A stretch of DNA of 64,000 nucleotides, from the NCBI GenBank assembly GCA_942159475.1, contig OW804095.1, positions 65,252,773-65,316,772 on the forward strand, in the 5' to 3' direction. The DNA is from Sthenelais limicola. Taxonomy: Eukaryota; Annelida; Polychaeta; Phyllodocida; Sigalionidae. How positions within the stretch are numbered: the first letter of the stretch is position 1; the number at the start of each line of letters is the position of its first letter. This document shows positions 1-64,000 of this stretch, piece after piece. The notes under the pieces are model-generated. The model did no database searches, had not been told where the DNA came from, and worked only from the letters and a program-made list of their open reading frames with translations. The translations under genes were made by a program, and so were the position numbers.

Positions 1-436
1 TGGTGGGGGGCAAGGAATGGGAGAGAGGTGGGATGAGAGAGAAGGAGAGTAGAGAGTATGAGAGGTAGAGGAGAGAGGGGGAAGAGCGAGGAAAAAGAGA
101 GTGGGGGAGATGAGGGGGAGAGCAATCAGAGGCGGAGGGGAGAGTGAAGTAGAGGAGGGAGAGGGGGAGGAATCAGTTAGGGAGAGGGAGAAAAGATAGA
201 GAGAAGAGGGGGAGGGAGAGAGAGGATGGGGGACAAGAAAGGGAGGGGAGGGAGAGGATGGGAGAAATTGAAAAGGGAGAGGGAGAAGAGGATACAGAGA
301 GAAATGGGGAGAGAGGATAGGGCAGGGGAGAGGAGAAGGGGGTAGGGACAGGGAGAGAGAGAGTGGGAGAGGCAGGGAATGAAAAGGAGGAGGGGCAGGG
401 AGAGGAGAGGAGGTGGGTGACGGGTACTTTGCTAGT
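1..436 (+). mobile_element. Helitron-like element, 3' part (cut by window start)
   Basis: A purine-rich array (GGGAGAG/GGAGAGG variants) fills about 1-411 and is followed by the 18-base end GACGGGTACTTTGCTAGT at 419-436. The same 18 bases follow a second GA-rich array at 1197-1214. A 3' end in CTAGT fits the CTRRT rule of Helitrons, and a short-repeat core next to a conserved 3' end is known from Helentron-type non-autonomous elements. No replicase or helicase frame is present. The 5' end lies outside the window. The assignment rests on the repeated terminus and is not proven. Confidence 0.5.
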
Positions 437-1214
437 CTAATATATAAAGCTCTAGAAGGGTTTTTTGTCATGCATGTTCTGGGAATCTGGGATGTCCCCA
501 TCTGTTTTTTTTTGTCTGTGCAGGTCTGTTGACCCTGTGTTGAGGACATTATATATGTGGTTTGTGAAGGTATCTGGGGTGAAAATGTGATTTTGAAGCC
601 TTTTTTCAATTAGGATCTCCACACTCTATTTATAGCCTGGGAAAGCTACGGTGGGATACTATGTCATTTCCCACAACCTACTTCATCATTTCCAGGGGGA
701 CGTATCTACATGCAGAGGAGTGGGAGAGTGAAGAAGAGGGGAGGGAGAGGGTGGGGGTACTGTAGAGGGGGACAGGAGCGGGAGGGTGTACAAGGGGTAG
801 AGTGAAGAAAAGGGAAAGAGGGGGAATAGGAGAGGGGAGCGGGAGGGAAAGAAGGAGTGAAGAAGCGGGAAGGGAGAGGGCTATGGTATTGGAGAGGGAA
901 AGGGGAGGGAGAGGGTGTAGGAGGGGGAGAGTAAAGAAAAGGGAGAAGGTGGGGGAATAGGAGAGGGGGAGGGGGAGGGAAAGAAGAGGGGGAGGGAAAA
1001 GAGGGAGGGAGAGGATGTAGGGGAAGGGAGAGAGGGCAAGGAGAGAAAGCAGGAGGAGGAGCATGAGGAAGAGGGGAGGGAGAGCGGGGGGAATCGGAGA
1101 TGGGGTTGGGAGAGAAAAACAGGGAAGAAAGACAGAGAAGAGGGGGACGGAAAAGAGGGATAGGGGGAAGTGTGGGGAGAGAGGGTGACCGTGGAGGACG
1201 GGTACTTTGCTAGT
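436..1214 (+). mobile_element. Helitron-like non-autonomous element, head-to-tail with the previous one
   Basis: Directly after the first CTAG end the sequence starts TCTAATATATAAAGC, which fits the 5'-TC rule. It runs through about 230 bp of non-repetitive DNA and a second GA-rich array (about 714-1190), then ends GACGGGTACTTTGCTAGT followed by T. Helitrons have no TIR or target duplication and often sit in tandem, as here. There is no coding capacity: the leucine/proline-rich frame on the minus strand at 678-1064 is only the translated GA repeat. Confidence 0.5.
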
Positions 1215-4200
1215 TTAATGTAAAGAATAAAACTAAAAACACAAAATATGATACAAATTGATCTACGAAACAGACACTACAGATGATTGTAAATGTGTAA
1301 AAAAAGTTATATATAGGCGACGATGCAGGCAATATTGTCTAAAATGTTAGGTCATGTCTATTAAATTGGGGACACTAAGGTTTGGGGATGGTAAAGTGGT
1401 AAGCTGGTGTTCGATCATGTGCGGATAGGCCCTCCATCGTCGCCATGACAACTCGCTAAGTTCCTAATCATTCTTCGCCATACATAGCCCTGGCTTCCAA
1501 TCCAGCACACCTACTCAAGATCTTTTCACGCGATTACGGAATATAGAAATATAACCTTCATATCCCATATGACTCATTTTAAAATTCACTTCCATTAGTG
1601 GCAATGTATGGCTTTCTCCCAAAATAAATTGCATTATGAAGATGATACTGAGTCGGGATACCTGTTATTAACAACAATGTCTATATGCTATCCCTAAATA
1701 CAATGGCTTCCAGATTTAAAAGGAATGCCTGTTGCTAAAAACGACCAGTCCTTTAATACCCTTCGTATTGACTATGATTCAAAATATTTCAAAAGAAGGC
1801 ATCAACGGTAGATTATTGGACGGAGCTACGCACATTTACTCCACGGATATCCCTTTGCCAGTAAGACCAAGTTTAGAGAGGGTTTGATCAACTGATTCGG
1901 GTATAGATGGTTTGGCAGGGGCACTACCAATGATATTGCTTGTATTGCATTGCTAAATAATTCATAAATCATCCATGGCTTCCACAGTTTATCAATATCA
2001 TTTCTGCTGAGTGGACACAAATGAGGAGAAACATGGTGGAAGTAAATCAGTGGAAATTACTCGACGTGCATTATTGTGCATCTGACAGGAAGTAGAGGAC
2101 ATATATTTGTGTCCTTGCCGCCTTTATATCGTCGGTCAGACATATCGGAACATATAATAGGGACCACAGACTGCCTGGCAGATCAAAGGTTCCCAGGAGT
2201 TGCCATGAGAGAAATAATGTATACTCCATATATTCTCCTCATAAGACATATATATGGCAAACCTCAGCCTCTCACAGACCAGCACTCTATCATCGCATAA
2301 TGGCGAATGCTTGGCAAGATGATTCACTCCGAGGATAAATGATGTCTGTTCGCTCACACATGCAAGAACAAGGTATCCCAAACAGGAAAATAATGACATT
2401 TCCCCAACACCTAAGCACAGAGTCCCATGCTTAGTAACTATTAGTCTATTTGCATGTTATGACTCGGGTTGTTGCCACATTGTTTGTCTCATCGGGGGAG
2501 CTGTGAGCAGCGCCCTAAAACATGTAAATTATAAGTGACTGGCCACTATCAGTAATGATTAGCTTGGCCCATCTGCCCGTGAACACAATGGTTGCTATGC
2601 TAAATCGCTATTTCGTTGCCGCGGAGAGTGTCGGATGTGGAATGTATTGCAACGATAGCCATGAGGCACTATTGGCGAGGTCCCTCCTGTCTCAGTAGCT
2701 CTTAATGGACTTGAGTCGTACATAACCCGTAGAGTGTTTCTCATGGCGTTACAGCCAGAAAATGTGAAGTAGATGCAAGGGCAACTCAAGACAGACTACG
2801 CCTCGAGCCGAGACAAAATATGTCCTTTGCGAAAAAGAAGCATAGAGAAAAATATGCACAAGAGGAATTAAGATGTAATACAAAGCGTCCGTTCGGCCTT
2901 GTTAAAGGAGATTTATGGGTGACAGAGAGAAAAGTAGAAACATCCTTTTTATCCGATAAGTTTTGCCACATAATTGATAAGTTGGGCAATGACCTAAAGT
3001 TGCTTTATGTTCATGAGTTACTGCTCTTCCGTTTTTCCCTCATGTCTTTGTGTTTTTCTTGATCTAAATATTTGACTGATGGTATTGCTATTCTTCCGTG
3101 ATTGGCCTTGCTCATTCAAGTGTCGGGATTTCTCATCACTACAAAATTAAAAATAACGTAGGCACAAAGACGATCAATCATCAAATCAAACAGTAGAACA
3201 ACATCTCTTGTTTTATAATAGATGAACTCAAACAGGAGATACCGGAAGGTGGCTTTGGTTTCCTGTTCGAAATCAAAGTAAAATATTTCGAACTAAATTT
3301 GGAGACAATAAAGGGAGTTTGCTGATTGGTCACATTTGTTGATGGCAATTGTAATAGAAACAATGAATCAAGTTTAACCAGGAAGATAATTATATCGGTT
3401 TGCTTGGCACCAGGAATGTTCTCACCAATCTAAGATATCCCTCTCAACATGTAACTATAGATTACACAAATCACCGGTGATAGATAAATAATCTTTGGGC
3501 TTGCGTCATTTTTTTCCGAATAAAGTAAGAAATGGTTTCGTATGTGAAAAGAAACTAAGGGTCCTTCATCATGGAGAGTAAATTTGATAGGCGCATTGGT
3601 CACACGATAATATTTTAAGAAGATATTCAGCTGCAATGCTGCTGTTCTTGTAATAATAGGATTTATAATAATCGCCCTATGTATACATGTATTTGTCATA
3701 ATATTTTGACCATAATAGGAAAATTTCCAAGATGGTGGACGGCGAGTCAACAAAATCCCACGACAATTTACTGTGTCTACTGAAATGTGTGGAGGTTGGA
3801 GGAAGAAAGCATTCTTGTTGAGACGAAATGTTAGATTCCACCCATTTATTGAACTTGTGATTACTTACATCGAAATAAGAAATATAACTAACTATCCTAA
3901 CTAATTACCAAGAAAATGTCCATTTTCACTGACTTAAAAGAATGCCTGCCTTCAACGTTTAACAATTTTTTTTTCACGTTTTGAAATCAATTTTATTCAC
4001 AAGACATCAAGGAAGAGTCACAAATTCAGGTGCTTTTCATGCGACCCTGACGATGAATTATCTTATTTCAAATTTACATAGCAGGGAGTACGTGACAATT
4101 TTATATTAGAATTATAATTAGGTTCAGTCTAAGCAAAATATCATTACAGTTTATGACTAACATTTATACAGTTTATTGTGCTGGTGGTAGACTTGGCGAG

Positions 4201-7200
4201 ATTTGGTGATAGTTAAGGAAATGATGGAATGGGATGGGGTGAGGGTTTTAAACAGACTATGTATTGATGCATATCTTATATGGGATTGTCAGCAAAACCT
4301 AAATGCATGTGTGGGAATTGGTTAGCAAGCTATTGATCATCTTCTTAGAGAACTTCAGTATAGCTATTTTTTAGCATTCCTCTGTAATATAGGCTTACAT
4401 GTCTTTGTAAATGTCATTGCAAGATTAAGAAAAATAATTATTGAATAAAAAGAAACAATCCATTACGAATGGGACGTGACACACAATAAGTGAGAGTCGA
4501 TCACGTCTCACATTATTTTCTTGGCATGTCATGTGAGTATTCATAGGGTTACATGTCTCATTTGATATTTTTTGCAAAACCTGGGTTCCCATTATTATAG
4601 CAAATGGCATGATGGAGGGTTCGAACCAATCGAGACACATCAGAATATGTGCCGAACCCCAAAGGGGTGAGTCCCGTTCTCTGATTGTGTTGAGATCAGT
4701 TTGAACCCGAACAGAGTGCCATTTGCTATTTATTACACATTTGAATGATCATAATCTATCTTTTAAAAGGTACATTTAACTTGTACAGCCTAAAGTTTAG
4801 CTCAAGGAGGTTCGATTCACCCAATTTGTAGGCCTAAGTTACGAGGCGGGGACCGACGTCATTTGTAGGTCAGGTCTATGCTGCGCCAACCATATTGCGT
4901 CATTTAGTCATGTCTAACCATGGAAGTCCAAACTGATCACGCGAACAGTTCGGATCTGCAGCCCCAAACTGCACCTTTCTAACTGATCATGTGTGTAATA
5001 ATGTCACTGATTCGCTGTGTGTGATGACAAAAATGAGGGATGAGGTGTACATACAGTTGTCGTTCTGTCATCAGTTCATGTCATCTAGGCATACTAGACC
5101 TCATGCTCACAGCCACACAACCTACGATTTACTAGGTAATCTTAAAGGTACATGCAGGGTTTGAGCGTTCATTGCAGTAGCTTGCAGGAGATGTTAATGG
5201 GAGTTGATGACACGTATAGTTGTTCACTAATGGCTCTCTAAAATAGATTGTCCTCTACCAGAGCTCGGTAGTTTCATCACAATGAGAGGTGGCCCAGCCT
5301 CATTTATTACAAGACATATAGAGTCCACGTCTATTCGCTCAAGAGACAGACCTAGCTGTAATCTTAGGGTATCAAAGACCCCCTTCATTATCTCGTAGTG
5401 ATACGTGAGAAGGGTGGTAAAGGACAGCCCCGTTTTTATAAGAAGTTCATTGTTATCTAATGCTCGGGGTCAAGAGTATATGGTCAGTATGATCACATTT
5501 ACAATATATTATAATATACAGGTCAATATATTATAATATACCGGCGCGTTTTAACATAGCTGCGATGGTCCCTAACGCAATCATGCATGTATGTATACAT
5601 TGAAGATACGTATAGTATGTGTGTCGGGGAGGGGGTGCTGAACGTGAAGCCAAAAACAACACTTGACTCCTCCTCTCCCGTTTTTTTTACCACTGATTAA
5701 AGTTAAATTACTTTCACGTCTATATGCAGAAAGGGATGATGTGTCTTCTGCTTGTCTTCTCTCTAGTGTTGCCCCTGTTTCTGCTTATGTTCTTTATATT
5801 ATTGTTGTAATGTGCGGAGAAATAGGCAGTTTACACAGTAAATCCCACATCCAACACTAAATTTATACACGTTTGTAATTTAGAAAATGATTCTTCTGCA
5901 ATCCTTATACATAGCAACGTGGGAGTGAATATAGAACCTAAATTCGAATGTGGTACTCGGGACACTACTATACCTGTAATTATTTGAATCAATTAATGAA
6001 TCAATCTTCTAGAATTATTGTTTTTTTGTTTTTACAAAAAAAGGTTAATTGGAATCATTTAGATTGTTGAAAACTAATAATCTGAAGACAGTCATATATA
6101 TCTGTTATATTTATAATTTATAATTGCGCGAGTCTCAACGACTTCAAATAATCATATCTAATTATATCATTTCATAATATATATTATATAATATATCATC
6201 TCATAAAAAGAAATCATCACCTCATTCAGAAGATGTGACCCTTTTCACTACAAGCCATTTGTAAATTGTACAATGAATGCTTATAGAGAATAATTAATTA
6301 CTAATGGGTAGATAAATTAAAAATGTGTAGTTACCATCATATCGAAGATGTGCTCTAATTTTTATCTTAAAATCAAACTGCTGTTTTTTATATTGTGTAC
6401 ATGAGAATATCGGGTCTCCCGAAATTGCGCAAATAAGATTTAAAAGAATAAAATTAATTAAATTAAAGAAACAGATGCTGCTAACTTTACTATAATGTAC
6501 AGTGAAATGATATATGAAATACATTATATATAGGACACCCACAACTATTCTAAATAAACTATCGACATGACAATACAGACGTCCTTTTATTCGCGGAGTA
6601 TACTGGGAAATGGAATGAATACCTTACAGGTAGAACAGGAACTTCCGTGTTCCACATTTAGAAGTAGTAATTTAAATACGATAATATGAGCATGTAGAAA
6701 CGACCCGTACAGTAATAGAACAAATGATTCTAATTTACAATAAATCACATCTCATTCCCATCACGGATGTGTGGTTTAAAGGGAGATGATTGGAAAATGT
6801 CAAAGCACGTACATCCTTGATTATATTGATAATAACATTATCTTAAAACATGAGAGAGACAGATAGAGGCGGGAAATAGGGAGGACTTACATCGCTGTCT
6901 GTTGTCTCCTTTTTAAATTCCCCAATTGCATTACTTCTTTGACGGATTGAGTATAAGGAATAGAGCACCTGAACTTACGGAATCCATCCCCCGCCCAGCA
7001 GAAGGCGTGTATACATACAAACATCCCTTGAAAATTGCTTCCAGAAAGGCAAAGGCTTCGAATCAGAATCTTTTGAAACAAGAGAAGACAGGAACTTTAT
7101 CCCCCTGAAGGAAGGTTTGCCTCTAAGAGCTAAAGTATTTAGATAACATAAAGGGTACCAGTGAGGAAGATAGGTCATTAGTAAATCAGTTATGCCCACC

Positions 7201-7445
7201 AAACAAAGTCGCGTGACACACTATTTTATATTCAAATATAGCCTTATGGTGTGGAGAGTATAATTTATGTTTCTCGCGGTTAAATCATTTCAAAGGTATA
7301 CTGTCGTACATGTAATATCACCGAACATGCAGGGACCAAGAACATTTTATCAGATCCCCCGAGGCCCGTGACTTGTATATCAGTGGAATGTACATAATCC
7401 TCCAACAAACATTGTTTGGACCAAGAATTCATACATAATATATAA
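1215..7445. other. No recognisable gene
   Basis: AT-rich sequence with frequent stops in all frames. No frame shows a protein family I recognise. The longest open frame, 107 codons on the minus strand at 3430-3753, has no domain-like pattern. Small AT-rich direct and inverted repeats occur near 5500 and 6170-6210. Introns or regulatory DNA of the downstream receptor gene could lie here but cannot be told apart by eye. Confidence 0.5.
5502..5541. repeat. Tandem pair of an 18-bp AT repeat
   Basis: CAATATATTATAATATAC occurs at 5502-5519 and again at 5524-5541, separated by four bases. Confidence 0.8.
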
Positions 7446-7488
7446 TATGTGCTGCCAAAAGATATATTATATCTTTTGGCAGCACATA
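7446..7488. repeat. Perfect 43-bp hairpin upstream of the receptor gene
   Basis: TATGTGCTGCCAAAAGATATA is followed after one base by its exact reverse complement, giving two 21-nt arms and a 1-nt centre. It lies 173 bp before the receptor start codon. It would form a strong cruciform in DNA or a stem in RNA. It could be a tiny MITE remnant or a structured element in an upstream intron or 5' UTR. Confidence 0.9.
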
Positions 7489-7618
7489 TACATAGGTGTA
7501 GATCGATGTTTAGCGCATATATATATGTAGAGTTTAGTGAATACAATCAGTTGGCTTCATCTAGGTTTCTTCCTTCATCTCTGATTGACTGTTTGCCTCG
7601 CTCAGTAAACAACCAATT

Positions 7619-7637
7619 GCTTCTTTTCTCTCTGCAG
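7619..7637 (+). promoter_or_regulatory. Likely 3' splice site before the receptor coding exon
   Basis: The pyrimidine-rich tract TTGCTTCTTTTCTCTCTGCAG ends in CAG at 7637, 23 bases before the ATG at 7661. This is a good animal splice acceptor. It suggests that the intronless coding region is preceded by at least one non-coding 5' exon, whose position I cannot fix. I see no convincing promoter. Confidence 0.55.
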
Positions 7638-7660
7638 AGCCTGCGATTGTTGGATGTGGA

Positions 7661-9073
7661 ATGGCTATGGCTGGTTTCACGCTTCTGCCGAGTCTCAACA
7701 CTTCTAACCTCCAGTCATTAACACAGCTGAGTGCCGCCACCGGAAATGGAACTTCTGACCTCCGCCGCTCGACGGGTTTAGCATTCGATGACGTCACCAA
7801 TTCTTCCGGAACGCCATCCCCGGGAAACCTCGTGCAGCACGCGAACCTTTTAGAAACACCAGAAATATTATTTCTCCAGGCAATGACAGACGCCACAACA
7901 ATGAGCTCATTGTACCAGGCGGCCAACCTCTCCTTATCCAATTTGACGGAGAGTAGGGGCTGTCAGAATGCATCCAACGCTACCAACTGCACCTTCTTCA
8001 CGGATAGTGGTGCGGAAGATTTCCATGATTTTTATAAGACAGCTCAATTTGTAACGGGTCTCATATGCTACCCTATAATATGTGCATACGGCATGCTTGG
8101 GAATATCTTTATTCTCATAGTGCTACGACAAAAGGCAATGTATACTTCAACCAATGTATATTTATCTGCACTTGCTGTCTCGGATTTATTAAAACTAGTG
8201 AACGATTCGCTCTATTTCTTGACCATACTTCTTTTTGAAACTGATCCGGACGCAGGAAACAAAGCTTTTGGTTATCTATATCCCTACGCGCACTTTATAT
8301 TTAATATGTCCGTCTGTGTCTCCTCTTGGCTGACAGTCTCGGTGGCAGTTGAGCGCTATCTCCTCGTCTGCCACCCCATCAAAAGCAAAACATTAACCAC
8401 AATCCCGAGGGCAAAGTGGATAAGTTCCATTTGCTTCTTTGTCATGACTGCAGTGGCAGTGCCTTCAGCCCTTAGGTACAGAACTGTTGAAGAGGTTGTG
8501 TTCGAAAATGGTGTAAATAAAACAATACTAGATGTCAAACTGACAGAACTTTGGAAGGACCAACAATTTGTGATGGCTTACAACTGGCTGCAAAGTCTTC
8601 TACGCTCCATCATACCTCTGTTCGTTTTGGTTGTCATGAACGGCTTCATCATCAACGCTCTGAGGAAAACAAGGGCAAATAAGAAACAAAACAAGGCCAA
8701 CAAAATTACTATTATGCTGTGCATAGTGATCGTATTTTTTTTAGTCTGCATCATCCCCGACGCAGTCATGTCGGCGTTTTTTAATCTTGGTTACGTGGAA
8801 TCCGACAATTATCTTGTGAAAGGTGTTCGGGAGATAACAGACATGTTATTGGGAGTAAATGCTGCTATGAACTTCATTCTCTACATTATCTTTAATAAGA
8901 TCTTCAGGGATCATTTTGTTGGTGTATTCTGTGGGCGATGTGTGAAGGAGAAAAACAAGGAAGACGCGCAATATCGGAGACTCAACGAGGGCAAGAAAAT
9001 GCAGACAAACGGCGTAAGCAAAAATGCCAATAAGCCCGCCAAAAACTGTAAGGTGGAAACAACTGACGTCTGA
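7661..9073 (+). CDS. Rhodopsin-class GPCR, FMRFamide/peptide-receptor-like
   Basis: A 470-residue class A receptor at the plasma membrane, probably for a neuropeptide. The N-tail (1-128) has eight N-glycosylation sequons (Asn 13, 29, 47, 89, 94, 103, 106, 109). Seven membrane segments are visible: TM1 about 129-155 with GN at 147-148; TM2 164-190 with LAVSD (Asp175); TM3 207-236 ending in ERY (231-233); TM4 251-270 with Trp253; TM5 306-334 with Pro319; TM6 349-376 with Pro366; TM7 386-411 with NFILY (404-408) in place of NPxxY. A basic helix 8 and Cys424/Cys427, possible palmitoylation sites, follow. The ERY motif, the CHPIK loop and the NF-for-NP change resemble invertebrate FMRFamide/peptide receptors. 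Oddity: the position expected for the TM3 cysteine is Tyr207, and the second extracellular loop has no cysteine, so the usual disulfide is absent. The coding region is one exon, intact, and opens with ATG GCT ATG. Confidence 0.9.
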   Translation: MAMAGFTLLPSLNTSNLQSLTQLSAATGNGTSDLRRSTGLAFDDVTNSSGTPSPGNLVQHANLLETPEILFLQAMTDATTMSSLYQAANLSLSNLTESRGCQNASNATNCTFFTDSGAEDFHDFYKTAQFVTGLICYPIICAYGMLGNIFILIVLRQKAMYTSTNVYLSALAVSDLLKLVNDSLYFLTILLFETDPDAGNKAFGYLYPYAHFIFNMSVCVSSWLTVSVAVERYLLVCHPIKSKTLTTIPRAKWISSICFFVMTAVAVPSALRYRTVEEVVFENGVNKTILDVKLTELWKDQQFVMAYNWLQSLLRSIIPLFVLVVMNGFIINALRKTRANKKQNKANKITIMLCIVIVFFLVCIIPDAVMSAFFNLGYVESDNYLVKGVREITDMLLGVNAAMNFILYIIFNKIFRDHFVGVFCGRCVKEKNKEDAQYRRLNEGKKMQTNGVSKNANKPAKNCKVETTDV

Positions 9074-9148
9074 GGGCGAATTATCATCCCAAAGTGGCGC
9101 ATATTGGAGTCACTTTACGGGATTTATAAAAATGAATGGTCAGTTTCA

Positions 9149-9154
9149 AATAAA
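9149..9154 (+). terminator. Candidate poly(A) signal of the receptor gene
   Basis: AATAAA 76 bp after the stop codon. It would give a very short 3' UTR. In AT-rich DNA this hexamer is frequent, so this is only a candidate. Confidence 0.25.
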
Positions 9155-10331
9155 GGAAACTATATGGCTGCCTTTTAGTGACTTCTATGGGGAGGTAAAT
9201 ATTGGCGTAAATGACCCAGCTATCGTGCCGCCAGCCCATCCATGGCCATATGTTGGATGATGGAGACAATCCAATATAAAATTTTAACTACGCATATATA
9301 AATCATGAAACATTATGGCTAGCCATATCTGGAGGAATATATTTTGGAGAGGGAGAAGATTCCTTTTTCACGAAGTTCTATTGGACATACAATATTCACA
9401 TCAGCCTGTGTGAAGATCGCATAAGTTGACTAATGTTTGGAGGGGTAAAGATTGGAACCAATTGCATTATGAATTCTTCATCCAATTCATATGAGAAGAA
9501 CTAAGAAAAAAGAGCTGATTTCCTATTGGGTCAGAGTTCCTCCCAACATAACATCTGAAAAGAGCTCAGATGTAACTATAAGAATGATATATAGGCACGA
9601 AGTTGAATTGTATCAAGAAAGAAGCTAATATCACAGTGTGAATAGAATATCTATAAGCCTCTCTTTAAAAAGTGCGAATCAACTAAACTTGCCCTTTCAT
9701 GATTATTAAAAACGGCATCGTGGAACATTGATATATGTATGGTCACGAATTATCTGATTATCTGAAGCCTTTAAATAAGCATAAGTTCAACAGAAGTAAT
9801 GAATATATATACATTGTATATGGCTATAGATTTTGTACATATAAGTCAACCTCTCCTTCATTAAGAGTATGTCTCTGCTCAGTAATTGATTTTTCATTGT
9901 TTTATTAACCGAATGGAATGGTCTGTGATAAATAGAATGTGTAGTTTTAGCGTGAATCAATTATGATACCTATAGTGGTTTCTGGATTGTTATCCTATAT
10001 TCAATGGCATGTAAAATCATTGGATATATCTCCAACAAGAAGAGTAACCTGTGCTGTGTCCTTATCACTGGTGTTCATTGAAAGGGGGACAGAGAATCAT
10101 TGATGTGTCAGTTTATACCCTTCCAGAATCGCGTAAACAATAACGACGCTCGTTGACATGCGTTTACCTGACCAAAATATATTAGAAAACGGGAAAGATA
10201 GATAATGATTGGTTGCGGACGAGTTGCTCCGATTCTATGTGGATTTAGATCATAAGACTTGCTAAAAAAAGATAAATTTTTATTTTTTATTACTTTGGCT
10301 TCAAATCTTACTATTATCTTTTTAATCGACA

Positions 10332-10380
10332 CTTATTTTGTTTTCTTTTGATTTTGTTAAGCTTATTTTGTTTTCTTTTG
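10332..10380. repeat. Short direct repeat, 19 bp twice
   Basis: CTTATTTTGTTTTCTTTTG occurs at 10332-10350 and 10362-10380. Confidence 0.8.
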
Positions 10381-12748
10381 TCCGAAATGAATATCTATTG
10401 GGATTTTGTCTTTTCGAGCATTGGAGAGTCCTTATAATTCTTCTATATTATTTTAAGTATTTCAAATACAACACCATAACACCATAACTACCATAACAAA
10501 TTATTCAGATTCAAATTATTTAGATTACGATTTTAAATAATAACGCTGAAAAAAGGCGAAAGACAGAGAATATATTATATCGAATCTTACCTAAGTATTA
10601 TGCAGGATTCTTTTAATATTTAATTAAAAGTCAATTAATCAGGCGTATGTGGGAAGACATGCCGATTCATCACTCTTAAATTCCATACCCATACTTTATA
10701 TTAAACGTTTATCGGACAGGTGCATTCAGGAATATCTCCGGTAAAATACTAAAACAGTAAACGCCGATTGGCAACATTATAAAGGTTATACCGAGATAGA
10801 AAAACAATGAAATGCATGGATATGAAATGAGTCAGAATGTACATAAGATATCGTATTAACTGTTATCCATGACATTAAATTATCACAATATCTCTCAACA
10901 TTCGGGGGAATTTTGTGCAGTGTTGATCACGAAGCCTTGTAGATTTTCAATGCGGTTCATCAGAGTAATGGATGCAAAGGATGGATTGATTTTTAGAATT
11001 ATACATACATTGAAGAAAGTGATATCTTGAACTACAATTCCTATGTATGCTATTACCCTCTCCGTAATGAGTTGTGTTTCTTACTCTGTACTATATATCA
11101 GAATAATAAATAGAAATAAAACCATGAACTGTGACTACACCCGGTGTTGAATCACCATCAATGTTAGACCCATTAAAATGACATCGCAAGGAATGAATTC
11201 CGAGATAATGTATCCATTGGGCTCTTGCTAAGGTCCGTTTACTTATAATAAATTGTCAGCATTAATAATAAATCTGTATTCAGTTTCATCATACAGTATT
11301 ATCATCGCGTGACATATAATGCAATCTAATAAACTGTCGAAACGAATTTTGGAATATGAGTTAAAATGATACAAACTTGAGATAAAACAAAAGAAAAACC
11401 CAATGATTCCCAAAGGTTCCGACGTAATCCCGTAAGACAATCAAAACCGTTTCAATTTCGTTTCTTATCTTATTATGCGACCTTCTCCTGACAGATTTGC
11501 AACTGAAGAAGCGAAGTCGGAAACATCATCAATTTCTCCTGAAATAAACTTATGTTGTCGTAGGCATGTTATATGTCCAAGAAGTGTTCAATGAGCCTTA
11601 ATTAATTGCCACAACACATACATTACATTTTAGTATATATATAACAAAATATATAACCAAATGCTCCTTGCATTTTTTAACATCACATGCAGTAAACATG
11701 TACACATTATATTTGACGAAGTGTCTTAAGATTCCCTTCCCCTCTTTTAGTCCCTTATGTTCTCCAAAGCTAATCTATCTGTTGTCTCCTGTCTTATCCC
11801 AAGGGCATCTATTTCCCCTGTTGTTCTTTGAGTTTTGCTTAATAAAAACAAGGAAGATATTGGATAATTTCCTCAACGTTCCCAATACTTGACCTGGCTT
11901 CCGGCAAAAATATTAAGTTGTGTGGTTACTGCAACCAGAGATCAGGATGTGAAGTCATCTTTCTCGCGTGCCTTATTCACAAACGTTACTTCTTTTTTTC
12001 CCTGGGCACTTCAAATAAATTGGTTCGTGCTTAAACCTCAATGACTCAGATTTGTGACACCTTCACAAGGAATATGAAGTGTCCGGCCATCATTTTTTAC
12101 TGTGCCGAAATGGATCGAGTTGGAAAGGTCACGTAGGTATGACTTCAACCGCTTTCTCATTTGGAACCCGAATTGCAAATACTTGTTGACCTTTTGGGTG
12201 CCCACCTCCTTGCCGGATTGTTCTCGTTATGTTAATTGTGAAGTGGCCTGCTTAAATTTAATATCAAATGAATGATAAAAGAATTATTTTAATTGCTATA
12301 ACATAGGATGACAAATGTCAAATCAATTTACTCATACTCGGTATTTCCTCTTTGAAGAAAACCTTCACAAAAAGGTATCCTTTAGTTACTGTGATTCAAT
12401 TCCATATTCTACAAAACGTGGGAAAGTGAAAATAAACCCCAGAATCAATTAAAAGGCTCAGCGTTATCCAAAACCAAGGTACTAATTACGATTTCAGTAC
12501 AAAAACCTTTCCAACTTTTTCTTTGATGAAATAATAGATATCTACGAAGAAACGGTTAATTCGGGCAGTTGCATGCTGAAAATGATATTTTGGGACAATA
12601 CAATCCGGGATACATTTAGCCCCAGACCAATGTATTCATCGCGTGTGATTTGCAAGGCATTTTGTCGCTCATACCTTATGGGAAAGGAGGGGTAGGATTA
12701 TCCATTTCAATCTGGAAAACAAATGAGGCATGACAGGAAAGTAAATAG

Positions 12749-13114
12749 ATTCTACATTGAATCAAGAGATCTGTGAATGTTTTGGCTCGAGACCCTATGT
12801 GAAACGTCCATTATTCTGTCAAACTGTTTCAGAATCAAGACGACTGGGAAAGCATGGTCTAAATCATCGGCTAATTTCTGTGCAGGTCTGCTTCTTCACA
12901 TAGTAGATGCATATGGCATTTCCTTTTTTAAACCCGGAAGCAGTTTAAGGTAACACACCTAAACCAATTTGGTCGTCTAAAACTAAAATTCAGCTTATTT
13001 TAATGTAAAGCAGCCATATAGAGCGGTATACTCATTTCGAACCTATATATAACAAATAAAATTCTACATTAAATCAAGAGTACTCAGAATGTTGTGTCTC
13101 GAGACACTAAGTAG
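12749..13114. repeat. Diverged direct repeat pair of about 54 bp
   Basis: The segment at 12749-12801 (ATTCTACATTGAATCAAGAG, then a GGCTCGAGACCCTA-like part) recurs at 13061-13114 as ATTCTACATTAAATCAAGAG followed by a TGTCTCGAGACACTA-like part. Identity is roughly three quarters. Origin unknown, possibly an old repeat-family pair. Confidence 0.5.
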
Positions 13115-14276
13115 ATATACATGTATAGCGAAGTCGAGAGCTAGACTCTAGGAAACGGGGTCCTAAATGATTTACCGTCAGTAAATAAATAAATTTTGTA
13201 GTTTTTCCTAATGCTAGTTCTGGATGTCCGAATACAAGATGATACTCCAAATCATTACGGCCAAACCAAATGCCAGCTGAAATAACTACGACCGAACAAA
13301 TCTAATCGTTACAAGTAATGGATACCCAGAAGGATGTGTTCAGACCCAGAGGCATCATGACGTAAATGGCCACTATCAATCAATCAGTCCAAGAAAGAGC
13401 AGCAGACGAGATTCAGTCCGGTTATACATCTAGCCAATTTATCAAATCTAACTGCTTTTAACGACATTTTATTGGAGACTTCATACAATGTCTGACACCA
13501 TTTCTAAAGCTGGAAAATTAAATCTCTGTCGCTTTCTACAATAACATTGGGCCTTTACAAATTAACAACCATAATTTGAACATCGATTAAGCCAATTTGT
13601 CACAGACGTTTTAACTAAGTGAATTATATCAAGCAATGATATGCGGCTTAAGTGAGTGATTTGAATTTAATACTAGATAAGGAGCCTGTTGATGTGCAAA
13701 ATATGTTCCTACAAATGTTTAAACTCGTTTATAAATGTAATTTAAATCGGGTAACACTTCAAGGATTTCATCAGTATTTATATGATACATAGGTTTAAGA
13801 TAGACATCGATATGGGGGATTTCCGCCAATCAATTAACATTTTATTTCTATACAAGTTGTTATCAGCTGGGTTCTCATTTCATTCGTTGCGGATGGGGCC
13901 ATATAAGTAAAGCCTTTGCCTCTGATATCAACGCATTCGATGTCAGAATCAAACAATCCTCCGAACAAGAACCGCCATACACCACTGTGACCTTGGTCAC
14001 GTTTTTGTATTGAGGCTTGCAATGCCGAGTCTTTCCAAATAAGAATATGATATCGAGCGGCCTTTCGCTGTAGTTTGGTTATCCTGAAATTCTCCACCTC
14101 CGTCTTCATCATTTTCGTTTTGTGCTCATCACCCTAGCTGTATACTAACTTTGTTTTGTCTATGTTGTGTCAATTTCTCGCTCCAGTCCGCCTTTCTCGT
14201 TTCATCTCTAACACTTCTCTCTGAACCTTTTTCCTATATTCATCTTGTTTCCTGCCTGCCGGCAGTCTCCCTCGTT

Positions 14277-14372
14277 CCACCCCCACCCCCTCCTCCCCCT
14301 CCTCCCCCTCCTCCCCCTCCTCCCCCTCCTCCCCCTCCCCCTCCCTCCCTCTATCTCTCTCTCTCTTTTCCC
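14277..14372. repeat. CTCCCC-type microsatellite
   Basis: A pure pyrimidine run of CCTCCCCCT units passing into CTCTCT. On the minus strand it is G-rich (GGGGGAGGA repeated). Confidence 0.95.
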
Positions 14373-17300
14373 CTCTCGAAGCATGTGATATGTTTCCTAT
14401 TCATATAATCCTGGCTGAGTTTTACCCATATTGAAATACACGTTTGGAATAAAACAACTTTGATTAGTTTTCCCAAAAAATCAGTTTTGTTGGTAAAACC
14501 CAGTGCTAGATCCATGCATAACTAGCCTGAAGGATTTATTGGATGCGTATCTGTATCATTCTGGATACGCAGAAAACGAACGTGATTATCTAATAACTTT
14601 TTACTTGATGGCATCTTCACGGTAAATCAATTATCATTTTAATCAAATATCCTCAACCGGGGCCTGAGGCCGTTACAGCTATTATAACTATATATACATC
14701 CTAAACGGACCATTGTAACAAAAAGAAACGTTTTCAAAGGAAATATTTGCTAATTTAGCAAAGGAAGGACTCTTGGCGCAAATTGAAATGACTAAAAATC
14801 ATATAATTTACTTCTGATCATGAGATGGGTGTAACTGGGAAAACAATCATTAAAACTTACATCCTGTTGTACTGGCATGTGACCAGAAGAGTAACTGCAT
14901 ATTATACATTCTCTAGCCAGATATGTCTTATCTCTATGAGAATAGCCATGATGCAAGGCCATGAAAACCATTAGCGGCCCACGTATGCGGTAGGTTCACA
15001 GGATCATTGACCCGGCGGCGTGTATCGATTATCCTACTAGCATCGAGGTCATTGCTCAGGGTGATTTGCTGGGGACAGACTGGTGTAAATGCGTGATGAA
15101 TATGGCTTATCATCATTGCGTAATCCATACAGGTAGACTGATAAGCTTCCATGAAAGGAGAATTCATCTGATCCAATATAATACGAGTAAAAAGTTCCTC
15201 GGCAAAATATCACGTTGCATCAAGATCATTGATGCCAAGTAGACATAAACAAAAGTACATTTATGTAGGAAATGACATTTATAGGCTTGAAATTCATAAA
15301 CGTATTGATAGAAAATGGCCCGGAATTATAAAGATATACTTGCTAGTGTTTTCTCCCTAAAGAAATAACGTACAATGTCATAATGGAACTTTCAAAGTTT
15401 ACTCCCAGCAGAACTGCATGGGTAGAGTTTATAGATCTGTGAAAGATAATCAAATCATCTGAGTTTTTATGAGTTTCCATATTGTTCCATACTTTTTTCA
15501 TGGACACCCAAATTTATAGTGGGGGCATCAGATCAGGTTTCTAATATGATAAAAGCGCATGTCATATAGGTCAGAGTTATAAAATATTGGAAGTATAAAA
15601 GGAAAACCATTTTAGACCTACAGTCATAACCCTAAACATTATATAAGCAAGAACCACAAACCATGTTTGTATTTCTCATTATAAATGCGATAAATATCAG
15701 ACCTTCCGTTTTTTAAATGCTTGTACTATTACACATAACCAGGGCTTGATTAAAATGTTGATTTGTCATTTTGATACCGTTTATAATGAAAATACCAGAA
15801 GACGAGACAACGTCAAGCTCAGAACATAATCTCATGATCATTGCAACAAAGAAGGCTTGGGACATCTGCCTCTGCATTGAAAATACCAAAAGCACTACAC
15901 ACCCGCGTCTTGGCAAAGAAACCACGCTCCCAAGGGTAATAAATCATCTCAGCCCTAGCAGTATATCGGATGGGACCTTAGCCTCTGGGAACTGCCCGTC
16001 TGGTTGCATGCGAAGCTGTTATGTTTTCTTGATAGTTCCCTGTTGAACAAATCATGCTCTCCACATGATGCTCTATGACTAAAGCTGGAAATATAAAAAA
16101 AGTAACATTTTAAGGAGATCTAACTTTTTGTACCATTTCCCCTCACACTTTCCTGAGAACTGTTGCTGCTGTGAAGCTGGAAAGAAGACTTGGTAATAGA
16201 CTTTGGTAGTTTTCCCATTATCGACATCCACATAGGTAAGACGGTGTTTTTTTTATTCTCTTGAAAATGCTGCAATAGAAAATATACGTTCATAGAAGGA
16301 ATGGGTAATTCCCCAGCGATCTAAAAACACCCCATTGAAATAAAATAGTAAAATTGATCACTAATGATGTGATGATAGATGTACTAATAACAAAGGTGTT
16401 CCAGTAGTCTGAGATACGTGCCGTGGATTATGCTGTCCTAGGTAATAAAAATGGCTGAAATACTAGTCTTGCAACCATCTCTCCATATTTCCACAGTTTG
16501 CCGCAGCAAAACACCTGGTATACGATGATTTATGTGAGTGGCTATACATACAGCTAATCCCCACGGATGCTTGGAAGTATTCAGTAGGTGGGCTGCGGTA
16601 ATGATCCATACTAAGTATAATTGAAATGGGCATAAATAAGAACAGATGTATCAAGTGTTGTTTATGTCTTTAGGGAGCGCTTCTCTTTCCTTTATAATCA
16701 TTGTTCCGATATACATAACAACGTTTTTCTTGTCTAAATATCGATGATTAACCCAAGTAGTAGTAAAGTGTTAATGTATTTAGTTCCCAGGAATATTTTA
16801 AGGAAGGAGCTTAATTTGTTATACGGCATGCATCGTATTGCAGTATTTGGTCACAAATCGTGCACAGGGATAGTCATTTCATGTACTTATTTCCTCATAG
16901 CATTTCCTAATGACTTGTCCGGTATGTAAATACTCCACATTGATTCTAGCGCAAAGTGTTTCAAATGAGCGAGTCTGTTTTACAAAAGGAAAGCTTATTA
17001 TATTGTTAGTAATTAGTCTTTAGTGATGAATAATGTCAAATACCATAATGTAAGATTGTTCATATATATAATCAGATCATACTGCAACAACATCTTGGTT
17101 TCATGATCATGAAATTTTGTTTTCAAAAGCGAGGACAGGAAGAACATGTGGAACATTTCTAATACCTAACAGAAGTGAAAATAACATCAAATATATAGTC
17201 TCACATTTGGTGTAACTTTTCATTCCAACAGCTGGAGATCTTTTGGTCCTTGGATAAATAAATAACTTCATCATAATATGATTTATTATTGGAGACGACT

Positions 17301-20158
17301 GTTCCTATAAAAGCAAATTTTAAATTTGATGATTAGATAGCCGTGCCACCTGGTTGAGTGATGTAAGTGTATACATGTACCTCTTCCGCCTGCTTGCTAT
17401 TTAAGCCTTCACCAACTGACTTCCATTACAGCTGTAGAAGAGATGTAGAATTCATGAGCTGTTCACAAGTCTGAGTTATCTCAGTCACCTTTGGCAGAAC
17501 AGAGGCGGCCCTTTCCTTTATATACTGTGATATCCCATGCACAGGGAAGACTATGGACAAAAAGCAAGTTCACATAGCGTTCCTAACACCATACCCAGTT
17601 TCTGTAAATTGAAGATACAGCGACAGACCCATATAGATACAGATTTCGAAATGAATTAATTGTGATTTTGAGACCTTCTACACCTTGTGTTTCTGTCTCG
17701 AACTACACATATAAACATCCTTACTTTTATACTCATTTGCTGCGACAGAAGGGCAATGTTCATGAAAACTAGATGAGAAGTGTCAAATCCGGAAGCAATG
17801 ATTACAGCTCGCCATGAAACATGCATACAGCACAGCCTAGGAAATGTATACCATGTTCTCCTTCTTCCACTGCACGAACGAGGGTCGTCACTGCATTGGG
17901 GATTGGGGATAACAGTATAGATATGTCTTCTCGTGAATTTAGGACCAATCCGATGTCTTGATTATATTGTTGGGCACTGTATTTCTAATAGCTCTGGAGA
18001 ATTAAATGCTCCCAACTTTTCATAGATCGTTCGTTTGACTGCACTTTTAAGCAGATTTAATTTAATGCTGATCTTGAGCGAGCAAGCATAGTAAGCATGG
18101 TTTAAGCAAGCGCTCAACTGGGTAAAAAAAATTCAATAATGGCAAGCAGCATTGCTGGAGAGGTCATTTTAATGTTTCTCGTCTCATTTCCAGATGTGAC
18201 CTAGGAAATTGCCTTTTGAAAGTCCCTCTCTCAATATGTGATACTGTTGATATGCTGTGCGCAATCTCAATGATTTCAATAATTTCACCGGCCAAAGAAA
18301 AAGTCCTCAGAGAAAGTGATATTAATAGTAGTTCAATCAAATCTCACAGAAAGTTAGTCCAACATTGGCTTTATGATTGCGGATATGTCATTTATTGTGA
18401 AATATTTTTATTTCTATTTCATTTTACAGATACATTTATATTACCAATACCAAGTTGACTACCGCCAAGGACAACATTTTCCGCGAATGTTATGACTAGG
18501 CAATGCACATCCAAATCAGACACTAGATTCAGTGGCACTGCCTTTAAAAGTAAGCAGCAAATGACTCAAACAACTACTACAGTGTCTCTATTAGACATTA
18601 AGGATTTAGAATTTAAAGTTTATCATATTAATTAATGATAGAGGAGTGTCTATACAGAATGCTGACTTTCCTGACAGGACTCACGTAAACAGAACTTACA
18701 AAGTTGTAGAGAAAATGTCTCACCTTCACAGATCATGACATTTTATTTGATATTGATTATCCTATCTCCTTTTCTTCATATCTCTCACTCATATACATAT
18801 ACTGACCTTAATATGTTGGGTAAAGAAATAACCAAACTCGATCTGCATTTTTTTCTCGGCGTGTGCAACAAGTAACCAAGTGCTCAAAAGGTCAGTCTGG
18901 GTGGCACGAATAGGATCACCAGTCTCCTACCACCATCAGAGCCATGCTACAGCAATCACTGGTGAGAAGTCCCAATCTTGATAATCTAGGTAATTGAATC
19001 TAGTGGCGAGACAGTGACATAAAACTCGTACTTTAACCAAAGAGCGGCTTAATTTAGCCCATTGACAAGATTTATCCCTACTGCCCATTGAAAGGATTGG
19101 GTTAGACATAAAATAAAATGAACCTTTGAATGTATTTATCTCTGCTTATTGAAGAGAATTCCCCAGTTAAGTACTCCAGAGACATATTCCATTACTTGTA
19201 AAATAAACTTATCTATTGGCTAGGGAATAGCACTACTCACTATAAGGGTGAGGAGGAAGGGTGCTGTACAATGGAATGAAGAAGCTACGGAGGCGACAGT
19301 GTGAATCATTACACATGCACTCGATGCAATAAAGGATTTCAATCTCTGATAGGATCGTTACCATGTTTTCCAATCCATGCCTTCAGCGAACGGTCACATC
19401 GAAATTTGGCCCAGGCCACTTCATAATAGGAGACATTCTCTGAATAATGTATTTAACTAGATTTGACCAATGCAAGTCTTAAAGCTTTATTTCCTCACAT
19501 TTCGTGAGCGTGATTGATATGTTTGGTTGAATTAACTTCTGCTATGTCCTACCTATCATAAATGCTGCCTGTATCTCAAAAAGCAAACAGCTTGTATGAG
19601 TGAACTAGTATGTGCCTGTATTATCTGTGCAGCTAATAATCTTTAAGCCGGAAAGACTTCTTAATAAAAAGAAACCCATCCCGGATTCCGTGATGATGAT
19701 ATTTCATCCCTTCTTGGGGATGGAGAGTTCAGTCTCATAGACAATCCTACTTTGTCAAAGAAGGGTTACTTTGACACCAATATATTATTAAATAACGTGT
19801 ACCTATAATATCATAGGAATCAATTCAATGAACACTATCAATGTTTGCATTTCTTGGAGCCATGACATCATATCATCAATAATAACGATATTTTAATTTT
19901 CTGTCACCTTGTATTCATATTATATTAATTGTAGGAAGAGAGCTTAGTTCAACTTGATTTAGTATTTATAGTACCGGCATAGTATTTCCTTCCTGTTAAA
20001 ATATATATCGCCTTCCCTCTTATCTTCGTCACTATCTAGACATATCACAGACTTTACCGTTGTATACATGAGGTCCTTCTATAAGAACTGCATTTCTATG
20101 CAAGAGGTTTATCTCATTTCAAAACACAGATTGTTTGAATATTGAATTGGAAATAAAC

Positions 20159-20182
20159 TATATATATATATATATATATATA
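20159..20182. repeat. (TA)n microsatellite
   Basis: Twelve uninterrupted TA units. Confidence 0.95.
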
Positions 20183-22111
20183 ATTAAGACTATGATATAT
20201 ATTATCATTCAATCAGCTATGTGGTCATAATTATTTGTGTCCTTCACATTAATTGCCTTGTTCAACAATTAAGCAAACCCATTGTCTCATTACCCATTAC
20301 CCATCCCATTACTTCGATTCTAAACTTAAGAATATGTTCATTTGGCCGAGATCTCGTGTACCATGGGACATATAATCAGTAATGTTTCCTGGTCCTTTAG
20401 ATAATACCAAATAATGCGAACCCAAATTTGGTGGACGTTTTCATTCTGTTATCAATTACATATGAAGTCCTTCTTTGACAAAAGTGTCATCCAAGTAATT
20501 TATTTATAAGTTTAATTAAATCTAACAAGACAAGATACAAAATTACGAAGAATGCTTGATCTCACGTTACTGTGAGGAGCAATATCAAGAGAGAAGTATG
20601 GTATGAATAGTGAAAGCTTTTCCCTGAATAAGGTTTTATTGGGCGAAAGCTATAAAGCATCGCGTTCTATCGACTTCATTCAATTGCATGGAAAGCTTTA
20701 GTGAATTATTTGATCTTGTTCCAGAGCTATGAATATTTAGGTTTGAGGCTGACAGGATGCCTGCAGCAACATTGATATCAACGTCACTCGGTGAAGAGGT
20801 ATATATGGTTGGTATATTGAGGAACGAAATAGGGTGGTTTATGGGATGCGGGGAAACCATTATGGGCGATAGACAAAACACAAGCATTCAATGACGGAGC
20901 TAATAAAGGTCCAGCATATGATAAAATGCTTGGAAATGGGACTAGGGGTCTGGCAGCTGATATCAATGAGATGATCGATTGGGAAGGGGATAATGGTTAC
21001 GCATTGGAAGGCGAAATATACTTGACTGGAAGGGAAGAGAGGTAGCGAACGGGTCCCTGAGAAAACTAGGTTAATATGATACGAAAATATCAATCTGAGT
21101 GTTTATCGAAGGGATTGAGACCACTCCATTTTCGATATACATGCATGCTGTAATTTGAAAATGTCCAGGAGGATATATCCCGGGATATCACTCACATACC
21201 TAACGATTAAAATGATAAATTTATGATTAAAATTGCTATCATTTCCATGGATACTATGCAGGTGAAGAGAGAGTAAATGGTTAAACCATATGGAATGGTT
21301 AACTATATTTTATCCGAGAAGTATTTTTCGTGACAGGTAATATTGCTTAGGTAGTGCAAGACTTCAGGCGACTTGGCGCTTCGTTTTTCGGCTAGCTTTA
21401 TTAGGTTAGGACTTTGGGGGCACGTGAGGAACACTTAAAGGCACTTACAATACTAGTATACATGGCCCAGGAGTATTGACACCGCGAAAGTGTAATGTAC
21501 CCTTCTTTCTGCTTCAATAGCTAGTATAAAAAGATGCCCAAAACATGTCCTCGGACGGCGAGGGTTGCCCTTATCTTATATTGCATTCATCCTTTCGCTA
21601 TGATGGATTGCAATTAATCATACGTCATGCCTTAAAGATGCTATCATCAAGATCCTAGTTACAAGAATGCTATAGAGAGGGGCCATAACCTTCGCCAGAA
21701 ACGCATAAGTATATGGGTGAAAACGTTGAACGATGTACAATTGGCCATTTTCAGACATTGAGTCATTCAAACCCATGAGGAATTGTGACAGATGCAAAGA
21801 TCTTTGATATTATTGTACCATCTGAGAGAACACAAATGGGGCCTTCAGAAAATATATACTTTCCCAGGCTTTCACTCAATTTCCTAGCAGCTGGGGGCTC
21901 CCAAATGTCAAAAAATAGTCAAAATCACAATTTTCGAATACAATTGTATTGATATATACCTATTTCCTGCCTTTTAATTCCATTCTACAGCTCTTTTATT
22001 ATTTTTCGGGGAACCACACACATGTCAATCCAAATAGCAAAGCCTTTTGAAATGTGTTGATGCAAAACCCACCACACCAGGCAAACCTAAATATAATTAA
22101 GTATGAAAAAC

Positions 22112-24644
22112 GAACGTCTCTGATTAAAATTCCTTTGCCTAGCAGCACAAATTCTAAATATATTTAAATCCACCTAATGCCACCTAAATTTAGTGTTCCA
22201 TACACACTATCAATCCACCAAAATTGATCAGCCAGCTTGCCACAGAAGACACACTGAGGTCCCCTCAACCAAAATTATACTGGATTTACATCAGAGACGT
22301 TCAATAGCTAAACACCATCACTGCTGCAAGTTCAATGTCTTCCAGTTGAAATAACTGTTGTCAGTGTGTCCATACATGATAGACAAACATGATGATTTGC
22401 TACTTGAGTGGCAGATTGGCCATAAGTGGTCGTTTTCAGGAAAATAACCCAAATTTGCGAACATCTCTGATCAAAATGAACATCCCTGATCAAAACCCTT
22501 GGCAGGGTTCCTCTAGTGTCTACACAGAACTACTGCATCCAGGATTCATGTGGGGGACTCAACAACAAACTTTGATGCAATTTGGGACAGCTCACTGCAG
22601 AAAACCCTTTAAAATCTTCAAAAATGTGAGTATCAAATTTATTTTTTCCTTGTCTCTTGTGATGGATGCGGGCCATAAGTCCAACAGGCATGTGTTATTT
22701 GGTTTTAATTTCATTAAAACAGAATGAAGTTTGATTTGGAAATGTCAGGAATGAGTTCAGCCTAGCCTGGGCATGGAAATTTGGGAAAGTTCACCGACTG
22801 AACGTCTCTGATGAAAAATATGAACGTCTCTGACCAATATGTAAACAGAAACAAACCCTTCCCAGCACAATTTGTGATGCCCCCTTTGGCCAAACTAGTA
22901 CTGTATAATGAGAGATAAATAGTAAATGAATGTGAACAGTATGTTTTAGAATGAATTCATGTAAGATTTAGAAATTGTCAGCTGCTGAAAACTGTTATAA
23001 CCCAAAAATCGGCCTCAAAATATCCTTTTGCCTGCCAATAGACCTAGCACAAATTTATTGACTGAGAACACAAATGTATTTCAAGTTTACTAACAGATGT
23101 ATGGTCTCTAAATAACACATTACTGCCACTTTGGGATATATATTTACTGTGCAAGATCCACTAAAAGTGAATTATATAGTTTAGGTCAGGGACGTTTCCT
23201 TGTAAACATAAAAGATATTGTCAAACCTATACTGTAAGGTTCCACAAACTGATTACTGTCCATACATGGGACACACAGCCACCCCACTTCATAGGCAATG
23301 TAAATTTCTTGTTACAGTGTGGCACAATATATATTAAAGGACAAAGTTATTTTGGTCAGAGATGTTCGTTGGGCACTAATTGTCAAAAATATTTTACTTG
23401 CAGTTGGAGTATTGTCTCCAAATACTTACAGTATATTCCCCTTATGTATGTTTATCATTTTAGTCACTTACCACGACCAAATAACTATGTTAATTTTTGT
23501 GTTTTAATCAGGGACGTTCCTTTTGCCTCATTTTGTTGTTCTGGCGAAGATAATTTGACTAAAATTATCACCAATTATATCTTACAGTATCATGGGAAGA
23601 CCTAGAAAAGACCCTTCTGAAATAAAGCAAGGCATGAGGAGAGGCAAAAGCAACAGATAGATGAAAAGGAATACCAAGAAATGAGGGCCAAACAATGGAC
23701 CAAGTCTCGGGCCCGTTGCTGGGCCAGGTACACTGAGAAAAAAAAGAAGGATCTCCGAGCAAACCAGAGAAGGATGGCCTACAGGCATTGGAACCCCCAA
23801 CCATTCAAAGACAGGGTGGAGGGGGACCTTTGTCATAACTTCTAGTTGGGTGAACATCTCTGATGTAAACCCAAACGTCCCTGATATAAACACAAAAACT
23901 TGGGAGAAGTGGCCATGCAACTGTAATTGACCACATCAACATAAATATTGGTGTTTATTATAGAAAAGAGGTGTGGTAACACATAGAATGACCTGTACAG
24001 TGTAGACAATGCAATTTGGGTATTCCTTCTTGATGTAGAATTGACAAAATGATAAATTAAGGCTTTCTATTAGCAACAAGGTTGTATGGGAGGACAATTG
24101 TAATCACAATACTTGATTTGCACTATTTCTGTTAGACCAACATGTTGTGTCATGAGAAAACTGTAAACCATTAATAAAACGCTTTTATTAAGCAACAGAA
24201 CTCCATACTTGAAGTTATAAGTGTCTAATGAACATCTCTGACTGAAACCCGAACGTCTCTGATCAAAACCTTGCTGCTTTTCAGCAGCTAGTGAGGGCCA
24301 TATATATGTCTCTGACCTAAAAATCTGTTCTTGATCCAGTCTCTATATCTATTGAACTGCAACACACTGGAATAGAAACCTCCTGTGATGTATATTTGGA
24401 GAATCAGAGGAAAGTGAAGAAAGGGTTTTGTAAACCTGTTGTGATTGTGACAAATACATACTTTGTGGTCTAAATTCAGTGCTCTGTCACTTTTTTCAGT
24501 TTTGGAGTACAAAATCCAAACTTGGCATGGTACTAGATAAATGTCTGTACAGGAAGTAAGCAAAATATGGCCTCCCTGTTTAAGTTACTAATACAAGTTA
24601 AACAAACATCTACTGGGGATTAGCTTTTTTGATCAGAGACGTTC
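22112..24644. repeat. Cluster of an 18-bp motif on both strands, GAACRTCYCTGATCAAAA
   Basis: Plus-strand copies start at 22112, 22459, 22478, 22800, 22822, 23852, 23873, 24230 and 24251. Minus-strand copies lie at 22290-22302, 23184-23199, 23354-23367, 23507-23520 and about 24629-24644. A partial plus copy is at 24307. Four plus-strand pairs have starts 19, 22, 21 and 21 bp apart. Variation is concentrated at G/A in the fifth position, C/T in the eighth, and the 3' AAA part. I did not notice the motif elsewhere in the window. Arrays of subterminal sites bound by a transposase are the closest known parallel, but I could not find terminal inverted repeats or a target duplication that would bound an element. 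Confidence 0.8.
23592..23845 (+). pseudogene. Broken exon for a basic coiled-coil protein, probably transposon-linked
   Basis: After a good splice acceptor (ATATCTTACAG at 23578-23588) an ATG at 23592 opens MGRPRKDPSEIKQGMRR and stops after about 22 codons. A one-base shift near 23635 continues with a Lys/Arg/Gln-rich stretch containing YQEMRAKQWTKSRARCWARY and NQRRMAYRHWNP, ending at TAG 23843-23845. Basic N-terminal modules of this style occur in uncharacterised transposon-associated proteins of cnidarians and molluscs (my recollection, weak). It sits in the middle of the 18-bp motif cluster, between minus-strand and plus-strand copies, so the cluster may be the regulatory or terminal part of the same element. 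Function unknown. Confidence 0.45.
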
Positions 24645-25502
24645 ACCGATGAGACAAGATTCCCTTCTACAGTGAGTAGAAACGGAACCGCTGGCAGTAT
24701 CTGAGTATAATTAGGTGCATTTCGAAGCTGAAGTATGTGGCTTTTAGCAAAAATAGATTCTTTTTAACAGTTCCCAATATTTGTTTTTTCTCCTTTCTGA
24801 ACCCAATTGTACATCGTTCAACGTTTTGACCCATATAGCATAGCATAAGGACGTCTTTTATCTGAATGTCACATGGCACATGCATGGTCGGTAAAATTCG
24901 AGGAGACTGCCGCGGGACTATATATTATAAATGAATAACAATATTTTCCCCCAAACCTTTCTAATGTTTGTAAATTATATATATGTATGTGCGTTTTCAC
25001 TTTTGAATAGTAATGCATAGTGGGTTATGGCCAAAAATAAATTATGTCATGGTTAATAAAAGTTTTATAATGGGATGTATGTTTCAAGTGGTGCTGAGAA
25101 ATATGCCTTTTTATTTTCAATATTTTTGTCCTATTAATGTATGCAAATTAGCTTGAATCTGATTGGCGGATAAGGGATCAACCTATATATAGATATATGC
25201 CAGAAAGCTTTATACATCTAATCTAATAAGCCTACCCCTACTAAATCAACCCCAAGGAATCCAATGGTCATTGAAAATATTCTATCTCTCTGGTCATCTA
25301 TATGAGTGATTGTATTCCGACAAAGGACGACACCAGTACTTAAGATATCGCAAATCAACCCTGACAATTAACAAGAATAAACAAATATTTATGGAGGTCT
25401 ATTCAACAATAGTATTGGAAAAAATAGCTCATACTCGTTTTTACTTATATTTTAGACATTGTGCCAGGTGCCCTAGCTTGTAACACAACACAGGTTCTCA
25501 GA
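24645..25502. other. No recognisable gene
   Basis: AT-rich DNA. Short minus-strand frames such as 24667-24885 show no family resemblance. No structured repeat was noticed. Confidence 0.45.
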
Positions 25503-25510
25503 TCTATCCG

Positions 25511-25761
25511 TGTGGGTGTGCACACGCCCCCCCCCCCCACCTCCCCTTGCATCATGCGTCCAGTTTAACTGAGGGGGTGAGTTCTGCTTCCAGGTTTTTA
25601 CAACAAAAAACAAACAAAATCAGGAAAACAGGTTTTCCTAACCTGGAAATAGGTTCTTTTACCAGCCTGCATAGATCTGCGTCCACTAGGGGATGCATTC
25701 TGCGTCTAGTATGAAAAAAAACCCTGCATCCTGCGTCCATTTTCAGGGGTGCACACCCACA
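25511..25761. mobile_element. 251-bp MITE with 13-bp TIRs and 8-bp target duplication
   Basis: Ends are TGTGGGTGTGCAC at the left and GTGCACACCCACA at the right, an exact inverted pair. Flanks TCTATCCG (25503-25510) and TCTATCTG (25762-25769) match at 7 of 8 bases, as expected for an 8-bp target duplication of hAT-type insertion. The TIR sequence itself is not a typical hAT end. Inside, a poly-C run (about 25527-25539) and several copies of a TGCRTC-TGCGTCYA motif occur (near 25548, 25666, 25692 and 25722). No coding capacity. Confidence 0.65.
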
Positions 25762-25769
25762 TCTATCTG

Positions 25770-28700
25770 TTCGTTACCACGTATATAGCCTATAGAACAG
25801 TATCAATTCTTGATCGCAAACAAAGGACAATGCATGGGTGAAATGAAATTGTAAATCTAGGAGCAGAATTCATTTTAGTATGTTGATTCATTCCTTTAGG
25901 AATAGCCATCCTACGCTCGTCCATCGGAGGACTTTTTGATGGCATATATTTCCAAAATGTCGTCACCAGTTTGAGGGTATCGCAAAGGGAACGCCGCGGT
26001 ACCAGGTGTTTCATCGTATTTATACGGTTTTCTTATGGTCAGATGTCGGAACAAATTTGAGATTCCTAAGGAGAATCTGACAGCGCGACCTATCCGTGAC
26101 AGAATGGAGGAAGCGTGATAAAAAGGCGAAAGCTCACAGAAAGTGCATCTCCCCTTCTGAACTGGTGGTGAAATTCAAACAGTGGTAAAAAAACAAGTGT
26201 TGAATTACGCCATAGCAGGTCTTGGGTGATGGAAATTCTCTGATCACCTTCTCAGTTTTCATGTTTTTCCACATGAAATATTTTTGCGTGGGAGATTTAA
26301 AGAAAATGGGATATGTTTGGAATGTCTGTGAGACAGTTAAGTGCTAGGTAATCTCTTTATAATTAATGCAGGCTACTCGATTTCAGCAGGGAAGATTTTA
26401 TGCACCTCCCATTAATTTCTTATGGATGATGGGATATCGGATAGTAAATGCAAGTTTAATTTTTTTAATAGGTTGAACAGTGTCATTCAGTGCATGGGTT
26501 ATGAGGTACAGCTCCTTTAATAATAGATAAGCCAGTCACATGCTTGACACCTTTCTATTATTTAGTACATTTAAAAGGGAGTGGAGGGAAGAATACTTCG
26601 CCATTAAACGATGTATCGAGCTATGATCATTGCCATTACAAAAGAAATAGAAGCGTACAATTTTGCACAGGAAAAGTTTGTATCACTACAGATTGGAAAA
26701 AAGGCTCAACTACGATATTTTTCTTTCATTTAATTTTTTATGTAAGCCTTCGGTGTAGAGAAAGAAAAAAAGGCTCGAGCGAATTTTGGTTGTGGAATTC
26801 GATTGCAGAAACTAAGATTAACGATGATTTTCATCTCCGGATTTTTATTTTGAACTGGGTTGGAAAGTGATATTTGCAACATCGGTTCTTATCAAAGCCC
26901 TTCTATATACCTCCAGAATCGGGGTGTACACTACATGATGCTGAAGCTGAAAGACTAACGGTCAGTAGGAGTGTTGTGTCCAAGATCTCTCTCCACTGAT
27001 CTAATGACTCTAAAAGTTATGTGACATATATGGAAGCCATAAATATCTTAAGATGGACTTGTTGTTGTTGTGAAGTATGCAAATGACACCAAACGAGTTG
27101 AAAGGCCATTCCCCTACAGAATAGAACCTCAGCTTTGCCAGAATTGCATCGAAAAAGACTCATGATCTACACAATTGAGATCTTTTCTAATGAATGGCTT
27201 CATATAACTCTGGATTTAGCTCCACTTCTGACGGATAAGAGTATGGAACGTAGCAGCAATTGATTACACCATTCTACATGATTACTTTGATTGAGCATTC
27301 AACGTGCTTAAATTATAAATTGGTGCTACAAATCAATTACAGATTTGCTCAAGAACTCAAGTGCAAATTCAACGTAATCAATTATTTTGGAACTGTTGGA
27401 AAGAAATTTCATTGATTCATTCCTAGCGTATCACGAAAGGAATCGATTACGGTTATAGATGGATGGGTCTTAACAAAAAAACCTTCCGACCCGCAGAAAC
27501 AAGAGCGAAATTATTCGGCTTTGGAATTGTGCATCATATCCATTTGATTAATTGATGATACATTTAATAAGAAATTCTAACTATGCCAATGTTAGGTGTA
27601 ATGTGTATGGTACCTTTTCTATTTCCTTCTTCCCAACCTCTTTATATTATTGAGTATAACTATGTCCCATTGTAATATTGTTTCAAAATAAATGATAAAT
27701 AAATATTATTAACAAATATGTTATATATTTATAGATCTTCGACTTCAATACGCAATAGCAACCAACAAGGAATTCTGGATGATTGGGAAAGTAAGCAATA
27801 CTATGAGTATTTATCAGTTGTGCATTCTTTTTAATGTCTAATCTTGATTGTTCGTGAAATGTCTGAAAGTCTGCTGAATTGGGAGATAACATTACACAAA
27901 TGGTTTCATCTATTACTTCATGAATACCCTTACAATTGGAACCATGGCGGAATGTAATGTCCCCGTGCATCTTTTCAATCATCATCTGCAGATTCCTGGG
28001 AGGGAATCCTCCTTGAATAGACCAGAAACGCCCTTTTCAGGTACGTCTAAGGGATGGATTACAAAGGCTGAACATACACTTTGCCAAGCAATGAAATCCT
28101 TTTGACACTGTTCGTAAAGAACCCTGGGGTTTACACATAGAAGGATTGGAACACAAAAAGGAGCGTTAACTTATCTCCAGTCAACAGCTAGGGCCTGCTT
28201 CCACAGACTAATGATTCTTATCTCACCTATGTGACTGACGCCTCTCGAGAACCCCTACAACCACCTCATTATCAATCCACAGAATCGATTAGATAACAAT
28301 GAAATACCAATTTCAATTATATGTCAAGAGGACAATGTTATAATTTCACCTGACGATCATCTGGTTCGGTATTAGTCATTTTAACATTTCCTTTCCTGTT
28401 GTTGAAATTTCCATTGGCATAGTCAGAATTTCTTATTGAATTTATCAGCAATTAATAAAATGGATATGATGCACAATTCCAAAGGATGATTGAAGACATT
28501 CTAGTGCTCTGAAGACTCAATGATACCTGCTAGATCTAGCAAATCCAACTTGGAAAACTGCGCCTAGCATTGGCATTGGCATCTTAACAGTGAGTTATGC
28601 ATGGACTGTTGCCGGTGAAGCAAACCAGGAACGATTAGTGTCTACAAATAAAAGGTAAATATCACTTTCGAAAATCCTTTGTACGGAACAAACATCCACC

Positions 28701-29069
28701 AGGAACATCCTGATCATTCGTTATATATACTAGTCTATAAAGAGTAATTTTTAAGATCTAGTTAATAAATGAATTTCAGTTTATCCAACTATCAGGAACA
28801 TTGGTGCAAAATTTTACTTGACCTTCAAATGCTCAAACCATAATTTATGGTCCAGAAAGACTGACAGATAAGTATTCAACCAAGCCCCAAGCATTGTACC
28901 TTTGGTGTTCAACCATCTGTACTATCGGAATTGCCTTGTCTCAATCATTCTTGGTCATGTCCCTTTCTACTGTTTTTTTCTGATTCTGCGATGATTCTGC
29001 AATTCCTCAGTTATTGAATATTTTATTTGGATGTTCAAAGACCTATAGAATCTTTAGGATGTTTTACTT
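25770..29069. other. No recognisable gene
   Basis: AT-rich DNA with scattered short frames. The longest, 108 codons at 26544-26870, has no recognisable pattern. No TIR element or RNA gene was seen. Confidence 0.45.
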
Positions 29070-29223
29070 TTTGTTTTGCTCATTTTTATTATTCAACTTT
29101 TATTCAGTATACACATTTATCCGCACAATAACACTCAATACAGGAAAATATATCACTTAATTATGAATATCATAGTATCAGATCACCAAGTATGGGCATA
29201 TCGATACTAAACATTCCACAAGT
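29070..29223 (-). repeat. LINE-tail-like dispersed repeat, copy 1 (minus)
   Basis: The reverse complement of 29102-29223 matches 37924-38044 over about 120 bp at roughly 85% identity, including the segment TAATTAAGTGATATATTTTC and the following TATTGAGTGTTATTG. Both copies then run into A-rich sequence with a TGAGCAA-like stretch. This looks like the 3' tail of a retroposon (LINE or SINE). The parent element is not identified. Confidence 0.65.
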
Positions 29224-30449
29224 AATAATATACTGTAAGTTCTTTCTTTTATACACCCAAGAAGTATTATGTTCATTTACAACAAGACACATTTTCTATC
29301 CATCACGGGCGCAAGTGCCTGAAATATTTTATCCGTGACGTCTTCCAATATGAGTTATCAAAAGTGATGTCGAGTCTACATTTGATATGATGTCTTTCTG
29401 AGGGGTATAGGACTGCAGAATATGTATTAATCATTTAAAAGTTTACTTATATGTTATGCGCTTAATTACCTTATTTACCAACCGTACAATGTACCACAAG
29501 CAGCTAATCGCCCCCAGAAGAATACATTCTCATTGCATGCACAATTTTGTCTGATAATCCAATACCAAAAACCAATTCAGACTCAGAGGTGGTGAGGAAC
29601 GAGGCCTCCTCCTTTTTGTAAGACAATATTCTCCACATGTCCGGAAGAAAATCAGAAATTGGGAGACCCCAGCGACCGGACTAGTCGTAAAGAAGACTCA
29701 GCCATTGCCTTGCTGAGACTCGGTGAGGAGAACAAAATTCTAATTACCTCTGTGTAACCAAGTTATTTTTGTCGGTAAATTGATGGTTTCGATTTTTTTG
29801 TGGTTGTTAAGATTTTCCTGAGTGTGAGCTCATATGGTCGAAGTGGAAACGGTGTCCTCTGTACTCTACTGTATACATGCCAATTAGTATGAGCTAGAAG
29901 TTCTGGAATATATTCTCTGATCCGGAACACTATACATCTGATGTTGGTCCTATCTGCCTTTCCAATTGTAGAAAAGAATCCACACTATATTAATTGTGCA
30001 ATAACGACATTGAAGGCTCTGCACAAAGTTGTAAAAGGCTTTTTAATGGCTGCATGTAGGCCTACATAGATCTCAAGTGAGGTTACCTGGGTATTGTTTT
30101 CCCCAAAATAATTTTTTCAAGGAAGTGATTTTGAAGCTATCTCAATGCTATTCCATTCGGAAAGTTGCACATGCTTCGATCCACTTACGACAGCTGGGCT
30201 TTACACCCAGCCTGAATTATAAAAGTGGGAAACTGCAGTGAAAACAAATAGAAGAAGGGTTAGAGTAATTATATAGAAACTACATGCTCAGTAGTACTAC
30301 CCTTTTAGACGGGGGCATCTAGTATATAATAAATACATATTCTACTTAACAGAAGTTTTGCGTAAGCCCCTGATGGAGATGATGAACCTGCTATAATTGT
30401 CTGTTTCGGATTTCACAGTTGAATGTTTCAATAGTTACATAGTTACATT
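29224..30449. other. No recognisable gene
   Basis: AT-rich DNA. The 3' part, about 30300-30449, may be decayed coding sequence of the reverse transcriptase fragment that follows, but I could not align it. Confidence 0.4.
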
Positions 30450-30569
30450 TTTTACATCCTCACTGCTAAAGGCCACCGCATAGTCAATTACCTGGATGAT
30501 TTTTGGTATTGTGCTAGTTCGCATGAAGACAGTTTACAAACACAAAATGACCTTATTCAACTGTTAGGA
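30450..30569 (+). pseudogene. Reverse transcriptase fragment with YLDD motif (DIRS-like)
   Basis: An open stretch of 40 codons reads FYILTAKGHRIVN followed by YLDDFWYC (Tyr codon at 30489) and ending in DLIQLLGG. The Tyr-Leu-Asp-Asp box followed by a LIxLL helix is the palm-domain pattern of DIRS-like reverse transcriptases. The fragment stops where the downstream LINE begins. A matching later part of such a polymerase is found on the far side of the LINE (37293 onward), so the LINE appears to have inserted into this older element. Confidence 0.65.
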
Positions 30570-31336
30570 GGCCATCACCGAACCCAAATCGAATCGAGCC
30601 CGTTGGGATTTGACATCGACTCAACCGGACCAAAAGTAAGGGAACGAGCCGCTCCTAAATTAGACTTTATATGAGATATAAGAAATCCGAGAATATAGAC
30701 TTGTTGGTGACTAAAATACAAACAGGATAAGGATTTCCAAGGAAAAACAAACGAGGCGAGCCTTCTAGTGGGACTAACGCCGGTTATCGCCCACCCTGGA
30801 GGAAACCCCGTACGAGTGTATTAGAAGCTAATCTGACCGGAATACAAGTGGAAACAAAATATCACAAAGGTTTGACTTATAACAACGACGTGTCAAGAAG
30901 CTTAAACCCGGAATGAGACAATTAGAATATAAAAACGAACAGTGGGATTAAGCGAAGCGGGAGAACCGCAGCGCCTCACCAACATCAGCGTCGGTAGTTT
31001 GCACTACCACCCATCCTACTGGGAAACGTAGGAACTAAGAGGTAAACAACAGAGGAGAACCGGTAAGCGACCTGCATCTGCAGTCGCCAGAATAAAGGCA
31101 AATTGAGGGAGATAATTACTAATAAACATTGAAAACGGGCTTAGACATCAGACATTATCGTAAATCCCTTAAATAGTGACTCGGGATACTCAACCTGAGC
31201 ATTTCAGAAGAAAACGGTAGGAGCAAAATCGGTAACCGGAAGAGGGGTCGGCCATCTTTGAAAAGGCAAAACATTGGTCTCCCAGCTAGAATAAGGCGCA
31301 CGCAAACCGTTGCAACGCCCTGTTCGCGCTGAAGAT
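30570..31336 (+). promoter_or_regulatory. 5' UTR of the LINE, presumed internal promoter
   Basis: About 770 bp without a long frame, clearly richer in G and C than its surroundings. By analogy with other L1-group elements it should hold an internal promoter. I see no specific motif that I would name. Confidence 0.5.
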
Positions 31337-33208
31337 ATGTCAACAACGGTCAACTCTACGGAGAACACAGTGAGTAAACAAGGTGAAGTAAGCAGGAAGA
31401 GAACTAGATCTAGATCTCCTGAAGACAGTCCGACTAAAACAAGGCAGATAGCCAAAGTATCCCGCAGGTCGAAAAAGGCTGGCGAAAAAGTAAATATGGC
31501 TCATGCTATCGCCAACGATAACATTGGCCTGGACCTGACGAAGGATGATAAACCAAAACCGGAGTCTGATCACGATAATGAACAAGAAGGAGGTAAAATG
31601 TTCGAACTAATTAATAGTTTGGCTCTAGATAGGAACAAAAAATATGAAGAAGAACAAAAGAGACATCAAGAAGACCAAGAAAAGTTTCAAAAAATATTTG
31701 AAGCAATGAAAGACATAAAAGGAGTTAAAACCAAAGTAGAGAAGGTCGAAACTGGCCTACTAGGAGCTGAAAACAGGATAACAAACACAGAGAAGGGTCT
31801 CGAAGACTTCAAAAAAGAAGTCGTAGAGGAGAATGGAGCCCGAGACGAAGATATAGGGGAGCTAAGAAAAAGATTAGAAATGGCGGAGCAAAAGCTACAA
31901 GTGGTGGAAGAAAAAATGCAAGTATCAAGAGATACTGACCAAGTTCAGCTTAAAAGATCAGAAGAACAGAGAGAGAAGGAGATAGTAGACTGTGAAATGA
32001 AAAAGCTTGAAAAAAATGTTCTATTTATGGGGGTCAGATCAGGCAAGATTGAACTGAAACAAATGCTCAGAGCAAAAATGAACGATCTACTGGAAGTAAA
32101 GATGGGCCTAACGGACCTTAAAGTGGAGAAAATGTACCGCGTTGGATGGAAAGAAAACGGACCAGTGAAGCTAGAACTCGAGACGACCGATGAAGTACGT
32201 CGAGTCTTCCGAGCCAAACAGCTCCTGGAGAATAGTCAAAGCGATATACCAGAGAAAGACAGAGTGAGGGTCAGGAAGGACCTCCCTTTGTTTATAAGAC
32301 AGAGGAACCAGAGAGCGTACATGATAAAGGAAATAGCGGAGAAGAATGGCTACAAAGATGTAGTGGCAATAAGGGGAGGTGTGGTAGTAGACGGTGACCT
32401 ATATCAACACAACAGATTAGGAGCACTTCCAAAGGCCTTAATACCCTCACAAATCTCCATGAAAGAAGACCTCCATACGATCGTTTTCTTTACAGGAAAC
32501 TCACCACTATCGAATCACTACAGGGCAAGATTTATGGTAGATTCGCATCAATTCGAACACGTCGAGCAGTATATCTTTTATTACAAAGCGAAGTTCGCAA
32601 AGGATGCGGAAAAGCCTGCAATAGCTCTCGCCACTTACGATCCAGTTGAATGTAAGAGACTTATGAAAAATGTAGGAAATGATAACGGTGAATGGCTCAA
32701 TCACCGTGAAGAGCTTATAAAGAGAGCTTTGAAAGCTAAGTGCAGGGCCAGTGAGGTAGTACAAGACTTCTTACTCAATACTGGAGAAAAACTAATAGGA
32801 GAGGCCTCACCACGTGACAAAGATTGGGGGATAGGAATGGGTCTGGGTAACCCAGAAGTCCTGCAATCTGACAAATGGCCACCAAATGGCAATTTCTTAG
32901 GAAAGTGTTGGATGCTCGTCAGGCAGAGCATAAGAGATAAGCTCAAACACAAGGAGTGGATGAAAACCCATGAGGAGTCCCCAAAGAGAGGACAGAACAA
33001 GACGCCTCAAAAGACAGCAACGACAGATCAAAAGGCTCAACCCCCTCAAAAGGAAGCAACGCAAAAGACCACAGCAACAGAACAGATGGCCCAGCAGCTC
33101 CCTCAAAAGGAAGCAACGCCTCCCCACGAAAAAGCGGAAGACCAGGAAATCAAAGATGACCCACCGCAAGAAAATGGAGAGGAACCAGAAGAGATGGAAG
33201 AAGCATAA
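31337..33208 (+). CDS. LINE ORF1 protein: coiled coil, RRM-like, NADAR domain
   Basis: 623 residues from the ATG at 31337; a frame open upstream to 31310 lacks an ATG. Order: basic N-terminus; long charged coiled coil (about 75-215); L1 ORF1-type RRM-like region (about 220-365; KNVLFMGVRSG, then VEKMYRVG and KDLPLFIRQRN); NADAR (YbiA/DUF1768-like) domain (about 380-537); Lys/Gln/Glu-rich tail with repeated PQKEAT. The NADAR call rests on the ordered signature VFFTGNSPLSN, FMVDSHQFEHVEQY with Glu410, PVECKRL, a W-x5-E then RALKAKC helix, LLNTGEKLIGEASPRDKDWGIG with Asp496-Trp497-Gly498, and NFLGKCWMLVR. Known NADAR enzymes hydrolyse ADP-ribose N-glycosidic linkages, including on guanine in DNA. 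L1 ORF1 proteins bind element RNA as trimers in cytoplasmic particles. A role in removing ADP-ribose from element nucleic acid is inference. Confidence 0.85.
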   Translation: MSTTVNSTENTVSKQGEVSRKRTRSRSPEDSPTKTRQIAKVSRRSKKAGEKVNMAHAIANDNIGLDLTKDDKPKPESDHDNEQEGGKMFELINSLALDRNKKYEEEQKRHQEDQEKFQKIFEAMKDIKGVKTKVEKVETGLLGAENRITNTEKGLEDFKKEVVEENGARDEDIGELRKRLEMAEQKLQVVEEKMQVSRDTDQVQLKRSEEQREKEIVDCEMKKLEKNVLFMGVRSGKIELKQMLRAKMNDLLEVKMGLTDLKVEKMYRVGWKENGPVKLELETTDEVRRVFRAKQLLENSQSDIPEKDRVRVRKDLPLFIRQRNQRAYMIKEIAEKNGYKDVVAIRGGVVVDGDLYQHNRLGALPKALIPSQISMKEDLHTIVFFTGNSPLSNHYRARFMVDSHQFEHVEQYIFYYKAKFAKDAEKPAIALATYDPVECKRLMKNVGNDNGEWLNHREELIKRALKAKCRASEVVQDFLLNTGEKLIGEASPRDKDWGIGMGLGNPEVLQSDKWPPNGNFLGKCWMLVRQSIRDKLKHKEWMKTHEESPKRGQNKTPQKTATTDQKAQPPQKEATQKTTATEQMAQQLPQKEATPPHEKAEDQEIKDDPPQENGEEPEEMEEA

Positions 33209-33261
33209 TGCTTCTTAAATCTCTTAAAAGAAGAAACCGCGTCAGTTCCATCATGTGAATA

Positions 33262-36200
33262 ATGGAGCCTAACGTAGGAGGAAATTCAGTGATTACATTT
33301 CTATCAAATAACGTGAATGGTCTCAATGACCATAAAAAGAGAAAAAGTATTTTTTCTAGCTACTATAATAAGAATAATACCATTATTTCCCTCCAAGAAA
33401 CACATTCTGTGTTGGAGCAAGAAATAATTTGGAACATGCAGTGGAAAGGAAAAATTGTTTACAGTCATGGAAGTTCGGCTTCCAAAGGGGTATTAATTAT
33501 GATATCCAAAGATTTACAAGATTTCATTATAGAGTCGGAGGCAGACCCCAACGGTAGATGGGTTTATGTTCTACTAAATATCAATGGTGTTATAACTTGT
33601 GTAGTAAATATATATGCTCCCACAGCTGACCGTGTCAAGGAGCAAAAAGCAGTGTTAAAAATGGTTAACGAACAAATGTGTGACAAGATCTTCGACAACC
33701 TAGTGGTTGCCGGAGACTTTAATACAGACTTAACCTACAAACCAGAAGCAAAATCTAGTGCGATCCTGAGAGACTTCATATCCTCCCTGGACCTATGTGA
33801 CATTATAGCTACTATGGAGAACAAAAATGGACAACTCCCACAGACAACATGGTACAGAACCTCCCAAGAGACGAGACTAGACTATATCCTCATTTCAGAA
33901 AATATTGTTTCTAGGGTAAAAAAACATAATGTTTATACCAAAGTGTTAACGGATCACAAAGAAATATCACTCTCTGTTGCGCTAGACCTCCCATCTAGAG
34001 GAAGAGGGTACTGGAAATTTAATTCCCAACTATTGTCTGAAGATGCGTTTGTGAACGGAGTCGAACATATTGTCAAAGAGGTATCCAATTTGAAACTAAC
34101 TGATAAAACAATCTGGGAGTTTTTTAAATTGAGAGTAAGGGAGCTTGCGATAGAGATTAGTATCAATAGAGCAAGGGCCAGAAATTGTAGAAAAAGTGTA
34201 CTAACCGAAAGGTTGGAGTTATTGGATAATAAGAGGATCTTATCCAGGGAAGAATCTGATGAAAAATATTGTGTTATTAATGAGCTAAGAGAGATAGAAC
34301 TAAAGAAGGCAGAAGGGGCATTGCTCAGGTCAAAAGCCAAATGGGCAGTAGACGGTGAAAAACCGACAAAATACTTCTGTTCCCTTGAGAAATATAATTC
34401 ATCGAAAAAGGTGATTACACAAATTAAAATTGATGATGTTATGGTCACAGATAGGAAACAAATACTAAAAGAAGGGGAGAATTTCTACTCGAAATTATAT
34501 GAGTCCAAACCGAGTGATCCTACATCTGCCGGTTTGTTTATTGGTTCTAAAAACACGGTAAGATTAGATGAAGAAGATAACGATTATCTTTGTAAAACAT
34601 TCAATACGGTAGAGGCGGAGAAAGTTCTAAAGGACATGAAGGGGAACAAGTCCCCAGGTTCGGACGGCTTTACCGTCGAGTTCTATAAGTTTTTTTGGTA
34701 CTTAATAAAAGATCTCTTTTTGAAAATGATGATAAATTGTTTTCGAGAGGGTTTGATGACCGACGAACAGAGAAGAGGCCTGGTGAGTGTAATACCAAAG
34801 AAAAACAATGATTTAAATTTTATTAAGAACTGGCGTCCAATTACACTTCTAAATGTGGACTATAAGATAGTGTCAAAAATTATTGCAACCAGGTTGTCAG
34901 GTTTTTTGCCCCATATTATCAACGAAAATCAATATGGTTTCGTAAAGGGCAGATATATCGGCACGGCCGTGAGGAAGATAGATGACTTAATTTCATTGTT
35001 AGAGCTGCAGAACCGGAATGGTATAGTCGTATCCTTAGATTTTTCTAAGGCGTACGACTCCGTCAACTGGGAGTTTATGGAAAAAGCACTCCTAGATCAT
35101 AACATAAGTCAGGAGTTTGTAGAGTGTGTTAAAACTTTGCTGCGCGATTCCAAGGCAGTTTTCTGTAATAGTGGTTTCTCATCGGACTGGTTTTCGGTGA
35201 AGAGAGGGATGAAACAGGGAGATCCTGTTTCATCGATTCTCTTCACTATAGTAGTAGAAAAGCTAGCCCAGAACATCAGAGATTGTGAAGAGGTTAGAGG
35301 AATAAATGTTTTAAATCATCAGGAAAAGGTTATACAATTTGCAGACGATACCACCCTGGTGGTGAGAGATGAAGCCTCTCTGGTTCGTGTTTTCCAAATA
35401 CTTAAATCTTTCGAAACAGCCTCGGGACTGTCACTAAATCCCGGAAAATCTAATGGGTGTAAAATTGGAACCATCACATTGACGAGTGATACCATGCAAA
35501 CCATTAAATGGAGTAATAGACTCAATGTATTGGGAGTAACCCTACTCTCACCTAGAAACGAGAAACTAATGTCCAAAATTAATGGCGAGCAAGCGATTGT
35601 CAAAATGAAAGGGGTAATACATGATTGGAGGAATCGTTTCCTCTCCCTAAAAGGAAGAGTTGTTGTTGCAAATGTGTTCTTGACGTCCATCGTCCAACAT
35701 GTAATGTCGTGTATTTCTATTGATAAAACTCTGAGGAAGAAAATTGATGATATTATACTGGAGTTTGTATGGAATGGTAAACATCGAGCAATTTCGGCCC
35801 CATTTCTTACTCAAAACCTCGATATGGGTGGAATGAACCTCAGGTTGATTGAGGATATATACGAGGTTAATAGGATAAAATGGGTACAAAGAATCATGTT
35901 AAGTAGACATACTACCTGGTTTTCGGTTTTGGAAGACTGCCTTAAGAAAAATGTAGAAGACATCTTCCTCAGTAGATACCAACCTAAAATGTATATTAAC
36001 AACTTTTACAAGGAGATATTCCTGGTGTGGAATAGATACTTCTACAGTCAAAGACCGGAAGACCCTGAACAGGTCAGACGGGAGAGACTATGGTCGAATA
36101 GGTATATCAAAGTGAAAAATAAAATGCTGAATTGGCTGCATTGGAAGAATAATGGTATTAATGCCCTAGGAGATATCCTAGACGAACAGGGAAGATTGAT

Positions 36201-37062
36201 GTCAACTAAAGAGTTAAAACAGAACTACAACATTGAAACTAACTTTGCCGAGAGGATAGAACTCGCTAGAGCTATCCCCAGAGAGTGGATACTATTAATG
36301 AGAAGGTCATATGACGTACCCGACGAAGGGAAAATCTTAATAGAAATAGGGGAAGAGAAAGTTAATATCATGAACTGCTCTTCCAAAATCGTCCACCAAG
36401 CATTAATCAAGAAAAAAAGGTTGAATCTAGTGAAATTTGACAAATGGCAAGAAATATTGAGCCTATCCGATACAGAGTTTGAGAGACTAGACTGGAAGGA
36501 CACTTTCCGTAGAGTCTACCAAATCTCTGAGGAAACCAGGTTACAATCGCTTCAATATAAAATCCTTCATAAAGCCATACCCTGTAACGAACACCTGAAG
36601 AATATATCAATAAGAAGTACAAAACAATGTAGTTATTGTGCTGAAAGAGTGGATAACGTACGCCACTTCTTAGTAGAGTGCTCGAAAGCCAGATCACTTT
36701 GGCAGAATTTGTTCAATTGGATTTATGATATAGGGTACTTCAATAGAAAAGAAAATGAAGAAGAAATAATAGAAAAAATAGACAGGGTAGTGCAAATCAA
36801 CCCAATCTTGATTCTGTTAGGGGTTCCAGTCAGTAATGATGGTTCAAAAGTGATTAATTGGTTAATAATACACACCAAGTCGTTTATTCACAGACAGAAA
36901 TTGTTTTATGATAATAATTTGACGTTTATACACCTCATGAGTGAATTAAGAAGCAGACTAAACATTACCATACAATCGATTTATATCAACCCTAACAAGA
37001 AACAGAAAAGCCTCCCCTGGAGGAACCTTAGAGATGACTTCTTAACCTTCTTCAATGGATAG
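33262..37062 (+). CDS. LINE ORF2: AP endonuclease, reverse transcriptase, zinc knuckle
   Basis: 1266 residues, close to the usual L1 ORF2 length, opening with ATG and free of stops. The N-terminal APE-type endonuclease (about 10-240) shows NNVNGL, SLQETH (Glu46), NIYAPT, VAGDFN, LDYIL and TDHKEI, the metal-binding and catalytic series that nicks target DNA. The reverse transcriptase (about 440-780) shows GNKSPGSDGF, NWRPITLLN, QYGFVKGR, LDFSKAYDSV, KRGMKQGDP and the catalytic FADD (693-696). The C-terminus has a Cys-x2-Cys-x8-His-x4-Cys knuckle (1123, 1126, 1135, 1140), typical of the L1/Tx1 group. It performs target-primed reverse transcription with the ORF1 protein encoded 53 bp upstream. 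No frameshift or missing catalytic residue was seen. Confidence 0.95.
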   Translation: MEPNVGGNSVITFLSNNVNGLNDHKKRKSIFSSYYNKNNTIISLQETHSVLEQEIIWNMQWKGKIVYSHGSSASKGVLIMISKDLQDFIIESEADPNGRWVYVLLNINGVITCVVNIYAPTADRVKEQKAVLKMVNEQMCDKIFDNLVVAGDFNTDLTYKPEAKSSAILRDFISSLDLCDIIATMENKNGQLPQTTWYRTSQETRLDYILISENIVSRVKKHNVYTKVLTDHKEISLSVALDLPSRGRGYWKFNSQLLSEDAFVNGVEHIVKEVSNLKLTDKTIWEFFKLRVRELAIEISINRARARNCRKSVLTERLELLDNKRILSREESDEKYCVINELREIELKKAEGALLRSKAKWAVDGEKPTKYFCSLEKYNSSKKVITQIKIDDVMVTDRKQILKEGENFYSKLYESKPSDPTSAGLFIGSKNTVRLDEEDNDYLCKTFNTVEAEKVLKDMKGNKSPGSDGFTVEFYKFFWYLIKDLFLKMMINCFREGLMTDEQRRGLVSVIPKKNNDLNFIKNWRPITLLNVDYKIVSKIIATRLSGFLPHIINENQYGFVKGRYIGTAVRKIDDLISLLELQNRNGIVVSLDFSKAYDSVNWEFMEKALLDHNISQEFVECVKTLLRDSKAVFCNSGFSSDWFSVKRGMKQGDPVSSILFTIVVEKLAQNIRDCEEVRGINVLNHQEKVIQFADDTTLVVRDEASLVRVFQILKSFETASGLSLNPGKSNGCKIGTITLTSDTMQTIKWSNRLNVLGVTLLSPRNEKLMSKINGEQAIVKMKGVIHDWRNRFLSLKGRVVVANVFLTSIVQHVMSCISIDKTLRKKIDDIILEFVWNGKHRAISAPFLTQNLDMGGMNLRLIEDIYEVNRIKWVQRIMLSRHTTWFSVLEDCLKKNVEDIFLSRYQPKMYINNFYKEIFLVWNRYFYSQRPEDPEQVRRERLWSNRYIKVKNKMLNWLHWKNNGINALGDILDEQGRLMSTKELKQNYNIETNFAERIELARAIPREWILLMRRSYDVPDEGKILIEIGEEKVNIMNCSSKIVHQALIKKKRLNLVKFDKWQEILSLSDTEFERLDWKDTFRRVYQISEETRLQSLQYKILHKAIPCNEHLKNISIRSTKQCSYCAERVDNVRHFLVECSKARSLWQNLFNWIYDIGYFNRKENEEEIIEKIDRVVQINPILILLGVPVSNDGSKVINWLIIHTKSFIHRQKLFYDNNLTFIHLMSELRSRLNITIQSIYINPNKKQKSLPWRNLRDDFLTFFNG

Positions 37063-37253
37063 TGTTGTCATGCGATACCATGTTTGTCCTCAAGGTTTTC
37101 TTGTAAACAAGAGATTGAACACCTTCTAACTTGTTATATATATGTTAATAAACGTCTTCCAATTTATGTAGGGAGAACGATGCTAACCTAACGATTAACT
37201 CACTTCAGTAAAATGTTTAGCGATGTAGAAGCCGAGATGGCAGGATACTGTTT

Positions 37254-37281
37254 AATAAAGATGTATAAAAACAAAAAAAAA
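37254..37281 (+). terminator. LINE poly(A) signal and A-rich tail
   Basis: AATAAA at 37254-37259 is followed by an A-rich tail (AAAAACAAAAAAAAA at 37267-37281), which marks the 3' end of the LINE. The flanking pseudogene sequence resumes immediately. Confidence 0.8.
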
Positions 37282-37292
37282 GGCCTCTGTGT

Positions 37293-37560
37293 TAGTGAAC
37301 AAGTACTCGAAGGCTAAGTTTATGTCAAAACATGATCTTGAAAGCCTCAGTTGGCCTCCTATCTCATTGTGCACAAGTAGTTAAGGGTGGGCAGGTCCAC
37401 TGTTGTCGCCTTTATGATTTTCATAAGTGTACCCTATTGGGGGTGCAACTTTCATGTCGAATTCGGGTTTTTCACCCTTAGATATAAAAGAGAGGGGCTC
37501 TTGGAAGTCTTCTTGTTTCTACAATTACATTAAACCTTCTATTTCTCATCAAATTAATGT
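37293..37560 (+). pseudogene. DIRS-like reverse transcriptase remnant, continuation after the LINE
   Basis: Reading LVNKYSKAKFMSKHDLESLS from 37293, then after one shift CAQVVKGG and CRRLYDFHK-like residues (about 37370-37420). This is the DLESLxGLLxHCAxVVxGGR pattern that lies just C-terminal of the polymerase palm in DIRS-like elements. Further on, YNYIKPSI-like residues (about 37520-37545) may be its connection region. Several shifts and stops make it a pseudogene. It pairs with the YLDD fragment at 30450-30569. About 50-60 codons normally lying between the two parts are missing, so there was a deletion as well as the LINE insertion. Confidence 0.55.
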
Positions 37561-37626
37561 TGACAAAAAATTTTCCTCTCGCTTATCCTATGCTTGAGTT
37601 ATCTTTCCAGTCTGCTTGGCCCTCTT

Positions 37627-37680
37627 GGAGGAATAAATACAAATATTGGACCAACCAGGCTTTGAGTCAGTCTCTACGGC
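37627..37680 (+). repeat. 54-bp direct repeat, copy 1
   Basis: GGAGGAATAAATACAAAT, then TTGGACCAACCAGGC and GAGTCAGTCTCTACGGC. It matches 37861-37914 at 53 of 54 bases, 234 bp away. It may mark the edges of a duplicated retroposon tail. Confidence 0.9.
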
Positions 37681-37860
37681 ACTGCATATGTGTAGTCGAA
37701 GCCCCAGCATTCGGCGGCCATATTGGAAAGGGGACCGATCCTAGGATCCAATCAGGTGGCAGCTTCAAGTCACTCACCTCCTCCTCGCCTTGCAGACGAA
37801 AATTTAAACTTAATTCCTCATTATTCCTCATTACTATCTATGTAACTGTATGATTCATAG

Positions 37861-37914
37861 GGAGGAATAAATACAAATGTTGGACCAACCAGGCTTTGAG
37901 TCAGTCTCTACGGC
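37861..37914 (+). repeat. 54-bp direct repeat, copy 2
   Basis: Second copy, differing by one A/G change. It is followed within 10 bp by the plus-strand copy of the LINE-tail-like repeat, suggesting that both belong to one retroposon 3' end. Confidence 0.9.
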
Positions 37915-37923
37915 GCCACATAT

Positions 37924-38098
37924 ACTTGTGAAATTTTTAATATTGATATACCCATACGTTGTAATCTGGTATTATGATATTTATAATTAAGTGATATATT
38001 TTCCTCTATTGAGTGTTATTGTACGGATAAATGTGTATGCTGAATGCATGTCTACCATCAATTGACCTCTTGTGAGCAATAAAGAATAAACAAAATAT
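37924..38098 (+). repeat. LINE-tail-like dispersed repeat, copy 2 (plus)
   Basis: Matches the reverse complement of 29102-29223 (about 120 bp). It ends with TGTGAGCAATAAAGAATAAA and an A-rich stretch, consistent with a polyadenylated retroposon 3' end. Together with the minus copy it forms a widely spaced inverted repeat around the LINE. Confidence 0.65.
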
Positions 38099-40810
38099 AG
38101 ATCTTAACAATAAATAAAAAATTGATTGCTGAGTTTTGAATAAGAAATAATATATATTATTAACGCCTGAAATAAATATAAGTATTAGTTCTGAATCGAC
38201 CTACCACAGGAGAGATGCATTATCTCCTCAACTTATGCCTCAGCGAAAATGACATCAAAGTTGTGTGTCACAAGCCAAAAACCAAACAAGTTTGATTTTC
38301 ATGTATTGACTATGTAAGCAACATACAACATACAACAGGACAATTAAAATGGTCGCTTTATGTATGATGTACCGCTAATGCCGTTTTAATTAATCTAATT
38401 GTGATGTGTCATGCGATGTTACAATTAAAAATATTGCCTTAATGCATGGACCTTTTTGAACATTTATATGAATGTCAATCACAAGCCTTACGAAACCTAG
38501 TGGCAGTTAATTGTGCTCCTCGGTGTTAAACACTTCAATTCCATGTCCTGCTGCTCTCTCGTCAGACAATTTAACGAGTTCTAGCTCACCGTCACGATCT
38601 GCCATCAGTGTCAATTCCTGAAGTGTAATCTTTAGCCGAGGAATTTTAGCTTGTTCGAAGTTTCAAGGACGGAATCTCTTCAAATCCAACAAAAATGCGG
38701 TGCGTCAATGTGAATGCGACCAGAAATGTTATCTGTTTGTTAGCTGTTATCTGATAGTAGTGATCATGAACGAATAGCCTCAATAGGAAATACATTGGAG
38801 ATCTGTTTCGGCTGCTGGAGGCTTTTTATATTTTTGTTGGGAGTTTTCTGATTACGGGGATCATTTATCTAAATTTAAAGATAATTTATTTTTAAAACAT
38901 CAAATGACGATTTATATGGGTTTAATTGTGCTACGATGTCTACTTGAAATAAGATAAAACGAGGCAGAATTGTAAATGAAATAGCCTGCTGTTTTTTGCA
39001 TTAGGAGGATATAGATGACAATTTTCATTAATACCATTCATATCGCAGTAATATTTCATAATCAAACAGAACAAGCTAAAATTTTAGAAGAGTGTAATTA
39101 CGCCATCATCTGATAGGTTGATGACAACAGGTTTCCCACGCGTGTGTACTCATATAATTACTTTTCTGTGAAGAGGCAGCTGTTGAATTATCTCCATGTT
39201 GGAACAGAAGAATGGGACATTGAGGACCAATCGTATGCAATAAATTGTGTATAAAAGATGTTTGGGGATGGAGGCTATTCTTCGTTTAGAATATAACTCT
39301 TCCATTACGATGATTTATTACTCTTTTTACCAGGCCTAAAGTTTGCCTACTTTTCCCCAAGGTTTAATTCCGAGTGGAATCAGGGAAGATCAGAACATCC
39401 CTCATTGTCCCGGCAACACAAATCTTCGCTCTACACAATCTGTCAAAATAGTAGGGTGGCTTTGGTTTTTGCCCCAAAATGAGTTCTCCTTAAATATAAG
39501 AGAACAACACACGCATCAATGTAGCTTTTCATTGGAAATGTCTTAAGTGTATTTTCCTGTAACGTTCCAAATATAGTTTATGCGTATTCATTAATTAATG
39601 TTCCTTTTTACAAACTAATGAACTGGGCTAAACAGCAAATTTACATTGGATCCCGTATTACTTGAATCTGATAAATGGCTTGGTGAGATTTAAATTATCA
39701 ATTTAATAAAAGTGGGCTTGCCCTTGGGAACACACGTTATGTGTCAATAAATAAATGATGGAAGATATGGCGCAGCATGGAAGGGTTCCAGACAGCATGA
39801 TACCAGGCTAACCTTGCATGGCCATAATTGGAGTAGAAGTGCGTTAAACCATTTTCGAGTTTTTATTGATGATTATAAATTTCCTGAAATGCTTTAAGAC
39901 CTTACTTTATATGCTTTATCGATTATGTACTTTTTATTCGTATTGTCTCATTACTAGTCGAGACTAGATTACTCTTCCTAGCAATCTATACTCATTGGCT
40001 CGAACAAGGATAAGGAGCGGGCGCAAGGATGAGTGTAAAATTTTATGTGACAACTCCCCGCATATTTGTAAACGCTGATACCAAATTTAAAAGAACTTTT
40101 TGAGAAAGATGATCTGACAGGCCTAATGACTGTGACTAATTGATGGCTTTTCACTACGTAATATTTATTGTGATTACATCCTTTATGGATGGACGAGATT
40201 AGACTTTTCTATCCTTTATCATCAGTATAGGAATAGTTACAGTGCCTGCATAGTAAAAGTACTTTTATGATCGCTGGCTCCTCGGTTAAAATGACAACTC
40301 TCATGGACGAAACATCTTAATTGCCTGCCCATGTCCTTCCAAAAGAAAGTATCTAATTACCATAGATGTCACTTTTTTCTTGCCAGGCAAGCGAAATTGA
40401 GTGAACACAAAATAATAGGAATGGTACGAAAAACGTGCCCGTTATAAGTAATATGTCTCATCCATTTGTGTCCAAATTCTGAGATCCACGAGCTTACATG
40501 TTCTTCTATAAGAATGTATGTCCTAAAGGATCAGACAAATGCCTTCTGCAACATTTTCAGGGGAGACAAAGCATCCTTATTAGTGAAATATAATTAGGGA
40601 CACTAGACACTCCTTCTCCAGCATTTTTATAGCATTATCTAGCTTCTAAACAGAGGCCAGGAGTCGTTTAGCTCCTTTTCAATTAGGCTCATCGTTGTTA
40701 CGGCTATTGCCTTATTGAATCGGCATTACAGGCCTACTTTTTGGTTTACTGTGTACAGTCATCATTCGCTGTACCATACGTTTTTAGGGATACTCTAAAT
40801 TCCATTTGGT
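38099..40810. other. No recognisable gene
   Basis: AT-rich DNA with short frames only. No repeat structure that I could define. Confidence 0.45.
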
Positions 40811-41332
40811 TTAGAAGTTGCGACTCACCATTGGTGCTTGGTATATACATGACTCTCTAAACTTTGGCTTTGAGACCCTAAGCTTCAATCCCCCCCTCCC
40901 CCCGTGCGCTATACTTCTTAAGTTGATTTTTCTGGAGTTAATTTCGTCCTCATTTTGGCTTAATTTATATGCATATTCTAGCAGGTCGCCTTCCCTTCGC
41001 TTATATAATTCTGGGATGGTAAAATCTTTCTCATGGCCTGAAACATGTTGTCTTTTATTGAGGATTAAAGCTATTCTGATTTTGCTGTGTTTTGGAGGGT
41101 TTGTAATTTCTTCAAGAGGGCCTTTGTCGTCAAATTTTAATACTGGTCTTATTGCCACCCTATATATCATGATTATGGGGTCTGGTGAGGCTGCTCTTTT
41201 TAACTTAGCTAGTGATCTCATTTTTGATTTAGCATTCTTTATCCTACTTTCGAGCTGTTTTTTAAATTTCAGTTCCAAATCAATCTCCACTCCCATTATA
41301 TTCTTCTGTACGTTTGAGGTAGTTCTTTCCTA
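40811..41332 (-). pseudogene. LINE ORF2 C-terminal remnant (RT thumb and beyond)
   Basis: On the minus strand a 161-codon frame (40811-41296) reads MGVEIDLELKFKKQLESR, then KLKRAASPDP and MIYRVAIRPVLKF. This is the LGxxID...PxxxxYRxxIRPxL pattern found after the FADD box in many LINE reverse transcriptases. The rest (ELYKRREGDLLEYAYKLS) resembles the variable C-terminal region. Catalytic motifs are absent, so it is 5' truncated, as is usual for LINE copies. It is closer to Jockey/CR1/I-type LINEs than to the intact element at 31-37 kb. The clade is uncertain. Confidence 0.6.
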
Positions 41333-41499
41333 ATAGTGTCTGGGTTGGTGGATCTTCCCCTTCTTTTTTATTTTTTCTCAATCTACTCGGTGGAATGAAC
41401 ATTACTTGGCTGTTGTTTCCCGCACCAGATGTCAATACCTATCATGTCTTCCTGTTGTTTCCCAAACACCTCTTCTTTATTTGTAAAAGGATGTATTTA

Positions 41500-42453
41500 G
41501 GTTTTGCCATTGACGAGGTTTGAACAAAATTAATGTTGGTTAGTATAACGAGGTTTGAACAAATTTTGGTTAATAAAACGCTTTTCAAAACCTAGAAGAT
41601 ATTTTCAAGTTTTGTTTTAATGCTTGTAGAGATCGACATATATGGAGTTTCGATCGTGCTTTTTTTTTTATAGAAAATAACCAGTAAGGACGAGTAATGA
41701 TGTTGGCCCTGACAGATGTATTGTTACACCTCTTTCAATAATACTTGGGATTGATCTTAGAAAGTTAGTTATCACAGATTAATCTTCGGTGTGATCCGTC
41801 CTGATGCCAGCAGGGCACGACAAGTCACAGAGGGTCTTTTCTTACTCTCCATGAAATCTTGAATATATTTATTAGGCTCTTTATATTGAATGTAACTGAT
41901 GAACAAAAATTAAAATGTAATGACAACCTGAATACCTAGATGACAGTGGCTATATATATATATATATATCAAATCAGATCCATTCTTTACCATATGCGTG
42001 ATGTTGTCCGGGTAGCTAAATAATGACGTAAATGGCTTTGACATATTTATAAAATGTAAGAGACACCTTTATTTTGATTATCCATTGGGAACCATGCCAT
42101 AACTTAACTAAAGCGTACAGTTAGGATTTCTACGAGCAATATGAAGAATTCAATGCTCATGGGAGCCTCTCAACTCGACCATGTGTGAAGATCATAAAAG
42201 GATTTTTAAATAATTCCAACCTTTCAGCTTGACGCCAGGACATTTTAAAGACATTCTGACAGGCATATCGTACCACCAAGACAAAGACAGGATCCATAAG
42301 TGTTAACGTGTCATCACCGATGATGTTCGTTACATCTGATGGAGACATAAAACCTGTAACTAAGGTTACTCGTGCGACGTATGGCCATAAAATGATGGAT
42401 CTATTTGAAAAGAAAAATGATGTATAAAGGGTTTTGCCATGGACGAGGTTTGA
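41500..42453. repeat. 24-bp direct repeat pair 930 bp apart
   Basis: GGTTTTGCCATTGACGAGGTTTGA at 41500-41523 and the same with one T-to-G change at 42430-42453. A third partial copy, ACGAGGTTTGAAC, lies near 41549. The meaning is unknown. Confidence 0.75.
41950..41969. repeat. (TA)n microsatellite
   Basis: Ten TA units. Confidence 0.9.
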
Positions 42454-43431
42454 CCACAAGATACCTCTACAATAACCATTCATGCAAATAGACATACTTC
42501 ATTGATTATTTATAACGCCCAAGAAATAGAAGGTTTTATTCAACGTATCCCAAACATGAGCCCTCACAATTATAATCTAAATATGAGATATGAAATGTGT
42601 ATGAACTAGACTTATAAATAAAATAAATAGAGGTTTGTTTTTTACGAAAAGACCTTTCGCAGTAATTAAGATACTCCATGAATCCTACATTCAACTCAAA
42701 CCTGTCTACACCTAGGTAAGGGAATATTCACCTTTGCTTCACATAGCACACCATATTGTTACATCAACACACGGAATTCCCTCAGATGCTTCTTTCTCTA
42801 TCGCATTTTCACTAATGAGGCACTTCAACTGATTCTCCATTCCAGCCTCCCCCAACTCCCGTCGATGACGAAAAAAACCAGTCCAACGAATTAACAACGA
42901 CCTAAAATTAATTCACTCTCCTTTCTATTTTATTCTATTTGATCGTCAGGCAGATCAGAAGTCACGTAATTAGTTCATTCCTCGTCAAATAACAAAATGC
43001 CATCAAAGGGGAAAATTCCAATTCTGTGCTCTAAAGATCAGGAGTGTATGGAGATCAAAGTTTCACTGCTTTAAATTTTCTTTTCTGCTAAAGCTGGATG
43101 GTCTGTCTCAACATGATTTGTGATCGATCCCATCGGATATTTCCTTAAAGCTGCATTCTCGTCATCAAACAAAGGAATTTTCGACTTCTTGGTCCGTTCC
43201 TTCCCTACCCATCAAAAAGCCATTTTACAAATAATTTGGACAATGTTACGCTATTGTTTTTAATGCAGGGCTTCCTAAAAGTCGAGATTCATATTTCGGC
43301 GGTCTGGAATGATTCCTTCTTCATCGGCTCCATGCAAGTTATTGTATTATAAACACATAACACCGTCACAATATTGATAACTATAACCAACTCTGCAGCA
43401 GTTAAGGGAAATATCCGCCTTTGCAATAAAT

Positions 43432-43586
43432 TGTCTGATATTGTCTTACTTGACAATATCGGGTCATTGTGGCGGGAATAGGGACAGAGAGTATTCTGAC
43501 GTCTACTACGTAACTTCCGCCCCCTTCAAACGTCACCTCAGAATCTCTCCTCTGACTGTCACGCACAACTTTTCAATTTTTTCTTC
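43432..43586 (+). repeat. Split direct repeat A1
   Basis: 155 bp repeated at 50329-50483 with three substitutions. It opens with a perfect hairpin GATATTGTC-TTACTT-GACAATATC. The transcription start of the element presumably lies here. Confidence 0.9.
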
Positions 43587-44918
43587 GGTCAAACCGTTTT
43601 CTATCTAGGTTTGGACCCCTGTCGGCTCTAAACTTGTCACAATGGTTTGTAGGAAGAAAGTGACCAAGAGGAAGGTGGTTGTGAAGCCTAGGGTTATCGG
43701 TACTAGGCAACAGGTCGCAAAGAATCAGCAAGAAGATCAAGCGGAGGAGTCCCACGAGGAGGACGAACATGGCCCCGCTCCTAACCAACATGCTGATAAG
43801 TGTGAACAGAAGGTCAGGAAGGAGATTCGTAAATTGAGGAAAGAAAGGAAGGCCTTGAAGGCGATGAAGGCTAAGAAGGCGAAGGCTAGACATTCCAAGC
43901 AGATGTCTGTGATAAAGGGCTATATTCGCTCTTTGTGCGCTTCAGTAAAGGAGGAGGTTGAGGTCAAGTCTGGGCGGGACCAGCCACGTGCATCGACTAG
44001 TAGTCGGCGTACCCATGCCACGGCCCAACCTTTTTCCCGCGCTGAAGAACATGAAGGGAGAATTAGGGCGCCCAACAAGAGGAAGAATATTGTCGTCTTC
44101 TCGTCGTCATATTCTGATGTTTCATCGACTGCTTCGAGCTCTGATGACTTTGTGGAATCTGTTCACAGGAAGAAATCAAAGAAAAGGAAGTTTAAGACAT
44201 CTGCCGAATCTAGACACCCGTTCAGGGAGAGAGGCTCTGCTACTTCTTCGTCATCTGATGACGACCTCCCTTCTTCATCGCATATCAAGAGGTTATATCG
44301 CCACAACGATAATATCAAGAAGGCTATAGCTCGCCAAGGCTCTTCCATGGGAAAACCTAAAGGTAAGGGGAAACAAAAATTCATTACCCCCGAGACCTCT
44401 CTCCCTCCGGACATGGCCGCGAAAGTTAAGGAGGAGAAGAGGGACCTCTCATCCCCTGAATATATATGTGGGCTTGCTAGCATGATTTCTGATCTACTCC
44501 CCCAGTCATCGACAGAACTGTTTATAACTAACCATCTTCAACAGCTGGCCCAGGATACTGCCTCACACAGATGGGATGGCCCCCGTGTCTGGTCGCAAGC
44601 AGTCATTGATTACGTACTCGATGATGTGTTGTCATGGGCTGATGAGGCAGCGATCCAACAACATCGCACTCACCTCAGTTGGCTACCTAGGAAACCGTCC
44701 AAGAAAAGTGGTGCACATGTCCCATGTCCTAAGTATAATTCGGACGAGTGTGATTGCCAGTATTCTCATTCTGAAGGAGCTATAACCATGATCCATTGTT
44801 GCGGTTATTGTTTTTTCACGACAAAAAACCACGAGCTAAATCATACTGCCAAGGCCTGTAATACCAGGAGAGCTAATGCACCGAAAGAATCTCATGACAA
44901 GCAGGGATTTAACCCATT
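43574..44918 (+). repeat. 1,345-bp tandem duplication, first unit (gag region)
   Basis: 43574-44918 is repeated from 44919 onward with six substitutions and one 10-bp deletion. At the junction (about 44911-44925) the sequence TTAACCCATTCA is joined to ATTTTTTCTTCGG. CCCATTCA is the first eight bases of the MITE that sits intact at the end of the second unit, and TTCA is shared by both breakpoints. The duplication therefore happened after the MITE inserted, at a 4-bp microhomology. Confidence 0.85.
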
Positions 44919-44976
44919 CAATTTTTTCTTCGGTCAAACCGTTTTCTATCTAGGTTTGGACCCCTGTCGGCTCTAA
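43642..44976 (+). CDS. DIRS gag-like protein, first copy (chimeric C-terminus)
   Basis: 444 residues from the ATG at 43642. The N-terminus is strongly basic and helical (1-110), followed by a Ser/Asp-rich acidic stretch and then a conserved C-terminal part with HRWDGPRVWSQAVIDYV. A Cys/His cluster, CPKYNSDECDCQYSH then CCGYCFFTTKNHELNH and AKAC, probably binds zinc and nucleic acid. The protein is presumed to form the particle of the retrotransposon. The last 18 residues (NFFFGQTVFYLGLDPCRL) are not native: they are the translated 5' leader of the next duplication unit. This copy keeps the Cys/His region that is frameshifted in the second copy. Gag function is inferred from position and composition. 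Confidence 0.75.
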   Translation: MVCRKKVTKRKVVVKPRVIGTRQQVAKNQQEDQAEESHEEDEHGPAPNQHADKCEQKVRKEIRKLRKERKALKAMKAKKAKARHSKQMSVIKGYIRSLCASVKEEVEVKSGRDQPRASTSSRRTHATAQPFSRAEEHEGRIRAPNKRKNIVVFSSSYSDVSSTASSSDDFVESVHRKKSKKRKFKTSAESRHPFRERGSATSSSSDDDLPSSSHIKRLYRHNDNIKKAIARQGSSMGKPKGKGKQKFITPETSLPPDMAAKVKEEKRDLSSPEYICGLASMISDLLPQSSTELFITNHLQQLAQDTASHRWDGPRVWSQAVIDYVLDDVLSWADEAAIQQHRTHLSWLPRKPSKKSGAHVPCPKYNSDECDCQYSHSEGAITMIHCCGYCFFTTKNHELNHTAKACNTRRANAPKESHDKQGFNPFNFFFGQTVFYLGLDPCRL

Positions 44977-46247
44977 ACTTGTCACAATGGTTTGTAGGAA
45001 GAAAGTGACCAAGAGGAAGGTGGTTGTGAAGCCTAGGGTTATCGGTACTAGGCAACAGGTCGCAAAGAATCAGCAAGAAGATCAAGCGGAGGAGTCCCAC
45101 GAGGAGGACGAACATGGCCCCGCTCCTAACCAACATGCTGATAAGCGTGAACAGAAGGTCAGGAAGGAGATTCGTAAATTGAGGAAAGAAAGGAAGGCCT
45201 TGAAGGCGATGAAGGCTAAGAAGGCGAAGGCTAGACATTCCAAGCAGATGTCTGTGATAAAGGGCTATATTCGCTCTTTGTGCGCTTCGGTAAAGGAGGA
45301 GGTTGAGGTCATGTCTGGGCGGGACCAGCCACGTGCATCGACTAGTAGTCGGCGTACCCATGCCACGGCCCAACCTTTTTCCCGCGCTGAAGAACATGAA
45401 GGGAGAATTAGGGCGCCCAACAAGAGGAAGAATATTGTCGTCTTCTCGTCGTCATATTCTGATGTTTCATCGACTGCTTCGAGCTCTGATGACTTTGTGG
45501 AATCTGTTCACAGGAAGAAATCAAAGAAAAGGAAGTTTAAGACATCTGCCGAATCTAGACACCCGTTCAGGGAGAGAGGCTCTGCTACTTCTTCGTCATC
45601 TGATGACGACCTCCCTTCTTCATCGCATATCAAGAGGTTATATCGCCACAACGATAATATCAAGAAGGCTATAGCTCGCCAAGGCTCTTCCATGGGAAAA
45701 CCTAAAGGTAAGGGGAAACAAAAATTCATTACCCCCAAGACCTCTCTCCCTCCGGACATGGCCGCGAAAGTTAAGGAGGAGAAGAGGGACCTCTCATCCC
45801 CTGAATATATATATGGGCTTGCTAGCATGATTTCTGATCTACTCCCCCAGTCATCGACAGAAATGTTTATAACTAACCATCTTCAACAGCTGGCCCAGGA
45901 TACTGCCTCACACAGATGGGATGGCCCCCGTGTCTGGTCGCAAGCAGTCATTGATTACGTACTCGATGATGTGTTGTCATGGGCTGATGAGGCAGCGATC
46001 CAACAACATCGCACTCACCTCAGTTGGCTACCTAGGAAACCGTCCAAGAAAAGTGGTGCACATGTCCCATGTCCTAAGTATAATTCGGACGAGTGTGATT
46101 GCCAGTATTCTCTTCTATAACCATGATCCATTGTTGCGGTTATTGTTTTTTCACGACAAAAAACCACGAGCTAAATCATACTGCCAAGGCCTGTAATACC
46201 AGGAGAGCTAATGCACCGAAAGAATCTCATGACAAGCAGGGATTTAA

Positions 46248-46812
46248 CCCATTCAGGGCGGGAGAATGCCTCAAGGCATTCATTGCAAGTTGGCCTAGGG
46301 GGTGGGTGAATGCCTCAAGGCATTCAATGCAAGTTGGCCTTGGGGGCGGGTGAATGCCTCAAGGCATTCATTTTTTATATAAATTGAAGGGGGCATAACT
46401 TAATGAAAAATGAACATATTTTGCTGAAATTTAAAATATATGTATACAAACACATTAGAAATATTTTTATAGGTATGTTGTCATGGAGACAATAATGATG
46501 ACGTCATAACTAATATGTGTAAATGCTGGAAAGTGAATTGTGAGCAAGGTTACCGCCATATTGCACCCAATTGGCACCCATTATTTCAATTATTGAAGAC
46601 CGAATTCTAGAAATTATGGAAAAATATTATCAATAGCTGTTTACATCTATTAAACGATGTACATATGATACATATTATCTGAAGAAAATATACTTAAAGT
46701 GTTTTTAAACCCTAATCCTCATGTTAGACACCCGTCCTGAAGCCCAAAAAGGGGGGAAAGGGCCCCCGTCAGCCAGGCAAAATATGTGTAAACTGCCCCC
46801 GCCTTGAATGGG
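46248..46812 (+). mobile_element. 565-bp TTAA-flanked MITE (piggyBac-type ends) inside gag
   Basis: Ends are CCCATTCAGGGCGGG and, inverted at the right, CCCATTCAAGGCGGG. TTAA is present on both sides (46244-46247 and 46813-46816). TTAA duplication with CCC...GGG ends is the piggyBac signature; Kolobok-type elements also use TTAA. Removing the insert with one TTAA restores the reading frame of the host gag, which confirms the boundaries. No coding capacity: non-autonomous. Confidence 0.85.
46256..46369. repeat. Three 44-bp repeats with a GAATGCCTCAAGGCATTC palindrome
   Basis: At the left end of the MITE an 18-bp near-palindrome (GAATGCC-TCAA-GGCATTC) recurs exactly at 46264, 46308 and 46352, each preceded by a GGGGYGGG-like block and separated by GCAAGTTGGCC. 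Subterminal arrays of this kind may be transposase-binding sites. Confidence 0.9.
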
Positions 46813-47037
46813 TTAAGAAGACTCAGTGGGGCAAGTCTAAGCCCGAGTCAGCTGCGAGTGGTGAAGCTACCGGGTCCCACCACTAGGCAAAAAACTCTTA
46901 AGCCAAGGGTTTACCCAGGATGTCTCCTCTGTTTATTAAGTTAGTGTTAGTGGAGCATCTGAAATAGTGTTAGTGTTCCTACTGGATTTATTCATTCTTC
47001 TACTGTTATCGATTCAAACCATCATGTCTCCTTCCAC

Positions 47038-48822
47038 GTGCATGAGAAGGAAGTAAACAAACCCCGTGCCCATGCGCACTCCCTCCATCCGCCCGGCAGC
47101 CAAGATGGCGGCCTGGGTGACGAAAACATAGCCTCTGCAGCTAGTGTTATCTGTGTTTCTCCTGAATTACATAAAATACAACGGATTGGAGCTAGTAGTG
47201 TTGAAAATAGTGACTTTCTACATCATTCTCGCCGGGATAGATGCATCTATCCCTCTGACTCTGTAGCATATGCCCCGGACGAAGGCTCTTCAGCGTCGGG
47301 CCTCGCTTCGATGGGATGTCGCACGCCTCCCAGGGTAAGCTATAGTAATACCAATGCTCGCCGTGCCAATGCCGGTAATAATGACAAAGCTTCTACTGTT
47401 TATGACCACCATAATTGTGACATTGATGAAAATCCCAGATATAGTGACCTGAATGTGTGTATTAGTGATAGTTCTCGTTGTGATGAGCCCCTTGATGATG
47501 GTATTGCATCCCCCTCGGAGGTGGGACAGAATCAGTGCTTTGATGCATACCACAACTGGCCGTCGGTCTCTCATACTGTCGGTAGTAGCTTAGCTGATAT
47601 ATATAACCATGTTCTTACAGCTGGTCGCCCTAACTGGGCCGGGGCACGTGTATCTCTCCCCACCAGCCTAAATATACATGAATGGAAAGTGTTAGTGTCT
47701 GATCACCCCAATGATCAATGTGTGATTCAAGGAATAGTGTTTGGTTTTACCCTGCAGTATACAGGGGGACCAATTTGTGCTACTGAAGGTCTCGATAACC
47801 ACCCATCTGCTATTAATTTTGAGAATGACATTGATGAATATATTGCAGTGGAAACAGGCCTCAAGGTCCTTGCTGGCCCCTTCGATGACCCACCCTTCAC
47901 CCCTTGGACTAAGGTTAGTCCGCTCATGACTCGCCCTAAAACTGATGGTTCAAGGCGTGTGATAGTTGATCTCTCCTACCCAGAAGGTGGTGTCAATCGA
48001 TTTATAATAAAGAACAGATACAACAACAAAGTAGCTCATCACAACCTACCCACGGTTCCCATGGCGGTGGACTTGATTAGAGGCATGGAGTCTGATCGAG
48101 TAGCCATGGCAGTCGTTGATCTCAAGCGGGCATACCGTCACTTCTTCGTATGCCCCCTTGATTGGCCCCTCCTGGGCATCACTCATCGTGGCAGATACTA
48201 TTTTGACCTCTCTCTACCATTTGGAGCAAGGATTTCATCTCTGGTCATGCAGAGGGTAGCCATGTTCCTAGTGTGGGCCCTTCGGGCCCAGGGCATTGCT
48301 GCCCTAATGTATCTTGATGACTTGATCCTGATTGCTCGTGATATTTCAACACTCACTCCACAGTATGATTTAGCTCTCGCCATGTTCAAAAGGCTTGGAC
48401 TCACCATAGCGGAGAAGAAGCTTCAACCGCCTTCTAATGTTGTCACCTGGCTCGGAGTGGAGTTTGATACTATTAAAAATCAAATTGCTATCAAGCCAGA
48501 CAAACTCACTGAGATCTATGACTGTTTGGCGGCCACTGAGTCTCGTCCGTCTATCTCAAGCAAACAAATGCAGCAGATAATAGGAAAGATCGCGCACTTG
48601 GCAAAAGTTGTTCAACCAGCTCGACTATTCATGAGTAGAATGCTAGCAGCCCTTCGAGCAGCAAAAGGGGCTAGAATCTTCATTAATAGCTCAGTCAAGA
48701 AGGACCTCCAGTGGTTCACACAGTTTCTGCCTCTATATAATGGCAAATCTATAATTCCTAAACTTGTTATTCCTATGTCTTCACCAACGGTGATAAGGAA
48801 GGAAAATCCATTAACCACTTAG
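47038..48822 (+). CDS. DIRS reverse transcriptase (frame disrupted at the RNase H junction)
   Basis: An open frame of 594 codons. It opens at a GTG rather than an ATG and extends upstream, so the true start, possibly by frameshift from gag, is unclear. The N-terminal 240 residues are poorly conserved. The polymerase core runs about 296-470: PLMTRPKTDGSRRVIVDLSY, MAVVDLKRAYRHFFV with the first catalytic Asp, LPFGARIS, and YLDDLILIARD (425-435) with the paired Asp. Then comes WLGVEFDTIKNQI and a helical KQMQQIIGKIAHLAKVVQPAR connection. It copies element RNA into cDNA. The wording is that of DIRS/PAT polymerases. The frame ends at TAG 48820-48822, where RNase H should have continued. The RNase H remainder is in the +2 frame. 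Confidence 0.85.
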   Translation: MHEKEVNKPRAHAHSLHPPGSQDGGLGDENIASAASVICVSPELHKIQRIGASSVENSDFLHHSRRDRCIYPSDSVAYAPDEGSSASGLASMGCRTPPRVSYSNTNARRANAGNNDKASTVYDHHNCDIDENPRYSDLNVCISDSSRCDEPLDDGIASPSEVGQNQCFDAYHNWPSVSHTVGSSLADIYNHVLTAGRPNWAGARVSLPTSLNIHEWKVLVSDHPNDQCVIQGIVFGFTLQYTGGPICATEGLDNHPSAINFENDIDEYIAVETGLKVLAGPFDDPPFTPWTKVSPLMTRPKTDGSRRVIVDLSYPEGGVNRFIIKNRYNNKVAHHNLPTVPMAVDLIRGMESDRVAMAVVDLKRAYRHFFVCPLDWPLLGITHRGRYYFDLSLPFGARISSLVMQRVAMFLVWALRAQGIAALMYLDDLILIARDISTLTPQYDLALAMFKRLGLTIAEKKLQPPSNVVTWLGVEFDTIKNQIAIKPDKLTEIYDCLAATESRPSISSKQMQQIIGKIAHLAKVVQPARLFMSRMLAALRAAKGARIFINSSVKKDLQWFTQFLPLYNGKSIIPKLVIPMSSPTVIRKENPLTT

Positions 48823-49175
48823 AGGCACTAAATTGTGTGGCTGCAGCTCGAACATTTGTCTCACAAAATGATGCAGGTGGATTGGTTGTAGTTCACTGCG
48901 ATAACACTGCGGCCATTAAGTCATTCAAAGGGGGTAGGGCTAGGGATCCAACTCTCTCTGCTTGTGCCCGGGCTCTCTGGTTTACTGTGGCAAAATTCCA
49001 AGTTCACTTCAGATATGTCCATGTTCCTGGAATATATATGGATATACCTGACACCTTGTCTCGATCTTCTCTCTCTCATATTCATAAACAAAAAGAGAAA
49101 GATCTTATTCGCAGAAACAACCTTCTACCCATTAAAGTGCCTAATCATGTCTTCTCCATCTCTACTTTCTACTAG
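48783..49175 (+). pseudogene. DIRS RNase H, internally deleted
   Basis: In the frame two bases beyond the polymerase frame: NHLEALNCVAAARTFV, VVHCDNTAAIKSFKGG, then FRYVHVPGIYMDIPDTLSRS. These are the later RNase H motifs (LEAL, DNxAA, HVPGxxxDxPDxLSR). The first catalytic Asp segment (LDA...GWGA type) expected between the polymerase connection and NHLEAL is missing, so about 50 codons appear deleted, with a frame change, near 48783. Such an enzyme could not hydrolyse RNA. The size of the deletion is judged from family spacing, not from an alignment. Confidence 0.7.
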
Positions 49176-50187
49176 GGAAACTGGCTGCTCGACTCGCGAA
49201 GGCCGCACAGCACAGGCAGGCCCAAGCATACAGGCCAGGCACCGTTAGTAACAGAGACTCAGCAGTTCGCCTCTTCCTAGCTTTCTGTACCCACATCAAC
49301 ATACCGTTCGACCCACTACTACCTAGGCAGGTATGCTGGTATATTGAGTATCTCATCTCTAATGGTCTCTCTCCTGGATCTGTCTCCAACGCCATCAGTC
49401 ACATCAGAACCTTCTACAAACTTTCTGATTATGACTGTGCACCTCTTAACCACCCCGACGTCGCCAATGCTCTTAGAGGAGTTCAGCTATCGCTTCGGCA
49501 CGTCCCAGCTCCCAAGGCTTCGGTGTCTCCAAGCCTTGTGAAATCATGCCTGATAATAGCTGCTTCTCGCCAGTACCCTACACACATCAGGCTGGCAATA
49601 ATCCTCATGTTTGAGGGTTTTCTTCGCCAGTCGAACCTCTTTCCTCGCTCCACCGCTGCATATGACCCTACAAGGCAACTGACTTACCATGATCTGTCAC
49701 TACAAGGAAATACACTGGTTGTGGCCCTCAAATGGTCAAAGTCAATGCAGGCATCTTCTACTCCCACCATCATCTCTCTTAGGCAGATACCTTCATCTGT
49801 CTTCTGCCCTGTACAGGCGTACCGGGACACATCAGGGCTACGGCCTCGTGCCCTCCAGGCCACCCTCTCTTCGCTTATACAGATGGCAACCCGATGACTA
49901 CTTCCTTCATATCTAAACAGTGGTCAGCCTTGGTTCAGGCCGCTGGGGTGTCTTCACGTAACATCTCACTTCACAGCCTTCGTTGTGGTGGGGCCCAGTA
50001 TGCATTCCACGCTCAGGGAGCGTCACTCACCGATGTCAAGAATCACGGGACGTGGAAGTCCTCCGCCGTCGGCGCTTCCTTGTCTCCTCATCCATTTACT
50101 ACCACCACCGTTCAACATGCACTAGCTCGCTTTGATGATGGTTTGGGCTTTATAAGTGAACTCAAGACATCACCACCTCGGAAATAA
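49166..50187 (+). pseudogene. DIRS tyrosine recombinase, frameshifted
   Basis: An N-terminal SAM-like domain from about 49178 (KLAARLAKAAQ, then NRDSAVRLFLAFC and ISHIRTFYKLS) leads into the catalytic domain. FEGFLRQSNLFP carries the first Arg. HSLRCGGAQYAF carries the His-x-x-Arg, and HGTWKSSAV follows. One base is out of frame between about 49815 and 49870, splitting the gene at stop 49895-49897. After SSAV the reading frame gives GASLSP, where the family has a Tyr-Leu pair. The adjacent frame gives RFLVSSS, so the nucleophile Tyr seems mutated to Phe as well as being out of frame. It would normally integrate the circular cDNA. Confidence 0.75.
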
Positions 50188-50328
50188 CTGACTCTTGTCG
50201 AGTATATAATATATATATTTCTCCGACCAAACCAAGGACTGACTCTCAAATGTGAATCTACCATACTTACCCCAAAGCAAAATAAAACATCTTTACTATA
50301 ATCTTGTCTTCTTTCTCGTTTCATAATG
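50145..50328 (+). repeat. Split direct repeat B1
   Basis: 184 bp, identical to 50534-50717 except for one T/C change. It overlaps the end of the recombinase frame and contains AATAAA at 50281-50286, a likely poly(A) signal. It directly abuts A2. Confidence 0.9.
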
Positions 50329-50483
50329 TGTCTGATATTGTCTTACTTGACAATATTGGGTCATTGTGGCAGGAATAGGGACAGAGAGTATTCTGACGTC
50401 TACTACGTAACTTCCGCCCCCTTCAAACGTCACCTCAGAATCTCTCCTCTGACTGTCACGCACGACTTTTCAATTTTTTCTTC
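50329..50483 (+). repeat. Split direct repeat A2
   Basis: Second copy of the 155-bp A repeat. The opening hairpin has lost one base pair compared with A1. Confidence 0.9.
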
Positions 50484-50533
50484 CCACCCACCTCCCTCTT
50501 AACAACATTTATTATATATTATTATAATAATAG

Positions 50534-50717
50534 GGGCTTTATAAGTGAACTCAAGACATCACCACCTCGGAAATAACTGACTCTCGTCGAGTATATAATA
50601 TATATATTTCTCCGACCAAACCAAGGACTGACTCTCAAATGTGAATCTACCATACTTACCCCAAAGCAAAATAAAACATCTTTACTATAATCTTGTCTTC
50701 TTTCTCGTTTCATAATG
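50534..50717 (+). repeat. Split direct repeat B2 (right end of element)
   Basis: Second copy of the 184-bp B repeat, with AATAAA at 50670-50675. It is separated from A2 by 50 bp of pyrimidine-rich then AT-rich linker. The sequence leaves the element at CATAATG 50717. Confidence 0.9.
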
Positions 50718-52410
50718 ACATGTTTTTGGTCTTTTTGGTCAAATATTAGCTGAGAATGCAGCAGGGCAGACGGAAATAGACCAGTGACCAAAACCTGGAT
50801 CTCACACTGGACAAAGGATTTCAACATTTGGCGGGAATCTGGACACATATAAATACTGGACAGATCCCACCCACAGGCATTCAACGGTCGTACGGGTTTA
50901 GGTGAATACTGCCACGTCTACCTACTATACTATATATTATTATGTATTTCCCATGTTTGTATAATTTCGAGGTTTTCTGTCGAATAACTTTGGATTTTAA
51001 CATAATCATGGGAAATTTTGACAAGAATTGTACGTAAGTTATCACACATGGCCTCATGTGTTTATGTTATGTATATATCATGATAAGTCGGTGAATGTAA
51101 TTTGTTCGAACCATGCATCATTCTTAGTTAGCTCAGCGAGTAGAGGGACAACAGGATGTACGGAGGACTACAACGTAGACGGTATATGCTTGAGGTAACT
51201 GATCTGATCCCCTGGATAGATCTATTCCAACTATATTAATCACCCAATTATTTATTACCCAACATGTAAAATCATGTGATTCTTAACAGTAAATAAGAGC
51301 GAGTGGGTGAGAGTGAGTAGGAGTGAATGAATCTCTCTGCCTCCAATATTGATTATCCTTGAAAACTGTTCTTGCCATATACAGTTGTCAACAATAGCTA
51401 TGTTATATGAAACCTTAACATTGGAGGTGAGTGATACAGAGTGATACAACTTATTTTATATCATTCATTATTATTAGGTTTAAGAGTTTTTATCATACGA
51501 TAATATATGCTATGTCAAATAAAAGCAAAGATTCAGGGCTATGTGCATTTGAAACAGTCATTCTTTCTGTTAAGAATTCTTTTTCATATTAACAGCTGTT
51601 TCCATGGTAACCACATCTGAAATGTTATGAAAATCCTGACTTTCAACTGTTTCCAAAGCAATCTCTCTGAGTTAAATGCTTCTGCAGCTTCTTTCTTTTG
51701 GCACATATGCAACTTTGTACCATCATAATGGTGGAAATGGCAGTGTGAAGAATTGAAAGCCGAAATGTTCCTAATTTGACCATTTTTCCTGTTTAAGCGA
51801 AAAGCTGGAGGTGTTAGGATTAACCTGACACTTTTTAGAGTCACATAGAGGTCCATGTTTTTCACTGAAACAACATTTTTCAGTGGCCCAATTAAGGGCT
51901 CAAGACTTTGCTGTATCTATGTAATATAATTTGATTTCCGTTTGTTATGCAGTGACATTCATATCCGTAAAAAGGATTTTACTTCATCTGTGAGAAAACA
52001 CAGGTCTTCCTGAACCTCCCCATTATATACATTGGATGGTGTTGATACATCTCTGTTTTAAGTTTCGAAAATACATGGGTCTATGTGTATTGTACATTAA
52101 TAGTTTTGATCTTTTTGCTTCCTATCATAATCAAACTTTCAAGATGATCTATGCATTTTTCATAATACAATTGAATTACAACTCTCATTTTATTACATAA
52201 GTAATTATTACTATTTTCAGTCATAATTTCTCTCTGCGTTATCTAAGTGTGAAGCACCAGTTTTCTCCCTCGTTTAATTTGCCTTCTTGGCTGTTAATTA
52301 TATGTACGTGATATCCAATTTCAATTTCCCTGTTTATAACTGGTGTACTGCTTTTTCTTATACAAGACCTCTGATTCTGTATTTGTTCTGAATGTCTACA
52401 ATTAATTGTT
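50718..52410. other. No recognisable gene
   Basis: AT-rich DNA. Near 51127-51215 a stretch with TAGCTCAGCGAGTAGAG resembles a tRNA A-box, but no convincing B-box or cloverleaf follows at the right spacing, so it is at most a tRNA-derived remnant. Nothing else was seen. Confidence 0.45.
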
Positions 52411-52454
52411 AGTCATATAATTCATCGAACAATTGTTCGATGAATTATATGACT
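52411..52454. repeat. Perfect 44-bp palindrome
   Basis: AGTCATATAATTCATCGAAC-AATT-GTTCGATGAATTATATGACT: two 22-nt arms with no spacer. It lies 26 bp before the CACTCT-ended transposon. Uninterrupted palindromes of this size are prone to loss and are uncommon in random DNA. Confidence 0.95.
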
Positions 52455-52480
52455 GTCCTTCTTTTCAAGATTATATAGTA

Positions 52481-54164
52481 CACTCTAAGAAAAAAGGGTT
52501 CTTTTGGGTTCTAGATAGAACCCCATGGTTCTACCAAGAACCCTAGGGTTCTTTGACACCTAAAAGGGTTCTTCGGGACCACCGGGGGTTCCATCTAGAA
52601 CCATAGGGGTTCTTCAGCGATTTAAGGGTTCTTCGTGCACTTGAAGGGTTCTTTAACTCAAAGCGGTTCTACATAGAACCCCCTTTTTCTCCTTAGGGCT
52701 CACAGGCACACATCTACATCTTAAAATCAAGGTTTATATAGGCAGGAGAGAGAGAATTAAAAGCATTTTCTAAATAATGTGAAACAAATGTTATCCCTTC
52801 AAACAGATTACTTTTATGTGATGTGTCACATGAAAACGAGTCATATGGAATTATTTCAATTACGTGGGTTTGTGACTTTTAATGAATTTCTGCACATGTC
52901 TCCTGGGTCGATTCATACACAAACTTTACATATTATTAAAGCTGCATGTCTCTAGATTACAGGGGGGTCTTTAGTTTGAATCAATTCGAGCAACTTGAAG
53001 GAAACCAGAGACCAAAATGTGATGCAACCAAAGATTTTCAAAAATGATTTTCAAAAACGGAACGGTTGATTTCACCAACTTTTAGGGCAGCTAGGACTTA
53101 GACTTAGGACGTTTCATTCTGAGCATTTTTTCATTTTCAAATCAAAGGATTCGTTTGACATTGCAAAGTAGGTAAGAAGAATAACACTTTTTAGGTACAT
53201 CTCTATGGCTCAAATTCTGAAAAAGTTGACTTTTTCCTGGTGGCCCATAGAAATTTTGTGAGATATTGACCTAGTCCAGTTTTTTCCCCTCTTTTCAAAT
53301 CTGGCCTCCAATTTTTTCTATTGGCATTATTGGCGACGTTATCGGCAATCCGACTGTTCTCACCAGGTGGCAGTACCGTGGAACTTGGCTTTCACTAGGT
53401 GCCCTCACAGGTTACTACATGCTATTTACAATTTCTATTAGAACAAAAGTCTCACTAGTAATACTTATATGAGGCATTTATACCTTATAGATATTACACT
53501 TTATAAACTTGGGAATATTGAAAGCAATGAAATCAATACTTTATGTGTATAACTTACCTGCTTGATGTTGAAAAATGTTGTGAAGAAAGCACCCTTATAA
53601 TTCTAATATTATTACTATGAGTACTACTGAAGTACCAAGATTGTCAAACACCAAGGTGCAATGGATACCCATGTCAGCTACAGGAGAGGATTGTATTAAG
53701 GGTAAGTTAAAGTGATGGAAATGGATGAGGAACTCTGAAAAAGTCAAGCAAAGGGACTGCATATAATATGCAGTCTCTCCTTGAATGCTCTTGGGCAAAA
53801 TGCTTCTGTGGTGAAACATGCAGCATTAGCACTGAGCACAAATCTGCTGTTATAAGGACCAGTCTAGATTCAACAGGGAATAATGAAATCAATACTTTAT
53901 TCAGAATTAACATTGTAAATTACAAGCAATTTTATGGATGCCAAATCAGGGTTCTATGTAGAACCCTACCTATTTTGGCCAGAGGGTTCTTCAAAGGGTT
54001 CTTCAAATCGAGGGTTCTATGTAGAACCCTGCCTATTCCCGAAACGGGGGTTCTACTTAGAACCCTCAAAAAAGGGTTCTAAGTAGAACCCTTAGGGGTT
54101 CTGCCATGTCGACAAGCTGAAGAACCCTTAAGGGTTCTTGTTAGAACCCTTTCTTCTTAGAGTG
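52481..54164. mobile_element. 1.68-kb DNA transposon with CACTCT ends and GGGTTCT arrays
   Basis: The left end CACTCTAAGAAAAAAGGGTTC is matched by the inverted right end (GAACCCTTTCTTCTTAGAGTG in the top strand reads CACTCTAAGAAGAAAGGGTTC on the other). TA lies on each side. About 200 bp inside each end are packed with GGGTTCT and AGAACCC in both orientations (left about 52496-52683, right about 53947-54150). The middle has no coding capacity. CACT-ended TIRs with dense short subterminal repeats fit the EnSpm/CACTA group, though that group usually leaves 2-3 bp duplications and only TA matches here. Non-autonomous. Confidence 0.75.
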
Positions 54165-54723
54165 TACTCTCTCAATAAAAGAACAAGAACCTCTTTGGTT
54201 TCCTTAATCATTAACAACATTAACATCAATACTCTTCACCGGGGGAATTAGATAGGTGTAAGATAAAGTTTTCGTCTCATGACTGCATGAAGTTTATACC
54301 AACACAGAAGTATATTGTGCTGATTCAAATAACGTCCCCGCGGGTTATATAGATGTAAAATGAAGTTTTCGTCTGTGACTGCATGGTGTTTATGGGAGGA
54401 TTATATAGGTGTGAAATGAAGTTTTCATCAGTGACTGCATGAAGTTTGTACCAACACAGAAGAGTATTGTGTGAACAGATGAAACCACCAGGCAAGATAT
54501 ATTATTCTTTGATCAATTTTATTTAATATTAAAATACCCTCACAACAATTTTTAAAAACCCATCAAAACTCTTATCTTAAAATGCAAATTTCATAATAAT
54601 CAAGTTGTACATGGCTTTACACACCATCTTTAAGTGTTTCTTTTAACATACCATACTGTTTGAGGACGAAAGAATTTGTTTCGAAAGATGTAAAATGTAT
54701 CATTTCCTTCTATGGTCCAATCT
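54165..54723. other. Intergenic, probably includes the 3' UTR of the LINE remnant
   Basis: No gene. It contains a degenerate tandem repeat around 54255-54460 (GATGTAAAATGAAGTTTTC and GGTGTGAAATGAAGTTTTC units with GTGACTGCATG between, about three copies). The part from about 54490 is likely the minus-strand LINE 3' untranslated region. Confidence 0.5.
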
Positions 54724-55231
54724 TTATTTTTGTACTCTTTGTTGAACTTTTTGTATTAGAAATGATTTAACATTTTCAATAGTTGGGCACGAAATCCCCT
54801 CTTTGGGGCGATCGTTCCAAAGATTGGGTAGTTGATGATATAATGATTTCCTTATTTTCTCAGTTCGTGGTTGTGGTAATAACAGTGTATCTTTCCCTTT
54901 TTGTGGGATCTCAAATTCAACTCTCTATCATCCACCAGGGCTCTGTCATTGTGTTTAAATGCTAGTTCCAACATAATATGGTGTTTTCTCCTAGTTTCTA
55001 ACGATGGTTTATTATTTTTTTCTGGAGCTCTATTACATTTTCTCCCATTCCCAGACCAAAAGCAACTCTAACAAATGAGTTTTGGATTGTTTGTAGTTTT
55101 GTAAGTAAAACAATTGGAGCTACATTATAAATGGTTTTTCTTATTGCTTTTAACCTATAAGTTGCCTGTGTGATCTTTTGGGTCAGGATATCCTTAAAGT
55201 GCAACCCTAAATATGTATAACTTTCGATTCC
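54724..55231 (-). pseudogene. LINE ORF2 C-terminal remnant, frameshifted
   Basis: On the minus strand from 55231: GIESYTYLGLHFKD, TYRLKAIRKTIYNVAP, LLTKLQTIQNSFVRVAFGLG, then in the same frame FKHNDRALVDDRELNLRS. After one shift near 54848 it continues LPNLWNDRPKEGI and SFLIQKVQQRVQ, ending at 54724. YLGLxF after the palm domain and a final LPxLWNxxP are typical of LINE C-termini of RTE/CR1-like groups. The catalytic part is missing (5' truncation) and a CT-rich tract lies directly upstream. It is distinct in sequence from the remnant at 41 kb and from the LINE at 62 kb. Confidence 0.65.
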
Positions 55232-55235
55232 TAGT

Positions 55236-55605
55236 GTAAAAGCTCTTCCCTCCCCCTCTGATCTCTCCCTCTCTCTCCCCTACCTCCCCCTCTCTCTCCC
55301 CTACCTCCCCCTCTCCCTCCCTCTTTTTCCTTCTTCACCCTCCCCTCTGCGCGCTCACCTTCCCCTCTTTTTCTCTCCCCCTTCCCTCTCTCCCTCTCTC
55401 TTCTTCTCCCTCCCCCTCCCCTCTCTCACCCATACCCTCCGCTCTTTTCCCTCCAACTTTTCTGTCTCTCATACCCTTTTTCTCCCTCCCCTCCCCCTCC
55501 CCAATTCCCCCACCCTCTCTCTCCCCTCTTCGTCTCTCTCCCCCTCCCCTCCACCCTCTCTCCTTCCCCCCGCATCTCTCCCTCCCTCATTCTTCCTCTC
55601 TTTCC
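55236..55605. repeat. Pyrimidine-rich CT/CCCTCT tract
   Basis: About 370 bp almost free of purines in the top strand (CTCCCTCTCTCTCCCC units). Its complement resembles the GA-rich cores of the Helitron-like elements at 0-1.2 kb, but no CTAGT or TC terminus is attached, so it is listed as low-complexity DNA only. Confidence 0.85.
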
Positions 55606-58420
55606 ATCTGGGACATTGAATGTATGACGTCATTACATTTTCATTCAAGTGACGGCCATGTGATGGGTCATGTGCTCGTTACTTTTGACATTTGTCCATA
55701 CAAAAGCCTACAACCCGAGAAAAAAAATCAACGTTTCCCGCTTATATATATGATGACAATGCGATAAAGGTCGTAATCAATTTCAATATATACAGTCAAA
55801 AGCTTTGAATGAAAATAAATGTATTTTGGAAATAAATTTCATTTTCTGTGATTCTTTATTTAGAAATAATACTGATTCAATCTATTTAAGTATTTTAATT
55901 AATTCTCTCTTTTACTCAAATTTTGATATATATAATATGCAGACATGATGGTCTTTTAATCTTGAATAAAATAACGATAAATTTCCTATGGCACTATTGA
56001 AGGATGGACATTTGGAGGAAAATATTCCATTTTAAGGTTCTAAATTCTATTATAATGACAAAAAATCATAATCACGTGAAACGTAGCCGCAATTCTGGCT
56101 CCTATTTTATTTGTCTCAAGTCTTATGAACAAAGAAAACCTGTTAATTCGCAAGGCCCCAACTTAAGGGGCAGCACTATAGTAAGCCCCTATTCTGAATA
56201 GCACAGACAGATTAGTGTTAGTTCTCCGCTGAATCGTGGCTAATTAATAATAAATCCTCCTGTAACTCTGTTTCAGATGCACTAATTTAAAGTTCTATGA
56301 TTGTTCTCTCAAGAGAATAATAGTGCCTCATCCTGATAATTTGAAGTTGTATTTAGCAAGGTGTGGCAAATTCGTGTTAGTCTCATCGGATTCCCTCCAA
56401 AGTTATTTGTCGTCAGTGCAGCAGTCCCTTGCTGAGGTAGTAAATCATTCTGTAAAGGCTATCGCTTCCGCTGTTGCAATTAACTGCGTATTCTTGAGCT
56501 CCAGTGTACAATCACTTCATGACATCGAGGGTAGTATACGAAACCCATGTGAGTTCCATTTCAATTCAGGAGGCAAAGGCTGCAATAGAACCTGATGGTT
56601 AAGCAGACAGGTTCTTCTTCACAAGACTGGTCATGAAGACAAAGCATGTGGCACAGTAACTTGATAATGATAATGTGCTCAGTATGCATTGCAGTGTTCA
56701 GAGCATATAATACCTTAATTAAAATACCACACCACCATCAACCTGTCGTTTACTCCATCAAATTGTCTTTTGTCATGACTCACCTCAACACAGAATAAAC
56801 CAGGCCAATTTACATTATTCATGAAAACAGTTTAGCCGTATACAACTATTATGTTATCAATAATAAGTATTATGCTATGATATTTTAACATTGCAAGTAT
56901 GTTGTACCGTTAGAGTACCCCCCCCCCCCCCGGCCTATTCTGAATAGCACAGGCAGATAAGGGTTAATTTGCTACCGAATAATGGCTCATTAGGAATAAA
57001 TCCGTCTGGAACTGAATTTATCCTATAGATAAAAGTATCTTCTTTAGAAGAATTGAGTCTAGACCATTGTTGTGGTCAATCTAAATATTATGATTGGTAA
57101 GGGATTGGTGTAATTAATACCTCTGTATACAGGTAGGGACGAGTGACCACCGTGGAGAGAGAGAGAGAAAGAGAGCAAAGTGTGAGGATGGCATCCTCCA
57201 GCCACATAATCAATCCCCAATCAGAGGTGGGGATCAGAAGGAGGATCAATAGGTGGATCGCTCTCTCGACCTCTTTTTGAAAGGAGGTGAGGTGTGATGA
57301 CCATTGCGATTGTGACGCCCCGTATTTCTACCTAAGTAAAACCACTCACTTGGATTGGTCATCCCTGATACCCTCAATGTATAGAACCACAATTATAAAT
57401 GAATCAATATTGATGGGGAATAGTCCACTATGGCCTAGACTGATGTATAAGCGATACTTCGATAAATTTTGGATTTGTATAAATGTATAAGAATACACTT
57501 CATATAATACAACACCATATTCCATTATAAGCTGGGGTATCGACCATTATAATTGCGAATTATTACATTACATTATTAAGGAAAATCGTACACAGATCGA
57601 CATCGCAAACATTACAAATCGTCTACTGGCATGTGGCTAAAGGGTCCCCACCAATGTCAATCCTGTAGGTTTATATAAATTAACTCTACTTGTTAACTTT
57701 AGTTGTTACTTCTAGTTCTACTGCAGAGAAATAATACTATGTCCAAATGACGATTTTTGCTGAATAAAGGAGCCAAATCAGAAATGGTGTAGATGCTTCC
57801 AGCCATGGATGTTAACAGTCTATTATTCTTAAGACAAGTGTGCGTAGGCATATACATATATAGGCGTTGCTTCTCAGCGCATTGCAATCAAAAGAAATAT
57901 ATAGACACCTAAATCACACTGTTATGCGACAATACAAAGAACATAGTTGGCCTAGGCAGATGTAAACCTTGAAATGCCTTTCTCACATGTTCAAAGGACA
58001 CCTGTGTTATATTTGTCAGGAAACGGACGTCCCACTCTAGGTCCAAACCCTCGGATTAGATAAGAATTGCATGTCAGCCTACTTCGCTAATCGGTTTCCT
58101 TTAAACATTGCTTCTTGGTGATTATCTCTCGTTTATAAATGCTTGCCTACTGATGCCATCATGTACCAAGGTGTGATTGTGATTCGAACTGTATCTGGCT
58201 GGAGATGGGGGTAAGCTGGCTGGTGTTGCTTTTATGCAACAATGCGACTTTCCAAATGTGCTATAGAGTTATATATATGCACATTATAATGAAGTATGCA
58301 TTCTTTAAAACATCACCTTCACATAAGACGTTATGAAGCATAATTGTGTAACATAAAGACCTTAGCCATATTTCGGTGTAACTGCATGTACATCACGTTT
58401 ACTGCTGGTGGAAGATTGAA
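55606..58420. other. No recognisable gene; one diverged direct repeat
   Basis: AT-rich DNA with a poly-C run (about 56918-56931), a short GA microsatellite (about 57152-57172) and the repeat pair at 56188/56934. The 90-codon frame at 56323-56595 lies between the repeat copies and shows no family resemblance. Confidence 0.45.
56188..57018 (+). repeat. Diverged 85-bp direct repeats 746 bp apart
   Basis: 56188-56273 and 56934-57018 both begin CCTATTCTGAATAGCACAG and share GGCT(A/C)ATTA and AATAAATCC blocks. Identity is about 80%. They could be the long terminal repeats of a small old element or two copies of a repeat family. No coding similarity was seen between them. Confidence 0.6.
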
Positions 58421-58423
58421 TAA

Positions 58424-58534
58424 AGGGCCTATAATCCACTAAGTCGATTCTCATGCGATTTTGTGCCGCACAGGACTCCTTTCCACTAAATTCTGTGAGA
58501 ATCGCATGAGAATCAGCTTAGTTGACTAGGCCCT
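58424..58534. mobile_element. 111-bp MITE, PIF/Harbinger type
   Basis: Nearly the whole element is an inverted repeat. The left arm is AGGGCCTATAATCCACTAAG plus TCGATTCTCATGCGATT. The right arm in reverse is AGGGCCTAGTCAACTAAGC plus TGATTCTCATGCGATT. TAA flanks both sides (58421-58423 and 58535-58537). A TWA target duplication with AGGGCC ends is the PIF/Harbinger signature. It folds into a near-complete hairpin. Confidence 0.8.
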
Positions 58535-58537
58535 TAA

Positions 58538-61500
58538 ACGAGAGGAGCCCTTTGCAGCGGTAAGCAGTTACTGCCTGTATTTCAGCATCCTGATAAGGCG
58601 TTGGACGGAATTTAAATGGTAGTGCACTGGACTCACAGATAAGCGTTTTGAAACTTATCATAGAGCACAACAAAACTAACAACTGTATGTAAACAATATG
58701 TGGGCCAAAGCAGAACCATGAAATATCGGCGGAAATTCAATCTTTAAATTAACTAATTTTAAATACGGGTTTAATGTAGGAATCTCTCCAGCCAGGTGAA
58801 GTATAAAAGATTAACTCACACTATCAATACCATCGCAATTCATCTAGTGATGAACCATCGTCACTTCTCCTGTTACCACATGTCACAGACATTTCTTTAT
58901 CCATAATGATTTGTCACATTCAAACAGATATGTTACTTTTGCAATTACACCAAACACATTATAGTGTTGGGGTCGGTACAACTATTATACTATTTTGTAA
59001 TAAAGTCTTGAAGTTGTATCAATTAAAGTTTTATAATTTTGTGAACTCATGCGCATCTTAATGTATTCGTAGTACTATTTTGTATACTATAAGTTATTCT
59101 GATACATTCAGGACCAAACATATCTCCTAGTATGAGCAGGGCATTGTCTTTACTTGACACAATAAACAGGCAACAGTATTGGTGAAGCATCAACGTATCG
59201 AGCTTATTGTACCCCAGGTCCTTTACTCTTATAGATTTTTCTTTCTTTCTTTTCCCACAGGTTTCCTTCATGCTATCATTTCCCACAGATAGCTTCAACG
59301 GAGCAAAATATCAGGGCAAGATAATATGCACCTATTTCTTGACATGTATGAATACGAAATATCATCGCAAAAAGTGTCTGTAAAGAAATTTGTTCTATGA
59401 ATGCAACAACACTTTTCCATGCGCTTATTATTAACTTTTGATATGTATTGCATGAATATTAGATAATATTGGAAAAACAACCATCCTGTCCTATGATTAA
59501 CAGGGAAACATTATAAATCATCAGCATTAGTGCGAAAAATGTAAATTGAATTTAACTTTACTCTACAGAGTGTGTTTAGTTGTTTATAATTATCATTCTT
59601 ACGAATTATTACACAGAATGAATTATGAGCCATTAACGTGATATAACATTATAATTACAGAGATGATTGTAATCAAAACACCGGAAATTTATATTCTGTG
59701 TACAATATTGACGCTGTATGGCTTCAGCCGGACCAAACGTCAGAGTTTACATCCAAGCACATGCTATGTACAGTGTCTTGTTTATACTATATCTGTCTAT
59801 TTTCTAGAACGGAGGAACCGCGTCTCATTTCTCGGTCCCTTAAGAGCGGCACTAAAGACCCCATAGATAATCTTTCTCAAAGCTTGAGGGGACTCCTTAT
59901 AATAATGTAATATGGATCAAGATTACCTAGCTAAGTGGATGAATTTCCCCCATCCAATTGATGTATTTCTCACGAGTTTCCACGTTGCTTTAGCTCTCCA
60001 GAACGATCCAATTTGGAGTGAGGAATTGAAAAAGAAGGCCGGTCGGATAGTATCACAGTTCCATCTTGTGAGGCGAGACTTAAACTTTGTATTTGTCCTT
60101 GTGGCGCTCAGATGCCACATGCTATTTTCGTCAATTCACCTTTTATATGAAGTCCAATGAAAAGCAGTTTGGAAATCCATTGAATTACTCCCCTCCTCAA
60201 TATCGATGGATTCTAAACTAGGTTTCACAACCAAGATGGCCGTCATATTGACCTGCAATATATTGTTGCCCACTTGAATTTGGTCTGTGTTTCAGACTAA
60301 ACGCTTATTATTATTTGCAACCTTTCTGTTCAATAAATCATTAGCTGTCGGGGTAGGCAATAAATCATGGTTGGCCAGTTCGTCCCTCCAATGAGGAGGT
60401 TTGGTGAGCCATTTTGAAAAGGGTTCTAAGTTAGAAGGATTAAGGTGATAGATTATGCCAAGGGCCCCCAGATATCTGCTGCCTACTAGCCCCAGTTGTC
60501 CAGTTGATATATCTTAATATTAAGAATAGAGATTCCCCGAGGATTAAGTCCACACAAAGGCAGTGTTATAATAATGTTTCCATGACGTTATTCCAAGTGA
60601 TTATAATAATGACAAGTCAAGTACAGATAACAGAGCTTCTACAAAGCTACTCTGACAATCTCCATGTGATCCAATATTCCAATGATACAATGACAATGCT
60701 GACTCCAACTATAATAAGATGACTCCCTCAATAATAACGGTATGATATGACTTGACTGCTCTCCTCAAATGGAAGGCTCCCTTATATAGGCCTACCCAAC
60801 CCTGCATCCAACCTCAGAGACAAAGGATCTCTGTATAATCTTATATGAATTAGGTAGAACCGTCCAGGCAGTTCGTCTGGTGGAATCGCCCAGGTAATCC
60901 GTCAGGTGGAACAGGATTGGACGCTCCGCCATTACATGGAGGAGCTCTCCTCCAGGACCACCCAGGCCCTGTATAATAATTATGTATAATACTAAATCAC
61001 CCTTATACTTCCCTCCGTGCGCCCCACCCTGGCTAACCAGATTTTTGGGATAAAATCAAGCCCCTAATTAACCCCGAGAAAACTGATACGAAAGCCCAAA
61101 TCAAACTAGTCATTGATAATGTTGACATTGATCCCCAAGAGGTCCCAGAAAACTTTAAAGCCCAAACTTCATAGGATATCATGTATATATTTTCTAGGCG
61201 GGGTAATCATATCCAACACTCTCACATATGTATTTTATGTTATTCTCATCTACCAAAGAAATGGGGAGCTATTTTACATGGAATTAATTATAGCAGACAA
61301 CTTGTATGAATGCCGCCATTGTTGTAAGTCATGTGATCTCTGATGACGTATGATACCCACAACTCACAATGAGGCCTGAGTGCCTTGCCTGAGAGGTTAC
61401 ATATTTTCTCAATTGATTTGAGCTATTGTTTTATATGAACAAATGGTGAGCATTGTACAATGGGCTGCATTTGTGCCTGATTATACCATAAACAAATGCT

Positions 61501-62040
61501 GGGGAAGGTGTTAAAGCTAGGGTGAGGTTGTGAACAGGAGAGAAAGTGTCAAAACATTGCCGCCGTCGCCGCTACATATAGTGTTTTGTTTTGGTGTAGG
61601 AGGGGAGAGTTGCATACTAAAATCGGGGTTCTCTTGGGTGAATAAGGTGTATGTATGATCTGTTTTATAAAAGTATGAATATCCAAATATCCTCACTGTT
61701 AATACATCATATAATTATGTATATACTAATGCTTTAAACTAATCACTTGTAAGTTCAATGTTTGTTTACATATATGTGCCGAGTAGAGTGACCAGTCACA
61801 CCAGGTGGTTCAGTGACGTCATCAATAAACATAGATTACCACCAGTGGTCACCAATATGTCTGCCTCCTTGTAAGACACAAGGTGACTTCATTCTTATGG
61901 TTTGTTGGTAAATAATGATAACGATCACTAAAATATGCTGCACAAGTACTCCTATGACTATAATGTTTCTGTTATTTGCAAAAAAAAATCTTTGGATTCC
62001 TATATGGTGTTTCGGCTTTAACAATTACTTTGCCTCCATA
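58538..62040. other. No recognisable gene
   Basis: AT-rich DNA. The 82-codon frame at 59912-60160 starts with ATG and has no recognisable motif. A 26-bp tandem repeat lies at 60854. Nothing else was seen. Confidence 0.45.
60854..60931. repeat. 26-bp tandem repeat, about 2.5 to 3 units
   Basis: Units start at 60854, 60880 and 60906 with consensus GTRGAAYCGYCCAGG then YARTYCGTCWG. The third unit is partial. Confidence 0.75.
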
Positions 62041-63506
62041 GGTGCCCAGTTGCAGACAATATCGCTCCCCTCAGTCCAACAGAATTAGGCAACTTTAACT
62101 CGAACAAGGGCCAAACCCCTGAAATCCCACGATTCCAGATTGGAGAAATCTCAAACAGCGATCTGCTTCAGATAATCAACACCTCCCCTCAGTTCAAATC
62201 TTCTGGGCTAAGTCACCTTCAAACGTCTCTCTTGAAGTTGATTCTAAGAAATTACTAGAACAATTCAAATATCTTATCCAACTCTCACTTTAATAATAAT
62301 AATGATAATAAAATTCTTTTATTTCATGACTAGGTTACAGAAAATACAGGTAGTACATGTCAGGTCTAGACCTGGTCTTCCCATGTATGCCTAGCTACTT
62401 TCCTCTAGCATAGTTCCTACCAAATGGAAAATCGGCAAGGTTAGCCCCCTTTTCAAAGCAGGTGATAAAACCTCCCCTGGAAATTACCGCCCAATCACAA
62501 GTATTTGCTTGCCAGCAAAGATCTTTGAGAAAGTCGTGCAAAAACAGCTGATGAATCACTTAACTAACCATAATATATTATACCATAGCCAATATGGCTT
62601 TAGACCGGACCACTCTACCAATGATGCGGTCACTGCCTTTCTGAGGCTTGTGTATGAATCTATTAATACCAAACAATATTGTAGAGCTGTCTTCCTGGAC
62701 TTCCGGAAGGCATTCGATACCATTGATCATGACATTCTCCTTCAGAAACTTACAAAGATTGGCTTAACAGGAACAGAACTGAACTGGTTTGCTGACTATC
62801 TCAGAGACAGACAACAACAGGTTTCTGTCAATAACCTTCAGTCTAATACCAATACCATCACCTGTGGCGTTCCTCAAGGCACCACTCTAGGCCCAGTACT
62901 ATTTTCAATATATATAAACGACTTACCCTCCCATGCTAAAAATTCTCATTTACAGTTATTTGCCGACGATACAATTATCTGCAAAGTTGGAAATAACATG
63001 AATACCATTTCGCAACACCTTCAAACCAACCTAAATAACATAATGTTATGGTGCCGAGCCAACAAAATCTCGCTTAATGAAGACAAGTCCAAAGTCATGA
63101 CCTTCCTTAATAAACCTGTCCGGAGGTCCAGGTGGTTAACTGAATCCTCTGCTTACCCTCTTACCATAGGAGCCAATCAACTTGAAGAAGTAAATGATTA
63201 TAAGTACTTAGGGACTGTCGTCGACAGTGCCCTGAACTTTGATAAACACCTAGCAAGCATTAAAAAGAAAGTTTCTCACAAACTTTATATATTACACATT
63301 TTATGACTCAGCTACTAAGTCAAAACTCAAAACTCAAATTCTTACAAATTCTTCAAAATCGCTCCCTCCGTATAATTACAAGAACCAATAGATTCCAAAA
63401 CGCTGATGATTTTCATGGGCAATTTGACCTGCTTCCACTAAAGCAGAGGAGGAGGCTCCACATTCTACAACAGGCATACAGAGTTAGAGATAATAATGAA
63501 TATTAA
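62041..63506 (+). pseudogene. LINE reverse transcriptase, frameshifted and interrupted
   Basis: A third LINE lineage. From 62041 a linker region (EISNSDLLQIIN, then SPQFKSSG) leads after a shift near 62250 and a 105-bp insertion into the polymerase: KWKIGKVSPLFK, GNYRPITSIC, QYGFRPDHSTNDAV, FLDFRKAFDTIDH, GVPQGTTLGPVLFSIYINDL, LFADDT (about 62959-62973, catalytic Asp pair intact) and YKYLGTVVD. The longest frame is 62509-63306; its upstream part is open to about 62403. A stop at 63304-63306 is followed in another frame by LQILQNRSLRIITR and LLPLKQRRRLHILQQ (63303-63506), the usual C-terminus. No endonuclease domain is present, so it is 5' truncated. The motifs suggest the CR1/L2/Jockey-like group. 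The clade is not resolved. Confidence 0.8.
62292..62396 (-). mobile_element. 105-bp retroposed tail inserted in the LINE, 5-bp target duplication
   Basis: On the minus strand it starts AGCTAGGCATACATGGGAAG, ends with AATAAAAGAATTTTATTATC and then (ATT)n, like a 3' end of a LINE or SINE with a microsatellite tail. ACTTT flanks it at 62287-62291 and 62397-62401. Removing the insert and one ACTTT makes the LINE reading frame continuous, which confirms both edges. Confidence 0.75.
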
Positions 63507-64000
63507 GCAGAAAAGCCTCAAACCACCCGTCAGCACTATACTAGGCCTCTCCTATTTAAAATTACATTCATCACTTACTAACACAAGCCATGAAAAATGA
63601 AACAAAAACCCCGCCTCCTCGAAATTTCCCCATTTCGCCATCTATCTATTGTCCTTTTCCTTAAAGTAGACAATCTACTTCACACCACTATTATTTTGTA
63701 CCGTTGTTTTATGTGAATCTCGCCACTGAATATACTTCTTTACTCTCTTGATACCTTAACATATAATCCTATTGTATCATTATTGATCTCTCTCAAATTT
63801 ATTGTACCTATGTATATATTTTTGCATCCCTCAAAAAGCGCTATCCTGATCTTAAAAATCTGATTGTTTGTTTGAGACCAGACTTAGTAAGGGCCACCTT
63901 GTGTATCGTCGACGCCAAGGTGTATTGTTACCCTTACATATTAAAATAATTGTAATGTCCGGCAGGACTTGAAATCCTCCCTACGAAGGGAGATTAGATC
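63507..64000. other. Probable 3' UTR of the truncated LINE, then unknown
   Basis: Sequence after the last coding motif has stops in all frames. It holds a short hairpin-like pair (CACCTTG...CAAGGTG at 63896-63921) and continues to the window end without a clear poly(A) tail. Confidence 0.4.

Follow-up and report, generated by a model that had tools for sequence, protein, structure and literature searches.

The first open reading frame (ORF1) of a LINE in the window, the whole 64,000-nucleotide stretch analysed here, encodes an RNA-binding protein of the L1 type (type II) whose C-terminus is fused to a NADAR domain of the YbiA family, as judged from sequence profiles and a predicted structure. 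By codon comparison, the domain is under strong purifying selection, and the NADAR-ORF1 LINE family has many copies in the genome, recent ones included, with signs of recent mobility. We put at about 0.45 the probability that, on the LINE ribonucleoprotein (RNP), the domain works as an active ADP-ribosyl N-glycosidase whose benefit to the element would lie in removing ADP-ribose placed by the host.

Architecture of the NADAR-bearing LINE

The LINE copy lies on the + strand, as do all of its parts given below, and spans 30570..37281: it starts at the first base in common with other copies (blastn against six of these, L006-L011) and finishes with the last base of its A-rich tail, which was read from the sequence. 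It has two open frames, separated by 53 bases. ORF1 (31337..33208; 623 aa plus stop) contains a coiled-coil region (31598..32005; about residues 88-223, limits approximate), an RRM (32006..32287; about residues 224-317), a CTD (32288..32470; about residues 318-378), the NADAR domain (32498..32935; residues 388-533) and a weakly constrained low-complexity tail with short repeats (32957..33205; residues 541-623). The coiled coil, single RRM and CTD, recognized in that order by profile and predicted fold, make ORF1 a type II protein like human L1 ORF1p (2yko; types from PMC4120745), although type II ORF1 as described in that survey is without NADAR. The coiled coil itself gave a weak single-sequence match to L1 ORF1p 6fia (E 0.14, residues 122-211), and the ORF1 family profile matched 2yko from a point before the RRM. 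Pfam Transposase_22 gave no hit for residues 1-371 at E≤10, in a search in which HMMER filters drop weak matches.

An earlier note on this DNA had placed a NADAR domain at 32477..32950, C-terminal to the L1-type coiled coil and RRM-like region of ORF1, and a NADAR domain fused at the C-terminus of an L1-type ORF1 was borne out. The PF08719 match scored 85.7 bits against a curated cut-off of 35.1, TIGR02464 and the P. nicotianae NADAR structure 8bau matched as well, and the predicted structure has a YbiA-like fold. The outcomes that the note had named as speaking against its claim, namely no profile match, no such fold or a one-off capture, did not occur.

ORF2 (33262..37062; 1266 aa) carries an AP-type endonuclease domain (33310..33957; PF03372, E 2.4e-10), a reverse transcriptase domain (34792..35544; PF00078, E 9.1e-39) and a zf-RVT (36505..36702; PF13966, E 1.7e-7). 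Its closest solved structure is human L1 ORF2p, with 277 bits over residues 5-868, compared with 73 bits for the best R2 entry. The AP endonuclease and reverse transcriptase in ORF2, with L1 ORF2p as the nearest among solved structures only, assign the element to the L1/Tx1 group.

The statement in the earlier note that no described LINE was known with such a layout has been overtaken by PMC12477816 (Genome Biology 2025), according to which ORF1 of several Tx1 LINEs of the oyster Crassostrea gigas appear to hold a NADAR domain. As here, this is a YbiA-family NADAR in a LINE ORF1, but it is mentioned there in passing, in one sentence that gives it as a Repbase search hit without architecture, active-site, copy or selection data. 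The same paper describes NADAR in the Gypsy Pol of Ectocarpus, likewise a retrotransposon protein but of an LTR element. Invertebrate RNA viruses offer a further parallel, in that an RNA-based parasite has fused NADAR into its replication protein (PMC9503650); unlike LINE ORF1, however, that protein is a polyprotein with an RNA-dependent RNA polymerase. Neither retrotransposon nor retroelement appears as a word in the main text of PMC9503650; NADAR and DUF1768 are absent from the main text of the ORF1 survey PMC4120745, and NADAR from the available text of the bivalve transposon survey PMC10294476. Among the open-access literature matches listed, we found no report of NADAR in a LINE ORF1 beyond PMC12477816. 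Within the literature searched, the architecture, the evidence on the active site and selection, the signs of recent mobility and a second LINE lineage are new.

Active site and possible function

Residue equivalences were taken from an alignment of the ORF1 NADAR to that of P. nicotianae (8bau), a stand-alone enzyme with 27% identity to it in the fold alignment; residue roles follow PMC11543638, and the numbering of the 8bau chain appears, from matching residues, to run two above that of the paper. Glu410 (32564..32566) corresponds to Glu43 of 8bau, Lys417 (32585..32587), which is Lys or Arg in most relatives, to Lys50, Glu489 (32801..32803) to the YbiA-type Glu125, and Asp494 (32816..32818), the family's aspartate, to Asp130. 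Trp453, Arg457 and Trp497 are the equivalents of Trp89, Arg93 and Trp133, and the adenine-stacking Tyr84 aligns with a gap.

Glu410, Trp453, Arg457, Glu489, Asp494 and Trp497 are each invariant (26/26) in the 26 intact genomic copies, which at residue 417 have either Lys (14 copies) or Arg (12 copies). The 26 family rows, which comprise the window's protein and its relatives elsewhere, likewise keep Glu410 and Trp453 throughout (26/26 each), and nearly always Glu489 (24/25; Lys in one row, P0023) and Trp497 (23/25; Phe in two rows). Residue 417 in these rows is Lys in 16, Arg in 7 and Glu or Met in the other 3, Asp494 is Asp in 18/25, and Arg457 is Arg in only 4/26. At 30 further NADAR loci of the genome, Glu410 and Glu489 are present without exception (30/30 each), residue 417 is K in 23, R in 6 and I in 1, and residue 494 is D in 24 and N in 6. 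The earlier note had singled out Glu410 together with Asp496-Trp497-Gly498 as the conserved residues. The glutamate and the tryptophan hold, whereas Asp496 is retained in 26/26 genomic copies but in 0/24 other relatives with a residue there, the family's aspartate being Asp494.

Glu489 occupies the catalytic position on the last strand, as does Glu125 of 8bau, and this places the domain in the YbiA subfamily. The DarT1-associated (BC4488) class was rejected because its members have Asp at the catalytic position (PMC11543638). In that study, the E88Q exchange inactivated the E. coli C7 NADAR enzyme, and the K95R variant no longer rescued cells from DarT1; an Arg, as in K95R, is what 12/26 genomic copies carry at the corresponding position, 417.

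From the residues of the active site and from what biochemical work on related NADARs has shown (PMC11543638, PMC11125620), we propose that the domain may be an active enzyme, an N-glycosidase that cleaves ADP-ribosyl, or ADP-ribose-like, linkages. ORF1p would hold it on the LINE RNP, host transferases would put ADP-ribose on LINE RNA, cDNA, target DNA or RNP proteins, and its removal by the NADAR domain would allow reverse transcription and integration to proceed. That the benefit lies in removing host ADP-ribosylation is a further step beyond the activity itself; RNA viruses provide a parallel (PMC9503650). Enzymes that ADP-ribosylate guanine, CARP-1 among them, have been described, although erasure of this mark by NADARs is without experimental confirmation (PMC11543638). 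Points against the proposal are the exchanges at residues 417, 457, 489 and 497 among the family rows, the Arg at residue 417 of many genomic copies and the gap opposite Tyr84. The conserved residues would also fit binding, or other substrates such as riboflavin intermediates.

If the domain merely bound ADP-ribose, it could direct the RNP to nicks and breaks where PARPs are active and so serve target choice with no catalysis; the ADP-ribose site is indeed largely kept, and links between PARPs and L1 retrotransposition exist. However, the two glutamates next to the distal ribose, Glu410 and Glu489, vary as little as the tryptophans among the copies of this genome and are nearly invariant elsewhere, which is more than binding alone may require, and we regard this explanation as quite unlikely. 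Somewhat unlikely, in our estimate, is a role in RNA handling, in which the domain would act on RNA ends or intermediates that derive from NAD or ADP-ribose, or would help mRNP contacts near the cap. The resemblance of the RRM and CTD to those of L1 ORF1p is in line with such a role, and so is SNA-3 of nematode trans-splicing, an essential RNA-metabolism protein with three NADAR domains that is tied to CBC-ARS2 and is impaired by mutations of conserved residues, although its substrate is left open by its authors (PMC9303266). Processing of RNA intermediates is likewise guessed at in PMC12477816.

NADAR roles across eukaryotes, animals included, have been called unclear (PMC11125620), and the fusion adds an enzyme domain to LINE ORF1. 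If the domain works as an ADP-ribosyl N-glycosidase, as we prefer to read it, it would point to a host that ADP-ribosylates the nucleic acid or RNPs of retrotransposons, and an active-site mutant in a retrotransposition assay would offer a ready genetic test.

Selection, genomic copies and relatives

A dN/dS comparison across copies, which the earlier note had proposed, indicated purifying selection on NADAR. Codon-model omega (11 ORF1 sequences, one fixed tree) was 0.084 for the N-terminal part, 0.025 for the RRM, 0.016 for the CTD, 0.020 for NADAR and 0.487 for the tail (residues 541-600), and NADAR omega in five close pairs was 0.020-0.062; these values are rough, since synonymous sites are saturated between families. 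Mean identity among six representative ORF1s followed a similar course, with 83% in NADAR, 81% in the CTD, 63% in the RRM, 47% in the N-terminal part and 32% in the tail. E. coli YbiA removes harmful riboflavin intermediates, and a metabolic role of this kind would not directly serve retrotransposition. It is hard to see why a parasite should retain a housekeeping enzyme in its RNA-binding protein at an omega of ~0.02, and the largely shared inheritance of RRM-CTD and NADAR described below also speaks against such a role, which we consider very improbable.

We searched the genome (1.13 Gb, 161 contigs) with ORF1; of 5546 candidates, 71 were scored, and these gave 82 match rows. The copy counts are therefore minimum values, and some of the rows belong to one and the same copy. 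At least seven copies, including the window's, share 97-100% identity, and the remaining rows lie at 37-89%. Of the 82 rows, 66 covered 100 or more of the 146 NADAR residues; every row spanning the RRM (61/61) extended to residue 388 or beyond, with seven stopping before residue 533. ORF1 measured at least 600 aa in 26/30 fetched loci, and in 30/30 the downstream sequence matched the N-terminal 480 residues of ORF2, in some loci over part of their length.

Six copies (L006-L011) start further 5' than the window copy, at common sequence, the window copy beginning ~216 bp later than these full-length copies by blastn. Target-site duplications of 19 bp (L006), 16 bp (L007), 15 bp (L009), 14 bp (L010) and 15 bp (L011) were found by script, and one of 13 bp (L008) was read by eye; that of L010 is A-rich and less telling, and leading A's may belong to the tail. 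A site-specific LINE was rejected, because the six copies differ in their flanks and duplications and have no target in common. The late 5' start of the window copy is the sole point in favour of NADAR being a one-off capture or the decayed passenger of a single insertion, an explanation to which we give practically no credence and which was rejected in view of the at least 82 match rows (66 with at least 100 NADAR residues), the 25 relatives and the omega of 0.020.

These relatives were obtained by querying 5.8 billion proteins with an alignment of two rows, which gave 25 proteins, the query row P0003 included. The whole ORF1 (P0001) as query gave one hit in the protein search, its residues 224-545 gave none, and viral contigs searched with P0001 yielded nothing. 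All 26 sequences, the 25 relatives and the window's, have a Pfam NADAR match at E≤0.01, and relatives with an N-terminal part also align across the RRM and CTD; that they are LINE ORF1s is judged from ORF1 homology alone. Trees of RRM-CTD and of NADAR, compared for 21 of the 26 rows after dropping five fragments, had 6/18 branches in common, whereas 1000 shuffles gave 0.11 on average and never more than 2, implying that RRM-CTD and NADAR have for the most part been inherited as a unit. The window row sits on a very long branch (3.3) in the RRM-CTD tree, and its placement there is unsure. In a 32-row tree, the 26 ORF1 rows did not form one clade (three changes), although a single clade was not rejected (p-AU 0.278) with only six other rows present. 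In a 47-row tree, four phage rows grouped with the window's group and eight relatives with support (96/86), which speaks for more than one origin of LINE NADARs, or for poor sampling.

Within the genome, the sequences examined place NADAR-ORF1 in at least two LINE lineages. A LINE ORF1 part lies upstream of NADAR in 28/30 of the best-scoring NADAR places examined, and in the second lineage NADAR-ORF1 is paired with a non-L1 ORF2; the N-terminus of the window's ORF2 found no match behind the 30 NADAR loci of this second search. The presence of NADAR-ORF1 in two lineages bears on the exchange of ORF1s. ADP-ribosylation of nucleic acids is well established as a means of fighting phages, and NADARs are able to remove the mark. 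It is conceivable, though doubtful, that in more than one clade of LINEs the RNA-binding protein bears a functional de-ADP-ribosylase that strips host ADP-ribose from RNA, cDNA or RNP; if true, this would mean that hosts use ADP-ribosylation against retrotransposons in a defence so far unrecognised, a counterpart of DarT-type anti-phage defence.

In part of the second lineage (L045, L046, L048, L054, L055, L061, L062, L066), a short open frame follows NADAR-ORF1 and, in those loci where they were fetched, precedes the endonuclease-RT frames. We take the start of this frame to be SGNH-hydrolase-like from its motif; two such frames gave no Pfam match, and that of L072 found nothing in the PDB better than E 0.23. 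Three NADAR matches (G000:C1:94855254-94855679, 89380390-89380815 and 66983187-66983612) lie in open frames of only 162 aa and could be host NADAR exons or another element.

Surroundings of the LINE in the window

No target-site duplication was found for the window's LINE copy, and tRNA and Rfam scans of the window gave no matches. A 123-nt inverted repeat (29102-29224 and 37923-38045; 89% complementary, with 8.7 kb between its arms) flanks the element and is probably two copies of a dispersed repeat and not part of the LINE. Directly downstream of the LINE, a 63-nt repeat (37627-37689 and 37861-37923) occurs twice at 94% identity, 234 bp apart. A second reverse-transcriptase fragment lies at 62482-62943, where the matched stretch is open and has 24% identity to ORF2 residues 523-674 (E 1.5e-8). 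At the start of the window, long GA-rich stretches at 1-437 and 720-1215 both end in GACGGGTACTTTGCTAGT, which resembles the end of a repeated mobile element.
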